Origin: Bacillota bacterium
GTDB lineage: Bacteria; Bacillota; Dethiobacteria; Dethiobacterales; Dethiobacteraceae
DNA length: 61,313 bases
Assembly (NCBI GenBank): GCA_012521405.1
Contig: JAAYMK010000001.1
Location: 1 to 61,313 of the forward strand
Reading direction: 5' to 3'
In this document: one piece after another, positions 1-61,313 of the stretch
Position numbering within the stretch: position 1 is the first letter of the stretch
How the letters are laid out: each line of letters starts with the position of its first letter
The notes under the pieces: model-generated
The model's input: the letters and a program-made list of their open reading frames with translations, nothing else
Database searches by the model: none
What the model was told of the DNA's origin: nothing
Translations under genes and position numbers: made by a program

Positions 1-355
1 AAAAAAAGCTCAAGCCAAATCAATTTTACATTTTCCCATAATACATTCATTGGCACAACCTCGCTTGAGAGTACAAACTCCAAAAGCAAAGCTATTTTAT
101 TAGATCAGATTCCGGTAAAAAAGTCAAAATCCTCTCTGAAAAACAAAAAAGCGCCTTTTTCTTCTAAGAGGTATTAACATTATTTTCCATGCAGGAAAAT
201 TTATACCTGTCAAACAGAAGTGAAAATAAAATAAAGTCAATTCTTTATCTTCTGAGTAATCCTTGACCTGTTTTGAGGCTTACTATATACTTTTTTTAGC
301 AGTTCTTTTTCATGCTGCTTGTAGTCCAATTATCAATAATAACGAGGTGAAGGTG
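1..355. other. Non-coding leader at window start
   Basis: AT-rich stretch with no convincing gene. Positions 1-262 show no terminator or RNA that I recognise. The only clear signal is the promoter at 263-291 for the following gene. The reading frame of that gene stays open back to a TTG at 263, but this codon lies inside the -35 box and has no ribosome binding site, so I treat the stretch as untranslated. Confidence 0.6.
263..291 (+). promoter_or_regulatory. Sigma-A-type promoter of the URO-D-like gene
   Basis: TTGACC (263-268), a 17-base spacer and TATACT (286-291) match the housekeeping promoter consensus well. Transcription would begin near 298, which leaves a leader of roughly 55 bases before the TTG start at 356. 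Confidence 0.7.
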
Positions 356-1717
356 TTGAACGCACAAGCAAAAAAAGCATACCGTACAAAGTTATTTACG
401 GATCTTTTTTCCGGAATCATTCCTGACAGAGTTCCCATTTGGGACGGACTGAATATTGAATATTTAATTCAGTATGCCGGTTTAGATTTAATGACAACCC
501 AATACCAAATCACCGCAGATCTTTTAATTAAGATTTATGAAAAAGGTATGGAAATCTGCCGGGGGGACATGCCTACCGGTAACTTTGCCCGTGATCCCAT
601 TACCCTTATGTTCCAGCAGTCTCAAGTGATGGAAATGGGCGCAAGCGGCTTTATCCAACATCCTGAACGTACATTCATGCACGAGGATGAATATGATGAA
701 TTTATAGCAAACCCCATTGATTTTATTTTAGAGAAATGTCATCCACGCATGTTTAAGGGCTACCAGGGTGAAGTAAACCGCAGCCTTAATTTTGCCAAAT
801 CTCTCCTTGCTACGCTAGATTTTAATCAAGCATTTGCCGTGGCTGAGGCCACCATTGCCGAACGTTATGGCCTGTTTACACGTCCCGCCGGATCTGTAGC
901 TATGCAGCTTGTTCCCTTTGATTTCATCGCCGATATGTACAGAGGCTTTTCCAAAATTCCATTAGACATCAGAAGACGGCCGGAAAAGCTTTTGGCCGCC
1001 ATCGAAGCAGTTATGCCCTTTGCTATCTGGTTAGGCAGGCCAAAGGTCAAAAGCCCCCTTGGCTGTAATATGATTTTTACCCATATGGCAGTATTTCTCA
1101 ACAATAAAGATTTTGAAAAATTTTACTGGCCTACTTTTAATCAAGTTTGCCATATTGCAGCTGAACAAGGCCAGCAAATGCAGATCTTCCTCGAGGGCGA
1201 CTGGACTCGCTTTGTTGATTATCTCCAGGAATTGCCCCAGGGCACTATTCTCTGGGTAGAGTACGGTGATCCTAAGGTCTTTAAAGAAAAATTAGGCAAG
1301 AAAATGATTTTAGGTGGTTTTTATCCCCTGACCTTACTGGGAACCGCCTCTAAAGAAAAATGTATCGATAAAGCAAAGGAACTGCTTGATATTTTGGCTC
1401 CGGGCGGCAATTACATTTTTATCTTGGATAAATGGGCCCTTAATATTGCTGACATTAATCCGGAAAATTATGTGGCCGTATTAGAATATGTCCGGGATCA
1501 CGGCAAATACTCCAATGCGGGAGAGCTTGTGACCACAGCGAAAAAAGAAGATTCCATACAAAAATATTCCCACTTGTATCCGGAATTTAAATCTAAATAT
1601 CTACTTAGTTTTGATGAGTTTAAAAAAGAATATCCACCGGTAGATGAAAAGATAGATCCTCTCATGCGTGCAGCTTATGAAAAATATACAGCCATGGTTT
1701 TATCACATCTTTTCTAA
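356..1717 (+). CDS. Uroporphyrinogen decarboxylase (URO-D) family protein
   Basis: A 453-residue protein of the URO-D/methionine-synthase-like barrel family. The C-terminal half has the family pattern: a 'GGFYPL' strand around residue 320, then 'LAPGGNYIF' and 'NPENYVAVLEYVRDHGKY'. True HemE is about 350 residues and sits with heme genes, so this is more likely one of the many anaerobe paralogues, some of which are corrinoid-linked methyltransferases. No HxC zinc motif is visible, and I cannot name a substrate. I chose TTG 356 because GAGGTGA (344-350) precedes it at a suitable distance and a promoter lies upstream. A strong terminator follows. The lipoprotein and the GPH transporter downstream have their own promoters, so joint function is unproven. 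Confidence 0.75.
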   Translation: MNAQAKKAYRTKLFTDLFSGIIPDRVPIWDGLNIEYLIQYAGLDLMTTQYQITADLLIKIYEKGMEICRGDMPTGNFARDPITLMFQQSQVMEMGASGFIQHPERTFMHEDEYDEFIANPIDFILEKCHPRMFKGYQGEVNRSLNFAKSLLATLDFNQAFAVAEATIAERYGLFTRPAGSVAMQLVPFDFIADMYRGFSKIPLDIRRRPEKLLAAIEAVMPFAIWLGRPKVKSPLGCNMIFTHMAVFLNNKDFEKFYWPTFNQVCHIAAEQGQQMQIFLEGDWTRFVDYLQELPQGTILWVEYGDPKVFKEKLGKKMILGGFYPLTLLGTASKEKCIDKAKELLDILAPGGNYIFILDKWALNIADINPENYVAVLEYVRDHGKYSNAGELVTTAKKEDSIQKYSHLYPEFKSKYLLSFDEFKKEYPPVDEKIDPLMRAAYEKYTAMVLSHLF

Positions 1718-1732
1718 TATCCAACCTTAGCA

Positions 1733-1768
1733 ACAGGAAAATGGCGCTGGCCATTTTCCTGTTTTTTT
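1733..1768 (+). terminator. Rho-independent terminator
   Basis: A 13-bp perfect stem (1733-1745 with 1750-1762) around a 4-base loop, followed by seven T. It ends the URO-D-like transcript. Confidence 0.9.
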
Positions 1769-1927
1769 GTCAAAATTTTGTTTTTCCTCCCAAATTCCTA
1801 AAATTCTTAAGGAATTTTTAGTTAGAAATTTTTAGTTGTGTACATTTTTCCTTTTAATTTGTGAATACAATTAAATTATTAACAAAATACTATAAATGTT
1901 TTTTATACCAATATTATAACTATGGGA

Positions 1928-1956
1928 TTGATTTGGGTATAAGAATGTGTTATTAT
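1928..1956 (+). promoter_or_regulatory. Sigma-A-type promoter of the repeat lipoprotein
   Basis: TTGATT (1928-1933), a 17-base spacer and TATTAT (1951-1956). It lies about 50 bases upstream of the TTG start at 2006. Confidence 0.6.
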
Positions 1957-2005
1957 GAGGTAGCAAACATAAGTTTCTATTTTCACAAATTAGGGAGGGA
2001 AAAAA

Positions 2006-3145
2006 TTGAGGAAGAGAAAAGTACTCGCACTTTTGTTGGCCCTAGCTTTAGTGGCACTAATGTTAGTTGGCTGTGGGGGGATGCAACCGAATAATCAGCA
2101 AAACAACACTGCCAATAACGAGACAAACAATCAAGAGAACGAAAATTCAGGGACAGCAGCAGGCACTTACAAGCTTGGCCTTGGTATTGTCAACAGTATT
2201 GAAAAATCTAAGGATTATCAACCAGCCGAAGGAGATAACCCCGAAGTACTGCCTGTAGGCCAGGTAGACACCACTATGGCAGCCGTTTTGTTTGATGCAG
2301 ACGGTAAAGTCGTTGACGTTATCATTGATGTTGCCCAAAATAGAGTTAATTTTGATGCAGATTTAAAAGTTACAAATAGAGACGCCGAGCTTAAATCCAA
2401 AAAAGAATTAGGTCCTGACTACGGTTTAATCAATGCTTCGGAAATCGGTAAAGAATGGTACGAACAGATTGAAGCTTTAGAGGCCTGGATGGTCGGTAAA
2501 ACAGTTAGCGAAATTACCGGCATGAAAACTTTTGAACGTGACCCGTCCCACCTCCATGTGCCTGATGAGCCTGATCTGAAATCTTCCGTCACCATTACCG
2601 TGGAAGCCTACTTGGCTGCTGTGGAAAAAGCTTTTGCCAATGCCATTGAAGTTGAAGGTGCAGAAAAATTAGGTCTGGGCAATAAATCTTCAATTGCAAA
2701 ATCAAAAGACTATCAACCTGCCGAGGGCGACAATCCTGAAGTTTTGCCTGTGGCACAGGTGGATACCGTGATTACAGCTACAGCATTTGATGCCGACGGC
2801 AAAGTTGTAGGTACCATTATCGACAATGCACAAATTAGAGTAAACTTTGACGCCGAAGGAAAAGTTACCAATAGAGATGCTGAATTAAAAACAAAGAAAG
2901 AATTAGGTCCTGATTACGGTTTAATTAATGCCTCTGAAATCGGTAAAGAATGGCACGAACAGATCGAAGCTTTAGAGGATTGGATGGTCGGTAAAACAGT
3001 TAGCGAAATTACCGGCATGAAAACTTTTGAACGTGATCCGTCCCACCTCCATGTCCCCGATGTCCCTGAATTGAAGTCTTCCGTTACCATTACCGTGGAA
3101 GACTACTTAGAAGTAGTTGCCGAAGCTTATGAACGTGCCAGGTAG
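2006..3145 (+). CDS. Lipoprotein with two near-identical 165-residue repeats
   Basis: A 379-residue exported lipoprotein. Basic residues and a leucine-rich signal peptide end in the lipobox LVGC, with lipidated Cys23. An Asn/Gln-rich linker (about 27-48) precedes two tandem domains, about 56-213 and 221-379, each beginning KLGLG. Both contain 'DYQPAEGDNPEVLPV', 'FDADGKVV', 'ELGPDYGLINASEIGKEW' and 'FERDPSHLHVP'. The repeats are also close at DNA level: 2486-2541 is identical to 2981-3036, a spacing of exactly 495 bases. The fold vaguely resembles small FMN-binding lipoproteins, but I see no flavinylation motif and assign no function. The TTG start has GGGAGG at 1993-1998. The gene is monocistronic, between its own promoter and terminator. 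Confidence 0.85.
   Translation: MRKRKVLALLLALALVALMLVGCGGMQPNNQQNNTANNETNNQENENSGTAAGTYKLGLGIVNSIEKSKDYQPAEGDNPEVLPVGQVDTTMAAVLFDADGKVVDVIIDVAQNRVNFDADLKVTNRDAELKSKKELGPDYGLINASEIGKEWYEQIEALEAWMVGKTVSEITGMKTFERDPSHLHVPDEPDLKSSVTITVEAYLAAVEKAFANAIEVEGAEKLGLGNKSSIAKSKDYQPAEGDNPEVLPVAQVDTVITATAFDADGKVVGTIIDNAQIRVNFDAEGKVTNRDAELKTKKELGPDYGLINASEIGKEWHEQIEALEDWMVGKTVSEITGMKTFERDPSHLHVPDVPELKSSVTITVEDYLEVVAEAYERAR
2171..3142 (+). repeat. Intragenic tandem duplication, 495-bp period
   Basis: Two copies of about 480 bp (about 2171-2645 and 2666-3142) in frame inside the lipoprotein gene. The 3' halves are almost identical, with a 56-base perfect match (2486-2541 and 2981-3036). The 5' parts differ more, which suggests a recent duplication or gene conversion focused on the 3' half. 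Confidence 0.9.
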
Positions 3146-3160
3146 GGTAATTTCCCTAAA

Positions 3161-3196
3161 TAACTCCACCGGCTTGTCCGGTGGAGTTATTTTTTT
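3161..3196 (+). terminator. Rho-independent terminator
   Basis: An 11-bp GC-rich stem (3162-3172 with 3178-3188), a 5-base loop and a T run. It ends the lipoprotein transcript. Confidence 0.9.
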
Positions 3197-3211
3197 CACT
3201 TCCTGGCACCA

Positions 3212-3241
3212 TTGACAGACTTCCTGCTGTCAAGCTAAAAT
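3212..3241 (+). promoter_or_regulatory. Candidate promoter of the GPH transporter gene
   Basis: TTGACA (3212-3217), an 18-base spacer and TAAAAT (3236-3241), about 50 bases before the GTG start. Confidence 0.55.
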
Positions 3242-3292
3242 TATGTTATTGCTTGAGCCAATTTACAAAAGACGTATTTGGGGGTTTATACG

Positions 3293-4615
3293 GTGACACA
3301 AAAGCTGAAGCACAGTACAATTAATAAATTTTGCATTGGTCCCATAGGTTTTTTCTTAATGATGAACTTTGTCGGGAATTATTACAATTATTTTCTTACT
3401 GATATTCTCACCATCAGCGCTGCAACTGTAGGTACAATTTTACTTGTGGCCAGAATCATAGATGCCATTGCCGTGCCTGTGGCCGGCGGTATTGTGGAAA
3501 TGGCACACCAAAAATGGGGCAAGTACAGCACCTGGCTGTGGGTTGCCCCGCCGCTGACTGGTATTTTTATTGCCCTCATGTTCACGGGGCCTAATTTTCA
3601 ACCGGCAGTACTTTCCTTCTTTTTAGGCAGTATGTATGTTCTTGCACATTTAACTATTAATCTGGCTGAGGCTTCCCAGTACGCCTTAATCCCGGTAATT
3701 GCGCAAACTCCTGCAGACCGTATCCTGCTTTCCAGTAGAAGGGCACAAGCCATGTCTGCAGGTCAGTTAATTTTTGGACTGGTGGCTCCCTCCCTTATTA
3801 TCCTCCTAGGGGGGAACAATGAAGGACGCGGCATCTTTCTCACTGTCCTTTTCTTTGCCATCTTACAAATGCTAGGTTACTGGCTGGTCGCTAAAGTTGC
3901 CCAACCTTTTGATGGGGCAAAAACTGCTTCTAGTACCAGCAATATTTCGCTAAAAGACATGGCCCTGCAGGTTGTCACAAACAGGCCGCTTTTTATCTTA
4001 ATTGTGGCGGAAATTTTACGGTGGACAGCCAACATTGTCATTGGAAACTTTGCTGTCTATTATTTTAAATATGTCGCTCAGAACCAAGCTTTAATTGCGG
4101 TGTTTTTTACCTGCAGCAGTATTGCCACCTTCCTTGGCTCCGCCGTAGGCCAATTTGTAACACAAAAATTAACGAAAAAACAATCCTGGTATATCGGCAT
4201 GAGCATCAATTTTTTGGCCCTGATTCCTGCCCGAATTTTCGCTCACAATACAGTACTTTTTATCACTTTTGCCGCTGTGGCCGCCGTAGGGCATGCCATT
4301 GTTATGAATTTGTCTGCTGCTTTCTTCGCCGATGTGGCGGAGTATACTCAGCACAAAACCCAAAAAGATGCCAAGGGAGTAATAATGTCTTTAAATTCTT
4401 TACCCATTAAAATTTCCGTAGCTTTATCCGGGGCCATTGCCGGCTATAGCTTGGCTTTAATCGGCTATGACCCTAGTGTGGCGGTAACTTCTCGCATTAT
4501 AGAGGGCATTATTTCTTTTTCCACCTTAATACCTGCCTTCTTTGCCTTCATCTCCATCCTGGCCATAAAATTTTACCCGTTACCGGACCGGATTCAAGAT
4601 TTAAGCGAAGCTTAG
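3293..4615 (+). CDS. GPH-family (MelB-like) sugar:cation symporter, MFS_2
   Basis: A 440-residue polytopic membrane protein with about 12 hydrophobic segments, the normal size for glycoside-pentoside-hexuronide:cation symporters. The N-terminal part fits the family: 'FFLMMNFVGNYYNYFLTD', then 'ARIIDAIAVPVAGGIVE' with the Asp that usually takes part in cation coupling, and 'WGKYSTWLWVAPP', the usual loop before helix 3. I placed the start at GTG 3293 because a G-rich ribosome binding site (3280-3284) lies 8 bases upstream; the open frame extends 15 bases further without a site. The substrate cannot be read from the sequence. It is followed by a convergent terminator shared with the D,D-carboxypeptidase gene. 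Confidence 0.8.
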   Translation: MTQKLKHSTINKFCIGPIGFFLMMNFVGNYYNYFLTDILTISAATVGTILLVARIIDAIAVPVAGGIVEMAHQKWGKYSTWLWVAPPLTGIFIALMFTGPNFQPAVLSFFLGSMYVLAHLTINLAEASQYALIPVIAQTPADRILLSSRRAQAMSAGQLIFGLVAPSLIILLGGNNEGRGIFLTVLFFAILQMLGYWLVAKVAQPFDGAKTASSTSNISLKDMALQVVTNRPLFILIVAEILRWTANIVIGNFAVYYFKYVAQNQALIAVFFTCSSIATFLGSAVGQFVTQKLTKKQSWYIGMSINFLALIPARIFAHNTVLFITFAAVAAVGHAIVMNLSAAFFADVAEYTQHKTQKDAKGVIMSLNSLPIKISVALSGAIAGYSLALIGYDPSVAVTSRIIEGIISFSTLIPAFFAFISILAIKFYPLPDRIQDLSEA

Positions 4616-4621
4616 GATAAT

Positions 4622-4654
4622 AAAGCCCGGAGACAAATTTGCCTCCGGGCTTTA
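4622..4654. terminator. Bidirectional terminator
   Basis: An 11-bp stem (4622-4632 with 4643-4653) between two convergent genes. The A/T flanks can serve either strand, although both T runs are short. Confidence 0.75.
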
Positions 4655-4661
4655 TTTATCC

Positions 4662-5966
4662 TCAAATTCTGTGTTGGTACCGGTAGCGATAAGCTCTTTC
4701 CCTTGCCAGCGCTTTTTTACGCCGACGTCTTTTGATGAAAAGCCGCAAGCGGAGTAAAAAAACAATCAACACAACACCCAGAAAGAGACGGCCAAGTATC
4801 TTACTTATTGATTTAAAATTAAACGGGCGCGCAGCCTCCTCCAGGTCTTCCGGCTGTAAATCCAGTGTTAACATTTCGGCACCAAGATTCTCATACATTA
4901 AGTGACTGCCGCGCCGCAGGTTAAGTGTAAGTTTTAAAACCGCCTTTGCTTCGTTTTCCTTTTCTTTTACGAAAAGGTTTTTTCTTATATCGGCAACGTT
5001 TAAATCATGGTGTAATAGTCGGGTTACTTTCTTCACTGGAGGCAGCACAAACTCCCCCTTAGCCAAATTCTGCGGCCAGACTTCCGCAATCATTTCTTTT
5101 GTCAATGAAAAAGATACTTCCCGAAAGTGATTAAAACCATAGTCAAGTAAAGCGGTAACGTCTGCACACAGATCTTTAACTTTGGGATTGTCTAAAACTA
5201 CCGCAATTAGCAGCCGTTCTCCCTTTTTCGCAGCAGCAACAATGGTATGATTGGAATCTGCAGTCCACCCTTTTTTCGTAGCAATAATCCCGTCATAGGC
5301 ATATTTTCCTTTAAGCAAAGGATTTGCATTATTGAGGTATCTTGTTTCCTTTTGCTTATTGGTTGGCGGTATTTCAAACCGGGTGGTGGTGAAAATTTGA
5401 CAAAAAAGCGGATTTTTTACGGCATACTGCATAATCTTTGCCATATCGTAAGCGGTTGTATAGTGGTCTTCATCAGGCAGGCCATGGGCATTAGTAAAGT
5501 TTGTCTTAAGGGCACCCAACTCCCTGGCCCGTTGAGTCAGCTGCCGGGCAAATTCTCCACTATCTCCGGCAAGATATTCAGCAATGCCATTGGCTGCATC
5601 ATTGGCGGAAGCCACCGCCAAGGCATACAAAGCCTGCCGCAATGTAATTCTCTCTCCCTCGTCCAGAGCAATATGGGATGAGTTCCGCTCCAAGGAAAAC
5701 ACCGCCTCATGGCTTAATTCCAAAGTATCGTCTAAATGCCCGTTTTCCAGCGCCAATAGGGCGGTCATAATTTTTGTGATGGAAGCCGGATATTTCTTTT
5801 TCTGCATATTTTTTGCAAACAAAATTTGCCCGGTACTTGCATCCATCAAAACAGCCGCATCTGAAGTTAATTTTGGCAAAGTTTTTGTTTGGGCAAAAGC
5901 AATTTCCAAGTTTAATAAAAGTATAATGGTGAACAAGATACATCGACTTATCTCTTTTCCTGACAT
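4662..5966 (-). CDS. D-alanyl-D-alanine carboxypeptidase (peptidase S11)
   Basis: A 434-residue exported penicillin-binding protein that trims the terminal D-Ala of peptidoglycan stem peptides. A signal peptide (about 1-25) is followed by the serine peptidase domain: catalytic SITK at 62-65 and SAN at 120-122. The third motif is KKG (231-233) rather than the usual KTG. A C-terminal beta domain precedes a membrane anchor near residue 400 and a very basic tail, as in DacF/DacA. Start ATG 5966 has a GAGGA site about 8 bases upstream. No second gene of a spore dacF-type operon is present. Confidence 0.85.
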   Translation of the reverse strand: MSGKEISRCILFTIILLLNLEIAFAQTKTLPKLTSDAAVLMDASTGQILFAKNMQKKKYPASITKIMTALLALENGHLDDTLELSHEAVFSLERNSSHIALDEGERITLRQALYALAVASANDAANGIAEYLAGDSGEFARQLTQRARELGALKTNFTNAHGLPDEDHYTTAYDMAKIMQYAVKNPLFCQIFTTTRFEIPPTNKQKETRYLNNANPLLKGKYAYDGIIATKKGWTADSNHTIVAAAKKGERLLIAVVLDNPKVKDLCADVTALLDYGFNHFREVSFSLTKEMIAEVWPQNLAKGEFVLPPVKKVTRLLHHDLNVADIRKNLFVKEKENEAKAVLKLTLNLRRGSHLMYENLGAEMLTLDLQPEDLEEAARPFNFKSISKILGRLFLGVVLIVFLLRLRLFIKRRRRKKALARERAYRYRYQHRI

Positions 5967-6059
5967 TTTTTAATCCTCATTTAGTTTTCTTCGCCTTTTT
6001 CATAATTTGTCAGCTCTTGGGCAAAATAAATTTAGCCTGCACGAAAGGTGTGAATATTC

Positions 6060-6590
6060 ATGCTTAAAGACCGGGTCACCATCGGACTTGCCATAGGCTT
6101 GCTGGCCGATGCCGTAAAGTTGGCTTTTAACTACCTTTGTTTTAAGTTAAACTTCACTGATGTTGTTTTTTGGCAAATAGTGGCAGGAACTGCTCTCTCA
6201 CGTGCAGACATTTTTACCCCGTTGGGTTTATTGGTGGGCGCTTTGGCTGATATTATTGTAACCTCTATTTTAGGTTCAGTTTTTATCTATCTTATTTACC
6301 TAACGGGAAAAGAAAGCCTATATCTTAAAGGTATCGGTTTTGGCATGCTGATGTGGATTAATTTTTTCGTTATCGTTCAAGGTCTTTTAGTACACGAAAA
6401 AATCCCGCCGACACCTTCCGGCCTGCTGGTAACATTTGCCGCCCACTTCTTATTCGGCTTAGCTCTTGCTTTTTTTGCGCAACTTTTGACGGCAAATTTT
6501 GGGGAAAAACAAGAGCGCAAACCGCAGCCTCAAGTTTTTCAGGCCAAAATGCGTTTTCGCAAAGCCATCAAACCGGAAAAATTAAAATAA
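6060..6590 (+). CDS. Small polytopic membrane protein, unknown function
   Basis: A 176-residue protein with about four membrane segments (roughly 4-25, 52-85, 88-110 and 120-145) and a basic, proline-containing C-terminal tail rich in Lys, Arg and Gln. I do not recognise the family. ATG 6060 follows an AAAGGTG site. It stands alone, divergent from the D,D-carboxypeptidase gene and convergent with an MBL hydrolase. Confidence 0.65.
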   Translation: MLKDRVTIGLAIGLLADAVKLAFNYLCFKLNFTDVVFWQIVAGTALSRADIFTPLGLLVGALADIIVTSILGSVFIYLIYLTGKESLYLKGIGFGMLMWINFFVIVQGLLVHEKIPPTPSGLLVTFAAHFLFGLALAFFAQLLTANFGEKQERKPQPQVFQAKMRFRKAIKPEKLK

Positions 6591-6593
6591 GAA

Positions 6594-6634
6594 TTTTGCC
6601 GCCATTGCCGGTCTTTGGACGGTTGGCGGCAAAA
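6594..6634. terminator. Bidirectional terminator-like hairpin
   Basis: An 11-bp outer stem TTTTGCCGCCA (6594-6604) pairs with 6624-6634, with further inner pairing. It lies between convergent genes. The T runs after it are imperfect. Confidence 0.65.
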
Positions 6635-6637
6635 GTT

Positions 6638-7354
6638 TTAAAAAATTATTTTTTCTAATTGTGCCCGCATATCTCCCTGCACAAGACCACCGTGGTAGCA
6701 GATGATTCTGTCAATCTCATAGGAGAGTAATTTTTTTAACGAAGCGACGGCTTGTTCCTGATCTACAGTGAACATAGGAATGGGGCCCATTAATTTGCCC
6801 TGATCGCTGTTAAGAGCATCTCCAGCGATGAGGGTTTTTGTTGCCGGCAAATATAAGCAAATATGACCCGGGGTATGCCCCGGCGTATGAATAACCGTAA
6901 TGCCTCCGCAAAATGGCAATTGTTGACCGTCAGAAAGTGTCATATTTACCTCCACGGTTTCCCGATTGCGGTAGGCAATTTTGTTTTCTTCTTTTTGTGC
7001 AGGCGGTAGCGAAGCAGTTGTCTTTTCTATTTTTTCCCACAGGTGTTTCTTTCCTTCAATAAAAGGCTTCTCATCTTCATGCGCCAGCACGGAAATTTTT
7101 TGCTGAGCTAAAGTCAAAATGCCTGTCAGGCCGCCGAGATGATCAAAATCGTGGTGCGTAATTATTACTTTATTTAACCTTTCAAAGGGGACCCCGCTTT
7201 TTGCTATGGCCTCTTTAATTGCTGGCGCCATATTGGGCATACCCGCATCAATTAAGATCACATCTTTATCATCCCATATAAGAACCGGGTGGACAACCAT
7301 TCCCTCACCGGGTGCAGATATTTCCAAGATTTTAAGACCTGGTGCAATTTGCAT
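6638..7354 (-). CDS. MBL-fold metallo-hydrolase
   Basis: A 238-residue single-domain metallo-beta-lactamase-fold enzyme with 'THHDFDHLGG', the HxHxDH metal site, followed by 'HTPGHTPGHICLYLP' and 'LIAGDAL', as in glyoxalase II-like and general MBL hydrolases. The substrate is unknown. It lies 87 bases after the MoaD-like gene on the same strand and may share that transcript. An in-frame TAG lies just upstream of ATG 7354, so the start is fixed, although the ribosome binding site is weak. Confidence 0.8.
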   Translation of the reverse strand: MQIAPGLKILEISAPGEGMVVHPVLIWDDKDVILIDAGMPNMAPAIKEAIAKSGVPFERLNKVIITHHDFDHLGGLTGILTLAQQKISVLAHEDEKPFIEGKKHLWEKIEKTTASLPPAQKEENKIAYRNRETVEVNMTLSDGQQLPFCGGITVIHTPGHTPGHICLYLPATKTLIAGDALNSDQGKLMGPIPMFTVDQEQAVASLKKLLSYEIDRIICYHGGLVQGDMRAQLEKIIF

Positions 7355-7441
7355 TTTCGCCTAAGCCTAAAGCTTAGTTTCACCTCCATTAGCTAAATTT
7401 TTGCCTGCAAATACACCTGCTCTGGCAACTATTTAGAGCCT

Positions 7442-7690
7442 TTAGCCGCCCACAAGGCGTAACATAATAATGACTTCATCACCGTCCTTTAAAATTGTTT
7501 TTCGCGGCGCCGGCTCTCTATTAACCAAGAAAGTAGCCACATCTAACAGGCTTAAATCAACATTATCTTTTTTAATCGTAATTGCCTCCAGTAAATTTTC
7601 AATAGTGGCTCCTTCCGGCAACTCCACGTTTTCCAGCTCTCTTTGCAGGTAAGCTTTAGCTACACCTAACGGCTTAACCTTAACCAGCAA
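7442..7690 (-). CDS. MoaD/ThiS-like ubiquitin-fold sulfur carrier
   Basis: A protein of about 82 residues with the beta-grasp pattern of MoaD/ThiS and the diagnostic C-terminal Gly-Gly ('MLRLVGG'), which is activated as a thiocarboxylate in pterin-cofactor synthesis. It starts about 30 bases after the AOR gene on the same strand, a common arrangement in which a dedicated MoaD-like protein supports the tungstopterin of AOR. I chose TTG 7690 because GGGGTGAG lies just upstream; TTG 7705 is in frame but lacks a site. Confidence 0.8.
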   Translation of the reverse strand: MLVKVKPLGVAKAYLQRELENVELPEGATIENLLEAITIKKDNVDLSLLDVATFLVNREPAPRKTILKDGDEVIIMLRLVGG

Positions 7691-7722
7691 TTTCTCACCC
7701 CACAAGCAGGAAATAATTCTCT

Positions 7723-9579
7723 CTACTTGCCATAAAGATCACGAATGACCTCCTCTAACCCGCCTAAGGCCTGTAGAGATTCCAGTGAAGGTTTCCCTGT
7801 TTCCCAATCCCATTCCATATGTGTAAAAAAGTTTTTGGCAAGTTGTTCCACATCAATTTCCACACCCTTTAAGGGACCTGCCGTTAACGGCGGCTTGCCG
7901 AGGGCACGGGGCGAGATGGTAAAATCAGACGGTTTAAAGCCTTCACGCAAGTTAAAGGCATGTCGCATATTTAAGATGCGTTTACCTGTTTTTAAAGTAT
8001 CCTCTTGGGTAAAGGGCATGCCTGTCACGGCAGCAAGATATTGCTCTTTAGCATCCATCACGCCGCCGTTCATCATGAAGGTACAAAAGCCGGCACAGTT
8101 TTCCACTTCCTGCGAAGCAGTCGCGGCAACATCCATGGGACCGGTATTACTGAAATTATATTTATCCGGGAAAGCACCAAAAGCTTGAGCCAGTCCAATC
8201 CCGCCTTTTACATGGCGGCCGGGCGTAGGATCATACTTATAGGTGCGGGCTAAACCCGGTCCTAAACGAGGATCATGCATAGGCAGCTCAATGCCGCTGG
8301 CTGTTTGTAAAAATTCCTCACCTTTACCCCAGGTTTTTGCAGCATAAGCGGAACCATGAGCCAACACGGCGCCACAGCCTTCCTGTGTGGCAATTTTTTG
8401 CGTCAAAACCACAATGGCGGCTCCATTTCCCCAGGTTAAGTCAATTCCATCCAGTTCCTCCCGGGTAAGAATTCCGTTATTGTAACATTCCATGGCCCAG
8501 GCCACAGTTGCTCCAGTAGAAATGGTATCAAGCCCATACCGGTTACAGATTTCATTACACATGAGGACGGCGTCCGCTTCAGAATTTAAAAGTAATGCGC
8601 CAAAAGAACAGGCGGTTTCATATTCAGGCCGTTCCGTTGCTTCCAGGGGCCAGCGGCCGCTTTTAACTTGGTATTCTGCTCCACAGCCAAGGGGACAGTT
8701 ATAGCAAGCATATTTTTTTACTTTATGCACATCCAAGTTTGCAGCACTTAATTTTTCCGCCGCCTCTTCACCGTAATCAATAATGCCGACTCCTGCCCAG
8801 TTTTTAACCGGGGAATCACCATTGAGCGCAGAGACAGCTGTACCGGAACCGGTTCCTAGGGTACTGAAAGCTTGAGCACCGGGGTTTTTCTTGATATTGG
8901 CGGCAATGAGCTTGTTGATTTCCGTGACTTTTTGCGGATCAGCCATGGTTATTTTTCCTGTTCCGTAAACAGCAATGGCTTTTAAGTTTTTTGACCCCAT
9001 AACCGCCCCGCCGCCACCTCGTCCGGGAGCCCGATGGCCGTCATTTATGGGGCAAGAAATCAGTGAAAGTTTTTCTCCGGCCGGACCGATGGCAACTACG
9101 CGGAGTTTAGGTAAGTTCAATTCTCTCTTTAAAAGTTCCCAGGTTTCTTTCGTATCTTTTCCCCACAAATGGGTCGCATCCTTAATTTCCACTTTACCGT
9201 CCACAATAAGTAAATAAACAGGTTTTTCTGCTTTACCGGAAATAAAAACTGCATCAAAGCCGGCTTTCTTTAATTCAGGCCCGAAATAACCGCCGGAATT
9301 GGCATCATTCCAGCCGCCTGTAACCGGTGATTTATGCACTAAAGTATAGCGAGCACCAAAGAAAGCCTTCGTCCCTGTGCAAGGGCCGGTGACAAACCCT
9401 AAAATGTTCTCCGGGCCCAGAGGATCGGCACCTGCCGGCATCATCTCATATAAAATTTTCGCACCTATACCATAACCACCAATAAAATTACGTGCCAAAT
9501 CTTCATCTAAATCTCTAATGGAGACAGACTTTTCCGTCAAATCAACAAATAACAATTTTCCTGTATAACCTGCCAACAT
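7723..9579 (-). CDS. aor: Aldehyde:ferredoxin oxidoreductase (tungsten AOR family)
   Basis: A 618-residue protein, full length for the family, which oxidises aldehydes to carboxylic acids (or reduces acids) with ferredoxin. The N-terminal cofactor domain shows 'GYTGKLLFVDLT', 'GPENILGFVTGPCTGT', 'GGWNDANSGGYFGPELKKAG' and 'APGRGGGGAVMGSKNLKAI'. The 4Fe-4S ligands are C292, C295 and C299 in 'CYNCPLGC', with the last Cys in 'ENCAGFC' near residue 505. ATG 9579 follows a GGGAGGG site. The MoaD-like gene downstream fits a tungstopterin enzyme. The aldehyde is unknown. A short LysR-like regulator lies upstream on the same strand. Confidence 0.92.
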   Translation of the reverse strand: MLAGYTGKLLFVDLTEKSVSIRDLDEDLARNFIGGYGIGAKILYEMMPAGADPLGPENILGFVTGPCTGTKAFFGARYTLVHKSPVTGGWNDANSGGYFGPELKKAGFDAVFISGKAEKPVYLLIVDGKVEIKDATHLWGKDTKETWELLKRELNLPKLRVVAIGPAGEKLSLISCPINDGHRAPGRGGGGAVMGSKNLKAIAVYGTGKITMADPQKVTEINKLIAANIKKNPGAQAFSTLGTGSGTAVSALNGDSPVKNWAGVGIIDYGEEAAEKLSAANLDVHKVKKYACYNCPLGCGAEYQVKSGRWPLEATERPEYETACSFGALLLNSEADAVLMCNEICNRYGLDTISTGATVAWAMECYNNGILTREELDGIDLTWGNGAAIVVLTQKIATQEGCGAVLAHGSAYAAKTWGKGEEFLQTASGIELPMHDPRLGPGLARTYKYDPTPGRHVKGGIGLAQAFGAFPDKYNFSNTGPMDVAATASQEVENCAGFCTFMMNGGVMDAKEQYLAAVTGMPFTQEDTLKTGKRILNMRHAFNLREGFKPSDFTISPRALGKPPLTAGPLKGVEIDVEQLAKNFFTHMEWDWETGKPSLESLQALGGLEEVIRDLYGK

Positions 9580-9889
9580 TTTTCTTGCCCTCCCACTTGC
9601 GTATTTTTTAGGCGCAGTGCAAAATTTTTTCCAGGCAAATAAATGAATTTTGCGAATATTACACCAAGTATATCGCTAAAGTATTTTATTCTACACTCTT
9701 CCTTTTCATCCTTTTTTCCTTTAGCAATCCCAAAGCCATTATTGACCGATTACTGCTTAGTTTTTACTTGCATTTGGCAGAGGCAATGCTTTTAAAGTTT
9801 AGACGTAATAATAAACATGAAAATAAAAAAAGCCTTTTACAGGCTCAGTAAGTAAGGAATGTTCTGGATCATTTTCTCTATCTGTTAAA
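9580..9889. other. Intergenic region between aor and lysR-like gene
   Basis: 310 bases without a gene. It contains the lysR-like terminator (9824-9847) and must contain the aor promoter on the minus strand. I see AT-rich sequence with TATAC/TAATAT-like elements between 9640 and 9700 but no promoter pair good enough to name, and no riboswitch. Confidence 0.5.
9824..9847 (-). terminator. Terminator after lysR-like gene
   Basis: On the minus strand AGCCT-GTAAA-AGGCT is followed by seven T. The stem is short but the T run is strong, and it is correctly placed 40 bases past the stop. Confidence 0.65.
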
Positions 9890-10171
9890 CTAACCTGAAT
9901 TAGATTGTAATTCCTTTAGTTTATTGTTTAAATCTTGCTTTAACATCATTATTTGACGGCAATATTCATAAAGCACCATTCCTGCAGGAGTGGGTTTTAC
10001 GCCTTTATTGCTTCGTTCCAACAATTGTACTTTAAAGTGTGATTCTAAATCACGCACCTGCATACTTACGGCAGGTTGTGTAAGGTGTCCCTTGCGGGCG
10101 GCCTTAGAAATGCTACCGTATTCAACTACATTATAAAATGCTTCCAATTGCGCTATTTTCAAGGATCTCAC
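9890..10171 (-). CDS. Short LysR-type HTH protein lacking the effector domain
   Basis: A 93-residue protein that is only the winged helix-turn-helix of LysR regulators: 'LEAFYNVVEYGSISKAARKGHLTQPAVSMQVRDLE' with the usual wing 'LLERSNKGVKPTPAG' and the start of the linker helix. LysR proteins are normally about 300 residues; no effector-binding domain follows, and the gene ends with its own terminator, so it looks like a genuine stand-alone unit or an old truncation. It lies upstream of aor on the same strand and is a natural candidate regulator. GTG 10171 lies only 2 bases after GGAGG, so TTG 10162 is an alternative start. Confidence 0.75.
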   Translation of the reverse strand: MRSLKIAQLEAFYNVVEYGSISKAARKGHLTQPAVSMQVRDLESHFKVQLLERSNKGVKPTPAGMVLYEYCRQIMMLKQDLNNKLKELQSNSG

Positions 10172-10482
10172 CGCCTCCTTCGTGAAGAGTAAATAAAGTT
10201 AGCATCAACGATGATAAGTGAAAGAAATAACATATGGAATTATAAAAAGTAGCTGGAATAATTTACAATTACCTATAAATTACCAGCGGATTGTTATCGT
10301 TTTCACATAAATATATATTCTGCCCGACTTTTCATTTTTCCTGCTACAAAAATGTTTTCTCAGAAAAATTTATTAATTTTTTCTTAACTTAAAATTACTC
10401 TCCTTCCCTATGAGTTATTTTACGAAAAATGAGTAAAAAAAGCAACTTTAACCAGTTTGCCTAACAATCGTTTTCTCCTGTT
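10172..10482. other. Intergenic region
   Basis: 311 AT-rich bases. The only structure I can support is the terminator of the ferritin-like gene (10434-10460). The remainder must hold the lysR-like promoter on the minus strand, but no clear consensus is visible. Confidence 0.5.
10434..10460 (-). terminator. Terminator after ferritin-like gene
   Basis: On the minus strand GCAA(A)CT pairs with AAGTTGC across a short loop with one bulge, followed by seven T. Confidence 0.55.
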
Positions 10483-10944
10483 TTATTCCTTTATTTCCAT
10501 GATTTTCTCCAATTCCTTTACTTTATTGGTAAACCAGGCAGTATGTAAATCCTCATCAATTAAATGGTCCCACAACATTTCAAATAATTCGTCATCCTTG
10601 CCTACACGTAAAATAAAATCTTTATAATCTTTCATAGCTTTTTCTTCCAGATCAATATTTGCTTTTAGAATGGCAATGGTGCCGGCCATTCCCGTTACCA
10701 AACCTCCCATCATACCTGTCAAAGGAGCTACTTTCTCCCCCACAAAAGCCGGTGAAGCGCCTAAATAGGCGAGCTTGGCTTTAATATTTTCCACATGACC
10801 CTGTTCCACCTCAGCAATACGTAATAGTGTCTGCTTGAGATAAAAATCATCTACTTGCCGGCTTTGCGCCAGGTAAAGGTTTACCTGGTTTAATTCCAAA
10901 AAATAAAACCATTGGAGTTTTTTAATTAGGGCTTCTTTCTCCAT
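10483..10944 (-). CDS. Ferritin-like di-iron protein
   Basis: A 153-residue four-helix protein. Metal-ligand spacing is visible: Glu in 'YFLELNQVNLYL' (helix 1), ExxxH-like 'EVEQGH' (helix 2), 'DLEEKAMKDY' (helix 3) and 'DEDLHTAWF' (helix 4). This is the pattern of rubrerythrin- or Coq7-like ferritin superfamily proteins. A Gly/Met-rich hydrophobic stretch (about 75-92) separates the pairs. No rubredoxin domain is fused. ATG 10944 follows GGAGG. It lies 26 bases after the preceding hypothetical gene on the same strand. The role is probably iron or oxygen/peroxide handling, which is inferred. Confidence 0.75.
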   Translation of the reverse strand: MEKEALIKKLQWFYFLELNQVNLYLAQSRQVDDFYLKQTLLRIAEVEQGHVENIKAKLAYLGASPAFVGEKVAPLTGMMGGLVTGMAGTIAILKANIDLEEKAMKDYKDFILRVGKDDELFEMLWDHLIDEDLHTAWFTNKVKELEKIMEIKE

Positions 10945-10970
10945 GCAAACCTCCGCAAAGACCAGGATGC

Positions 10971-11606
10971 TTATGATCCGTTTATTTCTTTGATTTCAAA
11001 CCTAATTTCATATTTGCTGTCAGTATCTAAAATGCGTGCCAGCCGTGCCAAACGAATAGCCGCCACCTGTCCCTCAAATTCACCGGAAAAAAATATAGTA
11101 AAAGCCGGTTCTATCTTTGTCTCACCCAAGGTTACTTGTTGATTAGCTTGTGGCACCAATTGCCCGGTTTGTGTTGTTTCGTTGGTTTCCGTTTTTTTCG
11201 CCCGCCTCCCCCTGGGTTTAGTTTCAATGCCTAGGGATTTCAAAACTTCACTATAAAATTTTTTCCGGGAGATTTTCATCTCGCGGATAATGTCATTGGT
11301 GGCAATCTCTTCCCGCCATTTAGTCATTAAAACAACCTGTTTTTCAATGGGAAGTTCCTTAAATTCTTCATAGGGTAACACTCTATTTTCGTACATATTG
11401 TAAACTATCACCTCGCTATTTTGCATATATTCTTTTTTCGCTTTACCGGTTAAAAAATCAACCGGTGTCCTTATGGGGCCCTTTCTTCCCGTTCTTGAGG
11501 CCCTCCCGCGCACACCGCTAAAAAATTTTTTACTGGTTGTTGTTCTAAAGACAATTTCCGCTTCGGAAGGTTGTAATTCCTCGGAAAGATAAGTATCCTC
11601 GCTCAT
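10971..11606 (-). CDS. Hypothetical protein with a probable HTH segment
   Basis: About 211 residues, with no family I can name. A basic segment 'RGRASRTGRKGP' is followed by an acidic-aromatic helical region and by 'KWREEIATNDIIREMKIS', which resembles a resolvase- or phage-type helix-turn-helix ('work through a unit, choose by index' motif), then a basic linker 'KPRGRRAKKTE' and a separate C-terminal domain of about 50 residues. A DNA-binding role is a guess. ATG 11606 has GGGTGAGG directly upstream; TTG 11618 is also in frame. It is probably co-transcribed with the ferritin-like gene. Confidence 0.55.
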   Translation of the reverse strand: MSEDTYLSEELQPSEAEIVFRTTTSKKFFSGVRGRASRTGRKGPIRTPVDFLTGKAKKEYMQNSEVIVYNMYENRVLPYEEFKELPIEKQVVLMTKWREEIATNDIIREMKISRKKFYSEVLKSLGIETKPRGRRAKKTETNETTQTGQLVPQANQQVTLGETKIEPAFTIFFSGEFEGQVAAIRLARLARILDTDSKYEIRFEIKEINGS

Positions 11607-11697
11607 TTCCTCACCCAATTACTTTGTATATTTTCTTAGTATGAGCCGCTTTTACTTATTTATGCCGTTTCTTACGGAGCATAACAAAATACCAAGG

Positions 11698-11728
11698 AAA
11701 AAGTCCCGGATTTTTCCGGAACTTTTGG
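11698..11728 (-). terminator. Terminator after glucan phosphorylase gene
   Basis: On the minus strand AAAGTTCCGG pairs with TCCGGGACTTT (one G-U) across an A-rich loop, followed by a T run. Confidence 0.75.
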
Positions 11729-11739
11729 TAGCAGGTTTT

Positions 11740-13479
11740 CTAATTTGTATACGGGTATTGTTCACCTTGGGAGCGGTAGGGCACCATCCAGGGTGCGGTA
11801 ATCTCATCCTGACTGTCCATGGCTCTGCGGTACATTAATTCATAATACTCGCGCACCATCCTTGTGGCAGAAAATTTAAAGTGCGACATGTCAATGCTGG
11901 CCCGCATCATATCCAACCAATGATCTCGCCTATCATAATAAGTGGGAATAACCTCATGAATAAGAACTTTGTACAGTGCTTCCAGATCCTTTAAATTTTG
12001 TTGTTCTGGATCAGTTTCAGTGTGGTGAGCATCAAGGAGCCACCCGGAAATACCGTGCTGCGGCCCTTCTCCTACCCAACCGTCCACCACACTTAAATTT
12101 AAAACGCCATTCATGGCAGCCTTCATGCCTGATGTACCTGAGGCCTCCAAAGGCCGCATGGGGTTATTAAGCCAGACATCGCAGCCCCGCACCAAAAGGC
12201 GCGCAATTTCCATATTATAGTTTTCCAGAAAAACGACAGAATCCTGATATTTTTTATCCATCCTTACCAAATCACGGATAATACGCTTACCTTCTTCATC
12301 ATCAGGATGTGCTTTTCCCGAAAAAACAAGCTGTATTTTTCCTTCTTGAAGGAGTGGATCAATTACTTCCGCGTTACGGAAAATCAGGTCGGAACGCTTA
12401 TAGCCGGCTGCTCTTCTGGCAAAGCCCACAATCAGACGCTCGGGATTTAAACGCGCATCTGTATGTTGTCCGGCAAACTCCACAAGCTCCTGTTTCAGTT
12501 TCATGTGAGGTTTCCATAGATCTCCTCCTGTTTTGAAAGCTCGATGAATCTCGGGAGCTTGCCAGGTGGGCACATGTACACCGTTGGTTATGGAGATAAT
12601 GGGGCTGGTATCGGCCACATGTCTCCACATCGTCCTGGCTGTATGGCCGTGCAAATTGGAAACGGCGTTGGCAACGGTGCTTAAACGCAAAGCTGCTTCC
12701 GTCATATTAAAGGGATCGCCCCCTAGACGCACCATTTGCTCATAGTGCAAACCGTTATATGCACCCAGCTTTTGCAATTCGCCGTGGTCATGTTTTTCGT
12801 TGCCGGCTTCTACGGGAGTATGGGTGGTAAAAACTACTTGGCGACGTGTTGCTTGCCAGGCGGCTTCAAAGGACATACCTGTCGCCATTTTTTCCCTGAT
12901 TAACTCAATTCCTGCCAGTACCGCATGTCCTTCATTAAAATGATAGATATCAACTTCAATACCGAGAGCGCGCAACAAGCGCACTCCTCCGATGCCTAAA
13001 ACTATTTCCTGGGCAATGCGCTCATAGCTGCTGCCGCTGTAAAGTTTGTTTGTCACCCAGCTAAATTCCGGCGACTGACTGGCATCTAAAAGATATAGGG
13101 GGGCATTACCATGCTCATCAACTAAGCGAACCCTGCAATGCACATCCTTGCCTTCAATTTGTACTGTCACCGTTATGCCCGTGTCTTTAATAAAAGCAAA
13201 ATCATAATTTGGGAACTTGTCGTACGGCCAGCCGTCCTCACCGATAAATTGTTCCGTGTAATCCTGCTTCCAAAGGATCCCAATACCTATCACTGGTAAA
13301 TTTAAATCTTTAGCTGCCTTTAAAAAATCACCGGCTAAAACTCCCAACCCTCCAGCATAAATTGGCAGTTGAGAATTTAAGCCGTATTCCATGCAAAAAT
13401 AAGCAACTCGTGGCAATTCCGCATGTTGTTTCATCGTTTTCCGGCCTGCGCCGTGATCACCATCCTTTTCAAATCTCAT
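11740..13479 (-). CDS. glgP: Alpha-glucan phosphorylase (GT35, short form)
   Basis: A 579-residue phosphorylase that releases glucose-1-phosphate from glycogen or maltodextrin using pyridoxal phosphate. Family signatures are 'AYFCMEYGL' and 'AGGLGVLAGDFLKAA' at the N-terminus, 'FNEGHAVLAGIELIRE', 'TTHTPVEAGNEKH', 'ITNGVHVPTW', 'GFARRAAGYKR' and the PLP-lysine region 'EASGTSGMKAAMNG' near residue 490. Classic GlgP is about 800-850 residues; this is the compact form common in Thermotogales, archaea and clostridia. No other glycogen gene is nearby. The start at ATG 13479 has no obvious ribosome binding site, and ATG 13434 is an alternative. Confidence 0.9.
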   Translation of the reverse strand: MRFEKDGDHGAGRKTMKQHAELPRVAYFCMEYGLNSQLPIYAGGLGVLAGDFLKAAKDLNLPVIGIGILWKQDYTEQFIGEDGWPYDKFPNYDFAFIKDTGITVTVQIEGKDVHCRVRLVDEHGNAPLYLLDASQSPEFSWVTNKLYSGSSYERIAQEIVLGIGGVRLLRALGIEVDIYHFNEGHAVLAGIELIREKMATGMSFEAAWQATRRQVVFTTHTPVEAGNEKHDHGELQKLGAYNGLHYEQMVRLGGDPFNMTEAALRLSTVANAVSNLHGHTARTMWRHVADTSPIISITNGVHVPTWQAPEIHRAFKTGGDLWKPHMKLKQELVEFAGQHTDARLNPERLIVGFARRAAGYKRSDLIFRNAEVIDPLLQEGKIQLVFSGKAHPDDEEGKRIIRDLVRMDKKYQDSVVFLENYNMEIARLLVRGCDVWLNNPMRPLEASGTSGMKAAMNGVLNLSVVDGWVGEGPQHGISGWLLDAHHTETDPEQQNLKDLEALYKVLIHEVIPTYYDRRDHWLDMMRASIDMSHFKFSATRMVREYYELMYRRAMDSQDEITAPWMVPYRSQGEQYPYTN

Positions 13480-13580
13480 GTTTATTTTGCAATTGCTGCG
13501 GGCAGATTATACCTTACATGCAGGAACCGACACAAATTGCCAGAATAAAATAAAATAAGATTTTTTACGGGGGGAATTTG

Positions 13581-14060
13581 ATGACAGGGTTTGCGCTGGC
13601 TTTGGCTATTTTGCTGTTTTTGCTGGGTTTAGCCGGTGTTGTACTGCCGGTACTGCCGGGTACCATCCTCATTTACGCCGGCATGATCCTCTACGGCTTA
13701 TTGACAGGATTTAAAACACTTACGGCCAATTTTTTTCTTTTGCAAGGTATGGCTTTAGTTTTAACTTTTTTTATTGATTATTTGGCGGCAGTGGTAGGCA
13801 CTAAACGGTACGGCGGCAGCCGCTATGCTTCCTGGGGCGTGATCATTGGCGCCGTGGTTGGCATCATCTTTTTCGGACCCTTCGGGTTTATTATCGGCCC
13901 CTTTTGCGGGGCAGTCATCGCAGAAATGATTTTCGGGCGGAAAAGTCTTGAAAAGGCCATTCAGGCAGGTTTTGGCACCCTCATTGGTCTTGTGGGCGGA
14001 ACAATCTTAAAATTAATCATTGGGCTTTTGATGATTGTCTCTTTCTTTATTGCCATTTAA
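13581..14060 (+). CDS. DUF456 family membrane protein
   Basis: A 159-residue, very hydrophobic, glycine-rich protein with about four to five membrane segments. The 'LAGVVLPVLPGTILIYAGMILYG' start and 'GSRYASWGVIIGAVVGIIFFGPFGFIIGPFCGAVIAEM' middle are typical of DUF456. The function is unknown. ATG 13581 follows a GGGGGG site; a TTG immediately before it is in frame. Convergent with the rhomboid gene across a bidirectional terminator. Confidence 0.8.
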   Translation: MTGFALALAILLFLLGLAGVVLPVLPGTILIYAGMILYGLLTGFKTLTANFFLLQGMALVLTFFIDYLAAVVGTKRYGGSRYASWGVIIGAVVGIIFFGPFGFIIGPFCGAVIAEMIFGRKSLEKAIQAGFGTLIGLVGGTILKLIIGLLMIVSFFIAI

Positions 14061-14109
14061 AAGCTCCAGTATTATTTTGCCTTGAAAATACATTTTCCGC
14101 GCCAAAAAC

Positions 14110-14147
14110 AAAAGCAGCGTGGGCTTCTACTTTCCCATGCTGCTTTT
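14110..14147. terminator. Bidirectional terminator
   Basis: A 14-bp stem with one mismatch (14110-14123 with 14134-14147), flanked by A on the left and T on the right. It serves both convergent genes. Confidence 0.85.
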
Positions 14148-14156
14148 TCTTTTGCC

Positions 14157-14825
14157 TCAACGGCACCTTACGCGCTTGCCGAAAAACTTGATCAGTCCCA
14201 GTCCGGCAAGAAAACCTCCAATATGGGCCCACCAGGCTACCGTTACATCAACACCAATACTGGTAAGCCCGGAGAAAACTTGCAGCACAAACCAAAAACC
14301 TAAAAAAATAACGGCGGGAACTTCGGCAATTGTAAATAAAAAGAAAAGAGGGACCAGGGCAACTACACGTGCGCGCGGGCAGCTAATTAAATATGCTCCC
14401 AGGATTCCGGCCACAGCGCCGCTGGCACCAATTATAGGTATATTGCTGGTGGGATCAAAGAAAACCTGTACCAGGCCGGCTATGACTCCCATGAGAAGAT
14501 AAAAGAGTAGATATTTTATGTGACCTAAACGATCTTCAATATTGTCTCCAAAAATCCAAAGGTAGAGCATATTACTGCCAATATGCATCCAACTGCTGTG
14601 CATAAATTGGTAGGTAATAAGCGGTATCAAAGCAGAGACGAACCTTCCCGCATGTAAATCTGCCATTAGTCTTGCCGGAATTAAGCCATAGGTAAAAACA
14701 GCCGCATTAAGCTGGTAATAATCCAAAGCCAATTGACGGAAAAAAATATAAACATTCAAGCCAATAATTAGGATATTAACAAGGGGAAAAATGCGTGTAC
14801 GGACTGTATCCCTTAACGGCAGCAA
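14157..14825 (-). CDS. Rhomboid family intramembrane serine protease
   Basis: About 222 residues with six to seven membrane segments. It has the rhomboid hallmarks: 'SSWMHIGSNMLYLWIFGDNIED', the catalytic serine in 'GASGAVAGILGAY' and the partner histidine in 'WWAHIGGFLAG'. It cleaves membrane protein substrates within the bilayer. I placed the start at TTG 14825 because GGAGG lies 7 bases upstream and the family domain begins soon after. The frame extends upstream into the DUF1294 gene without a site. The two genes are 23 bases apart and probably co-transcribed. Confidence 0.9.
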   Translation of the reverse strand: MLPLRDTVRTRIFPLVNILIIGLNVYIFFRQLALDYYQLNAAVFTYGLIPARLMADLHAGRFVSALIPLITYQFMHSSWMHIGSNMLYLWIFGDNIEDRLGHIKYLLFYLLMGVIAGLVQVFFDPTSNIPIIGASGAVAGILGAYLISCPRARVVALVPLFFLFTIAEVPAVIFLGFWFVLQVFSGLTSIGVDVTVAWWAHIGGFLAGLGLIKFFGKRVRCR

Positions 14826-14848
14826 AGCACCGCCTCCTTTACTCTGGA

Positions 14849-15124
14849 TTAAAAACCGTTTATTTTCAGTCGCCAATAAATAAGCAGCGCCACTTGTAAA
14901 AAGATAATTAAAGGTACACCAAAACAAAAAACGGTATGTTTAGTCTTATGCCGCCAAATTTTCATGCCCAACCAAGTACCGGCGCTTCCTCCCAAAACAG
15001 CTAATCCCAAAAGTACTTTTTCCGGAATGCGCGCTCTGCTTTTTTGCGCAGCACGCTTATCATAAAACATAAGGAAAAATGTGAAAAAGTTCAGGCCCAA
15101 AAGAAAAATTTCCCACGCCTTCAT
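14849..15124 (-). CDS. DUF1294 family membrane protein
   Basis: A 91-residue protein with two or three membrane segments and the DUF1294 pattern 'MFYDKRAAQKSRARIPEKVLLGLAVLGGSAGTWLGM' followed by 'HKTKH'. The function is unknown. ATG 15124 follows AAAGGGAG. First gene of the pair with the rhomboid protease. Confidence 0.85.
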   Translation of the reverse strand: MKAWEIFLLGLNFFTFFLMFYDKRAAQKSRARIPEKVLLGLAVLGGSAGTWLGMKIWRHKTKHTVFCFGVPLIIFLQVALLIYWRLKINGF

Positions 15125-15273
15125 CTTGCTCTCCCTTTTAGTTCCATGATTTTAGCTTCAGCCTTCCTTCTCCTGCATCATACTGCAAATCTAATATTTT
15201 TGTAAGACTTTGGGCAAATTTGCACACTTTTTCCTTTATTTTGCCTTGCTAACAGCAGCAGGAAAATCAAAAT

Positions 15274-15315
15274 AAAAAAGCATGACAGAAATAATATTAT
15301 TTCTATCATGCTTAA
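15274..15315 (-). terminator. Terminator after cobT
   Basis: A long stem AAGCATGA(C/T)AGAAATAAT around 15278-15313, followed on the minus strand by TTTTTT. Confidence 0.85.
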
Positions 15316-15326
15316 AAAATCTTTCA

Positions 15327-16385
15327 TTATACTAAAGCCGTAGAAACGCCGGCATCGGCAAAAGTTGACATTTCATGCATAATTTTTAAAGCTGCATCCA
15401 CAATGGGCATGGCTAATGCCGCCCCGGTGCCTTCACCCAAACGCATGTTCATCCGTAAGAATGGTTTAATCCCTAACATCTCCAATGCTATGGCATGCCC
15501 CGGTTCTTCTGAAAGGTGAGAAGCCAGCATATAGTCCACCGCATGGGGATGCAAATGGGAGGCAATTAAAGCGGCGGCGCTAGAAATAAAACCATCAATG
15601 AGAACAGGTATGCGGTTTGCCGCCGCAGCCAGCATCACGCCGGCCATCCCGGCAATTTCCAGCCCACCCAGTTTGGCCAGCACATCTATGGCATCGTTAC
15701 GTTGAGGCTGGTTAACGGCAATGGCTTTTTCCACGGCTTTAATTTTTTGGCCAAGTAAATCATCCTTTAAGCCAGTGCCTTTACCACAGACGTCTTTCAC
15801 ATCACACTGTCTATAAAAAGCGGTGATGGCAGTACTGGGCGTGGTGTTGCCAATACCCATTTCCCCGGTTCCTAAAAGTGAAACTCCTTTTTTTATACAC
15901 TCTTCTGCCACCTCTATGCCTACTTCTAAAGCTGCCACTGCCTGCTCACGGGTCATAGCCGGGCCTTGCGTAAAATTAGCGGTACCATAGGCTATTTTCC
16001 GTTTTAATAAGATAGGGTTATCGGGCAAGTCGGCAGCCACGCCAATATCTACGACGATTAATTCGGCACCGGCATGCCGTGAAAGCACATTCATGGCCGC
16101 CCCGCCGGCAAGAAAATTAAGTACCATTTGCGGTGTTACCTCCTGCGGGTAAGCGGAAACGCCTTCCGCCACCACACCATGGTCACCGGCCATTAAAATG
16201 CTGGCTTTCTTGGGGCATTTAGGTTTAACTTCCCCTGTGATGCCGGCAATTTTTCTGGCAATCTCCTCCAGCACCCCAAGGCTCCCTATGGGTTTGGTTA
16301 AACTGTCAAGATAATTTTGGGCTTCCTTTTCCACCTCCCGGTCCGGCGGTGTAATTTTTTCCAGTGTGTTTTGCAGTTTTTGCAT
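15327..16385 (-). CDS. cobT: Nicotinate-nucleotide:dimethylbenzimidazole phosphoribosyltransferase
   Basis: A 352-residue CobT that makes alpha-ribazole phosphate for the lower ligand of cobalamin. Family motifs are 'LDSLTKPIGSLGVLEE', 'ILMAGDHGVVAEGVSAYPQEVT', 'GEMGIGNTTPSTAITA', 'LDGFISSAAAL'-like 'LIDGFISSAAALIASHL' and 'RLGEGTGAALAMPI'. ATG 16385 has an AAGGAGG site. It is preceded by a cobalamin riboswitch with a terminator, so expression should fall when cobalamin is plentiful. No other cobalamin gene follows; the gene is alone between riboswitch and terminator. Confidence 0.95.
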   Translation of the reverse strand: MQKLQNTLEKITPPDREVEKEAQNYLDSLTKPIGSLGVLEEIARKIAGITGEVKPKCPKKASILMAGDHGVVAEGVSAYPQEVTPQMVLNFLAGGAAMNVLSRHAGAELIVVDIGVAADLPDNPILLKRKIAYGTANFTQGPAMTREQAVAALEVGIEVAEECIKKGVSLLGTGEMGIGNTTPSTAITAFYRQCDVKDVCGKGTGLKDDLLGQKIKAVEKAIAVNQPQRNDAIDVLAKLGGLEIAGMAGVMLAAAANRIPVLIDGFISSAAALIASHLHPHAVDYMLASHLSEEPGHAIALEMLGIKPFLRMNMRLGEGTGAALAMPIVDAALKIMHEMSTFADAGVSTALV

Positions 16386-16414
16386 CTGTATTCCTCCTTA
16401 CCCTTAATAAAATT

Positions 16415-16449
16415 AAAAGTCCTCAAGCACAGTTTGGCTTGAGGACTTT
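16415..16449 (-). terminator. Riboswitch expression-platform terminator
   Basis: A perfect 13-bp stem (16416-16428 with 16437-16449) between the cobalamin aptamer and cobT, followed on the minus strand by a T-rich tract. It is placed for premature termination of the leader transcript. Confidence 0.8.
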
Positions 16450-16471
16450 ACCATCATCCCAACCTAAAAAC

Positions 16472-16631
16472 GGTTTATGGCAGGTCTCCTGGCTCCCGGA
16501 TCAATGTCCCTGCCGCCTTCCCGTCATGAAGACAGTGGCCTGTGTGGCAGTTTCTCCCCGGTTACAGTGGCGGGTCCGCCCGGGACTTGCACCCGATTCC
16601 CTATTCTCCGCAAAAAGCGGCACCATAAACC
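16472..16631 (-). promoter_or_regulatory. Cobalamin (B12) riboswitch
   Basis: On the minus strand the 160-nt element is closed by a perfect P1 helix GGTTTATGG/CCATAAACC (16623-16631 with 16472-16480). It contains the conserved core 'GGTGCAAGTCCCGGGCGG', 'CCGCCACTGTAACCGG' and the B12 box 'GAGCCAGGAGACCTGCC'. A terminator and cobT follow directly. Confidence 0.95.
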
Positions 16632-16731
16632 TTTATTTGGTTTTAAGGAAATTATAAAAAGAAATGCAAATGCTGTCAAGATGATTAATCCGCTTTTATC
16701 GCGCACCTTCTTCGCAAAAAAGATCATTATT

Positions 16732-19700
16732 TTACTCTAGTTCTTCAACCTTGAGAACTTGCTTGGCTGAGATGGCATAAAGGTATACGGCGGCTACAGG
16801 CTGTTTTAAAATCTGCTCGACGGCACGCACATAATAAAATAACTGCAGCCGATATCTTTGCAGTAATGAGTCAACATCCCGGTCCGTTTTATAATCTATG
16901 AGGATATAACCGGAAGGTGTGGGAATTAAAAGGTCTATGATACCTTGAATAATCACTGTATCCTCACCGGGATCTGCGGCCTCAAGCTTTCCTTTTGCCA
17001 ATTCAGATACCGGTAGAGCCAGTGTAAAAGGCCATTCCCGTAAAACTTGGTCTTTATATTTTAGCACCTGCTTGCCCGCTTCCGTGGTAAAAAAAGCAGC
17101 TACATGTTCAGGTTTTAAATAGGGCAAACTTTCAGCGGCAATAATACCCCTTTGCACCATAGATTCCATCTGCCGTAAAACACCTTCTGTATCCACCGGT
17201 TGCTGTAAATCCAGATGCTGTAATACTGTATGATACAATTGTCCCCGCTCCACTGCAGTGGGACCTTTTCTTTTTTGCAAAAACTCCGGCCGTTTCCATT
17301 GTGAGGCCACCAGTGCCTGTGCCTCTCCCTCGCTCAGTTCTTGGCGGGCAAAACGCCGTTTAAGCTCTGTAACAGACAATTTGGCCGGTAACTTGGCTTT
17401 TCTATATGGATACATAAAATTTAAACGCTCTGCCACCATTTTTTCTATGGTTTCATCAGTATCCAGCGGTAACGGTTTCAGCGCCAGTAAGGCTGATTTA
17501 ATTTCTTCCTCTGCCTGCTTGGCTGAAGTGGTAACTGCAACTTCATCAATTTGCGGAATTAAAGTTAAACTAAAGCGCGCTTCGGCAGCAGTTTTGAAAT
17601 TTGTTTTTTGAGGTACCAATTCAGGATGACGGCTAAGCGCAAGCAACAACCAATCCAAAAAACTTTTGGCATTGCGCAAAAGATAGGCAGGCAATTTTTC
17701 CCCGTTTAGACCGGCACTATCCTTACTGTTACCAATTTTAGCTTCCACGCCGGTAAGCGAGCCTATAATATATAATTTTTCCCGGGCCCGGGTCAGCGCC
17801 ACATATAAAAGGCGCAACTCTTCCGCTTTTGTCTCCGCTTCTCCCAAGAGACGCAAGGCTAAATAAGGCAAGGAGGGATAGCGGACTTTTTCCTCCACAT
17901 CAACAATGATGGGTGCCAATCCCAAACGGCGGTGGAGCAGAAAAGCTTCCCGTTGATCCTGCAAATTAAACTCCTTCCCCGTGTTACAAAGGAAGACAAC
18001 GGGAAACTCCAAACCTTTAGCTTTATGAATGCTCATGATTCTGACAACATCCTCATTTTCGCCAAGCACACGGGCGGCTCCTAAATCTTCTCCCTGCTTT
18101 TGCAGTTGCTCAATAAACTGGAGAAAACGCCTCAAGCCCTGCCGGGAAAAACGATCAAACTGGCGCGCCCGTAAAAATAATGCACGAATGTTGGCAAGTC
18201 TTCTCACACCGTCCTTCATGCCTGCCACAAAATCAGCATAACCGCTTTCACGGTAGATGGTAGCAATAAAACTTGCCAGCTTTTCCCTGCGCGCCATGGT
18301 CCGCCAGCGTTCTAGCTTTTGCAAAAAGCTTTGCAGTTTTTGCGCTAGTTCCGGCACCTGGGCTTGTGCCGCCTTCTGCACCGCCTGCCAAAAGTTACAG
18401 TCTTTTCCTCCCAGGCGGCGAATCGTTGCCAGTTCTTCCACCGTACAGCCCACAAAGGGCGATCTTAAGACAGCGGCCAAAGCAATATCCTGTTGCGGAT
18501 TATCGATTATTTGCAATAAAGATAACATTACGGCCACTTCTGTGGCGGCAAAATAACCGCTTTCAAGGTCGGCATAAGCCGGAATCTGATAACGTGCCAA
18601 GATCTCCGCCACTTTGTCGGCGCGGTTTGCGGTGGAACGCATTAAGATTACAATGTCGCGATAGGCAAGCGGTCTGTAGCCGACCTGCGGATCAAAAACA
18701 TGAAGCTTTTTTTGCTTAAGCTCCTGTATTTTTTGGGCCACAATGATGGCTTCCCGCTCCACCACCGTTAAATCTTCCTGTTCGGACTCTGCATCCGGTT
18801 TTTTCTCCACCAGAATTATTTCCACCGGTTCTGTTTCCATGGTGGACACAGTTTCGCTTGGCGGGTACTGCGCTCCAAACACAAGGGCGGCATCCTGATC
18901 ATATTCAATTTCCATGGCTTCAGCCGTCATTAATTGCGCAAAAAGATAATTCACCGCGGCAACAATATTTTGCCGGCAGCGGAAGTTGCGGCTGAGCCGG
19001 ATAACCTTCCCCGGCGGGTTTTTCTTGGCATCAGTATAAGTTTTATATTTTTCCAAAAATAATCCGGGATCTCCCATACGGAAGCGGTAAATACTTTGCT
19101 TTACATCCCCTACCATAAATAAGTTGCCCTTGTTTTCTCCCTGGCGCGAAACCAACTGTAAAATAGCATCCTGTACCGGGTTAATATCCTGGTATTCATC
19201 CACTAAAACCTGGGCAAAACGTGCCTGCAATTCCAGAGCGGCTGGCGACGGTTCCGGCTGGCCGGAGGCAGAGTTTTTTCCTAGCAAGATTTCCAGACAA
19301 TAATGTTCCAAATCATTAAAGTCTAAAACGCCTGCTTTTTTCTTTGCTTCTTTATATTGGGCGGCAAACTGCCGCACCAGCCGGATGGCTACTTTCACTG
19401 TTGGTGCCAATTGTTTAATTTCTTCTACAAATTCAGTTAAAGAACGGAAAAAATAGATTTGCTTTGCTTCCAGCAGAATTTTTTTTGCTTTCTCACGCAG
19501 CTTTTGGACCCGGTCTTTCAAATCCCGGTCCACATCCTTTGCCTGCGGTAAGCGCTGAAAATGGATACCTAACCATGCTTCCCGCAGCAGCTCCCACGAT
19601 TCTGCCAACAAAGCTTTTAAATTTTGCACCTGCTCCCATTCCTGCTGTAAAACATCCTCATAAACTATGGGCGCCCTGGGTTGCCTGCACAAAACTAAAG

Positions 19701-20391
19701 CATGTTCCAAGCAGGTGCTTGCCTCTGCTAACATTAAGTTTAATTTTTCTTTTAGGGGAGACAGCCAAACTTCTGCGCCGGTTTCATGACAATTTTGATA
19801 TAGTAAATAAGCTTTTTGCAGCCATGCTTCCGGCCAGGGGTTGCTCCAGGCAAAATCATAAAGCTGCAGAATTAAAGCAGGTAAAGCTTCATCGCTGGTT
19901 TTGCCACCATAAGACTGCACAAAATCAAGAAAATCGGTTTCACCGCGGGAAAAAGCTTCCTCCAGGACTTTCTCCACCGCTTCTTGTCGCAATAGTCCGG
20001 CCTCCTGCTCAGCGGCAACACGGAAGATAGGATCCAAATCCAATAAATAGAAATACCGGCGGATTACTTCCAAACAAAAAGCATGGAGCGTGGAAATAGA
20101 GGCACCGTTTAAAAGGGAAAGTTGCTTCATCAATGTAAAACGCCGGGCTGCAACGATTTCTTTTTCCAAAGCCGCCCTAATCCGCTCCCGCATTTCAGCA
20201 GCTGCCGCTTCCGTAAAGGTCACTACCAGCAGTCTATCTATATCAAGGGGGTTATGAGGATCGCAAATTAATCTGAGAATGCGTTCCACCAGCACCGCCG
20301 TTTTTCCCGCACCGGCAGCAGCGGAAACAAGCAGGTTGCAGCCGCCGGTCTCTATGGCGGCCAATTGTTCCTCCGTCCATTTATTATTCAT
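16732..20391 (-). CDS. addA: ATP-dependent helicase/nuclease subunit A
   Basis: A 1219-residue AddA, the UvrD-like helicase and nuclease subunit of the AddAB double-strand-break resection complex. Motifs: Walker A 'SAAAGAGKTAVLVERIL' (about 23-39), 'VVTFTEAAAAEMRERI' (motif Ia), 'VLVDEYQDINPVQDAIL' (Walker B), 'FMVGDVKQSIYRFR', 'VRIMSIHKAKGLEFPVVF', 'RLLYVALTRARE', and a C-terminal RecB-type nuclease 'ERGQLYHTVLQHL' and 'ILIDYKTDR'. The true start is ATG 20391, preceded by GGGAGGGGAGG; the longer frame runs back inside addB. It overlaps the addB stop by 8 bases, so translation is probably coupled. Confidence 0.95.
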   Translation of the reverse strand: MNNKWTEEQLAAIETGGCNLLVSAAAGAGKTAVLVERILRLICDPHNPLDIDRLLVVTFTEAAAAEMRERIRAALEKEIVAARRFTLMKQLSLLNGASISTLHAFCLEVIRRYFYLLDLDPIFRVAAEQEAGLLRQEAVEKVLEEAFSRGETDFLDFVQSYGGKTSDEALPALILQLYDFAWSNPWPEAWLQKAYLLYQNCHETGAEVWLSPLKEKLNLMLAEASTCLEHALVLCRQPRAPIVYEDVLQQEWEQVQNLKALLAESWELLREAWLGIHFQRLPQAKDVDRDLKDRVQKLREKAKKILLEAKQIYFFRSLTEFVEEIKQLAPTVKVAIRLVRQFAAQYKEAKKKAGVLDFNDLEHYCLEILLGKNSASGQPEPSPAALELQARFAQVLVDEYQDINPVQDAILQLVSRQGENKGNLFMVGDVKQSIYRFRMGDPGLFLEKYKTYTDAKKNPPGKVIRLSRNFRCRQNIVAAVNYLFAQLMTAEAMEIEYDQDAALVFGAQYPPSETVSTMETEPVEIILVEKKPDAESEQEDLTVVEREAIIVAQKIQELKQKKLHVFDPQVGYRPLAYRDIVILMRSTANRADKVAEILARYQIPAYADLESGYFAATEVAVMLSLLQIIDNPQQDIALAAVLRSPFVGCTVEELATIRRLGGKDCNFWQAVQKAAQAQVPELAQKLQSFLQKLERWRTMARREKLASFIATIYRESGYADFVAGMKDGVRRLANIRALFLRARQFDRFSRQGLRRFLQFIEQLQKQGEDLGAARVLGENEDVVRIMSIHKAKGLEFPVVFLCNTGKEFNLQDQREAFLLHRRLGLAPIIVDVEEKVRYPSLPYLALRLLGEAETKAEELRLLYVALTRAREKLYIIGSLTGVEAKIGNSKDSAGLNGEKLPAYLLRNAKSFLDWLLLALSRHPELVPQKTNFKTAAEARFSLTLIPQIDEVAVTTSAKQAEEEIKSALLALKPLPLDTDETIEKMVAERLNFMYPYRKAKLPAKLSVTELKRRFARQELSEGEAQALVASQWKRPEFLQKRKGPTAVERGQLYHTVLQHLDLQQPVDTEGVLRQMESMVQRGIIAAESLPYLKPEHVAAFFTTEAGKQVLKYKDQVLREWPFTLALPVSELAKGKLEAADPGEDTVIIQGIIDLLIPTPSGYILIDYKTDRDVDSLLQRYRLQLFYYVRAVEQILKQPVAAVYLYAISAKQVLKVEELE

Positions 20392-23300
20392 TTTCCTCCC
20401 CTCCCTTTTTCTCCACGGCAGCCAGCACTTCTTCCACCGTAAATTTCCGCAGCAGCCTGTAACTGTTACCGGGCAAGGCGGGCTCAAAACAACACAGCGG
20501 TTTGTACGGACAATAGGTACAAGCGGTGCTGCCGTCTTGCTTTTTATATGGACTAGCGGCAATATTACCGCTTTGTATTTGCTGTGCAAGTTGTCTGATT
20601 TTCTCTTCCACATACTTAAGCATAGCCTCAAGCTGTTTACCATTTAAGACACGGGAGTACTTGGTAAAACTACCGTCTTTTTTTAGGGACGCAGAAACAA
20701 ATTTTTCTCCTCCCATGAAAGTGAAAATCTCCGGATCCGCCAAAAAATAACCCTCCAATTTCACAGGTGTATCACCGGCCGCCGGCAGCGGGTTATCAAG
20801 GCGTTCAAAGGGACGGTAAATGGCGTAATAAAATGCTCCTACAGGTTCCGCCTGTGGTAAACCTATTAGTTCTTTATATTTAGTCAATGCTGCCAAGTAA
20901 GCAAATAATTGCAAGGATAAGCCATGCCAGAAATCAGATAAATCCAATTTGGTAGGGCTGCTTTTATAATCAATAATGCGCAGGTAAGTTTTTTCCCCGC
21001 ACACGGCGGCATCAATGCGGTCGATCTGGCCGGTTAAATAAATCTCTTGACCATTTACCATTAATTCCCAGGCAGGAAGCTTGCCTCTACCAAAGGAAAG
21101 TTCAGCAGCCACCGGCTCAAAGCGGCTGTTTTGGGCATGCAATGTTAAAGAAGCCACCGTTTGGGTTAAAATTTCCTGCAGGCGTTGTGCCAAATAACCA
21201 AACCGTGCATGAGATAAGAATATTTCCTGATCCAGCTCCGTTAAAAGTTTTGCCACAATTTTTTGCATTCTCGCTTGTGCTGCTTCTTGGGATAAATTAG
21301 ACCAGCGAAGATTTTCCGCCAACAACTGCCGCACAAAGCGGCAAAGAGCTTCGTGGAAAAAAACCCCCATTTCCGGTGCTTCTATGCCCCATTCCGCCCT
21401 TGGCTGCAGACGCAGACCGTATTGGGCAAAATGCGCAAAAGGACATTGGGCATATTTTTCCAGGCGCGTAACACTACTATATAATGAGGGGCCAAATAAT
21501 GCTTTCACATTTGCCTCCGTAAGGGGAGCAATCTCATTGTGATAAGTAAGAGCAGGCCATAAAGACTGCATAACCGCCAAGACATCAGTATGTTTTAAAG
21601 ACTGCTGGTAGACAGCTGCCCAAAAAGGCGAAAGTTCTTCACCGTTCAAAACCCTGCCGGCCAAATGCAACAGTTGTGCTGCGACCCGGTGCGGAGCAAC
21701 AACGGCATGATAATCCTGCTCGGGGTCAGGGGTATGGCCGAAAAACTGCACCTCATTGGCAGGGAAAAGCTCGCGCACGCGGTTAAAAAGTACTGAGGGC
21801 AACTTGGCTTTCCCCTCATCGTCAGCCAGAGGACAGCTGAGCCATAAATATTCCGAACTGCGCGTCAGTGCAATGTAAGACAAGTACTGTTCTTGAAAGA
21901 GACGCTGTCGTCTAGTGACGGCCAATTCCATGCCCGCCTCAGATAATGACAGGCGTTCAGTATCTGCCAGTAATCCTTCCTCCTGGAGGCGGGCGGGAAA
22001 TTCACCTTCATTGAGGCCTAAAACGTAAACTGCCCGTAAACGCGGTTGGCGGGAACGCTCCACATTGCCCACCGTAACACAATCCAACGAAGCGGGAATC
22101 AGCCCCAGCTTGAGACTTTCCAAGCCTGCAAAGAACACCGTACAAAACGCCTGTAAAGGCAGCTGTTCTTGCCCCAAAATGGCTTCCGTTTGTTCCAGCA
22201 ACTCTACAACTCCATTCCACACCTGCCGGTGTGCCAAAGCCTCCTCCACCAGTCCCAGATTTTCCGCTTCTTCGGCCCACGCTTGCAGAGTCTGAACAGC
22301 ATTAATTCCTTCTAGCAATTGCCAGATGGCATAACAGTAATCCGCTGCCGCTTGCAGTTTGTGCTCTGTCATTTTCTCATAAAAGGGCGCAAACTTTGCC
22401 CGGAAAGTATTTTTCACGTGATTAATCTCATGAAAAAGAACTTTTTCCGCTTCTTCATCTTCCCCCAGAGTGAAGCGCCGTTGATATTGCCAAGGCTCCT
22501 GAGCCAGAAAACGTTTACCGTTAATACCATGCAAGCGTACATAGTTTTCAAATTGATCCACTAAAGGGCGCGGCAGCGGGAAAAGATCTGTTTTCAACAT
22601 GTGCAAAACAGGTTCCTGCTGCAGATTGCTCACTGCCGCTTCCAAAGCCGAGCGTAAAAATTCCACCAAAGGGTGATGGGAAGCAGAAGGACGATCATCA
22701 ATAAAATAAGGAATATCGTAGTCAATAAAAACGGCGGCCACTAAATCGTGATACTGGGAAAAATTGCGCAGCACAATACCGATATCGCGATAGCGCCACT
22801 TTTTTTCCCGCACCAGGTGCAGAATATCACGGGCAACCGCCTCCACCTCCGCCCTGCTTCCCGCTGCCGTAACCAGCTTTATCTCCTGGGCTTTATGTGG
22901 ATAAGGCTGGGCCAAGAGATCGGCAAAATTTGCTTCCAAATAAGATAAAGCCGCTGATTGGGTAAAACGAGTCCTCTGACCCGGCTGTGGCAGCGCCAGG
23001 GTCGGTAAAGTCTCTAGCTGCAGTTCATGAATGATCTGTTTCAGGCGGTAGTATGTATCTAAAGTAGGCTGAAACAGCTCATCTTCTTGCGGACGCACAA
23101 GTTTTGTAGGATCCAAACATAAAGCTATGTTAACTTGTGCAGCGGAATTCATTAAAGCCGCCAGCACCCTTAACTCCTGCGGGGTAAAGCCGGAAAATCC
23201 GTCCACCCAGATACGGGTTCCCGGAGGTAGATAACCGGCAACAATGGCTGCAGCCAGCTCCGTCAACAAATCTTCCGGATCATGATAGCGGCCGGCGATA

Positions 23301-23803
23301 AAATCACGGTAAGCAGCATAAATGGCAGCCAAATCCTCTAATTTCATTTGCAATGCCGGGGGACAAGCTAGCTTTGTAGTCGCTTCCAGTAATGCTAGCG
23401 GCTCAACTTTATAATTTTTAAACTCCCGCAGCTGTACAGCTAATTGTTCACAGAAACGGGGCTGCCTGGCCGCCCGGCTAAAGGCGGACAAGGAGGGTCC
23501 AAGTTCTTGCAAAATACGTCTCAGTACAAGCTGGCGCCCTGTTTCTGTAATTATCGGCATTTGCTTTCCCCGCAGGGACAGCACGCGATACGCCAGGCGC
23601 CTGAAGGACAGGATCTGTGCACGAAAAGTTCCCCCGCCGCAGAGAGCAGCCAATTCTTTTTCCATTTCAAAAGTTGCTTGGTCCGGAACCAGAAAAATCA
23701 GCGGGTCGCCCAGGGGCTCCCCTTGACAGAGTGAAGCAATTTCCCGGAGGCATCTCATGGTTTTGCCGCTGCCGGCCCGGCCTAAAATAAAACGCACTGC
23801 CAT
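20384..23803 (-). CDS. addB: ATP-dependent helicase/nuclease subunit B
   Basis: A 1139-residue AddB. The N-terminus has Walker A 'GRAGSGKT' (8-15). The C-terminal nuclease domain includes 'LRIIDYKSS', and the iron-sulfur staple is visible as one Cys in 'EKYAQCPFAHFAQYGL' and the C-terminal cluster 'CTYCPYKPLCCF'. It pairs with AddA to process DNA ends up to Chi-like sites. First gene of the addB-addA operon; ATG 23803. Confidence 0.95.
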   Translation of the reverse strand: MAVRFILGRAGSGKTMRCLREIASLCQGEPLGDPLIFLVPDQATFEMEKELAALCGGGTFRAQILSFRRLAYRVLSLRGKQMPIITETGRQLVLRRILQELGPSLSAFSRAARQPRFCEQLAVQLREFKNYKVEPLALLEATTKLACPPALQMKLEDLAAIYAAYRDFIAGRYHDPEDLLTELAAAIVAGYLPPGTRIWVDGFSGFTPQELRVLAALMNSAAQVNIALCLDPTKLVRPQEDELFQPTLDTYYRLKQIIHELQLETLPTLALPQPGQRTRFTQSAALSYLEANFADLLAQPYPHKAQEIKLVTAAGSRAEVEAVARDILHLVREKKWRYRDIGIVLRNFSQYHDLVAAVFIDYDIPYFIDDRPSASHHPLVEFLRSALEAAVSNLQQEPVLHMLKTDLFPLPRPLVDQFENYVRLHGINGKRFLAQEPWQYQRRFTLGEDEEAEKVLFHEINHVKNTFRAKFAPFYEKMTEHKLQAAADYCYAIWQLLEGINAVQTLQAWAEEAENLGLVEEALAHRQVWNGVVELLEQTEAILGQEQLPLQAFCTVFFAGLESLKLGLIPASLDCVTVGNVERSRQPRLRAVYVLGLNEGEFPARLQEEGLLADTERLSLSEAGMELAVTRRQRLFQEQYLSYIALTRSSEYLWLSCPLADDEGKAKLPSVLFNRVRELFPANEVQFFGHTPDPEQDYHAVVAPHRVAAQLLHLAGRVLNGEELSPFWAAVYQQSLKHTDVLAVMQSLWPALTYHNEIAPLTEANVKALFGPSLYSSVTRLEKYAQCPFAHFAQYGLRLQPRAEWGIEAPEMGVFFHEALCRFVRQLLAENLRWSNLSQEAAQARMQKIVAKLLTELDQEIFLSHARFGYLAQRLQEILTQTVASLTLHAQNSRFEPVAAELSFGRGKLPAWELMVNGQEIYLTGQIDRIDAAVCGEKTYLRIIDYKSSPTKLDLSDFWHGLSLQLFAYLAALTKYKELIGLPQAEPVGAFYYAIYRPFERLDNPLPAAGDTPVKLEGYFLADPEIFTFMGGEKFVSASLKKDGSFTKYSRVLNGKQLEAMLKYVEEKIRQLAQQIQSGNIAASPYKKQDGSTACTYCPYKPLCCFEPALPGNSYRLLRKFTVEEVLAAVEKKGGEENE

Positions 23804-23936
23804 AAAATCACTTCCATTTACGTCTTTTTGTCAACATTCGCCTTAATTAACCTAAATCCTCTCCCCAATGGCTTCCCTTTTTAGGTAAGATAGTTTAAAA
23901 TAAAAAGCGTTACATAAGAAGAAGGAGGTTTTTTCC

Positions 23937-24992
23937 TTGTACAAAATTGCTGTCATACCCGGTGACGGAACAGGCCCGGAAGTTATTCGTGAAGGGTTAA
24001 AAGTCCTTGAGGCCGTTGGCACTGCTGAAGGTCTAAAATTTGACTTTGTACATTATGATTTAGGCGGCGAACGTTACCTCCGTACCGGTGAAGTCTTGCC
24101 TGATAGCGTCCTGGAAGAATTGCGCACCCAATTTGATGCCATTTACTTAGGAGCCATTGGGCATCCGGATGTTAAGCCGGGAATTTTAGAAAAAGGGTTA
24201 CTTTTACGACTGCGTTTTGAACTTGACCTATATATTAATCTGCGCCCCGTTAAACTCTATCCCGGTGTAGATACTCCGCTGAAAGATAAAGGCCCTGAAG
24301 AGATAGATTTTGTGGTGGTACGGGAAAATACTGAAGGGCAGTATGCCGGTGCCGGCGGTATTTTACGCAAAGGCACGCCGCATGAAATCGCCATCCAGGA
24401 ATCGGTCTGCACCCGTATGGGTGTAGAACGCTGCCTCCGTTATGCCTTTGAATATGCCCGGCGGCGTAATAAAAAGAAAAAAGTGACACTATGCGGCAAA
24501 ACCAACGTTTTGACTTATGTGTTTGATCTGTGGGAACGTGTCTTCCATGAAATCGGCGAAAAAGATTATCCTGATATTACCCGGGATTATGCCCATGTTG
24601 ATGCCACAGTGATGTGGATGGTAAAAAATCCGGAATGGTTTGATGTCATTGTTACGGAAAATATGTTCGGCGATATCATCACCGATTTGGGTGCCATGAT
24701 TCAAGGAGGAATGGGCATTGCCGCCGGCGGCAATATTAACCCGGAAGGTGTGTCCATGTTTGAACCTATCGGCGGCTCTGCACCCAAGTACACCGGAAAG
24801 AATGTAGTTAATCCGCTGGCATGCATCGGTGCCGCAGCCATGATGCTGGAAAATCTAGGTGAAACCAACGCGGCACAGCGGGTGGAAAATGCCATACAAA
24901 AAGTATGCAGCACACATTTGAAAAGTATGGCTGCCGGTAAAATGGGCTATACCACCCAGGAAGTGGGCGATTTGGTGGTTAGATACCTCTAA
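23937..24992 (+). CDS. Isocitrate/isopropylmalate dehydrogenase family enzyme
   Basis: A 351-residue NAD(P)-dependent beta-decarboxylating dehydrogenase. Motifs: '[18 protein letters not shown]' at the N-terminus, '[18 protein letters not shown]' (substrate loop), 'KTNVLTY' (catalytic Lys), '[32 protein letters not shown]' with metal-binding Asp residues, and '[21 protein letters not shown]'. LeuB, tartrate/malate-type and homoisocitrate dehydrogenases share this pattern. No leu genes are adjacent, so I do not call it leuB. TTG 23937 has AGGAGG 9 bases upstream. Monocistronic, ending in a strong terminator. Confidence 0.88.
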
Positions 24993-25011
24993 ACTATTTT
25001 CCCCGTGCACA

Positions 25012-25048
25012 AGCTCAACCGTCCGTTACGGACGGTTGAGCTTTTTTT
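25012..25048 (+). terminator. Rho-independent terminator
   Basis: A 14-bp perfect stem (25012-25025 with 25029-25042), a 3-base loop and seven T. Confidence 0.95.
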
Positions 25049-25126
25049 CTGCAAGCTACGAGATGCTTTCACTCCTTGTTTTGTCTGTGCGTATTATAAA
25101 TGTACCAAGATATGGGGGGCAAAATT

Positions 25127-26113
25127 ATGACTTGGAGGCAAATTGATGCGGCTTTGGCCCGCCCCCAGCAAAAAGACTGGATTGACGCTACTATTTTAAG
25201 TATTGGTCAAGTTTTGGGCGTGGCCTCTCCACAACTCGGACTCAATGTGCAAAAAAGCGGGCGCTCTACGGGATTAACGCGAGGGCAAATTAGAGTAATA
25301 AAAGCGGCAGTAAAAGTCGGCTTTAGCGGTGGGCGTACAGCTCTTTTTACCGGGCAAATTGTAACGTCAAAAATGGGGGAACCGGGTGACAGCGGTTCAC
25401 TGCTTTTAAATTTAAAAAACTATGCCGTGGGCTTGCTCTTTGCCGGGGGGCAGACAGCCACGATTTATCATCCCATTACTGAGGTGTTAAAAGTTTTACG
25501 TGTCCGCCTTACAAAAGAAAAAAAAGATCTTCGTTCCTTTGACCAATACGAAGAAAACTTTCGCTCTCTGCAAGCTATTTATCAAAATGATTTAGAAAGA
25601 TTTCTTTCCTTTCCCAATGTCATCGGTGTCGGTATCGGGTATAAAGAGCGAAATGGTATAAATCTGGGCGAACCTTGCATTACTTTTTTAGTGCGTAAAA
25701 AACTCCCGCGTTCGCATCTCCGTTCGGATGAACTAATTCCACCCACAATTGAGAGTATCTTTACCGATGTGATCGAAACAGGACCGATAACTGCGTCAAC
25801 ACAAGCAGAAACTTACCCGGTAGATAAAATGCGTGATAAACGCAATTTTAAAAAGCGTCCCGCCCAACCCGGTTTAAGCATTGGGCATTACCGGGTAACA
25901 GCCGGCACATTCGGTGCTGTTGTTTACGACGAATATACAGATGAACCGCTTATTCTATCCAATAATCACGTTTTAGCCAACGCCACTGACGGTGAAGACG
26001 GCTTGGCCAGAATCGGTGATCCTATACTACAACCGGGGCGAGCAGACGGAGGCCGGCTTTCCAAAGACGTAATCGGCACCCTACTGCGTTTCCACCCTTT
26101 ACAGTTTCAATAA
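25127..26113 (+). CDS. Trypsin-like protease-related protein with permuted halves
   Basis: A 328-residue protein related to clostridial proteins of the form N-'NVIGVGIGYKE..NNHVLAN..LLRF'-'VDAALARP..KSGRTTGLT..GDSGS..GLLFAGS'. Here the order is reversed. Residues about 1-125 carry the usual C-terminal half ('IDAALARP', 'QKSGRSTGLT', GDSGS with Ser near 89, 'YAVGLLFAGG'). Residues about 150-328 carry the usual N-terminal half ('NVIGVGIGYKERNG', 'GEPCITFLVRKKLP', 'TAGTFGAVVYD', 'LSNNHVLAN' with His near 281, ending 'GTLLRFHPLQFQ'). The breakpoints meet exactly where the normal protein would be continuous. ATG 25127 follows a run of G. Peptidase activity is inferred only from the His and GDSGS motifs. 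It might instead be a remnant of two tandem copies. Confidence 0.7.
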   Translation: MTWRQIDAALARPQQKDWIDATILSIGQVLGVASPQLGLNVQKSGRSTGLTRGQIRVIKAAVKVGFSGGRTALFTGQIVTSKMGEPGDSGSLLLNLKNYAVGLLFAGGQTATIYHPITEVLKVLRVRLTKEKKDLRSFDQYEENFRSLQAIYQNDLERFLSFPNVIGVGIGYKERNGINLGEPCITFLVRKKLPRSHLRSDELIPPTIESIFTDVIETGPITASTQAETYPVDKMRDKRNFKKRPAQPGLSIGHYRVTAGTFGAVVYDEYTDEPLILSNNHVLANATDGEDGLARIGDPILQPGRADGGRLSKDVIGTLLRFHPLQFQ

Positions 26114-26114
26114 A

Positions 26115-26137
26115 AAAGGCGGGAGCAACCCGCCTTT
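26115..26137. terminator. Bidirectional terminator
   Basis: A 9-bp stem AAAGGCGGG/CCCGCCTTT (26115-26123 with 26129-26137) between convergent genes. Confidence 0.8.
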
Positions 26138-27641
26138 AAATTTGGGGAAAAAGATTATTGTGTATTGCTTCTCCATTTTGACGGTAAAAACGTTGTTCGG
26201 TGTATTGCCCGCCCAAGTAATTTTGCCTTCCAGTATACCCGGCTAAAGTATTAAACTTTAATTCTGCCCGTAAGGCCTGAGAACTTAAATTTATTAACTC
26301 TTCTTTTTGCAAATTCCAGCCATAAAGGTAATTAATGGCCTCAAGTAAATTATCCCATGCTGCATTTTCTTGTAAAAAGACGGGACCCGTATAGAGACTG
26401 AGGCCTAAACTATCCAATAGACAATTGAGCACGGCATAAAATTCGCCTTCAGCTTCTAGCGGCGGTCTTAGATGTTGTTTTAAAGCTCCTATGTGCTCTG
26501 AAGCGAAAACTTGCGCGGCACAAAAATTGTCGTTCAAGGATTCCGGGGTGGGCCTTTTGTTCTTTAATATATAATCAGGATAAATTTGCTTAAAATGTGG
26601 GTTTTGCTCCAGTCCCAAGGCCTCAGCTGCTGCTCTGCTTCCTTGAGCCAGCAAAAGACCGAGGGAGCTGCCCTCTTTAACCTCTTTAACTAATGCATAA
26701 GCCGCTTCACCATCGCCCCAGGGGATAATCTCCGCCTCCATAAAAATACCAATGGCAGCCGCCGTTTCTAACGTATCCAGTCCCAATTCATTTATTAAGC
26801 TGTTTAACAGCATATGCTGTCTGGAATCTGCAATCTGGCAATAGGTTTTAAAGGCTTGCACCGTCCCGGGCTTTATGAGGATAGAGGCATTATGCGGCGT
26901 AGTTTTCCCTAAAGAGTAGCTCATGCGGGTTAAAAGCGATGTTTCTGAAGGCGCATTGAGCTTAGCGCACAGGAAGCGCTCGAGTTTTTCCATAGGCTTG
27001 TTTGGCCGCTCAGGCCTTGGTTGCGAACCTGTCACAACCACTGCTTTTATACGTTTTGCCCCCATGACGGCACCAAGCCCGCCTCGACCACAAAAACAAG
27101 AGGCATGGCCGTTTTCATCCAGATTGGCAATGGCTGCCGTTGGCGGCAACATTTCACCGGCCGGCCCAATACATGTAATGGCTGCCTCTTTGCCGTACTT
27201 TTGTTTTAAGAGGGTTACTGTTTCGCCGACACCTTTTCCCCGTAAGTTTTCCGCCTCCACTAAACGGGCCGCGAGGCCGTTAATTTCTAAAATATACAAT
27301 TTGTCTTGAGCCGGCAAGCCTTCAATTATCACGGCCTTAATGCCGTTTTTTGCCAATTCACCGGCAGTTCTACCACCGCCGTTGGCTGCCGCCACACCCT
27401 GTGTCAAAGGGCTTTTTGCCCCTATTGTAATTCTTCCGGCAAAGGGAAAATCGGTCTGCGACAATAATCCGGGAGTGATAATCAATTTATTTTTTTCCCC
27501 AAGCGGGTAACAAAACGGATCTATTTTCTCTACACAGAAATTAGCCACAAAAGCTCTGCCCGCTGTTTTTTCATACCTTCTGGGTACATCCACAGTTTGT
27601 ATTTTTTTCTGTGTCATATCTACGTGAAGACAAACTGCCAT
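26136..27641 (-). CDS. AOR-family protein lacking the 4Fe-4S cysteine motif
   Basis: A 501-residue relative of aldehyde:ferredoxin oxidoreductase. The N-terminal domain is recognisable: 'NKLIITPGLLSQTDFPFAGRITIGAKSPLTQGVAAANGGGRTAGELAKNG', read in pieces against the family, then 'GPAGEMLPPTAAIANLDENGHASC', 'GRGGLGAVMGAKRIKAVVVTG'. The region that should carry CxxCxxxC is missing: sequence runs from 'TPHNASILIKPGTVQ' straight to 'LINELGLDTLETAAAIG', and the C-terminal fourth Cys is not evident. The protein is about 110 residues shorter than the AOR at 7723-9579. It may have lost electron transfer, or be a pterin-binding relative with another job. ATG 27641 has AAGGTGG 7 bases upstream. It is monocistronic. 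Confidence 0.75.
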   Translation of the reverse strand: MAVCLHVDMTQKKIQTVDVPRRYEKTAGRAFVANFCVEKIDPFCYPLGEKNKLIITPGLLSQTDFPFAGRITIGAKSPLTQGVAAANGGGRTAGELAKNGIKAVIIEGLPAQDKLYILEINGLAARLVEAENLRGKGVGETVTLLKQKYGKEAAITCIGPAGEMLPPTAAIANLDENGHASCFCGRGGLGAVMGAKRIKAVVVTGSQPRPERPNKPMEKLERFLCAKLNAPSETSLLTRMSYSLGKTTPHNASILIKPGTVQAFKTYCQIADSRQHMLLNSLINELGLDTLETAAAIGIFMEAEIIPWGDGEAAYALVKEVKEGSSLGLLLAQGSRAAAEALGLEQNPHFKQIYPDYILKNKRPTPESLNDNFCAAQVFASEHIGALKQHLRPPLEAEGEFYAVLNCLLDSLGLSLYTGPVFLQENAAWDNLLEAINYLYGWNLQKEELINLSSQALRAELKFNTLAGYTGRQNYLGGQYTEQRFYRQNGEAIHNNLFPQI

Positions 27642-27788
27642 TTTCACACCACCTTGTTATCGGTTTTGATTTGTCTTAGCATAACCGAAAAGACACAAGC
27701 TATTACTTAATTGTTTTTACAATTTTCAGCGTCTAACTTCAATTAAATTTCAACACAAGAAAGTAAACTGGCATGCTAAGCTTCTTAG

Positions 27789-27817
27789 TTGACAGCTTCC
27801 CGGCACTGCGCTATGAT
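27789..27817 (+). promoter_or_regulatory. Sigma-A-type promoter of the YchF-like GTPase gene
   Basis: TTGACA (27789-27794), 17 bases and TATGAT (27812-27817), near consensus. The start codon at 27839 is close, so the mRNA leader is only about 15 bases. Confidence 0.8.
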
Positions 27818-27838
27818 GGGTAGCGTGAGGTGGTATGG

Positions 27839-28888
27839 ATGAAAATCGGCATCATTGGACCGGGTTTGTCCGGCAAATCAACTTTATTTCGGCTTTTAAC
27901 CGGAGCCGGCGCCGAAACCGGAAAAGGGGGCATCCCTCAAGGTGCCGCCCGTGTTCCCGATGAGCGCGTGGAAAATTTGGCAAAAATTTTCAAACCGCAA
28001 AAAACAGTTTTTGCTACCATCGAATTTGCGGACTTCCCCCCTTTGGGCAACAGCGGGCAAATTAGCGGTGAAATGTCCAGTCGCTTAAAAGCTTTAGATG
28101 CTTTAGCCGTAGTTGTACGAGCCCATCGGGATCCTTCAGTCCCCTGGCCGGCTGAACCGCTGGCACCGGATGCTGCTTTTTCCGGCTTCATGCAAGAGAT
28201 GATTTTATCAGATCTTGTACACGTGGAAACTCTATTAAGCCGTAAAAAAGATAAACGTACGCCGGAAGAACAAAAACTTTTGGAAACCTGCCAGGCACTT
28301 TTAGAAGACATGAAACCTCTATATGCCGGCAAATGGAGCGAAGATGACCTTCCTTACCTGCGCAATTTTGCTTTTCTTTCTTCCCGCCCCATCCTGGTGG
28401 CTGTGAATTTGGACGAAGAGCAAATGCAAGCTCTTGCCTACAACGGACGCCAAGAATTAATGGAACTATGCCGGGAAGCAGGCTACCCGCTTATTGAATT
28501 TTGTGGCACCCTGGAAATGGAAATTAGCCAAATGTCAAAGGAAGACCAAGAGGAATTCATGGCGGCATACGGGTTGAAAGAATCGGGTATTGCCAGACTG
28601 GCGGCGGCAGCTTATGAACTGTTACAGCTGATTTCATTTTTTACCGTTGGTGAAGATGAAGTACGTGCCTGGACCATCCATAAGGGAACCCCGGCGAAAA
28701 AAGCAGCCGGGAAAATTCATTCCGATATGGAACGCGGATTTATCCGGGCTGAAGTCATCGGTTATGATGAATTTATGGCCTTAGGCGGATCGCTTAAAAC
28801 AGCCCGAGAACAAGGCAAGCTGCGCCTTGAAGGCAAAGATTATCCAGTGCGCGATGGTGATATTATTACTTTCCGCTTTAATGTTTAG
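27839..28888 (+). CDS. YchF-like (Obg family) GTPase with TGS-like C-terminus
   Basis: A 349-residue P-loop protein related to YchF. G1 is 'GPGLSGKST' near the N-terminus. The C-terminal 90 residues match the DUF933/TGS domain of YchF ('LISFFTVGEDEVRAWTIHKGTPAKKAAGKIH', read as family pattern, then 'GFIRAEVIGYDEF' and 'DYPVRDGDIITFRFNV'). The middle differs from YchF: the usual DxAG is 'DFPPLG', and the base-recognition motif reads 'VNLDEE'. This is therefore a diverged paralogue rather than YchF itself. ATG 27839 has GAGGTGG 5 bases upstream. Pyrophosphatase follows 68 bases later and may be co-transcribed. Confidence 0.8.
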   Translation: MKIGIIGPGLSGKSTLFRLLTGAGAETGKGGIPQGAARVPDERVENLAKIFKPQKTVFATIEFADFPPLGNSGQISGEMSSRLKALDALAVVVRAHRDPSVPWPAEPLAPDAAFSGFMQEMILSDLVHVETLLSRKKDKRTPEEQKLLETCQALLEDMKPLYAGKWSEDDLPYLRNFAFLSSRPILVAVNLDEEQMQALAYNGRQELMELCREAGYPLIEFCGTLEMEISQMSKEDQEEFMAAYGLKESGIARLAAAAYELLQLISFFTVGEDEVRAWTIHKGTPAKKAAGKIHSDMERGFIRAEVIGYDEFMALGGSLKTAREQGKLRLEGKDYPVRDGDIITFRFNV

Positions 28889-28956
28889 CACAATCACAAG
28901 AATTTTTTTTTTTTTGCCGGAGGGACAAATTATAATATGAAGGGAGATGGAGCAAA

Positions 28957-29448
28957 ATGGACTATGTACGCGTTTTTGTCGAAGTACCCAAAGGCTCAAG
29001 AAACAAATACGAATTTAACAAAGCCACCGGTCGTTTTGTCTTAGATCGCATGCTTTTTTCCTCGGTGCATTATCCGGCCGATTATGGATTTATTCCGGAA
29101 ACCTTGGCAGAAGACGGCGATGAACTTGATGCTCTGGTGCTAACAGGTGATCCCACTTTTCCGGGCTGTGAAATACGCGCCGTTCCCGTTGCCGTCCTTG
29201 AGATGTGGGATGAAAAGGGCAAAGACGAAAAAATTATTTGTGTTTCTTACCGCGATCCCATGTGGGGCTGGATCACTGAATATGATCACTTGCCACCCAA
29301 TTTGACGCGGGAAATTTCACATTTTTTTCAAATCTACAAAGACTTGGAAGAAAAGAAAGTAAAAATTGGTGATTGGTACGGTAAGGAAAAAGCATGGGAA
29401 GTAATTCGCAGTTCCCAAGAACGCTATATTAACCGTAAAGAAATTTAA
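28957..29448 (+). CDS. ppa: Inorganic pyrophosphatase, family I
   Basis: A 163-residue soluble pyrophosphatase. Motifs: 'EVPKGSRNKYEFNKATGRFVLDR', 'YPADYGFIPETLAEDGDELDALVL' with the metal-binding Asp cluster, and 'HFFQIYKDLEEKKVKIGDWYG'. It hydrolyses pyrophosphate in the cytoplasm. ATG 28957 follows GGGAGATGGAG, and a TATAAT-like -10 element lies at about 28930. It ends at a strong convergent terminator shared with ackA. Confidence 0.95.
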   Translation: MDYVRVFVEVPKGSRNKYEFNKATGRFVLDRMLFSSVHYPADYGFIPETLAEDGDELDALVLTGDPTFPGCEIRAVPVAVLEMWDEKGKDEKIICVSYRDPMWGWITEYDHLPPNLTREISHFFQIYKDLEEKKVKIGDWYGKEKAWEVIRSSQERYINRKEI

Positions 29449-29499
29449 TCTAAATTTAACTAAACAATATCCATCTAAGGGTAGATAGGGGTTATTAAG

Positions 29500-29539
29500 A
29501 AAAAAGCTTCCAAGTAGAAAACTACTTGGAAGCTTTTTT
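29500..29539. terminator. Bidirectional terminator
   Basis: An 18-bp perfect stem (29500-29517 with 29522-29539) with A and T runs that suit both strands, between ppa and ackA. Confidence 0.95.
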
Positions 29540-29554
29540 GCGTGCATTTATATT

Positions 29555-30751
29555 TTATGATACCAGTTCCAAAGTTTCCCTGGCAATCATCAATTCTTCA
29601 TTGGTGGGAATTACAAAAACCTTTACCCTGGAATCACTGGCGGAGATTTCTCCTTCTTTACCTATAAGCTGCTCATTTTTCGCTTCATCTATTTTAATCC
29701 CCATAAACTCTAAACCGGAACAGGCATAACTGCGAACCAGGGGGGAATTTTCACCAATACCGGCAGTAAAAACTACGCAGTCAACACCGCCCATGGCGGC
29801 TGCATAAGCACCAATATATTTTTTCACGTCATAGGTAAAGACATCAAGCGCTAATTTTGCCCGCTTATTGCCTTCGTCTTTTGCCTTTTCCAAATCTCTG
29901 AAATCACTGCTAATCCCGGAGATTCCCAAAACACCAGATTCTTTATTTAAATAATTAATAACTTCGTCTGGGGTTATTTTCTTTTTTTCTGCCAAGTAGG
30001 TGATAATGGTGGGATCAATATTACCGCATCTGGTACCCATAGGCAGACCTTCCAAAGGAGTAAAGCCCATACTTGTATCTACCGATTTTCCGTTTTTAAC
30101 CGCTGCAATACTGGAACCGTTACCCAGATGGCAAGTAATGATTTTTAAGGATTGATACGGAGCATCCATAATTTTGGCGGCGCGACGTGATACATATTTG
30201 TGTGAAGTACCGTGGAAACCATAGCGTCTGACGCCATAATCTTCGTAATCGGCATAAGGCACCGCATACAGGAAAGCTTTTTCCGGCATAGACTGGTGAA
30301 AAGCCGTGTCAAATACTGCCACCATGGGCGTATTGGGCATTACTTTTTGGCACGCTTTAATTCCCATAATGTTGGCCGGATTATGCAAAGGTGCCAGCTC
30401 CACATTGGCTTCTATGGCCCGCATAACTTCATCGTTAATTACGGCCGACTCAGAAAATTTCTCTCCACCGTGCACAACTCTGTGTCCCACTGCACCAATT
30501 TCACTCATATCTTTAATTACACCGTATTCCGGATGCAGCAGCGCATCAATGACCATTTTGATGGCATCAGTATGATCTTTAATTTCCGCCTTAATTTCCA
30601 CCTTCTCGCCATTGGCGGGTGTATGGGTCAGCATGGAATTATCAATGCCAATACGCTCGGCAAGCCCTTTGGCAATCACTTCCTCGTTTTCCATATTAAT
30701 TAACTGGTATTTTAACGAAGAACTCCCTGCATTAATCACTAAAACATTCAT
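29555..30751 (-). CDS. ackA: Acetate kinase
   Basis: A 398-residue acetate kinase that interconverts acetyl phosphate + ADP and acetate + ATP. Motifs: '[16 protein letters not shown]' at the N-terminus, '[12 protein letters not shown]', '[13 protein letters not shown]', '[13 protein letters not shown]', '[29 protein letters not shown]', read as family blocks, and '[13 protein letters not shown]'. It is 14 bases downstream of pta on the same strand; together they form the acetate branch for substrate-level phosphorylation. Confidence 0.97.
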
Positions 30752-30765
30752 CTTTATCTCTCCTT

Positions 30766-31752
30766 TTATTCAGCCTGAACTGCTGTAATTGCCACCACAT
30801 CGACAACATCATCCACACTGCAGCCCCGGGACAAATCATTTACAGGCTTTGCCAGTCCTTGACAAATTGGTCCCACTGCTTTGGCGTTAGCCAATCTTTG
30901 TACTAGTTTGTAGCCAATATTGCCTGCTTGTAAATCGGGGAAAACCAGCACATTGGCACGGCCGGCTACCGGGCTACCGGGAGATTTAAGTTGTCCTACC
31001 GACTCTACTAAAGCCGCATCTGCCTGCAGTTCACCGTCAATCATTAATTCAGGGGCAATTTCCTTGGCCAGTCTGGTTGCTTCCACCACTTTATCAACCA
31101 GTTCATGTTTCGCACTGCCTTTCGTGGAGAAGGACAGCATGGCCACCCTTGGCTCCATTCCTGTTAAAGTCCTGGCCGTTTGTGCCGATGAAACGGCAAT
31201 GGCAGCCAATTGTTCAGCTGTGGGGTTGGGGTTAACTGCACAATCGGCAAAAATGAAGACGCCATTTTCCCCATATGTGGGCTCAGGCAGTTCCATAATA
31301 AAGGAACCGGAGACAACAGAAATGCCGGGTGCCGTTTTGATAATTTGCAAAGCAGGTCTTAACACATCACCTGTAGTACTGATGGCACCGGCAACCATGC
31401 CGTCAGCATCACCCATTTTAACCATCATCGTCCCAAAATACAACGGGTTCTTGAGGGTTTCGCGGGCTGAATCCGGCGTCATACCTTTTTTCTTTCTCAG
31501 CTCAACCAATTGGTCAACATAAGCTTCCGTTTTCTCATAATTTTCTGGATCAACAATGGCAACTTGTGATAAATCCACACCCTTTGCCGCAGCTTTTATT
31601 TTTTCCGGATCGCCTACGAGGACTACCTTGGCTAAGCCTTTTTGGGTAATGATGGCGGCAGCCTGAATGATTCTTTCTTCTGTGCCTTCCGGCAGTACAA
31701 TGGTTTTTTCTAGTTTTTTGGCTTTTTCAGCAATTGTTTGCATTACGCCCAT
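30766..31752 (-). CDS. pta: Phosphate acetyltransferase
   Basis: A 328-residue single-domain Pta that converts acetyl-CoA and phosphate to acetyl phosphate. Motifs: '[14 protein letters not shown]', '[23 protein letters not shown]', '[19 protein letters not shown]', '[13 protein letters not shown]', '[11 protein letters not shown]' and '[20 protein letters not shown]'. ATG 31752 follows GGGGGT. It is first in the pta-ackA operon. Confidence 0.96.
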
Positions 31753-31814
31753 TTTTTAAACCCCCTTCTGCTATATAAATTAAATACCCATAATTCCCGT
31801 AGTAATTTTTACAC

Positions 31815-31840
31815 AGAAAACATGCCGCCAACGGCGGCAC
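31815..31840 (-). terminator. Possible terminator after nfo
   Basis: A 6-bp GC-only stem GCCGCC/GGCGGC (31824-31829 with 31833-31838) followed on the minus strand by TGTTTTCTG. It is 190 bases past the nfo stop and has a weak T run. Confidence 0.35.
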
Positions 31841-32030
31841 CACGCATCTTGTTAAAACCTATCTCTATCTTTTAACAATCTGCCGGCAGTGGCAAAAACC
31901 GCTATGTACGTGAAGATTATCACAAATATGCCCATACTAAACGGGCTCATTTGCTAAAAAATTACCACAACATATTTCAAATTTCTACAAATAACAGCAA
32001 AATCCTTCTCAAAATCTATTTCCAGAATAT

Positions 32031-32879
32031 TTAAATTTCAGCTCCAGCTAGCCATGATTGTAACAAGAAAATTTCTTCGCCGTACTGTTTGTAATTATCC
32101 ACGGGAGTTTCTAAAATCATGGGTAATTTCCTGAAAAAAGGATGGGTAATAAAGTTTAACATCCCTTCTCTACCCAGGTATCCTTCACCAATCCGGGCAT
32201 GCCTGTCTTTAAAGGATCCCGGCGGCATTTTGGAATCATTTAAATGTACAGCTTTAACTCTTTCTAGCCCAACAGTTTGTTCAAGTTCAGCAACTAAACG
32301 TTCCACTTCGCTTTTTTGTAAAAAATCATATCCATAACCTGTGAGATGGCATGTGTCCAAACAAATGCCAAGCCTTTGCGGGTAGCCCAACCTGTCCAAA
32401 ATTTCTGCCACATCTTGCAAAGAACCTATTTCCGTACCCTGGCCGGCCATGGTTTCCAATAAAAGTGTTACCTGACCGTCATACGGTAAAAATACTTCTT
32501 CCAAACATGCCACAATTCTTGCAATACCTTTTTCTCTGCCGGCACCGGTATGGGACCCTGGGTGAACTACAATAAATTCAGCTTCAATGGCTTCCATCCG
32601 CTTTAAATCTTCGGCAAGCACCATTTTGGCAAAATCATATGGCCTGCTTTTGGGGGAAGCCATATTAACCGTATATGGCAAATGGCCGATAATAGGATAT
32701 ATATCCAAGCGGCGGCGTATCTCTTGCCACTTTTGCACTTCTTCATCAGGAATTTGCCGGGCAGATCCTCCCCGGGGATTCCTGGTGAAAAACTGAAATG
32801 TATTGGCGTTAATTTCTGCAGCAACTTCAGCAGCATTTTCTAAACTTTTCGAGATGGAAATGTGAGCTCCAAGCCGCAT
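32031..32879 (-). CDS. nfo: Endonuclease IV
   Basis: A 282-residue apurinic/apyrimidinic endonuclease of the TIM-barrel, trinuclear zinc type. Motifs: 'LGAHISISKSLENAAEVA', 'FFTRNPRG', 'FIVVHPGSHTGAGRE', 'LLLETMAGQGTEIG', 'GICLDTCHLTGYGYD', 'HLNDSKMPPGSFKDRHARIGEGYLG' (split family blocks) and 'ILETPVD'. ATG 32879 has a GGGGGG site 6 bases upstream; the frame is open a further 21 bases without a site. Confidence 0.95.
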   Translation of the reverse strand: MRLGAHISISKSLENAAEVAAEINANTFQFFTRNPRGGSARQIPDEEVQKWQEIRRRLDIYPIIGHLPYTVNMASPKSRPYDFAKMVLAEDLKRMEAIEAEFIVVHPGSHTGAGREKGIARIVACLEEVFLPYDGQVTLLLETMAGQGTEIGSLQDVAEILDRLGYPQRLGICLDTCHLTGYGYDFLQKSEVERLVAELEQTVGLERVKAVHLNDSKMPPGSFKDRHARIGEGYLGREGMLNFITHPFFRKLPMILETPVDNYKQYGEEIFLLQSWLAGAEI

Positions 32880-32934
32880 TAACTTCCCCCCTCTCTTCAT
32901 TTATAACATAATAACAGAAAGAAGAGCAACAAAG

Positions 32935-32969
32935 ATGAAAAAATGATAAAAGCTCCTTTGCAGGAGCTA
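32935..32969 (-). terminator. Terminator after ssp gene
   Basis: AGCTCCT (32951-32957) pairs with AGGAGCT (32962-32968); on the minus strand a T-rich tail follows. Confidence 0.7.
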
Positions 32970-32975
32970 TGACAT

Positions 32976-33167
32976 CTATTTTCCCTTTTTAAGCCGGCGT
33001 GCCATAATTCCGCCCACGCGGCCAGTCTCGCGTGCAGTCAAGTTTTCCCAACCCAACTTTCTGATTTTTTCTCCCAGCCCCAGTTCCTCAGCAATCTCTA
33101 ATTTCATTTTTTCCAGTGCCAATTCTTCTGGGGTCATTTTCTCCGGTTTTTTTTTATATTTTGCCAT
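32976..33167 (-). CDS. Small acid-soluble spore protein, alpha/beta type
   Basis: A 63-residue DNA-coating spore protein. The SASP signature is present: 'MKLEIAEELGLGEKIRKLGWENLTARETGRVGGIMARRL', including the GPR protease site region 'EIAEELGL' and the conserved 'LTARETGRVGG'. The lysine-rich N-terminus is longer and more basic than in classic SspA/B, closer to the SspF-like group. ATG 33167 follows GGAGG. A candidate sigma-G promoter lies upstream and a terminator downstream, so it is a forespore monocistron by inference. Confidence 0.88.
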   Translation of the reverse strand: MAKYKKKPEKMTPEELALEKMKLEIAEELGLGEKIRKLGWENLTARETGRVGGIMARRLKKGK

Positions 33168-33201
33168 CACTACCTCCATTTAGCTTTGTTACTTTCAATT
33201 C

Positions 33202-33230
33202 TAGTATTGCTCATTGCTTTTAAGATATTC
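33202..33230 (-). promoter_or_regulatory. Candidate sigma-G forespore promoter
   Basis: On the minus strand GAATA (33226-33230), 17 bases and AATACTA (33202-33208). This fits the sigma-G pattern (GHATR, 17-18, CATNHTA) except for one base, and it lies 35 bases upstream of the spore protein gene. Confidence 0.5.
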
Positions 33231-33366
33231 TTCCCCAGGGCGGTTTATGTTAACCAAGTTGTTTCTTTTCCGGGAAATTAATACGAAAAGCTAGTGAAGA
33301 TTTCAGCTAAAAGATGTAAAATAGTAAGCGGAAATTACTACCGGAAAAAAATTTGCGGAGGCTGAG

Positions 33367-35106
33367 ATGAGAAATATTCTACGTCTTGTCATGATGTCGA
33401 GACCTTACTGGTGGCTGTTGATTATCACCGGTCTTAGTTTACTTATCATTACGGGACTTAATTTAACGGCACCCTATCTTGTCATGCAATTAACCGATAT
33501 TTTAACACAGTTGGAGCAAAGTGGCGCCATGCTTAAAATTCGTAATCTAACTTTGCTTTTAATTGGTGTTTATATCGGGCGAGCTGTTTTTTCTTATTTT
33601 TATCACTACTTAAGCCACGTGGCAGCATGGCATTTAGTTGCCGACATGCGTGTGAAAATATACAATCACCTGCAAAAATTATCCATGAAGTACTACCATG
33701 ATAAACAAACAGGGCAACTAATGTCACGGGCCACCAACGATACGGCAAATCTTGAAGTCTTAATCGCCCACGCTGTACCGGATTTAGTAACCAATATTTT
33801 GATTTTAATCAGTGTAACCATTATTTTAATCATCATCCACCCCACCCTGGCCTTGCTGACCATTGTCCCTGTTCCGCTCCTTGTCTACAGTAGTTTCCTT
33901 TTTATGAAAAAAGTGCTTCCCTATTTTCGCCAGGCACAAAGCAGCTTGGCAGAATTTAATGCTATCCTGCAGGATAATCTTTCCGGCATGCGTGAAATTC
34001 AAGTTTTTAACCAGCAAAGCCGGGAGAAAGAACGGGTGGCAAAACGGGCAAGAAAATATACCACCGCCATTTTACGTGGCTTACAGTTAAGTGCAATTTA
34101 CCATCCTGCCGTGGAAGCCTTAACTTCCTTTGGTACGGTTATTGTTGTCGGCTTTGGCGGCTACTTGGCCCTTAAAGGCGTGCTAAATGTATCCGATATA
34201 GTTGGCTTTATTCTTTACTTAAATTTATTTTACCAGCCCATCGGCATGTTGGCGCGGGTAACGGAAGATCTGCAGCAAGCCATTGCCAGTGCAGACCGGA
34301 TTTTTGAAGTCCTTGATACCGACCCGGACATTAAAGATGCTCCCCATGCCAGGAAATTAAAAAGCTGTCAAGGCAATGTAAGATTTGAAAATGTCTATTT
34401 CCATTACGAAAAAGAAAAGCCGGTGTTGTATGACATTAGTTTTACGGCAAAGGCCGGTCAGATGATTGCTTTAGTGGGCCCTACCGGTGTCGGTAAAACC
34501 ACCATTATTAACCTGATTGCCCGCTTTTATGATCCAGTAAAAGGTAATATTTACCTGGACGATTATAATCTCAAAGAGCTTACTTTATCCTCATTAAGAA
34601 ATCAGATTAGTATTGTGCTGCAGGATGTCTTCTTATTTCACGGCAATGTAGCTGAAAATATTGCCTATGGTTGCAAAAACGCCACTATGGATGATATTAT
34701 CCATGCCGCCAAAGTTGCTAAAGCCCATGATTTTATCTGTAAGTTACCTCAAGGCTATCATACACTCATTGGCGAACGCGGTGTCAAACTATCCGGCGGT
34801 CAAAAGCAACGTCTGGCCATTGCCCGGGCAGTCCTGCGTAACACACCCATTTTAATTTTAGATGAGGCTACGGCCTCTGTTGACGTGGAAACAGAAGCAG
34901 ATATTCAAGCGTCCATCCAAGCTTTGGCGGGACAAAGGACGATTTTTGTCATTGCTCACCGTCTTTCCACAGTGAAACAAGCCGATCTGATTTTGGTGCT
35001 TGATGACGGTCGTATTGTGGAGCAAGGCACCCATGAACAACTACTGCAAAAGGGCGGCTTGTATCATGATTTGTGCAAAATTCAATTTGAATCATTTGCC
35101 GTCTAA
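33367..35106 (+). CDS. ABC exporter, fused membrane and ATPase domains
   Basis: A 579-residue half-transporter that acts as a dimer. About six membrane helices (about 15-300) precede the nucleotide-binding domain: Walker A 'GPTGVGKTT' near 372, Q-loop, signature 'LSGGQKQR' near 475, Walker B 'ILILDEATASVD' near 496, and H-loop 'IAHRLST'. It resembles MsbA/LmrA-like and YknU-type multidrug or lipid exporters; the substrate is unknown. ATG 33367 follows GGAGG. No partner half-transporter is adjacent, so a homodimer is likely. Confidence 0.88.
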   Translation: MRNILRLVMMSRPYWWLLIITGLSLLIITGLNLTAPYLVMQLTDILTQLEQSGAMLKIRNLTLLLIGVYIGRAVFSYFYHYLSHVAAWHLVADMRVKIYNHLQKLSMKYYHDKQTGQLMSRATNDTANLEVLIAHAVPDLVTNILILISVTIILIIIHPTLALLTIVPVPLLVYSSFLFMKKVLPYFRQAQSSLAEFNAILQDNLSGMREIQVFNQQSREKERVAKRARKYTTAILRGLQLSAIYHPAVEALTSFGTVIVVGFGGYLALKGVLNVSDIVGFILYLNLFYQPIGMLARVTEDLQQAIASADRIFEVLDTDPDIKDAPHARKLKSCQGNVRFENVYFHYEKEKPVLYDISFTAKAGQMIALVGPTGVGKTTIINLIARFYDPVKGNIYLDDYNLKELTLSSLRNQISIVLQDVFLFHGNVAENIAYGCKNATMDDIIHAAKVAKAHDFICKLPQGYHTLIGERGVKLSGGQKQRLAIARAVLRNTPILILDEATASVDVETEADIQASIQALAGQRTIFVIAHRLSTVKQADLILVLDDGRIVEQGTHEQLLQKGGLYHDLCKIQFESFAV

Positions 35107-35108
35107 AC

Positions 35109-36023
35109 TCAACTATTTTTTCCTTGCGCCACTGCCAAGGCAATTTTGCCTGCTAGCCGGGCATTTTCAATGAGTAAAGCCCGATTGGCTTCCAAGCTGC
35201 GGCCGCCTGATTTTTCCGCCAGACGTTTTAAGAAAAGCGGTGTCACATCCTGACCTCTAATGTGCTCTGCTTGCACTTCCTGTTCCACGGCGGCCAGCAA
35301 TTCCATTAAATCTTCATAAGGGATTTGTGCCGCTTCCGGAACCGGGTTACAAATCAGTACGGCGGCTGAAAGTCCCAATTCATCACGGGCCAGGGCGGTG
35401 GCGGCTATTTCCTGGGGCGAGTTAAGCGACAGGGGAAGTTTATACGGGGAAGAAGAGGCATAAAATGCCGGGAATGTTTTTGTTTTGTATCCAACCACTG
35501 TGGTGCCCATAGTTTCCAGATATTCTAGCGTCAACCCCAAATCCATAATGGCTTTGGCGCCGGAGGCAACCACAGTAAGGGGTGTACGGGCCAGTACGGT
35601 TAAATCGGCGGAAATATCAAAAGTTTGCGTTGCTCCACGATGCACACCGCCGATGCCCCCGGTAGCTAGCACACGTAAACCATAACGGTGAGCCAAATAA
35701 GCCGTGGCTGCCACCGTAGTACCGCCGCTCAGTTTTTTGACAACAATAACCGGTAATTCCCGCAATCCTATTTTAAAAACATTTTCCCTCTGCGCCAAAT
35801 CCTGCAGTTGTGTTTGTGACAAACCAAGAATTATTTCCCCCTGTAAGACACCAATGGTACAGGGGATAGCACCGGCCGAGGCCACTGCTTCCTCCATGGC
35901 CAGTACAGTTTCCAAGTTTAAAGGTTTTGGCAAACCGTGTGTTAATACAGCCGTTTCTAAAGCAACTAAAGGTTTTTGTTCACGCAAAGCAAAAATAATC
36001 TTTTCATTGATTTTAATGTTCAT
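35109..36023 (-). CDS. psuG: Pseudouridine-5'-phosphate glycosidase
   Basis: A 304-residue PsuG that splits pseudouridine 5'-phosphate into uracil and ribose 5-phosphate. Motifs: 'VALETAVLTHGLPKPLN', 'TIGVLQGEI', 'KKLSGGTTVAATAYLAHRYGLRVLATGGIGGVHRGA' (family blocks), 'DISADLTVLARTPLTVVASGAKAILD'-like, and 'NPVPEAAQIP'. The kinase PsuK, often beside it, is absent here. It is convergent with the ABC exporter, with stops only 2 bases apart. Confidence 0.95.
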   Translation of the reverse strand: MNIKINEKIIFALREQKPLVALETAVLTHGLPKPLNLETVLAMEEAVASAGAIPCTIGVLQGEIILGLSQTQLQDLAQRENVFKIGLRELPVIVVKKLSGGTTVAATAYLAHRYGLRVLATGGIGGVHRGATQTFDISADLTVLARTPLTVVASGAKAIMDLGLTLEYLETMGTTVVGYKTKTFPAFYASSSPYKLPLSLNSPQEIAATALARDELGLSAAVLICNPVPEAAQIPYEDLMELLAAVEQEVQAEHIRGQDVTPLFLKRLAEKSGGRSLEANRALLIENARLAGKIALAVAQGKNS

Positions 36024-36070
36024 AAAGCTACCCCTTCTTTAATTTACTGTATAGCTGAAAACTAGGAGAC

Positions 36071-36098
36071 AAAAATAACCCTTAAAAGGGTTATTTTT
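36071..36098 (-). terminator. Terminator after HD-GYP gene
   Basis: A 13-bp stem AAAAATAACCCTT/AAGGGTTATTTTT with a 2-base loop that can open. It is just past the HD-GYP stop on the minus strand, with T-rich flanks. Confidence 0.85.
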
Positions 36099-36102
36099 GT
36101 TA

Positions 36103-37209
36103 TTATATATCCAAAGGCAGTTCCCGATCGCGTTCTTTTTCGCTTAAGATCTCGGTAATAAATAAATTTTTTGTTTCCGCCAAATCGATATCAAAGGGTG
36201 ATGCATAAAAACGCCCGTTTTTGTTTTTACAGATTCTCACCACCGGTTGAAAAGGACGACCTTTTTTATTTTTCACCACTAAACCAAGATCACCGTTATT
36301 TAAACGCAAAGCCGTCCCCAGTGGATAAACAGCAATGTGGTCCAGGAAAAGACGTATCATTTCAGTATCATATGCCCCTTTAAAGCTGAGAATAATTTCC
36401 ACAGCTTTATGTGGAGGCAAAGCTTTTCTGTATGGCCGGTCTGCCGTTAGTGCATCAAAAACATCAACAATCATCACCAGGCGAGAATATTGATGAATTT
36501 CTTTTTTTACCAGCTGGTATGGATAGCCGGAACCGTCGCAACGCTCATGGTGTTGGAGGGCAATCTTAATACTGGTGGGCGCAATATTTGCTTGCTCGCT
36601 TAAGATATCATACCCAAAAAGCGGATGTCTTTTGATTTGCTCAAATTCAGCCGGTGTTAGGCTTCCCTCTTTCTTTAAAATATTTTCATCAACCCACAGT
36701 TTTCCCACATCGTGTAATAGCGCCCCTACCGCCATCTCCTTTAAATTGTTGCGGGAAAGCTGAAGTCCGGAAGCTACCAATAGAGACAGGATACAAACAT
36801 TTACGGAATGAGTAAATGTATAATCATCGGTGTAACGGATATTATCTAGATTATAAACAATATCTTTATTGGCTAAAACTTCATCTATCAGCTTTTCCAC
36901 GGTATTGAGGAATCTTCTGTTCATTAGCTGTCCGTATTCCAGACCGTTTGCTTTGAGACAGCCAAATGTTTTTTTCATCACTTTAATGGTTTGATGTTTT
37001 GTTACATCGGAAACAACCTGTACTTCTTCCACGTCCTCCATTAACGGGTCATAAACATATACATATTGTATATCCATACGTTGGAGCCCGGCAATATACA
37101 TGCCTTTCAGCTCTACGCCTTTGTTGAGTAAAAGCTGCCCGTCAGGACCATAGATTGCTTTGGCAAGTATCATACCCGGCCTTAATCGACAAATTCTCAT
37201 TTTTCGCAT
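36103..37209 (-). CDS. HD-GYP domain protein, probable c-di-GMP phosphodiesterase
   Basis: A 368-residue cytoplasmic protein with an N-terminal DUF3391-like region ('ICRLRPGMILAKAIYGPDGQLLLNKGV') and an HD-GYP domain with all key residues: 'THSVNV' (His134), HDVGK (166-170), 'RHPLFGYDIL', and 'HHERCDGSGYP' (220-230), followed by 'VFDALTADRPYRKA'. A PilZ-free C-terminal beta domain ('LNNGDLGLVVKN') ends it. It probably degrades cyclic di-GMP. ATG 37209 follows AGGAG. Monocistronic. Confidence 0.9.
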   Translation of the reverse strand: MRKMRICRLRPGMILAKAIYGPDGQLLLNKGVELKGMYIAGLQRMDIQYVYVYDPLMEDVEEVQVVSDVTKHQTIKVMKKTFGCLKANGLEYGQLMNRRFLNTVEKLIDEVLANKDIVYNLDNIRYTDDYTFTHSVNVCILSLLVASGLQLSRNNLKEMAVGALLHDVGKLWVDENILKKEGSLTPAEFEQIKRHPLFGYDILSEQANIAPTSIKIALQHHERCDGSGYPYQLVKKEIHQYSRLVMIVDVFDALTADRPYRKALPPHKAVEIILSFKGAYDTEMIRLFLDHIAVYPLGTALRLNNGDLGLVVKNKKGRPFQPVVRICKNKNGRFYASPFDIDLAETKNLFITEILSEKERDRELPLDI

Positions 37210-37428
37210 AACTTTAACTCCTACATCAAAATTCTAATAATTTCTACGTCTTTCCCTAAAATTACCCATATAAAGTTCGACTTGTTTTCTGTTTTTCCTC
37301 TTTTTACAACTAAATTGGCAAAAACCGTGATAAATGAAAAATATTTCACGAAAACAGATTCTATTAATATTTACCTTAAGTTCTATAATATGATAAACTT
37401 GATAAAAAAACATAAGGAGGAATAGACC

Positions 37429-37587
37429 TTGGAAAAATGGGTTTGCACTGTTTGCGGTTATGTTTATGATCCTGAAGTGGGCGATCCCGAAAACGGCATT
37501 GCACCCGGCACTGACTTTGCAGATCTCCCCGATGACTGGGTATGCCCGGATTGCGGCGTAGGCAAAGATCTGTTTGAAAAAGAGTAG
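37429..37587 (+). CDS. Rubredoxin
   Basis: A 52-residue rubredoxin, full length for the family: '[17 protein letters not shown]' and '[14 protein letters not shown]' give the two CxxC(G/P) knuckles that bind one iron, with the conserved aromatic residues between. It is an electron carrier, usually in oxygen or superoxide defence in anaerobes. It starts at TTG 37429 after AAGGAGG (spacing 8), which is why a simple ATG search misses it. A -10-like TATAAT lies at 37384-37389. Its own terminator follows. Confidence 0.95.
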
Positions 37588-37598
37588 ACAAGCACCTA

Positions 37599-37631
37599 AA
37601 AGTCTGACTCCTAGATTAGGGTCAGACTTTC
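37599..37631 (+). terminator. Terminator after rubredoxin gene
   Basis: A stem AAGTCTGAC with GTCAGACTT (about 37600-37608 and 37621-37629) around a 12-base partly paired loop, then TTT. Confidence 0.7.
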
Positions 37632-37751
37632 AGCTTTCCCGGCAAATCTGCCTCCCTAAACACCAAAAAGGGTTTAAACTGTTGTTGTGGAATAAAGAAT
37701 AAAATTTTGCCTAAGCTTGAGGAAATATTTACTGACACAGAAGGAGGAGTT

Positions 37752-38585
37752 ATGTCTAAAGCAAAAGCACTAACAATTGCCGGTTCTGATTCCGGCGGCG
37801 GAGCCGGCATCCAAACTGATTTAAAAACTTTTGCCGCCTTAAATACCTATGGCACCAGTGTCATCACGGCCCTGACGGCACAAAATACCAAAGGTGTACA
37901 CGGTATCCATACTGTACCAAAGGATTTTGTGCAAAGCCAAATGGATGCAGTTCTTTCCGATATTCCCGTCAACGCCATCAAAACGGGCATGTTGTCTGAA
38001 GCAGGCATTATTGAAACTGTTGCTGAACGCCTCAAGTATTACCAAGTGGACAAACTGGTGGTGGATCCTGTGATGGTTGCCGAAAGCGGCGACCGGCTCC
38101 TTGCCGAAAATGCCGTGGAAGCTTTAAAAGCTAAACTAATCCCCCTAGCTTTAATCATCACACCAAACCTGGCGGAAGCCGGGGCGCTGCTGGGTCGGCA
38201 ACTGCACACTGTTGACGACATGGTTACAGCCGCCCGTGAATTGCACCGTTTGGGACCACGGTTTGTCCTGGTTAAGGGGGGCCATTTGCCCGGGGAGGAA
38301 AAGATTGATATCTTCTTTGACGGCAAGCATATTCACCGCCTGGTGGAGAAAAAGATTGACACCATCCACACCCATGGCACCGGTTGCACTTATGCCGCTG
38401 CCATTACCGCCTACCTGGCCCACGGTTTACCGCCCCTCACGGCGGTACAAAAAGCCAAAGTTTTTATTACACAAGCCATTAAACACGGTATTGCCGTGGG
38501 CAGTGGTTACGGCCCCACCAATCCCATGGGAGCATTGTGGGAGGAACTGGAACACTACCGCGCCAAATATGCGCAAAAAAATTAA
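37752..38585 (+). CDS. thiD: Hydroxymethylpyrimidine/phosphomethylpyrimidine kinase
   Basis: A 277-residue ribokinase-fold ThiD of thiamine synthesis and salvage. Motifs: 'ALTIAGSDSGGGAGIQTDLKTF', 'NTYGTSVITALTAQNT', 'KTGMLSEAGIIETVAERL', 'VVDPVMVAESGDRLL', 'LITPNLAEAGALLG', 'VLVKGGHLPG' and the anion-hole 'THGTGCTYAAAITAYLA'. ATG 37752 has AAGGAGGAG. No TPP riboswitch is visible upstream, and no other thi gene is present in the window. Confidence 0.94.
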   Translation: MSKAKALTIAGSDSGGGAGIQTDLKTFAALNTYGTSVITALTAQNTKGVHGIHTVPKDFVQSQMDAVLSDIPVNAIKTGMLSEAGIIETVAERLKYYQVDKLVVDPVMVAESGDRLLAENAVEALKAKLIPLALIITPNLAEAGALLGRQLHTVDDMVTAARELHRLGPRFVLVKGGHLPGEEKIDIFFDGKHIHRLVEKKIDTIHTHGTGCTYAAAITAYLAHGLPPLTAVQKAKVFITQAIKHGIAVGSGYGPTNPMGALWEELEHYRAKYAQKN

Positions 38586-38611
38586 CTGCCGGAAATCACC
38601 GGCAGTTTTTT
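38585..38611. terminator. Terminator after thiD, usable on both strands
   Basis: An 8-bp stem ACTGCCGG/CCGGCAGT (38585-38592 with 38599-38606) followed by TTTTTT on the plus strand. Confidence 0.85.
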
Positions 38612-38618
38612 GCTTCCC

Positions 38619-39347
38619 CTACAATTGGTAAACGGCAGCCGGTTGCGCAAGTTCACAGGCGGCGAATTCCTTTTGCGCTTCCTGCAATGTAAGTTTTGGA
38701 TCTCGATCAGGAAAAAGATGGGTTAAAATTAAGCGTTTAACCCCGCCTTCCCGGGCGATTTGCCCGGCCTGTGCAGCGGTAAGGTGATTGCTAGCCCCGC
38801 TTTTGCGTTCTGCTTCCAGGAAATTGGCTTCACACAGGAAAAGATCTGCTCCTTCTACAGCAGCCGTCATTGCAGGAAAATATTCGGAGTCTCCCGAATA
38901 AACAAATTTCTTTTGCCCTGCTGTAACGGTAACCAAGTATGACGGTACAGAATGCACAGTGGGTGTAAAAGAAATTTGCAGGCGGCCAATTTCCAGTTCT
39001 GTCTTTTCATGAATAGGTTCCGCTTGCAAAAAAGTCTTATAGTTTAAAGAAGTAAAAATCTCCCGGGGTTCTTCCGGCGCATAAACGATAAGAGGCATAT
39101 TTATCTCCTGGTTATGCAGCATCAATGCATATTTTAAAATTACCAGGTCACCATAGTGATCGGCATGGAGATGCGTGACGATTACAGCGGATAATTCCCA
39201 CGGTTCAAGGTAGTACCGCAGGCGGCTGAAAACACCATTGCCGCAATCTAAAAGAATGGCCGTCTCTTGATCCTGCAGCAAATAACCTGAACAGCATTGC
39301 CCTGCCGGCGGGTACGGACCGTAGCATCCAAGTACAGTTATTTTCAT
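38619..39347 (-). CDS. MBL-fold hydrolase, RNase Z-like group
   Basis: A 242-residue MBL-fold protein with 'VTHLHADHYGDLVIL' (HxHxDH), 'YSGDSEYFPAM', 'LFLCEANFLE' and 'LILTHLFPDRDP' as metal-site regions, close to RNase Z/phosphodiesterase-type MBL proteins. The short length and the lack of a clear exosite arm do not support a tRNase Z call. ATG 39347 follows GGGGTG. Convergent with thiD. Confidence 0.82.
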   Translation of the reverse strand: MKITVLGCYGPYPPAGQCCSGYLLQDQETAILLDCGNGVFSRLRYYLEPWELSAVIVTHLHADHYGDLVILKYALMLHNQEINMPLIVYAPEEPREIFTSLNYKTFLQAEPIHEKTELEIGRLQISFTPTVHSVPSYLVTVTAGQKKFVYSGDSEYFPAMTAAVEGADLFLCEANFLEAERKSGASNHLTAAQAGQIAREGGVKRLILTHLFPDRDPKLTLQEAQKEFAACELAQPAAVYQL

Positions 39348-39657
39348 GCAATAAACACCCCACATTTTCCTTGTTTAGGTCTTTTTTTTTATTATCGCCC
39401 AATTATTTTTTTATTTAATTTGTGCAAAAATTCGCAACACAAGCAAAGATTAACAGCATTTTTTTAAAAAACAGTGGCACGCTAACTAAAAATTCAGCAA
39501 AAAAATTTTTCTTTGGCAGGCATGGTAAAGTTTAATGCGTAAGATTTTTACCGTTTATGCAGATAATAAATTGTGAGGCAGACAAATGACCTCCCATGGA
39601 AATAGTTGCCTAAGCACAGTAGCTCACACAAAATAATACCCTAGGGGGTGCAGCCAG

Positions 39658-39828
39658 ATGTCTTTTTATCCGGAACCCTGGAAGGTAGAAGATAATCCGG
39701 ACGTGGAAATTGCAGAAGACATGTCTGCAATGGAGGCATTAAGCCCTCCCTACGAACCGGCCGGCAAAAGCCATCAATCACTTTTTCGCCGTTACTGGGA
39801 AAGGCTCGTCAGAAACTACAATAGGTAA
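39658..39828 (+). CDS. Small 56-residue protein, unknown
   Basis: An acidic N-terminal part (Glu/Asp-rich, residues 6-26, with 'PPYEPAGKS' in the middle) and a basic, aromatic tail 'SLFRRYWERLVRNYNR'. ATG 39658 has GGGGGTG 9 bases upstream, and the stop is only 5 bases before the next start, which argues that it is a real gene in an operon with the ATP-grasp-like gene. I do not recognise the family. It could be a small spore protein or the peptide substrate of the downstream enzyme; neither is shown. Confidence 0.6.
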   Translation: MSFYPEPWKVEDNPDVEIAEDMSAMEALSPPYEPAGKSHQSLFRRYWERLVRNYNR

Positions 39829-39833
39829 AAAAG

Positions 39834-40874
39834 ATGCAAAAAGTCTGCATTGCCGTTCATCATGATCTGCTGGCTGCCGCATTGGCAGTAAAAAAGGTAG
39901 AACGGCCATTAAGCACACCGGAAACACTGCAGGCATGTGCCCAAAGGTACCAGGCCCCGGATGCTCCTTATCCCGCCTGGTACCTTTTCGGCTGTCAGCA
40001 AAAAGGGGTGCAGGGATTAGTTAATCTCTATACCCGGCAAGGGAAAAGTGTGTTTTTATGTCCGGATCATTTATTGCATCGCCATGTGGAAGCTGACATG
40101 ATTGATGTGCAATTATGTACTTTACCGGATTTACTTTATGCAGAATTTCTTAGCCAAGGCAAAAAAATAGTTGGCTATTTACCTGCTTCCTTTGCTTCCA
40201 AAGCATTTTTGGCAAATAAACTGCAAGGGCAAAAGGGCAATAAATTTCTGCCGGTACAAAGGGTTTATACAAAAGACAGCGACCCTTTTTTGCCTGCTGC
40301 AAATATTAAGTTCTGGATTATCAAAGCACCTTATGGTTCCGCCGGCAAAAGCAGTACCGGTATTCCCTATACCGTCTGGAAAGCTGAATATTTACAGGAG
40401 AAACTGCCCAAGCTGCTTGCCAAGCTGCATGGGGAACAACTACTTATTTGCAGTGAGTTTATTGTCACACATGACCCGTACGCTGCTTGTGCCGATCATG
40501 TAGTACATAAAATGCCCTTTTTCAGCCTACCCGGCTATGGCGTAAAGGCTTATGGTCAGTATTGCCAAAAATTTATCTCACACTGTAACTGGGATGCTTT
40601 AGAAAAAAAGCATGTTCTACCTTTAGGCGATTTTATTAAAAAAACAACTATAACTACCGGCAAAATTAATACGATTAAACTATTTCCGGAGTTTATGCAG
40701 GCTTTATCTTTTCATCAAGGCTGTGTTATCTTTTCCGTGGATTTCATGGTACCCCCGGACGGAATCCCCCGCTTTCTTGAATCAAATAAACTGGCGGCAA
40801 CCTTTGCCGAAAAATTTGACCCGCACCTGCCGCCACTGATAGATTACTACGCAAGCCGTTCCCTTTATACATAA
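39834..40874 (+). CDS. ATP-grasp-like ligase family protein
   Basis: A 346-residue protein with ATP-grasp landmarks: 'WIIKAPYGSAGKSSTG' near 160 (phosphate-binding loop and ATP Lys), 'LLICSEFIV' near 210, and 'VIFSVDFMVPPDGIPRFLESNKLAATFAEKF' near 300, where the acidic and Asn metal ligands fall (ExN pattern). Such enzymes join a carboxylate to an amine through an acylphosphate. Spore-coat YheC/YheD proteins of Bacilli share this fold, but the match is not close enough to name. It starts 5 bases after the small upstream gene and is followed by a DUF1657 gene, which points to a sporulation-linked operon. Confidence 0.65.
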   Translation: MQKVCIAVHHDLLAAALAVKKVERPLSTPETLQACAQRYQAPDAPYPAWYLFGCQQKGVQGLVNLYTRQGKSVFLCPDHLLHRHVEADMIDVQLCTLPDLLYAEFLSQGKKIVGYLPASFASKAFLANKLQGQKGNKFLPVQRVYTKDSDPFLPAANIKFWIIKAPYGSAGKSSTGIPYTVWKAEYLQEKLPKLLAKLHGEQLLICSEFIVTHDPYAACADHVVHKMPFFSLPGYGVKAYGQYCQKFISHCNWDALEKKHVLPLGDFIKKTTITTGKINTIKLFPEFMQALSFHQGCVIFSVDFMVPPDGIPRFLESNKLAATFAEKFDPHLPPLIDYYASRSLYT

Positions 40875-40935
40875 AAGCATTTTAGGAACAAAAAATAAAA
40901 CACCGGTTCCACTAAAACTTGCGAGGTGAAGTAAA

Positions 40936-41118
40936 ATGACTGACTACCGCCAACTTGTAGAAAACTCCATTGAAAAATGCCAGAGTTCGGCAGCCGATTT
41001 ACGTGTTGCCGCCAAAAAAACTGAAAATACTGCCGCCAAAAATTCTTTTGCACAAGTGGCAAAAGATTTGGAAGCATGCGTACAAAAATGTCGCATGGCC
41101 CTAAAACAATTGTCTTAA
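40936..41118 (+). CDS. DUF1657 domain protein
   Basis: A 60-residue helical protein 'YRQLVENSIEKCQSSAADLRVAA..KKTENTAAKNSFAQVAKDLE' that matches DUF1657, a family found only in spore formers and often beside spoVA genes. Paired Cys residues are present. ATG 40936 follows GAGGTGA. It ends the short operon begun at 39658. Confidence 0.8.
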   Translation: MTDYRQLVENSIEKCQSSAADLRVAAKKTENTAAKNSFAQVAKDLEACVQKCRMALKQLS

Positions 41119-41127
41119 ATGCTGGCT

Positions 41128-41159
41128 AAAACCCCTGGAGTCTCACAGGGGTTTTACTT
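41128..41159 (+). terminator. Rho-independent terminator
   Basis: A 10-bp stem AAAACCCCTG/CAGGGGTTTT (41128-41137 with 41146-41155) and a T-rich end. Confidence 0.85.
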
Positions 41160-41162
41160 TGC

Positions 41163-41777
41163 CTACAAGCGTGTTTTTCTTTTACGCCTATACAGCCACA
41201 CAAAAATACAAGTCAGCAGAGCGACAATAATTAGTAAAACTACGAAAATAAGTAGATATTCCGGGCCGTATTGCGCCCAAAAACGCTTAACTAAACCGGT
41301 GAGAAAAATAGAAAAAGCAATGGCCAAAGCACAATAAATACTACCACCAATAAAAGTGTAAAGAATAAACTTTTGCACTTTCATTCTCATGGCTCCGGCG
41401 GGAATGGAAATCCAAGTACGTGTGGTGCCAAACCACTGGGCAAAAATAATGGAGATTTCCCCCCAGGTCTGCAGTTTTTCCCAAAGCTGCATATTACGCG
41501 GCCGGTACCTAAAGCAAGGTAAATGTAAATAACGTCCCAGTGCTCCTCCCCAATAACCTATGTAATAACCGGCAATACTACCCAGCACTAATCCGGAAGT
41601 TGTAATCAAAAGAATTTCCCAGTAAGTAGCTGTGCCGCTGGCAATTAATGTTCCGGCCGTCAGTGTTAATAAGGCGGAAGCAAAGGGAATCCCAAGGCTT
41701 TCCAAAAACATGCCAATGCCCAAACCCCAAACACCGTAATTTTGGGTAAAGGCAATGATTTGCTGAATAAATCCCAA
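41163..41777 (-). CDS. DedA family membrane protein
   Basis: A 204-residue membrane protein of the DedA/VTT family, thought to move phospholipids or undecaprenyl phosphate across the membrane. Typical regions: 'LGIGMFLESLGIPFASALLTLTAGTL', 'GLVLGSIAGYYIGYWGGALGRYL', 'FAQWFGTTRTWISIPAGAMRM' (the GxxR..xxxPAG motif with re-entrant loop) and 'GSIYCALAIAF'. It starts at TTG 41777 behind AAAGGAG. Convergent with the DUF1657 operon. Confidence 0.88.
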   Translation of the reverse strand: MGFIQQIIAFTQNYGVWGLGIGMFLESLGIPFASALLTLTAGTLIASGTATYWEILLITTSGLVLGSIAGYYIGYWGGALGRYLHLPCFRYRPRNMQLWEKLQTWGEISIIFAQWFGTTRTWISIPAGAMRMKVQKFILYTFIGGSIYCALAIAFSIFLTGLVKRFWAQYGPEYLLIFVVLLIIVALLTCIFVWLYRRKRKTRL

Positions 41778-41908
41778 GGCCTGCTCACTCCTTTTTCGTC
41801 TCAGCGGCCGTGCTTATTGTATCATAATGCCTGCCCTGGCAACAATATGAAATTTTCTGATCTTACACTTTTGTTATATGTCTTTCGCCTCGCGAATTTG
41901 CATTTCTA

Positions 41909-41917
41909 TGGTATAAT
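41909..41917 (+). promoter_or_regulatory. Extended -10 promoter of amidohydrolase gene
   Basis: TGGTATAAT is a perfect extended -10 element (TGnTATAAT). No good -35 box lies 17 bases upstream, which is usual for this promoter type. The start codon is 25 bases on. Confidence 0.55.
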
Positions 41918-41941
41918 TAAACAGGTAAGGAGGCAAATCAT

Positions 41942-43057
41942 ATGCAAATTATTTCTCTGCCGGAACAGGCAGCCATTACATATAAATATTTCTGGGACGG
42001 TTCATCACCGTCCATAAAGGAAAACGGAACGCTTTATGTGGAAAACGGCAGAATTTCTACAAAAGTAAAGGAAGCAGTCCCTTCTTCCGCTTGGGATTTT
42101 AGTAATTATTTTTTGCTGCCGGCACTGATTGATGGTCATGTGCATTTAATGCTGCCGGAAACAGCACAAAATTATGCCGAGCGCCTGCGCTGTTACTTAA
42201 ATGCAGGTGTTTATGCCATCAGAGATGCCGGTAATAAGCATGGTTTTATTGAGATTACTGAACCTTGCCTGGTTTTACAAGCAGGATTTGCCCTCTATAA
42301 AAAAGGTCATTATGGTTCAGCTTTGGGTCTTGGTGTCAGCACCATGGATGAAGCACTGGCAGCCATAGACCAATTGGCCGCTCAAGGGGCTGCCCACATC
42401 AAAATCATGGCCTCAGGCATCTTTAGCTTTCGCCATTATGGGAAAACCGGAGCGGCAACCTTTACCGTTTCCGAATTAAAACACATCGTAAACAGGGCCC
42501 AAAGTTACAACCTTCCGGTCATGGCCCACGCAAGCGGTGATGAAGCTGTACGCCGCTGCCTTGAAGCCCAAGTTACAACCATAGAACATGGTTATTTTAT
42601 GTCTGCAGACACCTTACGGCACTTGGCCGCCTCGGAGACTTTCTGGCTACCCACCCTGGCTCCGGTAAAAGCACAACTGGCCACCCCCAATTTGGCGGCA
42701 AAACTGACACCCAAGATGCATGATGTCATTAAACGTTCTTATGAACGGCACAGCCGTTTAGTGGGAGAAGCCGGCGCTTTAGGAGTAAAAATTGTTGCCG
42801 GCACCGATGCCGGTGCCCCCGGTGTGGAGCATGGAAAAAGTCTTGCCTGGGAAATCTCTTTGCTGCATGAAGCAGGTTTATCCAAATATGCAGCTTTACA
42901 GGCGGCAACTACTTTGGCAGCAGCAGCATGTAAGCTTACCGATGCGGGCACGCTTACGGCCGGCAAAAAGCCCTATATTTTAGCTGTTGCCGGCAACCCA
43001 TTGACAGATCCCACTGTTTTGCAAAAACCTGTCGCCCTCTTGCTAGGACCCAATTAA
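41942..43057 (+). CDS. Amidohydrolase family protein
   Basis: A 371-residue metal-dependent hydrolase of the imidazolonepropionase/prolidase-like group. Metal and active-site motifs: 'ALIDGHVHLML' near 60, a Lys in 'HIKIMASGIFS', 'PVMAHASGDEAVRRCLEAQVTTIEHGY', 'AGTDAGAPG', and the ending 'AGTLTAGKKPYILAVAGNPLTD'. The substrate is unknown. ATG 41942 follows AAGGAGG. Three genes follow on the same strand at short distances (zinc-ribbon protein and FemAB-type transferase). Confidence 0.85.
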   Translation: MQIISLPEQAAITYKYFWDGSSPSIKENGTLYVENGRISTKVKEAVPSSAWDFSNYFLLPALIDGHVHLMLPETAQNYAERLRCYLNAGVYAIRDAGNKHGFIEITEPCLVLQAGFALYKKGHYGSALGLGVSTMDEALAAIDQLAAQGAAHIKIMASGIFSFRHYGKTGAATFTVSELKHIVNRAQSYNLPVMAHASGDEAVRRCLEAQVTTIEHGYFMSADTLRHLAASETFWLPTLAPVKAQLATPNLAAKLTPKMHDVIKRSYERHSRLVGEAGALGVKIVAGTDAGAPGVEHGKSLAWEISLLHEAGLSKYAALQAATTLAAAACKLTDAGTLTAGKKPYILAVAGNPLTDPTVLQKPVALLLGPN

Positions 43058-43131
43058 TAGTTTAAACATGATCATTTTAATCACGGCATTAATTCTTTCC
43101 CCTTTTGGGCACACTAAGGAGCAAAACAGGG

Positions 43132-43371
43132 GTGAGAAAACTGGACAAGCAGATTTGTTTATATTGCAATGCTTTAGCCGAGCTACACTTAAATTGCCCT
43201 GCCTGCGGCGGCGCCATGGAAGATTATGGCGCTCTCCAAGATATTCTCGGGCCGTATGCTCCCTATGAAGAAAATGAGGCACCAAGGGAAAATTATTCCT
43301 GCATTCATCAACTATACTGCCCCAATTGTCATGAAACCTATCAATATCACATTTCTACAGAAAATAATTAG
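43132..43371 (+). CDS. Small zinc-ribbon-like protein
   Basis: About 79 residues with three CxxC pairs: 'CLYC', 'CPACGG' and 'CPNC', spaced like a double zinc ribbon. There is no recognisable enzymatic domain. GTG 43132 with AAGGAG about 10 bases upstream is the best start; TTG 43105 and CTG 43144 are alternatives. Its stop lies 30 bases before the FemAB-type gene. Confidence 0.6.
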   Translation: MRKLDKQICLYCNALAELHLNCPACGGAMEDYGALQDILGPYAPYEENEAPRENYSCIHQLYCPNCHETYQYHISTENN

Positions 43372-43400
43372 TGTCAATCTCTTCTCCTGGAGGCTTACTT

Positions 43401-44453
43401 ATGCGTTTGCAAATGATTGATAAAAATGATGCCGCCCGTTTTGATGCTTTCATTGCTGCGGCGCCGTCCGGCGATATTTTACAGACTTACAGCTGGGGAG
43501 AAATTAAAAGCCCTGACTGGGATCCTGTGCGGGCAATAGTTATCGCTGATGACGGTAAAATACGGGCGGCAATGTCTGTGTTATTTCGGCAAATCCCTCT
43601 ACTTAAGCGTACCATTGCTTACGTACCCCGCGGTCCCGTTTTAGACGATACTAAAGATTTTCACTTATGGGAGTTTACTTTATCAGCTCTCACGGAATTG
43701 GCGCAAAAACACCGCGCCATTGTCCTTAAAATGGACCCTGCCGTTCCCGACAATGCTGAATTGGCAGCATTCTTATCAAGGCACGGTTTTAGACTTACCG
43801 GTCAGGAGCATGATTTTGGCGGCATGCAGCCGCGTTACACTTTCCGCCTTTCACTAAAGGGCACTCTAGAGGAAATTTTTGCCCGCTTTAATAAAAAAAT
43901 GCGCTATAAAATTAATTATGGACCCAAACGGGGCTTGGTTTTCCGGCAAAATGAAGAAACAAGTATCGCCGATTTTTTTTCCGTTCTGCGCCAAACCGGC
44001 GCGCGCAATGATTTTATGGTTCGCTCTCAAGCTTATTTTCAAAAAATGTATGAGATTTTAAGACAAGATGACCGTATCTTACTACTTACCGGGTATATTG
44101 AAGACAAGCCTGTAATTTCCTCAATAACTTTTGCTTTAGGCAATAAAGCGTGGGCGGTTTATGGGGGACAAGCAAATAAATACCGGAATATGTATACTTA
44201 TCATGCTCTTAATTGGGAAAGAATTAAATGGGCCCATGGTAAAGGGGCGGAATGGTTTGATTTGTATGGAGTCCCCGGCCATGTTGATGAAGACCACCCA
44301 CTATATGGTTTATATCATTTTAAAAAAAGTTTTGGCGGCGATTATGTTGCTTTTATCGGGGAATGGGATAAACCTCTTTCACCGACATTATACTGGCTCT
44401 GGGACAAGGGCTTGCCCCGTTATCGTGCACTGCTGCGCAAACTCAAAAGTTAA
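43401..44453 (+). CDS. FemAB-type peptidyltransferase (peptidoglycan bridge family)
   Basis: A 350-residue double-GNAT-fold protein of the FemA/FemB/FemX family, which adds amino acids from aminoacyl-tRNA to the third residue of the peptidoglycan stem. Family features: 'GDILQTYSWGEIKS', 'IAYVPRGPVLDD', 'MDPAVPDN', 'NKKMRYKINYGPKRGL', 'WAVYGGQANKYRNMYTYHALNWERIKWA', and 'FDLYGVPGHVDEDHPLYGLYHFKKSFGGD'. The coiled coil of FemA is missing, as in short clostridial relatives. ATG 43401 follows GGAGG. The neighbouring murE carries a lysine-type motif, which fits a branched peptidoglycan. Confidence 0.85.
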   Translation: MRLQMIDKNDAARFDAFIAAAPSGDILQTYSWGEIKSPDWDPVRAIVIADDGKIRAAMSVLFRQIPLLKRTIAYVPRGPVLDDTKDFHLWEFTLSALTELAQKHRAIVLKMDPAVPDNAELAAFLSRHGFRLTGQEHDFGGMQPRYTFRLSLKGTLEEIFARFNKKMRYKINYGPKRGLVFRQNEETSIADFFSVLRQTGARNDFMVRSQAYFQKMYEILRQDDRILLLTGYIEDKPVISSITFALGNKAWAVYGGQANKYRNMYTYHALNWERIKWAHGKGAEWFDLYGVPGHVDEDHPLYGLYHFKKSFGGDYVAFIGEWDKPLSPTLYWLWDKGLPRYRALLRKLKS

Positions 44454-44455
44454 CG

Positions 44456-44484
44456 AAAAAAACTGCCTCATGGCAGTTTTTTCG
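44456..44484. terminator. Bidirectional terminator
   Basis: An 11-bp stem AAAAAACTGCC/GGCAGTTTTTT with a 4-base loop, between the FemAB-type gene and murE. Confidence 0.92.
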
Positions 44485-44491
44485 TTTTAGC

Positions 44492-45934
44492 TTAGGAAAT
44501 AAAAAAGGTTTCCACTGCTTGTCTATCTGAATAAGGTATATGTTTATCCCCTATTATTTGGTAATTTTCATGTCCTTTCCCCGCCAAAAGCACAATATCA
44601 CCTTTTTGGGCCAAGCTTAAAGCATAGCGCACCGCTTCAGAGCGCTCAGGCAGAATAATGGGCTCACTTTCCATGCCTGCACGTATTTCTTGAATGATGG
44701 CTTCCGGTGACTCACTGGCGGGGTTGTCTGAAGTTAAAATCACAATGTCACTGTATACTTCTGCAATTCTTCCCATCACCGGACGCTTTGCCCGGTCACG
44801 ATCACCGGGACAGCCAAAGACGGTAATTAGTTTACGGTGCGGCATCTGGCTTAAAGTGTGTAAAACTTTCTCTAAACCGTCCGGCGTATGGGCAAAATCA
44901 ATGAAAATACTAAATTCCTGCTGAAAATTTACTGCTTCCAACCGCCCCGGTACAGTCTCCAAATTGTCAATGCCACAAGCAATAACATCGACAGGTATTC
45001 CTTCCGCCAGTGCTGCTGCAGTTGCCGCCAAAGCATTATAAGCGTTAAATTCGCCGGCTAGACGTACATTTAGTTCAAACTCCCGCCTTCCATAGCGAAC
45101 AACCATAATCGTAGAGTCCACACTGCTGGAGGCAATAAAACCGCGTACATCTGCCTTTTCCTTGAAACCATAGCTTAAAGTTTTTACTTTAACCATAGAT
45201 TGCAGCCGCCTGCCGTAAGGATCATCCACATTAATAATGGCTTGCGGGTAATCTTTTTCTTGCAGTAAGTCAAATAAGTGCGCCTTTGCTAAAAAATAAT
45301 CTTCCATGGTGCCATGAAAATCTAAATGATCATGACTTAAATTTGTAAAAATGGCAGTGGAATAACACACATGTTCCACACGCTGCCAGGTTAGTGAATG
45401 GGAGGAAACTTCCATGGCCACATTTTGCACCTTTTTCCCGCGCAATTGGTGGAATGTGCGATGCAAATCAAATGCTTCAGGTGTCGTTAAATTGACGGGC
45501 AGATAATTATTATCAATGCCAATACCTACCGTGCCAATGACGGCGCAAGTCTTTCCGGCCGCCTCATAAATAGATTGCAAAAAATGTGTTGTGGTTGTCT
45601 TGCCATTGGTACCGGTAACTCCCACAATATGAAGATCTTTACTGGGTTGTCCAAAAAAACGGTCTGCCAGGTACGACAAAGCATTTCTTGTGTCTTGAAC
45701 TTGAATTACCGGTACAGGCATCACCAGCGGTTTGGCCGCCACCACTGCCACCGCCCCTTTTTCCACGGCTTGTCCGGCAAAAAGGTGCCCATCCACCCGC
45801 AGCCCTTCCAAACAGACAAAAAGATCACCGGGCTTAACAAAGCGGGAATCGTGTGCGATACCGGTTACATTCACAGCAAGATCATTATTTTCAGTCCGGT
45901 AGGCATAACCAGCAAGAAGTTCTTGCAGTTTCAT
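44492..45934 (-). CDS. murE: UDP-MurNAc-tripeptide synthetase (Mur ligase)
   Basis: A 480-residue MurE that adds the third stem residue to UDP-MurNAc-L-Ala-D-Glu. It has the full three domains: N-terminal 'GIAHDSRFVKPGDLFVCLEG', central P-loop 'GVTGTNGKTTTTHFL' (GTNGKTTT at 108-115), 'TTPEAFDLHRTFHQL', 'MEVSSHSL', 'FTNLSHDHLDFHGTMEDYF', and C-terminal 'FAHTPDGLEKVL' and 'FGCPGDRDRAKRPVMG'. The specificity motif is DNPA (403-406), not DNPR. DNPR marks meso-diaminopimelate enzymes, and D(D/N)P(N/A) is linked with L-lysine. ATG 45934 follows AAGGAGGG. It is not in a division/cell-wall cluster but heads a stretch with proC-proB. Confidence 0.93.
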   Translation of the reverse strand: MKLQELLAGYAYRTENNDLAVNVTGIAHDSRFVKPGDLFVCLEGLRVDGHLFAGQAVEKGAVAVVAAKPLVMPVPVIQVQDTRNALSYLADRFFGQPSKDLHIVGVTGTNGKTTTTHFLQSIYEAAGKTCAVIGTVGIGIDNNYLPVNLTTPEAFDLHRTFHQLRGKKVQNVAMEVSSHSLTWQRVEHVCYSTAIFTNLSHDHLDFHGTMEDYFLAKAHLFDLLQEKDYPQAIINVDDPYGRRLQSMVKVKTLSYGFKEKADVRGFIASSSVDSTIMVVRYGRREFELNVRLAGEFNAYNALAATAAALAEGIPVDVIACGIDNLETVPGRLEAVNFQQEFSIFIDFAHTPDGLEKVLHTLSQMPHRKLITVFGCPGDRDRAKRPVMGRIAEVYSDIVILTSDNPASESPEAIIQEIRAGMESEPIILPERSEAVRYALSLAQKGDIVLLAGKGHENYQIIGDKHIPYSDRQAVETFFIS

Positions 45935-45957
45935 GGCGTCCCTCCTTTTCCCATCAC

Positions 45958-47085
45958 TTAACCTTTAACCACCATATTGTTCCTATGTACTGCTTCCTGG
46001 CAATTTTTTTGCAAGATTGCAGCAGCTTCTTCTGTATGCATGCCTTTAATTTTACGTAGTTCCTCAGCATGATAATTAACTAAACCCCGGGCAATTTCCC
46101 GTCCAGATTCATCTTCAATAGCCACTGTTTCGCCTTTTTTAAAATCGCCCACCACGCTGAGAATACCAGAGGGCAACAAACTTTTTCCGTCTTCCACCAG
46201 GGCTTTGCGTGCTCCACTGTCTATAATTAAGCGACCGCGCTCCACCTGACCGAAGGCAATCCAGCGCTTTCTACTCTCCAGGCTTTCTTTCCGGGCACAA
46301 AATAATGTACCCAAATCTTCACCCTCGACAATCCGCTGCAGAACATCTTTTTCCTTGCCATGGGCAATGACCATGGGAATACCCGAATTGACGGCAATTT
46401 CCGCCGCCAATAATTTTGTCACCATACCACCTGTGGCCAGATTTTCATCAGTTTTACCGGCATACTGCTGTATCTTTGGTGTCAGTTCTTCCACAATATT
46501 AATAAAACGTGCAGCAGGGTCTTTTTTGGGGTTGGCAGTATAAAGCCCCGGAATATCCGTCAAAAGCACAAGTAAATCGGCATCAATCACGCTTGCCACC
46601 ATGGCTGAAAGCGTGTCGTTGTCACCAAATTCTATCTCTTCCACCGAGACGGTGTCGTTCTCATTGATCACAGGGATTACACCCAATTGCAGCAATGTCA
46701 TTAAAGCGTTGCGGGAGTTAAGATAACGCTTACGGTGGTGGAAATCATCCCTGGTTAATAAAACTTGGGCAGCTATGTGGCCGTATTCGGCAAAGAACTT
46801 TTCATACATTTGAATCAAGAGACTCTGCCCCACTGCCGCCACAGCTTGTTTTTCCGGCATGGTCCGCGGCTTTTCCTGCAAACCAAGCCTGCCCATCCCT
46901 GCCGCACCGGCACCGGAAGAAACAAGAATAATCCGCCGGCCCTGATTAGCTAAATCGGCCAATTCCCGTACTATTTTCTCCATCATCCTGAGGTTAAGTT
47001 TGCCGGATGCATGTGTTAAGGTTCTTGAACCCACCTTGACTACAATTGTTTGTGCCTTTTTTAATGCCGCTCTCCGTGCGTCCAT
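45958..47085 (-). CDS. proB: Glutamate 5-kinase
   Basis: A 375-residue ProB with amino-acid kinase domain ('VVKVGSRTLTH', 'LVSSGAGAAGMGRLGL', 'AQVLLTRDDFHHRKRYLNSRNAL', 'VIPVINENDTVSVEEIEFGDNDTLSAMVA' in family blocks) and the C-terminal PUA domain (about 280-370). First step of proline synthesis. It begins directly after the proC stop (47086/47085) on the same strand. proA is missing from the window. Confidence 0.95.
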   Translation of the reverse strand: MDARRAALKKAQTIVVKVGSRTLTHASGKLNLRMMEKIVRELADLANQGRRIILVSSGAGAAGMGRLGLQEKPRTMPEKQAVAAVGQSLLIQMYEKFFAEYGHIAAQVLLTRDDFHHRKRYLNSRNALMTLLQLGVIPVINENDTVSVEEIEFGDNDTLSAMVASVIDADLLVLLTDIPGLYTANPKKDPAARFINIVEELTPKIQQYAGKTDENLATGGMVTKLLAAEIAVNSGIPMVIAHGKEKDVLQRIVEGEDLGTLFCARKESLESRKRWIAFGQVERGRLIIDSGARKALVEDGKSLLPSGILSVVGDFKKGETVAIEDESGREIARGLVNYHAEELRKIKGMHTEEAAAILQKNCQEAVHRNNMVVKG

Positions 47086-47883
47086 TTAACCACCCAGCTC
47101 CTTTGACCGCTTTGCCGCAGCGGTAACAGCTTTTTGCAGCAAACTGCGGAAAGCACCCTGTTCTAAATGGAGCAACCCTGCCGCCGTTGTTCCCCCCGGT
47201 GAAGTAACCATTTCACGCAGGACGGCAGGATGTTCACCGGTTTCTTGCACCATTTTGGCCGCGCCTAAGACTGTTTGTACGGCAAATTCTAAAGCCATCT
47301 GCCGCGGTAAACCGGCCAAAACCCCTCCATCAGCTAAAGCTTCAATCATCATATAAACATACGCCGGTCCACTACCACTTAAACCGGTAACAGCATCCAA
47401 AAGTTCCTCCGGCACCACCCGGACTACTCCTAAATTTTGCAGCCAGGAAACCACCAATTCCAACCTGTCTGCGCTTACATGACGTCCCGCACTAACTGCC
47501 ATTACTCCCTCATTAATGAGACAGGGGGTATTGGGCATAACACGAATAACGCCCACATTTTCCGGCAGCTCCTTTTCAATTTTAGCAATTGCTACGCCCG
47601 CCGCTACCGAGACAATCGTCTTGGACGGAGTTAGATTTGAAGCCATTTCTTGCAACAAAGCAGTCAGGTCCTGCGGTTTAACCGCCAAAAAAATCACTTG
47701 TGCTTTTTGCACAAGACCACTTACAGTTTGAGACTCAACTTGATAAGCCGTTTTCAGCTTTGCTAATTTTTCCGCTGCCTTATCGGCAACTACCAGCATT
47801 TCTTTTGACACTACCGGCAAAAGCCCCTTCAGCAGAGCCTCCCCCATGGCTCCAACCCCGATAATACCTACACGTTCCCGCAT
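47086..47883 (-). CDS. proC: Pyrroline-5-carboxylate reductase
   Basis: A 265-residue ProC, the NAD(P)H-dependent last step of proline synthesis. Motifs: 'GIIGVGAMGEALLKGLL' (nucleotide loop), 'FLAVKPQDLTALL', 'RVMPNTPCLINEGV', 'DAVTGLSGSGPAYVYMMIEALADGGV' and 'REMVTSPGGTTAAGL'. ATG 47883 follows GGAGGGAG. It forms an operon with proB. Confidence 0.96.
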   Translation of the reverse strand: MRERVGIIGVGAMGEALLKGLLPVVSKEMLVVADKAAEKLAKLKTAYQVESQTVSGLVQKAQVIFLAVKPQDLTALLQEMASNLTPSKTIVSVAAGVAIAKIEKELPENVGVIRVMPNTPCLINEGVMAVSAGRHVSADRLELVVSWLQNLGVVRVVPEELLDAVTGLSGSGPAYVYMMIEALADGGVLAGLPRQMALEFAVQTVLGAAKMVQETGEHPAVLREMVTSPGGTTAAGLLHLEQGAFRSLLQKAVTAAAKRSKELGG

Positions 47884-48002
47884 GCCTCTCCCTCCATCGT
47901 CGCAGCTATAACAATAATTTTATTATATGCTCACATTCTTTTCAAGAAAAATGCATGGCCGTAAAAACCTTGGCCGCCAACCTGCCCTGGCAGCAGAAGT
48001 GT

Positions 48003-48031
48003 TTGACATTTTCCCTAAGTTGCGCTAAAAT
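48003..48031 (+). promoter_or_regulatory. Promoter of tRNA-Trp
   Basis: TTGACA (48003-48008), 17 bases and TAAAAT (48026-48031); transcription would start a few bases before the mature tRNA at 48046. Confidence 0.75.
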
Positions 48032-48045
48032 AAAGAAGGCAGTGC

Positions 48046-48121
48046 AGGGGCGTAACTCAATTGGTAGAGTAGCGGTCTCCAAAACCGTTAGTTGCGGGTT
48101 CGAGTCCTGTCGCCCCTGCCA
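48046..48121 (+). tRNA. tRNA-Trp (CCA anticodon)
   Basis: A complete cloverleaf with fully paired acceptor stem AGGGGCG/CGCCCCT, D-arm, anticodon loop CTCCAAA (anticodon CCA), T-arm with GGTTCGAGTCC, G discriminator and encoded CCA (48119-48121). Confidence 0.96.
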
Positions 48122-48275
48122 AATATTATGCATTGATCCATCGGTTTTGCACCGATGGTTTTTTCATCTAGAGGACTAAACAAAAAATATTGCATTAATG
48201 CTGCTTAAAGTAATATGATAGCATTAGAGTACTGTCGGCAATGTTCGGAGTTTGGACAAAGCAAGGAGTGAAAAA

Positions 48276-48959
48276 ATGAAAAACTGGTTAAACCGGCTGG
48301 AAAGGAAATATGGCCGGTATGCAATTAAAAATTTAATGTTTTATCTTGTCCTTGCCAACGCCGTGGTGTATGTTTTTACATATTTTGATGGTAGGATGCA
48401 TGTATACAACTCTTTAATACTTGTACCGCAACTGGTGCTACGCGGCCAAATCTGGCGTCTGCTGACTTTTGTCGCCATCCCGCCTTCGGATTCACTGATT
48501 TTTATTTTTTTTGCCCTCTATTTTTACTACCTCATTGGCTCAAATCTGGAACGTGAGTGGGGTTCTTTTAAATTTAATCTTTTTTATTTCTGCGGTATGT
48601 TAGGCACAATTTTAGCCTCTTTTATCACAGGACGGCCCGCCACGGCTTATTACTTAAATTTTTCCCTCTTTTTAGCTTTTGCCCATCTCTATCCCGATTT
48701 TGAATTACTGATTTACTTTATTTTGCCAATCAAAATTAAATATTTAGGTTATTTAGCTTGGCTCTATCTCGGGTTGGTAATTCTTTTTGGTGCTTTTGCC
48801 GCCAAAATTTTTGCTTTAGTACCGGTGCTCACCTTTCTTCTCTTTTTTGGCAATGACATATTCATTAATTTAAAATTAAAAAGGCAAGTCCAACAAAATC
48901 GGAAACGCTTCTTTTCAGAAGTACGCAAAGCACACCAGCGCCGCGACGGAAACCACTAA
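48276..48959 (+). CDS. Rhomboid-like membrane protein without catalytic motifs
   Basis: A 227-residue protein with about six membrane segments and general rhomboid shape (N-terminal helix 'LMFYLVLANAVVYVF', then 'RGQIWRLLTFVAIPPSD', 'FYYLIGSNLEREWGSFKFNLFYFCGMLG'). The GxSG serine motif and the partner His are absent, unlike the true rhomboid at 14157-14825, so it is likely an inactive relative or another membrane protein. It has a basic C-terminal tail. ATG 48276 follows AAGGAG; it ends in a strong terminator. Confidence 0.7.
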   Translation: MKNWLNRLERKYGRYAIKNLMFYLVLANAVVYVFTYFDGRMHVYNSLILVPQLVLRGQIWRLLTFVAIPPSDSLIFIFFALYFYYLIGSNLEREWGSFKFNLFYFCGMLGTILASFITGRPATAYYLNFSLFLAFAHLYPDFELLIYFILPIKIKYLGYLAWLYLGLVILFGAFAAKIFALVPVLTFLLFFGNDIFINLKLKRQVQQNRKRFFSEVRKAHQRRDGNH

Positions 48960-48963
48960 AACT

Positions 48964-49005
48964 AAAGAACCTGTTGTCCCTCTTGCGACAACAGGTTCTT
49001 TTTTT
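48964..49005. terminator. Bidirectional terminator
   Basis: A 15-bp stem (48964-48978 with 48987-49001) and a T run, between convergent genes. Confidence 0.93.
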
Positions 49006-49009
49006 GCCA

Positions 49010-49420
49010 TTAAAAAGTGACCTCTTCAATAGGTTTGCCGCCAAACTCGTGTATGGATGCTTGACCATGTTCAAGATAGAAAACTTCAAAAATAGGATTA
49101 TCAGGAGACTGGTACAGCATCTTTACACCAGGGCTTTTCTCCATAACCTTTTTCTTAATTTCCACGTCTTTGACAAAAATGGCTTCCCCGGACAGGCGCA
49201 GCCAATTGCCGTCTTTATTGGAACAGGTAAATTCAAAGTAAGGATTTGCCTGCAACTGCTTGTATACATCTTTTGTATTGGCAGTACAAAAGTAAAATTT
49301 TCCGTCCTCCATCATCATAAAACCCCAGGGTCTAACTTTCGGCTTGCCGTCTTTAATGGTGGCAAAGGAACCGACGGGATTTTCCGTTAAAAACTTTACG
49401 ATTTTATCCAGTTTGTCCAT
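49010..49420 (-). CDS. Pyridoxamine 5'-phosphate oxidase-like flavoprotein
   Basis: A 136-residue split-barrel protein: 'FATIKDGKPKVRPWGFMMMEDGKFYFCTANTKDVYKQLQANPYFEFTC' (family block) and 'WLRLSGEAIFV' match the PNPOx-like general stress group, which binds FMN or F420. The C-terminal half 'FEVFYLEHGQASIHEFGG' is also typical. The reaction is unknown. ATG 49420 follows AGGAGGG; the frame is open 33 bases further without a site. Confidence 0.85.
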   Translation of the reverse strand: MDKLDKIVKFLTENPVGSFATIKDGKPKVRPWGFMMMEDGKFYFCTANTKDVYKQLQANPYFEFTCSNKDGNWLRLSGEAIFVKDVEIKKKVMEKSPGVKMLYQSPDNPIFEVFYLEHGQASIHEFGGKPIEEVTF

Positions 49421-49487
49421 TACTAACCCTCCTAAAATTTGATAAAATGGCAATCTACTAATATCATATCCTTCTATTGGTTAATTT

Positions 49488-49709
49488 TCAAGATAATTTT
49501 TTCCCAAGCCGTTCTTGGTCCTTCTCTACCTTTTCAAACCAAAAGAAGATGACTTCAGCACCCATATCCTTATCCCAATAGGTACTATATTTTAAGCGTA
49601 AAGGTGTTTGACAATGTGTACAGACGGCAAACATCTCCTTAGGCTCATCTGCATCAACAAAATGGCTTAAGTCCTGATTACAAACCGGGCAACAAACATA
49701 GTAAAACAA
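49488..49709 (-). CDS. Small zinc-ribbon-like protein
   Basis: 73 residues with 'CCPVC' and 'CTHCQTPL', a single zinc ribbon, then an aromatic and charged tail. No family is recognised. TTG 49709 has AAGGAGG about 10 bases upstream. It lies 68 bases before the PNPOx-like gene start and may be co-transcribed. Confidence 0.6.
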   Translation of the reverse strand: MFYYVCCPVCNQDLSHFVDADEPKEMFAVCTHCQTPLRLKYSTYWDKDMGAEVIFFWFEKVEKDQERLGKKLS

Positions 49710-49791
49710 AGCAGCCGCCTCCTTCTCTTACAGCTTGTCCCTTTTAACTTTTCGCTCAAACTTTTTTTTCCCCTGCCAAAAAAATAAGAGT

Positions 49792-50541
49792 TTAAACGGC
49801 TACCCCCGGCATCTCCACCGGTGGCAATCCGGCCGGTAAAGCCTTTGCCTGCGGGTCCATCTGTAAAACACGATTTAACTGTATATTTTCACCATCCACC
49901 ACCATATCCAGCGTTAATGCCATGCGGTGGATAAAATCATTCTCCACGTCTAGCCAGAGATAAACTTGTAGTTTTTCTAAAGTTGCATTTTCCGGAAAAC
50001 CGGTTATCAAACACGTATCAGGATGCTGAATTTCCAGAAAATATGTTTGACAAAGAGCTCCATTTACCACCCTTTCTTTACCTGCTTCCACAGTCAATTC
50101 ATTTGCCGCCAAAATTTTTTCCCAAAGCTGCCAGGGTGTACAGATCAGTGCCGGTAGATCCCCTAAGCCTAAAGCATTAAGATCCTGCCACTCTTGTGCG
50201 GAAGTATTTTTAGCAAAATATTGATTATAGGCAGAAAATACTTCAAGCTCATAAGCTTCAAGTTTGCCGTAAATTTTTTCTCTGTTGACCTGCCCTTGAA
50301 AAATTATTTCATAGCCAGGCCCACTTTCTTCAATTGTCAAACCGTAATTTTCCATCTTCTTGCCGGCGGCGGCAATTTGTCCTGCTAAAGTTTCAAACAT
50401 GGTGGGTAAGGCCGGCTCTTCCTGCTCTTGGGTCTGTGGCGGCCAAAGCAAAAAACTGCCGGCAAGGATTAGCAGTACCAGGAAAAAGAACAAGTAACGT
50501 TTTTTGACTTTGCCCGTGAGCCTTACAATTGCTTGTCTCAT
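49792..50541 (-). CDS. Membrane-anchored extracytoplasmic protein, unknown
   Basis: 249 residues: a basic N-terminus and one membrane segment ('YLFFFLVLLILAGSFLLW', about 17-34), then an exported domain of about 210 residues. Strand patterns such as 'LQVYLWLDVENDFIHRMALTLDM' resemble LolA-like or sigma-E-anti-sigma outer domains that bind lipids, but this is only shape similarity. Start ATG 50541 is preferred, with AGGG 9 bases upstream; ATG 50550 is the alternative. Confidence 0.6.
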   Translation of the reverse strand: MRQAIVRLTGKVKKRYLFFFLVLLILAGSFLLWPPQTQEQEEPALPTMFETLAGQIAAAGKKMENYGLTIEESGPGYEIIFQGQVNREKIYGKLEAYELEVFSAYNQYFAKNTSAQEWQDLNALGLGDLPALICTPWQLWEKILAANELTVEAGKERVVNGALCQTYFLEIQHPDTCLITGFPENATLEKLQVYLWLDVENDFIHRMALTLDMVVDGENIQLNRVLQMDPQAKALPAGLPPVEMPGVAV

Positions 50542-50637
50542 CGCCACCATCCCTATACAAATGCTGAATTTTTTCTATGCATATGCAGGGTAAAAATATT
50601 TTAGAACTGTGTTAATTCAGAGGGATGGGCAAATGTG

Positions 50638-50671
50638 CAAAAGGTACGCCCTTTGAGACGTACCTTTTTTG
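50638..50671 (-). terminator. Terminator after surE operon
   Basis: A 9-bp stem AAAGGTACG/CGTACCTTT (50640-50648 with 50659-50667) just past the tautomerase stop on the minus strand. Confidence 0.7.
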
Positions 50672-50672
50672 T

Positions 50673-50861
50673 TTATTTATTGCTTTCTGAAAGTAATTTT
50701 CCGCCTACACTGACATTTTCCAGTTCAGCTTCCCGCAAGTATATCGTGAAAGCTTGCTCCGGGAGGCCGGTGGCTTTACTGGCTGCTTCAGTAATTGCTT
50801 TTACCATTTCTTCTTTCTTTTCCTTTGCCAATTTGGGCCCGTAGAAAAAAAATGTCGGCAT
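50673..50861 (-). CDS. 4-oxalocrotonate tautomerase family protein
   Basis: 62 residues starting Met-Pro, so that after removal of Met the N-terminal Pro can act as the catalytic base. 'YGPKLAKEKKEEMVKAITEAASKATGLP' is the family core. The physiological substrate is unknown. ATG 50861 follows AAGGAGGG. It lies last in a surE, DUF4264-like, tautomerase run. Confidence 0.85.
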   Translation of the reverse strand: MPTFFFYGPKLAKEKKEEMVKAITEAASKATGLPEQAFTIYLREAELENVSVGGKLLSESNK

Positions 50862-50878
50862 ACTCTTCCCTCCTTGCC

Positions 50879-51046
50879 TTAAATTTCATAAATGGAAAAA
50901 GTCATTTCATCATCTTTTTTGCTAACGCCAAACATTAAATTGTAACTTTTCAAGTTACGGTTTAAAAAATCTACAACTTTATAAAATTCATGATTATATT
51001 TCAGTTTTAAAGTTGCCAAAAGCTCCAGTTTTTCACGTTCTGCCAT
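50879..51046 (-). CDS. DUF4264 (YpmA-like) small protein
   Basis: 55 residues: 'ELLATLKLKYNHEFYKVVDFLNRNLKSYNLMFG' followed by 'DEMTFSIYEI'. This matches the small DUF4264/YpmA family of spore-forming Firmicutes, of unknown function. ATG 51046 follows AAAGGATG. It sits 13 bases after surE and 17 before the tautomerase gene. Confidence 0.75.
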   Translation of the reverse strand: MAEREKLELLATLKLKYNHEFYKVVDFLNRNLKSYNLMFGVSKKDDEMTFSIYEI

Positions 51047-51059
51047 TGTTTACATCCTT

Positions 51060-51824
51060 TCAAAGCTTTATCTTCCACTCTTTTAGTTCCTCTAAAAAGG
51101 CAAAATCAGTTAGGTCAGGCTGAATGGGTGTGATGGTAATTTTGCCTTCCTTTATGGCGGCCACGTCAGTATCTTCATTCTCCTCAAGATCGACCAGCTC
51201 TCCAGCCAACCAATAATATTCACGACCGCGCGGGTCTTTGCGCTTGGCAAAAGCGTTTTTATATTGCCGCACACCCAAGGGGCAAATGGCCACACCTTTA
51301 ATTTCCTCAGGTTTTAAATTAGGTACATTCACATTTAACAAAAGATCTTTTTTAGTATTGTGACGACAATGCTGTTGCGCCAGGCGCGCCACAAAATAAG
51401 CGGCATAGGTATAATCAGGGTTATGATATTCTGCCAGGCTGACGGCAATGGCAGGAATGCCCAAAATTACACCTTCAATGGCCGCGGACACTGTCCCGGA
51501 GTAAAGTACGTCAGTACCTAAATTAGCTCCGCGGTTAATGCCTGAAATAACCAAATCAGGCCTTTGTGGCAGTAAAGCTTCCACAGCCAATTTTACACAA
51601 TCGGCCGGTGTGCCATTGACCGCCCAAGCAGGCACTTCGGGCGAATGACTATAGCGCACCTTCTCGGCCCGTAAAGGACGATGCATGGTAATAGCATGAC
51701 CGGTTGCACTTTGTTCGTGATCCGGTGCCACCACATATGTTTCGGCAATTTTTTTGATTTCCTGTGTCAGTGCCTGTAAGCCTTCGGCAAAAATACCATC
51801 ATCATTAGTTAGTAAAATTCGCAT
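51060..51824 (-). CDS. surE: 5'/3'-nucleotidase SurE
   Basis: A 254-residue metal-dependent nucleoside monophosphatase. Motifs: 'ILLTNDDGIFAEGLQAL' (metal-binding NDD), 'VVAPDHEQSATGHAITMHRPL', 'VNGTPADCVKLA', 'LVISGINRGANLGTDVLYSGTVSAA' in blocks, and 'DVAAIKEGKITITPIQPDLT'. ATG 51824 has GGAGGG 6 bases upstream. First gene of the run with the DUF4264-like and tautomerase genes. Confidence 0.95.
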   Translation of the reverse strand: MRILLTNDDGIFAEGLQALTQEIKKIAETYVVAPDHEQSATGHAITMHRPLRAEKVRYSHSPEVPAWAVNGTPADCVKLAVEALLPQRPDLVISGINRGANLGTDVLYSGTVSAAIEGVILGIPAIAVSLAEYHNPDYTYAAYFVARLAQQHCRHNTKKDLLLNVNVPNLKPEEIKGVAICPLGVRQYKNAFAKRKDPRGREYYWLAGELVDLEENEDTDVAAIKEGKITITPIQPDLTDFAFLEELKEWKIKL

Positions 51825-51933
51825 TTCATCCCTCCGCTGATTCATTAATTGCAAAAGTTACGCGTCTTAAGTGTTAGAAATTCCAGTATAAAAAAAGTGC
51901 ACACTCAAAAAATATCAACAAGGAGGTGTAAAC

Positions 51934-52533
51934 ATGAAAAAGCAAAAATTTTTTGTTTTCGTGGCGCTGCTTTTGGTAGCTACTCTATTTTTAAGCAGCT
52001 GCTCATTATTCAGGCGACCGGAAGCGGAACGCCAGCCGGCACCGGAGATCAACAAAGCGCCAAATTCCCAAGTTGAACAACAAAGGTTACAACAGCAGCG
52101 GCAAGTGGTGCCGCAGGAGCAGCCGCAAGATCAACCCAGAACCAATGCCCAGCAGCTGGCCGAGCGTATTGCCGACATCGCCACGGAAGTTGACGGCGTT
52201 GACCAGTCGGTAGTGGTGGTCATCTCCAACCTGGCTCTGGTAGGCGTAACCCTGGAGCGGGAAGAAACAGCAGAGCGCGGTGAAGAGCAAATTAAAAGGG
52301 AAGTGGCACGGCGGATAGAAAAACAGGAACCCAGTATTGTTAATGCCTATGTCTCGGCTAATCCGGATATCATTAAGCAATTAAGGGATATCTCTCAAGG
52401 GATTGAACGTGGTGAACCTATCTCTTCCTTCTTTGATCAGATTACAGATGTTTTAAACCGGATGCGCGCAGAAACCGGCAACAACAATAATAATGTCAAC
52501 AAAAATAACAACAAGAACAATAACAACAGGTAA
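51934..52533 (+). CDS. YhcN/YlaJ family sporulation lipoprotein
   Basis: A 199-residue lipoprotein with lipobox LSSC (Cys23), a Gln/Pro-rich linker (about 30-70) and the YhcN/YlaJ domain 'QLAERIADIATEVDGVDQSVVVVISNLALVGVTLE', a family found in spore membranes. The last 17 residues are almost all Asn with Lys and Val, probably a repeat-slippage tail. ATG 51934 follows AAGGAGGTG. Monocistronic. Confidence 0.85.
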   Translation: MKKQKFFVFVALLLVATLFLSSCSLFRRPEAERQPAPEINKAPNSQVEQQRLQQQRQVVPQEQPQDQPRTNAQQLAERIADIATEVDGVDQSVVVVISNLALVGVTLEREETAERGEEQIKREVARRIEKQEPSIVNAYVSANPDIIKQLRDISQGIERGEPISSFFDQITDVLNRMRAETGNNNNNVNKNNNKNNNNR

Positions 52534-52544
52534 AACTTCAAGAC

Positions 52545-52577
52545 ATAAGCCTGGCAAAATTCCAGGCTTATTCATTT
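52545..52577. terminator. Bidirectional terminator
   Basis: A 10-bp stem ATAAGCCTGG/CCAGGCTTAT (52545-52554 with 52562-52571), which ends the lipoprotein gene on the plus strand and the SAM by-product operon on the minus strand. Confidence 0.8.
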
Positions 52578-53869
52578 TCCTCTACTTGCACCAAATTTAT
52601 TGCCCGTTGCTGTGCTTGCTCCATAATATTTTCTTCATCCAATGTCGTCAGCTTCCCATCCTGGCAAAGGATTTTGCCGTCCACCATTACCATTTGAATA
52701 TCGGAAGATTGTGCGGCATAAACCAGATGCGCCGCCAAATCATGATGGGGGACTAAATGGGGCTTGTTTAATTTTATTAAAATTAAATCTGCTTTCATGC
52801 CCGGAGCAATCATGCCCACATTATCCAGAAAAGCTGCCTTGGCGCTTTCTCTTGTGGCCATGGCGATGGCTTCAGTTGCTGTAATTAATGTGGGGTCCAT
52901 ACGACTACCTTTCTGTAGCAAAGCGGCCAAGCGCATTTCTTCCAACATATCCAAATTATTATTACTGGCAGCGCCGTCAGTACCTAAGCCCACGGTAACT
53001 CCACGTTTTAACAAATCCGGTATGGGGGCAATGCCGCTGCCCAACTTAAGATTACTCCCCGGATTATGAGCAACACGAACATCTTCTTCCGCCAGAATGT
53101 CCATATCTTCTTCCGTTAAATGTACACAATGAGCCGCCAAAACCGGCCTTTGTAGTAACCCGGTTTTTTGCAGCAGTTTTGTGGGAGTAACCCCGTATTC
53201 GGCCTTTATTTGCTCTACCTCATCCCGTGTTTCAGACAAATGTATATGGATAGGTACACCAAGTTCGTCCTGCAACGCCATGACTTTTTTAAGATAATCC
53301 GGGGGACATGTATACGGAGCATGGGGGCCAAGCATGGTGGTGATGCGGCCATTGGCACGGCCGTGCCAATGACGGCAGAATTGTTTACTTTCTTCAAGTC
53401 CGGATTCAGCCTCGGGACCGACTCCCACCAGGCCGCGGGAGAGCACTGCCCGAATACCTGCTTCTTCCGCTGCTTCCGCCACCTGATCCATGAAAAAATA
53501 CATGTCCACAAAAGTAGTTGTTCCGCTTTTTAGCATTTCCGCAATGGCAAGCATGGTACCCCAATAAACATCTTCTCGTTTTAACCTTGCTTCCACCGGG
53601 TAAATCTTTTTTTCCAGCCAGTACATCAGCGGCACATCGTCAGCATAGGAACGCAAAAGCGTCATGGCTGCGTGGCCATGGGCATTAACAAAACCAGGTG
53701 CCAAAAGTTTACCCTGACCATTGATGGTTTGTTGAAAATTATCTTCCCAAACTGTGGTGGGTCCCACATAAGTTATTTCACTTCCGTCAATTACCACATC
53801 AGCATGTTCAAGGACCTGATTTTCTTCATTGGCCGTAACAACAGTTACATCGCGGATTAATGTTTTCAT
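52568..53869 (-). CDS. mtaD: MTA/SAH (5'-deoxyadenosine) deaminase
   Basis: A 433-residue amidohydrolase that deaminates adenosine-type by-products of S-adenosylmethionine (methylthioadenosine, S-adenosylhomocysteine, 5'-deoxyadenosine) to their inosine forms. Motifs: 'LAPGFVNAHGHAAMTLLRSYADDVPLMYWLE' (metal His pair), 'HIHLSETRDEVEQI', 'PVLAAHCVHLTEEDMDILAEEDVRVAHNPGSNLKLGSGIAP' in blocks, and 'VGLGTDGAASNNNLDMLEEMR' (metal Asp). It is the last gene of a five-gene operon, 3 bases after the aldolase gene. The neighbours support this function over guanine or cytosine deaminase. Confidence 0.9.
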   Translation of the reverse strand: MKTLIRDVTVVTANEENQVLEHADVVIDGSEITYVGPTTVWEDNFQQTINGQGKLLAPGFVNAHGHAAMTLLRSYADDVPLMYWLEKKIYPVEARLKREDVYWGTMLAIAEMLKSGTTTFVDMYFFMDQVAEAAEEAGIRAVLSRGLVGVGPEAESGLEESKQFCRHWHGRANGRITTMLGPHAPYTCPPDYLKKVMALQDELGVPIHIHLSETRDEVEQIKAEYGVTPTKLLQKTGLLQRPVLAAHCVHLTEEDMDILAEEDVRVAHNPGSNLKLGSGIAPIPDLLKRGVTVGLGTDGAASNNNLDMLEEMRLAALLQKGSRMDPTLITATEAIAMATRESAKAAFLDNVGMIAPGMKADLILIKLNKPHLVPHHDLAAHLVYAAQSSDIQMVMVDGKILCQDGKLTTLDEENIMEQAQQRAINLVQVEENE

Positions 53870-53872
53870 AAG

Positions 53873-54523
53873 TTATTCCTCCCCGTTCTTTTTGGGACCG
53901 TAAGATGTAAGATAAAAATTGCGCAGCAAACTGACATCCTCGGCACACAAGGGTGACACGGGACCCAACATCCGGGACAAAAGGGCAACCTGTGCCGTTT
54001 TTTCAACAATTTGACATACTTTCAGCGCTTCCGGCAAAGTAGCGGCCACCCCCACCAAGCCGTGATTTGCAAGTAAAACAGCCGCTTTGTCACCTAAAGC
54101 CTGGGCGGCGTTTTCCGCCAACTGCCAAGTTCCTGCCAGGGCATAATCTGCCACTTCCACACTCCCCCCCACCACTTGCGCCATTTCTTCCGTAATGGGT
54201 GGGATGGCAGCACGCGCAACAGCAAAGGCGGTGGCATAAATGCTATGGGTATGGACAATAGCCTTGCAATCCGGCCTCTTTCTGTAAATGGCTGCATGTA
54301 AGCGCCACTCTGAAGAAGGTTTCCAGCGCCCCTGGTCTTTGCCGCTCGCCACTTCAACCCTGACTAAATCTTCCCAAGTTAACGACTGATAATCCATACC
54401 GCTGGGTGTAATCCAAAACGAATCATCCTGGCGGGCGGAAACATTTCCCCACGTGCCCAAGACTAATTGTTCTGCACACATCTTCCGCACAATTTTTATC
54501 AGTTCGTGCCTAATTTCCGACAT
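53873..54523 (-). CDS. Class II aldolase, probable 5-deoxy/methylthio-ribulose-1-P aldolase
   Basis: A 216-residue zinc aldolase of the AraD/FucA family: 'LVLGTWGNVSAR', 'ITPSGMDYQSL', 'SSEWRLHAAIYRKRPDCKAIVHTHSIYATAFA' (zinc HTH), and 'ALGDKAAVLLANHGLVGVAATL' (third His). In this operon, just after mtnA, the likely reaction is cleavage of 5-methylthioribulose-1-phosphate or 5-deoxyribulose-1-phosphate to DHAP and an aldehyde (the DHAP shunt), not dehydration as by MtnB. MtnB is related, so biochemical data would be needed to decide. ATG 54523 follows GGAG. Confidence 0.8.
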   Translation of the reverse strand: MSEIRHELIKIVRKMCAEQLVLGTWGNVSARQDDSFWITPSGMDYQSLTWEDLVRVEVASGKDQGRWKPSSEWRLHAAIYRKRPDCKAIVHTHSIYATAFAVARAAIPPITEEMAQVVGGSVEVADYALAGTWQLAENAAQALGDKAAVLLANHGLVGVAATLPEALKVCQIVEKTAQVALLSRMLGPVSPLCAEDVSLLRNFYLTSYGPKKNGEE

Positions 54524-54527
54524 TTCC

Positions 54528-55562
54528 CTACTCCGTAAAAAACTTTTTTATTGTTTCCGTATCCGGATTTTTTATAATTCCTGCTTCCGTGATAATGGCG
54601 GTAACTAAAGCAGCAGGCGTAACATCAAAGGCAGGATTATAGCACTTAATACCGGTGGGTGCAATTTGCACCCCGGCAAAATGTGTCAGTTCTTGCGCAC
54701 TACGTTCTTCAATGGGAATTTCCTGTCCGGAACTAAGCTGCAAATCAAAGGTAGATAAGGGCGCCGCCACATAAAATGGAATTTTGTGTGCCTGCGCCAG
54801 CACGGCCAAGGAATATGTCCCGATTTTATTGGCAACATCTCCATTGGCGGCAATGCGATCTGCACCCACAATCACCAAGTCAATTTCTCCCTTTTGCATC
54901 AAGAAACCGGCCATATTATCTGCAATTAAAGTTGTCGGGATTTGTTCCTGCTGCAATTCCCAGGCGGTTAGCCGGGAGCCTTGTAAGTAAGGACGCGTTT
55001 CATCAACAAACACGCTAATCTCCTTCCCTTGCGCCACGGCACTGCGTATGACACCCAAGGCGGTCCCATAACCTACCGTTGCCAGCGCCCCGGCATTACA
55101 ATGGGTCAGAATACGGGCTTTTGGCGGGATCAATTGGGCTCCGTATTGCCCAATTTTTTTATTGGTTTCCACGTCTTCGGCGGCGATTTTATCTGCTTCC
55201 GCCCATAAAAGTTCCGCCAATTGCACAGCACTTGCCGTGTTTTGCTTGCGAGCAAAATGCAGCATTCTTTCCACTGCCCACGCCAAATTGACGGCAGTAG
55301 GCCGGGTAGCCTTCAGCCCGAGGGCTGCTTCTTCCAAGCCGGCAAGCAAGCTTTGCGGCTCCAGATGCTGTAGTGCTTTGGCAGCTAAAGCCATGCCATA
55401 TGCCGCCGCAGCGCCAATGGCCGGTGCGCCGCGTACCACCATGTCTTTAATGGCAGTGGCAACATCCTGCCAGCTGGTACAAACCATATATGTTATTTCC
55501 GTAGGCAATTTACGTTGATCCAAAAGCTCAATTTTTCCTTCAGTCACGCGTATAGCCGACAT
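54528..55562 (-). CDS. mtnA: S-methyl-5-thioribose-1-phosphate isomerase
   Basis: A 344-residue aldose-ketose isomerase that converts 5-methylthioribose-1-phosphate to the ribulose form; the family also accepts 5-deoxyribose-1-phosphate. Motifs: 'MVVRGAPAIGAAAAYGMALAA', 'RPTAVNLAWAVERML', 'ILTHCNAGALATVGYGTALGVI' (catalytic Cys), 'VFVDETRPYLQGSRLTAWEL' and 'IVGADRIAANGDVANKIGTY' (catalytic Asp). ATG 55562 has AGGAGG 6 bases upstream; an upstream extension would overlap mtnP. It lies 10 bases after mtnP. Confidence 0.94.
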   Translation of the reverse strand: MSAIRVTEGKIELLDQRKLPTEITYMVCTSWQDVATAIKDMVVRGAPAIGAAAAYGMALAAKALQHLEPQSLLAGLEEAALGLKATRPTAVNLAWAVERMLHFARKQNTASAVQLAELLWAEADKIAAEDVETNKKIGQYGAQLIPPKARILTHCNAGALATVGYGTALGVIRSAVAQGKEISVFVDETRPYLQGSRLTAWELQQEQIPTTLIADNMAGFLMQKGEIDLVIVGADRIAANGDVANKIGTYSLAVLAQAHKIPFYVAAPLSTFDLQLSSGQEIPIEERSAQELTHFAGVQIAPTGIKCYNPAFDVTPAALVTAIITEAGIIKNPDTETIKKFFTE

Positions 55563-55572
55563 TACTTGCCTC

Positions 55573-56361
55573 CTAAAGTAAAATGGTGCTGCCCAATTCT
55601 TTGCAGTTGCATTCTCTTTCAGCTGCCAAAAGTTCAATGGCTGCCATCAACAAAAGCCTGACTTTCTCCACATTGCTTGCCATCACATCCAGTACTTCTT
55701 GATGCGATAATTCGTATTTTGCGATTCCGGCGGCATAATTAGTGGCCAAAGCAACTGTACTGTAACACAAACCGGCCTCCCTGGCCAGCACCACTTCCGG
55801 CACATTGGTCATGCCCACTAAATCGCCGCCCAATTGTTTGTACATGCTAATTTCTGCCGCCGTTTCAAAACGAGGCCCTTCTGTACAGACATAAACTCCG
55901 CCCTCCAGAAGTTCAAGGCCGGCCTTTGCCGCCGCCTGCGAAAGGATTTTATTTAAATGACGGCAGTAAGGATAAGTAAAATCAGTGTGAATCACTCCAG
56001 ACTCGCCGCCGTCAAAAAATGAAGCTTGGCGAGCTTTAGTAAAATCTAAAAACTGCTCCAAAAGCACCATGGAACCGGGCGGCATGTTTTCATTCAGGGT
56101 CCCAACGGCTGCAGTGGCAATAACTCTGGGCACCCCCAGTTTAACTAAAGCCGCAATATTGGCACGATAATTTATTTTATGGGGCGGTACAGAATGTCCG
56201 GCACCGTGACGGGCTAAAAAAACCACATTGGTATCTTTATATGTTCCCTTTGTCAGGTGTGCCGTGCCATAACGAGTGGTAACTTCAAGCTGCTCAAGCT
56301 CCGTCAACATTTTGGAATCATAAACGCCTGTCCCGCCGATAATTGCCAATTCAATCTTCAT
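55573..56361 (-). CDS. mtnP: MTAP-family purine nucleoside phosphorylase (probable MTI-type)
   Basis: A 262-residue phosphorylase of the methylthioadenosine phosphorylase family: 'IIGGTGVYDSKMLTELE', 'FLARHGAGHSVPPHKINYRANIAAL', 'AVGTLNENMPPGSMVLLEQFLDFTK', 'VCTEGPRFETAAEISMYK' and 'TNVPEVVLAREAGLCY'. In the base-binding loop, where adenine-specific MTAPs have TDYD, this protein reads TNYAAG with Asn208. Asn here is the 6-oxopurine type found in PNP and in methylthioinosine phosphorylase. With a deaminase in the same operon, methylthioinosine or 5'-deoxyinosine may be the real substrate. ATG 56361 follows GGAGG and overlaps the ahcY end by 11 bases. Confidence 0.88.
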   Translation of the reverse strand: MKIELAIIGGTGVYDSKMLTELEQLEVTTRYGTAHLTKGTYKDTNVVFLARHGAGHSVPPHKINYRANIAALVKLGVPRVIATAAVGTLNENMPPGSMVLLEQFLDFTKARQASFFDGGESGVIHTDFTYPYCRHLNKILSQAAAKAGLELLEGGVYVCTEGPRFETAAEISMYKQLGGDLVGMTNVPEVVLAREAGLCYSTVALATNYAAGIAKYELSHQEVLDVMASNVEKVRLLLMAAIELLAAERECNCKELGSTILL

Positions 56362-57619
56362 TGCTATCACCCTCCGGTTTCCAACTACGCAAATAACATT
56401 CTTGCGCGGTTGTTAACTGATCAATGGAAATACCTAAAGCCTTTAATTTCCGGCGGGCAACTTTTTCATCGATTGCCCGCGGGAGACGTAGTACCTCGTT
56501 TTTTAACTTGCCATAATTTTCATGTAAATAATATAGCGCTTCCACTTGTAAAGCAAAACTTAAATCCATAATTTCCGCCGGATGTCCATCGGCAGCGGCT
56601 AAATTAACCAGGCGCCCTTCAGATAACAAATAAAGCTTTTTGCCGTAAAGTTCATAGGCTTCCACATTTTTTCTTGCCGGCCTGATGGTCTTTGCCAAAT
56701 CGGCCAGTGCTTTTTTATCAATTTCCACATCAAAATGACCGGCATTACATAGAATGGCTCCGTCTTTCATACGCAGAAAATGTTCCCGGCTGAGAACCCC
56801 TTGACATCCTGTCACGGTAACAAAAATGTCACCAAGGGCAGCCGCCTCTAAAAGCGGCATCACGGCATTGCCGTCCATAACCGCTTCGACGGCTTTAATG
56901 GGGTCAACCTCGCAAACAATAACTTTTGCCCCCAAGCCCCTGGCCCGCATGGCTACTCCTTTACCACACCAGCCATAGCCCACCACAACCACCGTTTTAC
57001 CGGCAACAACCAAGTTGGTGGCGCGCATAATGCCGTCCCAGACAGATTGGCCGGTACCGTAACGATTATCAAATAAATATTTGCAGTATGCATCATTAAC
57101 TGCTATCATGGGGATTTTTAAAGCACCTTCTGCCGCCATGGCCCGCAGGCGATTTAAACCTGTAGTTGTTTCCTCCGCCCCACCACGGACCCGGCTGAGC
57201 AAGTGAGGGTAATCCGTATGCAAAAGCGTCACCAGATCACCCCCGTCATCAATAATTAAATGGGGCTCGCACTGTAGCGTTTTATGTAAATGGTCTTCAT
57301 ATTCTTTGTTTGTAGCGTCATGCCAGGCATGGACAGTAATACCGTCCTCCACCAACGCGGCAGCCACATCATCCTGCGTGGAAAGCGGGTTGCTGCCTGT
57401 AATGGTAACTTCAGCTCCGCTTTCCTGTAAAACTTTAGCCATATAAGCCGTTTTTGCTTCCAGATGCAAACATATGGCAATTCTCAAACCGGCAAAAGGT
57501 TTGGTGGCGCCAAATTCTTTAGCCAATTCACGCAAAACCGGCATATGCTCTCGCACCCAGTTAATTTTCAGTTTACCCGCCGGCGCCAAAGTAATATCAC
57601 GGATTGTACTGGTACTCAC
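56351..57619 (-). CDS. ahcY: Adenosylhomocysteinase family enzyme (SAH or S-inosylhomocysteine hydrolase)
   Basis: A 422-residue NAD-dependent hydrolase, of the shorter archaeal/Thermotoga-like type without the insert of eukaryotic forms. Motifs: 'LRIAICLHLEAKTAYMAKVL', 'DDGGDLVTLLH', 'TTTGLNRLRAMAAEGALKIPMIAVNDAYCKYLFDNRYGTGQSVWDGIMRATN' in blocks, 'VVVVGYGWCGKGVAMRARGLGAKVIVCEVDP' (NAD loop) and 'NAGHFDVEID'. In the adenine-contact segment the usual T-x-E/Q is E54-x-K56, so the group that reads the purine 6-amino position is changed. Start GTG 57619 with AAGGAGG. First gene of the five-gene operon. Confidence 0.93.
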   Translation of the reverse strand: MSTSTIRDITLAPAGKLKINWVREHMPVLRELAKEFGATKPFAGLRIAICLHLEAKTAYMAKVLQESGAEVTITGSNPLSTQDDVAAALVEDGITVHAWHDATNKEYEDHLHKTLQCEPHLIIDDGGDLVTLLHTDYPHLLSRVRGGAEETTTGLNRLRAMAAEGALKIPMIAVNDAYCKYLFDNRYGTGQSVWDGIMRATNLVVAGKTVVVVGYGWCGKGVAMRARGLGAKVIVCEVDPIKAVEAVMDGNAVMPLLEAAALGDIFVTVTGCQGVLSREHFLRMKDGAILCNAGHFDVEIDKKALADLAKTIRPARKNVEAYELYGKKLYLLSEGRLVNLAAADGHPAEIMDLSFALQVEALYYLHENYGKLKNEVLRLPRAIDEKVARRKLKALGISIDQLTTAQECYLRSWKPEGDSNED

Positions 57620-57687
57620 GCAGTAGTTCCTCCTTAATTCATTTACGAAACATAATTTCTTCGTCAGGATGCTTTTTCCTGCCGCCT

Positions 57688-58680
57688 TTATTTTTCTCCC
57701 TTACATTGCTCCTTTTCCTCCTGCTCCTGATAAAGCTTACGGGCACGATAATAACACTCTAAAGCACGTCTTGTTTCCCCCAATTCTTCATATAAAAGTC
57801 CCAATTCAAAAGCAACAAAGGGTTCCTGTGGAGCCAAGTAAGCTGCTTTTAACAAATTTACCAAAGCTTCCTGGTCGTTTTTTAATTTGCGATAACCTTT
57901 TCCCAGGTAAAAATAAACTTCCCAATCACGGGGAAATTTTTCTTTCACCTGTTCAAAAGCTCCCACACTTTGCTCATATAGCTGTAAATTATAACAAACC
58001 GCCCCTAAATTAAAGAGAGCAACTGCAAAATCCGGATCCAATTCTAAAACCTTGGAAAACTCTTTAAAGGCCAATTCATATTCTTCTTGATCCGCATAGA
58101 TATTACCAAGGGTATTATGGACGATGGCCCCGGTTTGCGGATCATCTGTTAAAGCTTGCACTAAACGTAGCTCGCGCATAGCTTCATCTACCAGTCCTCG
58201 TTCTGCATAAGCTACGCCTAAACATAAATGTGCCAGCAGTAAATCCGGTTCCTGCCGCACAACTTGCTGAAATTCTTGGATGGCTTCATCCAGCATGGCC
58301 AGTTCCATAAAGCCCAGTCCGCGGCGAAAGGAGCGAATACAAGCTTCATTATCTTCCTTAAAGAAAACCGGTTTAATATCCCTTTTGACAAGCTCCTCCT
58401 GCGGCTGTTGCGCCTCTGTCTCCAGCAAATCCTGCTCAAAAACTTGTAAAAAAGATTCCGGCACTTCATCGGGCAGGGAAAAATTATACTTATCCTGCAT
58501 TTCATTAATGCGTTCTTCAAATCGCAACCAATATTCTACGTAACGATCCATCCGCCGGCGCAATTCTAAAAGCCTTTCATAGCATTTTTGTCTTTTTTCC
58601 TGATTATCTCCTACTTCACGTAATTCTTTTTCCACACAATCAAGAGCATGAAAGATTTGCATAAATTCGTTTTCTTTCAT
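57688..58680 (-). CDS. Tetratricopeptide-repeat protein
   Basis: 330 residues: an acidic coiled N-terminal third (about 1-110) followed by about six TPR units from residue 120 on ('AMLDEAIQEFQQVVRQEPDLLLAHLCLGVAYAERG', 'YELAFKEFSKVLELDPDFAVALFNLGAVCYNL', and so on). There is no signal peptide, so it is a probable cytoplasmic scaffold. ATG 58680 follows AGGAGG. It lies 68 bases upstream of ahcY on the same strand without a clear terminator between them, so read-through is possible. Confidence 0.85.
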   Translation of the reverse strand: MKENEFMQIFHALDCVEKELREVGDNQEKRQKCYERLLELRRRMDRYVEYWLRFEERINEMQDKYNFSLPDEVPESFLQVFEQDLLETEAQQPQEELVKRDIKPVFFKEDNEACIRSFRRGLGFMELAMLDEAIQEFQQVVRQEPDLLLAHLCLGVAYAERGLVDEAMRELRLVQALTDDPQTGAIVHNTLGNIYADQEEYELAFKEFSKVLELDPDFAVALFNLGAVCYNLQLYEQSVGAFEQVKEKFPRDWEVYFYLGKGYRKLKNDQEALVNLLKAAYLAPQEPFVAFELGLLYEELGETRRALECYYRARKLYQEQEEKEQCKGEK

Positions 58681-58772
58681 CTTAAACTATTCCTCCTTTA
58701 ACCGATCTCCTGTCTGTATCTTTGTACAGTTCGGAGGAAAAACATACATGCGAAAAAAATGCAACAAAAAGG

Positions 58773-58801
58773 TTGACTTTAAAAAATAAATATGTTAGAC
58801 T
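58773..58801 (+). promoter_or_regulatory. Promoter of tRNA-Thr
   Basis: TTGACT (58773-58778), 17 bases and TAGACT (58796-58801), about 22 bases before the tRNA. Confidence 0.65.
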
Positions 58802-58822
58802 ATAACTTGCGTTGACAAAGTT

Positions 58823-58898
58823 GCCGACGTAGCTCAACTGGTAGAGCAGCTGACTTGTAATCAGCAGGTTGCGGGTTCGAGTCCCATCACCAGCTCCA
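58823..58898 (+). tRNA. tRNA-Thr (TGT anticodon), mispaired acceptor stem
   Basis: D-arm, anticodon stem GCTGA/TCAGC with loop CTTGTAA (anticodon TGT), T-loop TTCGAGT and encoded CCA (58896-58898) are clear. However, the 5' acceptor strand GCCGACG (58823-58829) faces CACCAGC (58888-58894), giving three mismatches in seven, and the T-stem has one C-A mismatch. The 5' strand would pair perfectly with CGTCGGC. The 3' end looks as if it came from another tRNA-Thr gene. The gene may be non-functional or a join artefact. Confidence 0.8.
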
Positions 58899-58899
58899 T

Positions 58900-58940
58900 A
58901 AAAAGTACCCTGAGTCATTAGATTCAGGGTACTTTTTATT
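58900..58940 (+). terminator. Terminator after tRNA-Thr
   Basis: A 14-bp perfect stem (58900-58913 with 58924-58937) ending in TTTTT, directly behind the CCA end. Confidence 0.92.
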
Positions 58941-59205
58941 TTGCCCAATTATATATTGTCTAGCTTAGGCTGATAGTTGATTTCCCCTTCATTTTTAGCA
59001 AATCTAGTCTTAACTTGTCCTAATAGAATGATATAGCTAATAAAAACAATAATAGATACATATCTAAGAATAAATACTTGACAATCATCTAAGTAATGTG
59101 CTAGGGTTAAATTGTTAGATGGCGGTCTATTATATATTTAGCAGGTAACCATCTAATATACACTATTACTAGGGCTAATATAAAGAGCAAGGGGGAGAAT
59201 CAGGC
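58941..59205. other. Intergenic region ahead of the ArsR-type gene
   Basis: AT-rich. A TTGACA at about 59078 has no good -10 at the usual distance. The inverted repeat at 59115-59156 is the most notable structure, and CATCTAA also occurs once upstream near 59088. No gene is seen. Confidence 0.5.
59115..59156. promoter_or_regulatory. Inverted repeat, candidate ArsR-type operator
   Basis: TTAGATGG (59115-59122) and CCATCTAA (59149-59156) form an 8-bp perfect inverted repeat with 26 AT-rich bases between, 50 bases ahead of a gene that encodes an ArsR-type DNA-binding domain. Operator function is inferred from position only. Confidence 0.45.
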
Positions 59206-60402
59206 ATGAAACTAGAGGAACGGATCATTATAAGAGAAAAACCCAATTTCTACTTAGAGGCAGTCAACCTATTAGAGGAATATTTTATTAACAAGGAGCA
59301 AAAGCAGGGCCAAGAGGCCTGGGAGGAGGCCTGGCAAAGGAAGTCATTGGTAGACAATCCAGATAGCTTTTCCCTTGCCAGCTTAGAAATTGACGCAAGG
59401 TTTTCTGACGTCTATAACTACTATGCTAACTGCAAGAGGGATCTAATAAGGGTAGCTGGCAATCTAGGAGTGCTAGGACCCTACTTTGCCCTTAGGGTAG
59501 TTGACCATGAAAAGGACATGAGTGGCTTTTTAAAGAGGGCCCTTATTATGAATGATCTTGAGTCGGCAAAGCAATTATCCAGGGACGGTTTTGTGACCTC
59601 CTGCCTGGCAGGTCTCTATGATTTGGCTGGCCTAGGTGCTGACTATGATTTAGAAGCTCCCGAATCACAGGACTGGTGTGATAAGGTTACCCATCCTGAC
59701 TTTGATATGGGAGAGCTTTTTAAGGTTATTGGACAAATGCCCATCTCCGATAGTGATCAGCTCCTTCTTTTGCGTTACTTTCAGGACATTGATACCTATT
59801 ATGACCTGATCAAAAACTGCCTATTAGAGCTAGAGCAGATCTGCAGCAAGCATTACCCCTTGGTCAAGGCCAGGTATGAAGAAAAAATTAAACAGCTAAA
59901 CAGTGAGGGGGGCCTTGATTTTTACCTAGACCTGTTTGGCCAGCTGCTCATAAGTGCAGATGGCTTTCGTAGCGGTGACAAGGTCTATATGGTACTTGGC
60001 ATTGTCTCCTATGGCTCCATGTTAATCCGCTTTTCAGCCTGGAGACGGTTAAGGCTCCTAATGGGAGTAGGACTTTTATTCAGTGAGCTCAACCAACTAA
60101 AAGACAGGAGCAAATACCGGGACAAGATGGCTAAAAAGCAGCTTAAGGCCATATCTGATCCAACCCGCTATGAGATCATCCGCCAGCTGTCCATAAGGCC
60201 CCAGTATGTTCAAGAGTTAGCTGATGCCTTGGGCCTTACTGCCGCAACCCTTTCCCACCACCTGGCCATACTCCAGCAGGCCATGTTAGTTGGAGTCAGG
60301 ATTGAGGGAAGGCGGTCCTATTACTCTATCAACGAGAAGGAGCTAAAGCAGCTAGCTGAGGTCCTAGAAAATATGGCAAGTAGAAGTAGGACGGAGGAAT
60401 AA
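59206..60402 (+). CDS. ArsR-type winged-helix regulator with large N-terminal domain
   Basis: A 398-residue protein. Residues about 310-395 are an ArsR/SmtB-like winged helix ('KQLKAISDPTRYEIIRQLS', 'YVQELADALGLTAATLSHHLAILQQAMLV', 'EGRRSYYSI'). The N-terminal 300 residues are helical, acidic and unfamiliar; no metal-site cysteines are visible, so the ligand is unlikely to be a classic metal. It lies 4 bases ahead of an ABC exporter, which it probably controls. Codon use differs sharply from genes to the left: AGG is about half of the Arg codons, and CTA, AAG and GAG are common. ATG 59206 follows GGGGGAG. Confidence 0.8.
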   Translation: MKLEERIIIREKPNFYLEAVNLLEEYFINKEQKQGQEAWEEAWQRKSLVDNPDSFSLASLEIDARFSDVYNYYANCKRDLIRVAGNLGVLGPYFALRVVDHEKDMSGFLKRALIMNDLESAKQLSRDGFVTSCLAGLYDLAGLGADYDLEAPESQDWCDKVTHPDFDMGELFKVIGQMPISDSDQLLLLRYFQDIDTYYDLIKNCLLELEQICSKHYPLVKARYEEKIKQLNSEGGLDFYLDLFGQLLISADGFRSGDKVYMVLGIVSYGSMLIRFSAWRRLRLLMGVGLLFSELNQLKDRSKYRDKMAKKQLKAISDPTRYEIIRQLSIRPQYVQELADALGLTAATLSHHLAILQQAMLVGVRIEGRRSYYSINEKELKQLAEVLENMASRSRTEE

Positions 60403-60406
60403 AATA

Positions 60407-61313
60407 GTGCAGACACAGGTAAATAGCAGCAAGGAAACTGGATTTCGCAAAAATTTAGCCATAGAGCTATTAGATAAGGAGACCCGAAAAAAGTACTTAC
60501 ACACAGAAAAGCATTCTATGTTAGATCTTTTAAAAGATATGTACAGGCCTGTACTTAAAGATGGGGGCCTGGTGGCCGCCTCTATTGGATATGCAATCTT
60601 TAGTGGCCTTTTACCCCTGCTTTCAGTATTAATTGTACATATACTGGTTGGCTTACTGACTGAAGCAAATGTAGAGGCTAGTAGGCTAATTATGGTGGCA
60701 GGCCTTTATGCAGCCCTCTTTATTTTATGTACATCTGTATCTAGCCAGCTGAAGGGGCGAAACTCAACAAAATTTATGCTCCTTAGATTAAAGGCACTAA
60801 ACAAAATGCTAGATAAGCACATGACCATGGATTATGGCTTATATGAAAACCCCTCCTTTTTAGATGACCTGGGTAACTGGAGCCGTAGCCTAGCAAGTAA
60901 TAACACAGGACTTGAGGGGTCATACCATAAAATCTTTGAACTGGGTGGGACCTTTATTTCACTTATCCTACTAGGTGGCCTTTTATTTATGGTCAGCCCA
61001 CTTATAGCACTTGTAGCTATTGTATTTGTAATAGTTTTTTACTTGGCCCAAAGAAATATTACCAGCTACAAGCATAGGCGCAGGGAAGAGCTTCAAAGGG
61101 TTGGCAGGCGGTCGGGCAAGTTTGCTAGAAAGGCTTCGGACTTTCGCTATGGAAAGGATATGCGGCTATTTAGGATGGAGGACCGATTCCAAAGGGCATT
61201 TAAGCCCCTTCTCTTAGCTTATGAAAAACTTTACAAGGCCTTTACCATGCGTGAGCTACAATTGTCCTTTTTAGAGTCTGCTGCCCTAGTTTTAATTGAT
61301 ATTGTTAGTTTTA
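60407..61313 (+). CDS. ABC exporter membrane domain, cut by window end
   Basis: The first 302 residues of an ABC transporter. After a charged N-terminal 45 residues come four or more membrane segments ('GYAIFSGLLPLLSVLIVHILVGLL', 'LIMVAGLYAALFILCTSV', 'LGGTFISLILLGGLLFMVSPLIALVAIVFVIVFYLAQ') with the exporter loops 'MTMDYGLYENPSFLDDL' and 'KDMRLFRMEDRFQRAF'. The ATPase domain would lie beyond the window. Peptide or drug exporters have this layout. GTG 60407 has GGAGG 9 bases upstream. Same foreign-looking codon use as the ArsR-type gene. Confidence 0.8.
   Translation, partial: MQTQVNSSKETGFRKNLAIELLDKETRKKYLHTEKHSMLDLLKDMYRPVLKDGGLVAASIGYAIFSGLLPLLSVLIVHILVGLLTEANVEASRLIMVAGLYAALFILCTSVSSQLKGRNSTKFMLLRLKALNKMLDKHMTMDYGLYENPSFLDDLGNWSRSLASNNTGLEGSYHKIFELGGTFISLILLGGLLFMVSPLIALVAIVFVIVFYLAQRNITSYKHRRREELQRVGRRSGKFARKASDFRYGKDMRLFRMEDRFQRAFKPLLLAYEKLYKAFTMRELQLSFLESAALVLIDIVSF

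Follow-up and report, generated by a model that had tools for sequence, protein, structure and literature searches.

The tRNA-Thr junction

The question raised by this locus is whether the DNA on the two sides of its tRNA-Thr(TGT) gene belongs to a single chromosome. The window, by which we mean the whole stretch of 61,313 nucleotides that was analysed, is contig C90 of the genome G000, a 165-contig draft that behaves as a metagenome bin, is 97% complete and has a contamination estimate of 0.39%. An earlier note made from the letters of the window had called the gene chimeric and had offered two explanations, namely site-specific integration of an element at the 3' end of the tRNA, or a join between contigs within conserved tRNA sequence. 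The second of these is almost certainly right: C90 is a misassembly, in which the last ~2.4 kb come from a UBA3906-related bacterium and were joined to the host chromosome inside a tRNA-Thr stretch that the two organisms share. The features on which the argument depends are collected in Table 1.

Table 1. Features on either side of the join, with positions in the window.
Feature	Position	Strand	Basis
Final native gene left of the join, encoding a host TPR-repeat protein	57688-58680	-	Pfam TPR hits; relatives
Host promoter and leader of tRNA-Thr	58770-58822	+	Aligns with the tRNA-Thr leaders of G001 and of C101 in the same bin
Chimeric tRNA-Thr(TGT), 5' part host and 3' end donor	58823-58898	+	ARAGORN; 3/7 acceptor mismatches; arms matched to two lineages
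Likeliest stretch for the join, 46 nt identical in host C101 and UBA3906-neighbourhood tRNAs	58843-58888	+	Longest common stretches
Foreign tail, UBA3906-like chromosome, not of the host genome	58889-61313	+	UBA3906 match; codon use; no continuation in the bin
Terminator-like hairpin (Rho-independent) of the donor tRNA transcript	58899-58945	+	-26.3 kcal/mol, z -9.0
Donor gene for a 398 aa protein whose C-terminal part is an ArsR-type helix-turn-helix (HTH)	59206-60402	+	PF01022
ABC exporter gene of the donor, truncated where the contig stops	60407-61313	+	Full copy in L006

The two arms of the tRNA

The acceptor stem of the tRNA is made of arms of two different types. On the 5' side, GCCGACG is of the type found in the host lineage, as seen in C101 (a further contig of this bin) and in host relatives, and the 3' arm, CACCAGC, is that of another tRNA-Thr, GCTGGTG...CACCAGC, as found in the tRNAs of the UBA3906 neighbourhood. 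Four of the seven acceptor pairs can form, with C3-A70, A5-C68 and C6-A67 failing, and in all 14 of the other host-lineage tRNA-Thr(TGT) genes examined (the copy on C101 and those of 13 other genomes) the number of acceptor mismatches is zero. The z-score of the RNA fold against shuffled sequences is 0.04 for the gene in the window, -2.91 for the intact gene on C101, and -3.10 for a donor-type gene. The T-stem has a single non-pair, C50-A64, which the earlier note had also counted; this mismatch is present but was rejected as a sign of chimerism, since intact tRNAs of either parent have the same GCGGG/CCCAT T-arm.

The 3' end is a good marker of its origin. Allowing up to one mismatch, the 31-mer GTTGCGGGTTCGAGTCCCATCACCAGCTCCA is found in none of 99 host relatives and in 24 of the 61 genomes around UBA3906, and the copies examined end fully paired tRNAs, either GCTGGTG...CACCAGC or GCTGGCG...CGCCAGC. 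The proposal that the 3' end fits a tRNA-Thr beginning with GCTGGTG is thus borne out, as is the earlier count of three failed acceptor pairs. It had also been remarked that GTTGCGGGTTCGAGTCC recurs in the tRNA-Trp at 48 kb, and it does, but this is ordinary.

Compared with the intact copy on C101, the tRNA in the window is identical over bases 17-66 and diverges at 58889-58891, the switch in identity lying between 58888 and 58889. The earlier note had placed this switch some 14 bases too early. The longest stretch common to the window and C101 is 58839-58888 (50 nt), and the tRNAs at L102 and L106 match the window at every base from 21 to 76 (58843-58898). The two parents therefore have approximately 58843-58888 in common. 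Such a shared run of 46 nt is what a k-mer join needs. Most of the tRNA-Thr genes from the UBA3906 neighbourhood share 34-50 nt with the 5' part of the window gene, and a few share 18-24.

These matches bear on the suggestion that the gene is a native, decaying pseudogene, with the DNA to its right also native to the host species. The intact gene on C101 would indeed leave a second copy free to decay. However, the altered bases reproduce exactly the perfectly paired arm of another lineage, with exact matches of 44-56 nt to the tRNAs of that lineage, and the DNA to the right has foreign codon use and is 99.6% identical to another metagenome-assembled genome (MAG); decay in place is accordingly given almost no weight.

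It is worth adding that G001, which belongs to the same genus as the host, has a second tRNA-Thr(TGT) of the form GCTGGTG...CACCAGC at the tip of its contig C107 (L039, positions 22-97), in a Thr-Tyr-Gly-Cys-Leu cluster for which no counterpart was found in G000. It was considered as a donor and rejected because its 3' half differs from that of the window.

The left side and its true continuation

Up to the tRNA, the window is native host chromosome. Contig C38 of G001 aligns colinearly with 50027-58899, at 82% identity over 8.9 kb, and the alignment ends at the end of the tRNA. The TPR-repeat protein is 87% identical in amino acid sequence to that of G001, and 58-74% identical to those of other members of the family. 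Among those relatives whose contigs extend past this gene, it is followed by tRNA genes for Thr, Tyr, (Gln), Lys and Leu, in that order, and the arrangement is broken only in the window.

The expected neighbours are found on C101, where tRNAs for Tyr, Gln, Lys and Leu come after an intact tRNA-Thr (GCCGACG...CGTCGGC). The genes past this cluster are syntenic with those that follow it in three relatives (G010, G003 and G004), and the body of C101 is 81% identical to G001, the corresponding figure for C90 being 82%. Because it carries both the tRNA cluster of the relatives and their syntenic downstream genes, C101 is, to judge by gene order, the true host continuation to the right of C90. An end-to-end overlap between C101 and C90 was sought and there is none, the tip of C101 being a repeat that C138 and C46 also carry at their tips. 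The link between the two contigs is one of synteny and not of overlap, because their leaders differ at about 11 bases and the first 110 bases of C101 are repeat.

Contigs end within a few hundred bases of tRNA-Thr in L017, L018, L021, L025, L028, L029 and L030, as well as in other relatives. This is consistent with the tRNA cluster being a recurrent break point for assembly in many members of the family.

The right side

The right end of the window has a close match elsewhere. Positions 59317-61313 match DGFG01000105.1 over 1997 bp at 99.6% identity. DGFG01000105.1 is an ordinary piece of chromosome, 18.9 kb long, from the MAG of Firmicutes bacterium UBA3906, and its content includes an arginine biosynthesis cluster, an xylFGH-like sugar ABC transporter and ABC exporters. 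This contig starts inside the HTH gene, and the segment 58889-59316 is assigned to the tail from its continuity and from the 3' arm of the tRNA rather than from a direct match. The UBA3906 MAG was searched for an intact donor tRNA-Thr and for 58889-59316, and contains neither, this part not being assembled there. The intact donor-type tRNA was found only in relatives of UBA3906 (G061 and others), and these neighbours in the lineage were used in its place. In G061 the donor-type tRNA-Thr is likewise followed by a similar terminator-like hairpin.

The HTH protein points in the same direction. Its full-length relatives (47-49%) are found only in G061, G062 and G064, all around UBA3906, and the host relatives match it in the HTH part alone. 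No tRNA was found within 1.5 kb upstream of the HTH gene in these three genomes.

Codon use changes across the join, as had been noticed previously from the AGG codon, which was said to make up about half of Arg codons, and from the rise in CTA, AAG and GAG. The shift is real: AGG accounts for 0.54 of the Arg codons between 59206 and 60399 and for 0.38 of those between 60407 and 61311, whereas five host genes to the left have 0.09-0.27, and CTA, AAG, GAG and ATA are also higher to the right of the join. This AGG- and CTA-rich usage is shared by the genes checked on the donor contig, some of which are distant from the junction. A codon log-likelihood ratio (leave-one-out) changes sign at the join, with the two right-hand genes donor-like by +106 and +55 bits and three left-hand genes at -112 to -155 bits.

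Integration, transfer or misassembly

A tRNA whose identity switches in its 3' half, with sequence of foreign codon use beyond it, is also what would be seen if the 3' end of tRNA-Thr had been the target of site-specific integration by a genomic island or phage that supplied its own copy of that end. The 3' half of a tRNA is the usual attachment site, and islands and prophages integrated at tRNA genes resemble the window in having the breakpoint there and foreign sequence downstream. Unlike them, the window has no recognisable integrase or att repeat. An integrase was looked for in the open reading frames of 59-61.3 kb and of the 18.9 kb donor contig, nine proteins of the donor contig and two of the window being scanned against Pfam and the remaining frames judged from their translations, and none was recognised. 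Nor is there a second copy of the tRNA 3' end, as no 14-mer of the tRNA occurs in the right end of the window or in the donor contig. Both of these had been named in the earlier note as signs to look for. Integration would moreover restore a working tRNA, whereas here three of seven acceptor pairs are lost; C101 has a whole tRNA-Thr with its leader and not a displaced 3' fragment; and the donor contig is ordinary chromosome. No viral contig has an exact match to the junction, and among the hits listed from phage and plasmid collections the best cover the tRNA only. A far junction is also lacking: the continuation of the donor sequence was sought in the rest of the G000 bin and there is none, the donor sequence stopping with the contig. 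The explanation by integration is contradicted by these findings, and we regard it as scarcely credible.

A true and recent horizontal transfer, in which chromosomal DNA of UBA3906 entered the host species by homologous recombination at tRNA-Thr genes in part of the population, would be compatible with the identity of 99.6%. A MAG of the genus UBA3906 (order Caldicoprobacterales, Clostridia) has been reported from a biogas plant (PMC10608942), a source that would also suit such a transfer; going by its name, that MAG would be the same organism as the donor match. Against this, the contig stops within donor sequence, and the far junction that a transfer needs is absent from a bin that is 97% complete. 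Its product would be a poorly paired tRNA, and 46 nt is short for homologous recombination. We consider such a transfer very improbable, both as an event and as a variant carried by part of the host population.

Points against the reading as a misassembly are that the intact donor-type tRNA comes from relatives of UBA3906, that no tRNA lies within 1.5 kb of the HTH gene in those relatives that have it, and that C90 and C101 are linked by synteny. The intact tRNA and its proper neighbours are on C101, and the right end is nearly identical to the MAG of an unrelated organism, so that the second explanation of the earlier note is supported. Both sides of the window occur separately, the left in C38 of G001 and the right in the UBA3906 contig. 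Assemblers based on de Bruijn graphs may return paths that are absent from real genomes (PMC8172020), and the join was presumably made by a k-mer assembler and would exist in no cell. Host and donor would each carry a tRNA-Thr(TGT), and the two genes would agree exactly for several tens of bases in their middle part. This shared stretch would present the assembler with several entries and exits, of which the wrong ones could be paired, and the path would then leave the host chromosome and enter the donor genome inside the tRNA. The resulting 61 kb contig would be binned by its native part of 58.8 kb, leaving the donor piece isolated in the bin. That donor sequence is nowhere else in the bin is as expected if binning followed the native part.

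In its general form the case is like the inter-genome chimeric contigs known from metagenomes, in which the join lies in sequence conserved between unrelated genomes and foreign DNA occupies one end of a contig that is clean elsewhere. There is no essential difference, apart from the fact that the conserved stretch is here a tRNA gene, with a diagnostic mismatched acceptor stem. The underlying biology is therefore ordinary, and the consequences are practical ones: C90 should be cut at approximately 58,843-58,888 and its right end discarded. Otherwise the last 2.4 kb, with an HTH regulator and an ABC exporter, could be credited to the host species by mistake, or misread as a recent gene transfer. 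A low contamination estimate such as the 0.39% of this bin does not exclude joins between genomes, and a tRNA whose acceptor arms come from two lineages is a cheap flag for them in draft bins.

Other observations

The HTH protein and two ABC exporters form a donor operon (59206-61313 together with L006 1-4794). The large N-terminal part of the 398 aa protein has no Pfam match. The exporter that is cut by the end of the window is complete in L006 (1091-2995) and encodes 634 aa, with a membrane domain and an ATPase domain (Pfam ABC_tran).

The tip of C101 (L046 9354-9531, minus strand) carries the 110-base repeat, which is possibly the end of a mobile element and is ~72% like its copies on the ends of C138 and C46. 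The tRNA-Thr leader of C101 is 100% identical to that of G001 over 82 bases, and leader and tRNA-Thr together are identical over ~160 bases, in genomes that differ by ~18% elsewhere. The tip of C101 may reflect a mixture with a related strain, or this tRNA may have been the site of a further erroneous join. Neither possibility alters the conclusion reached for the window.
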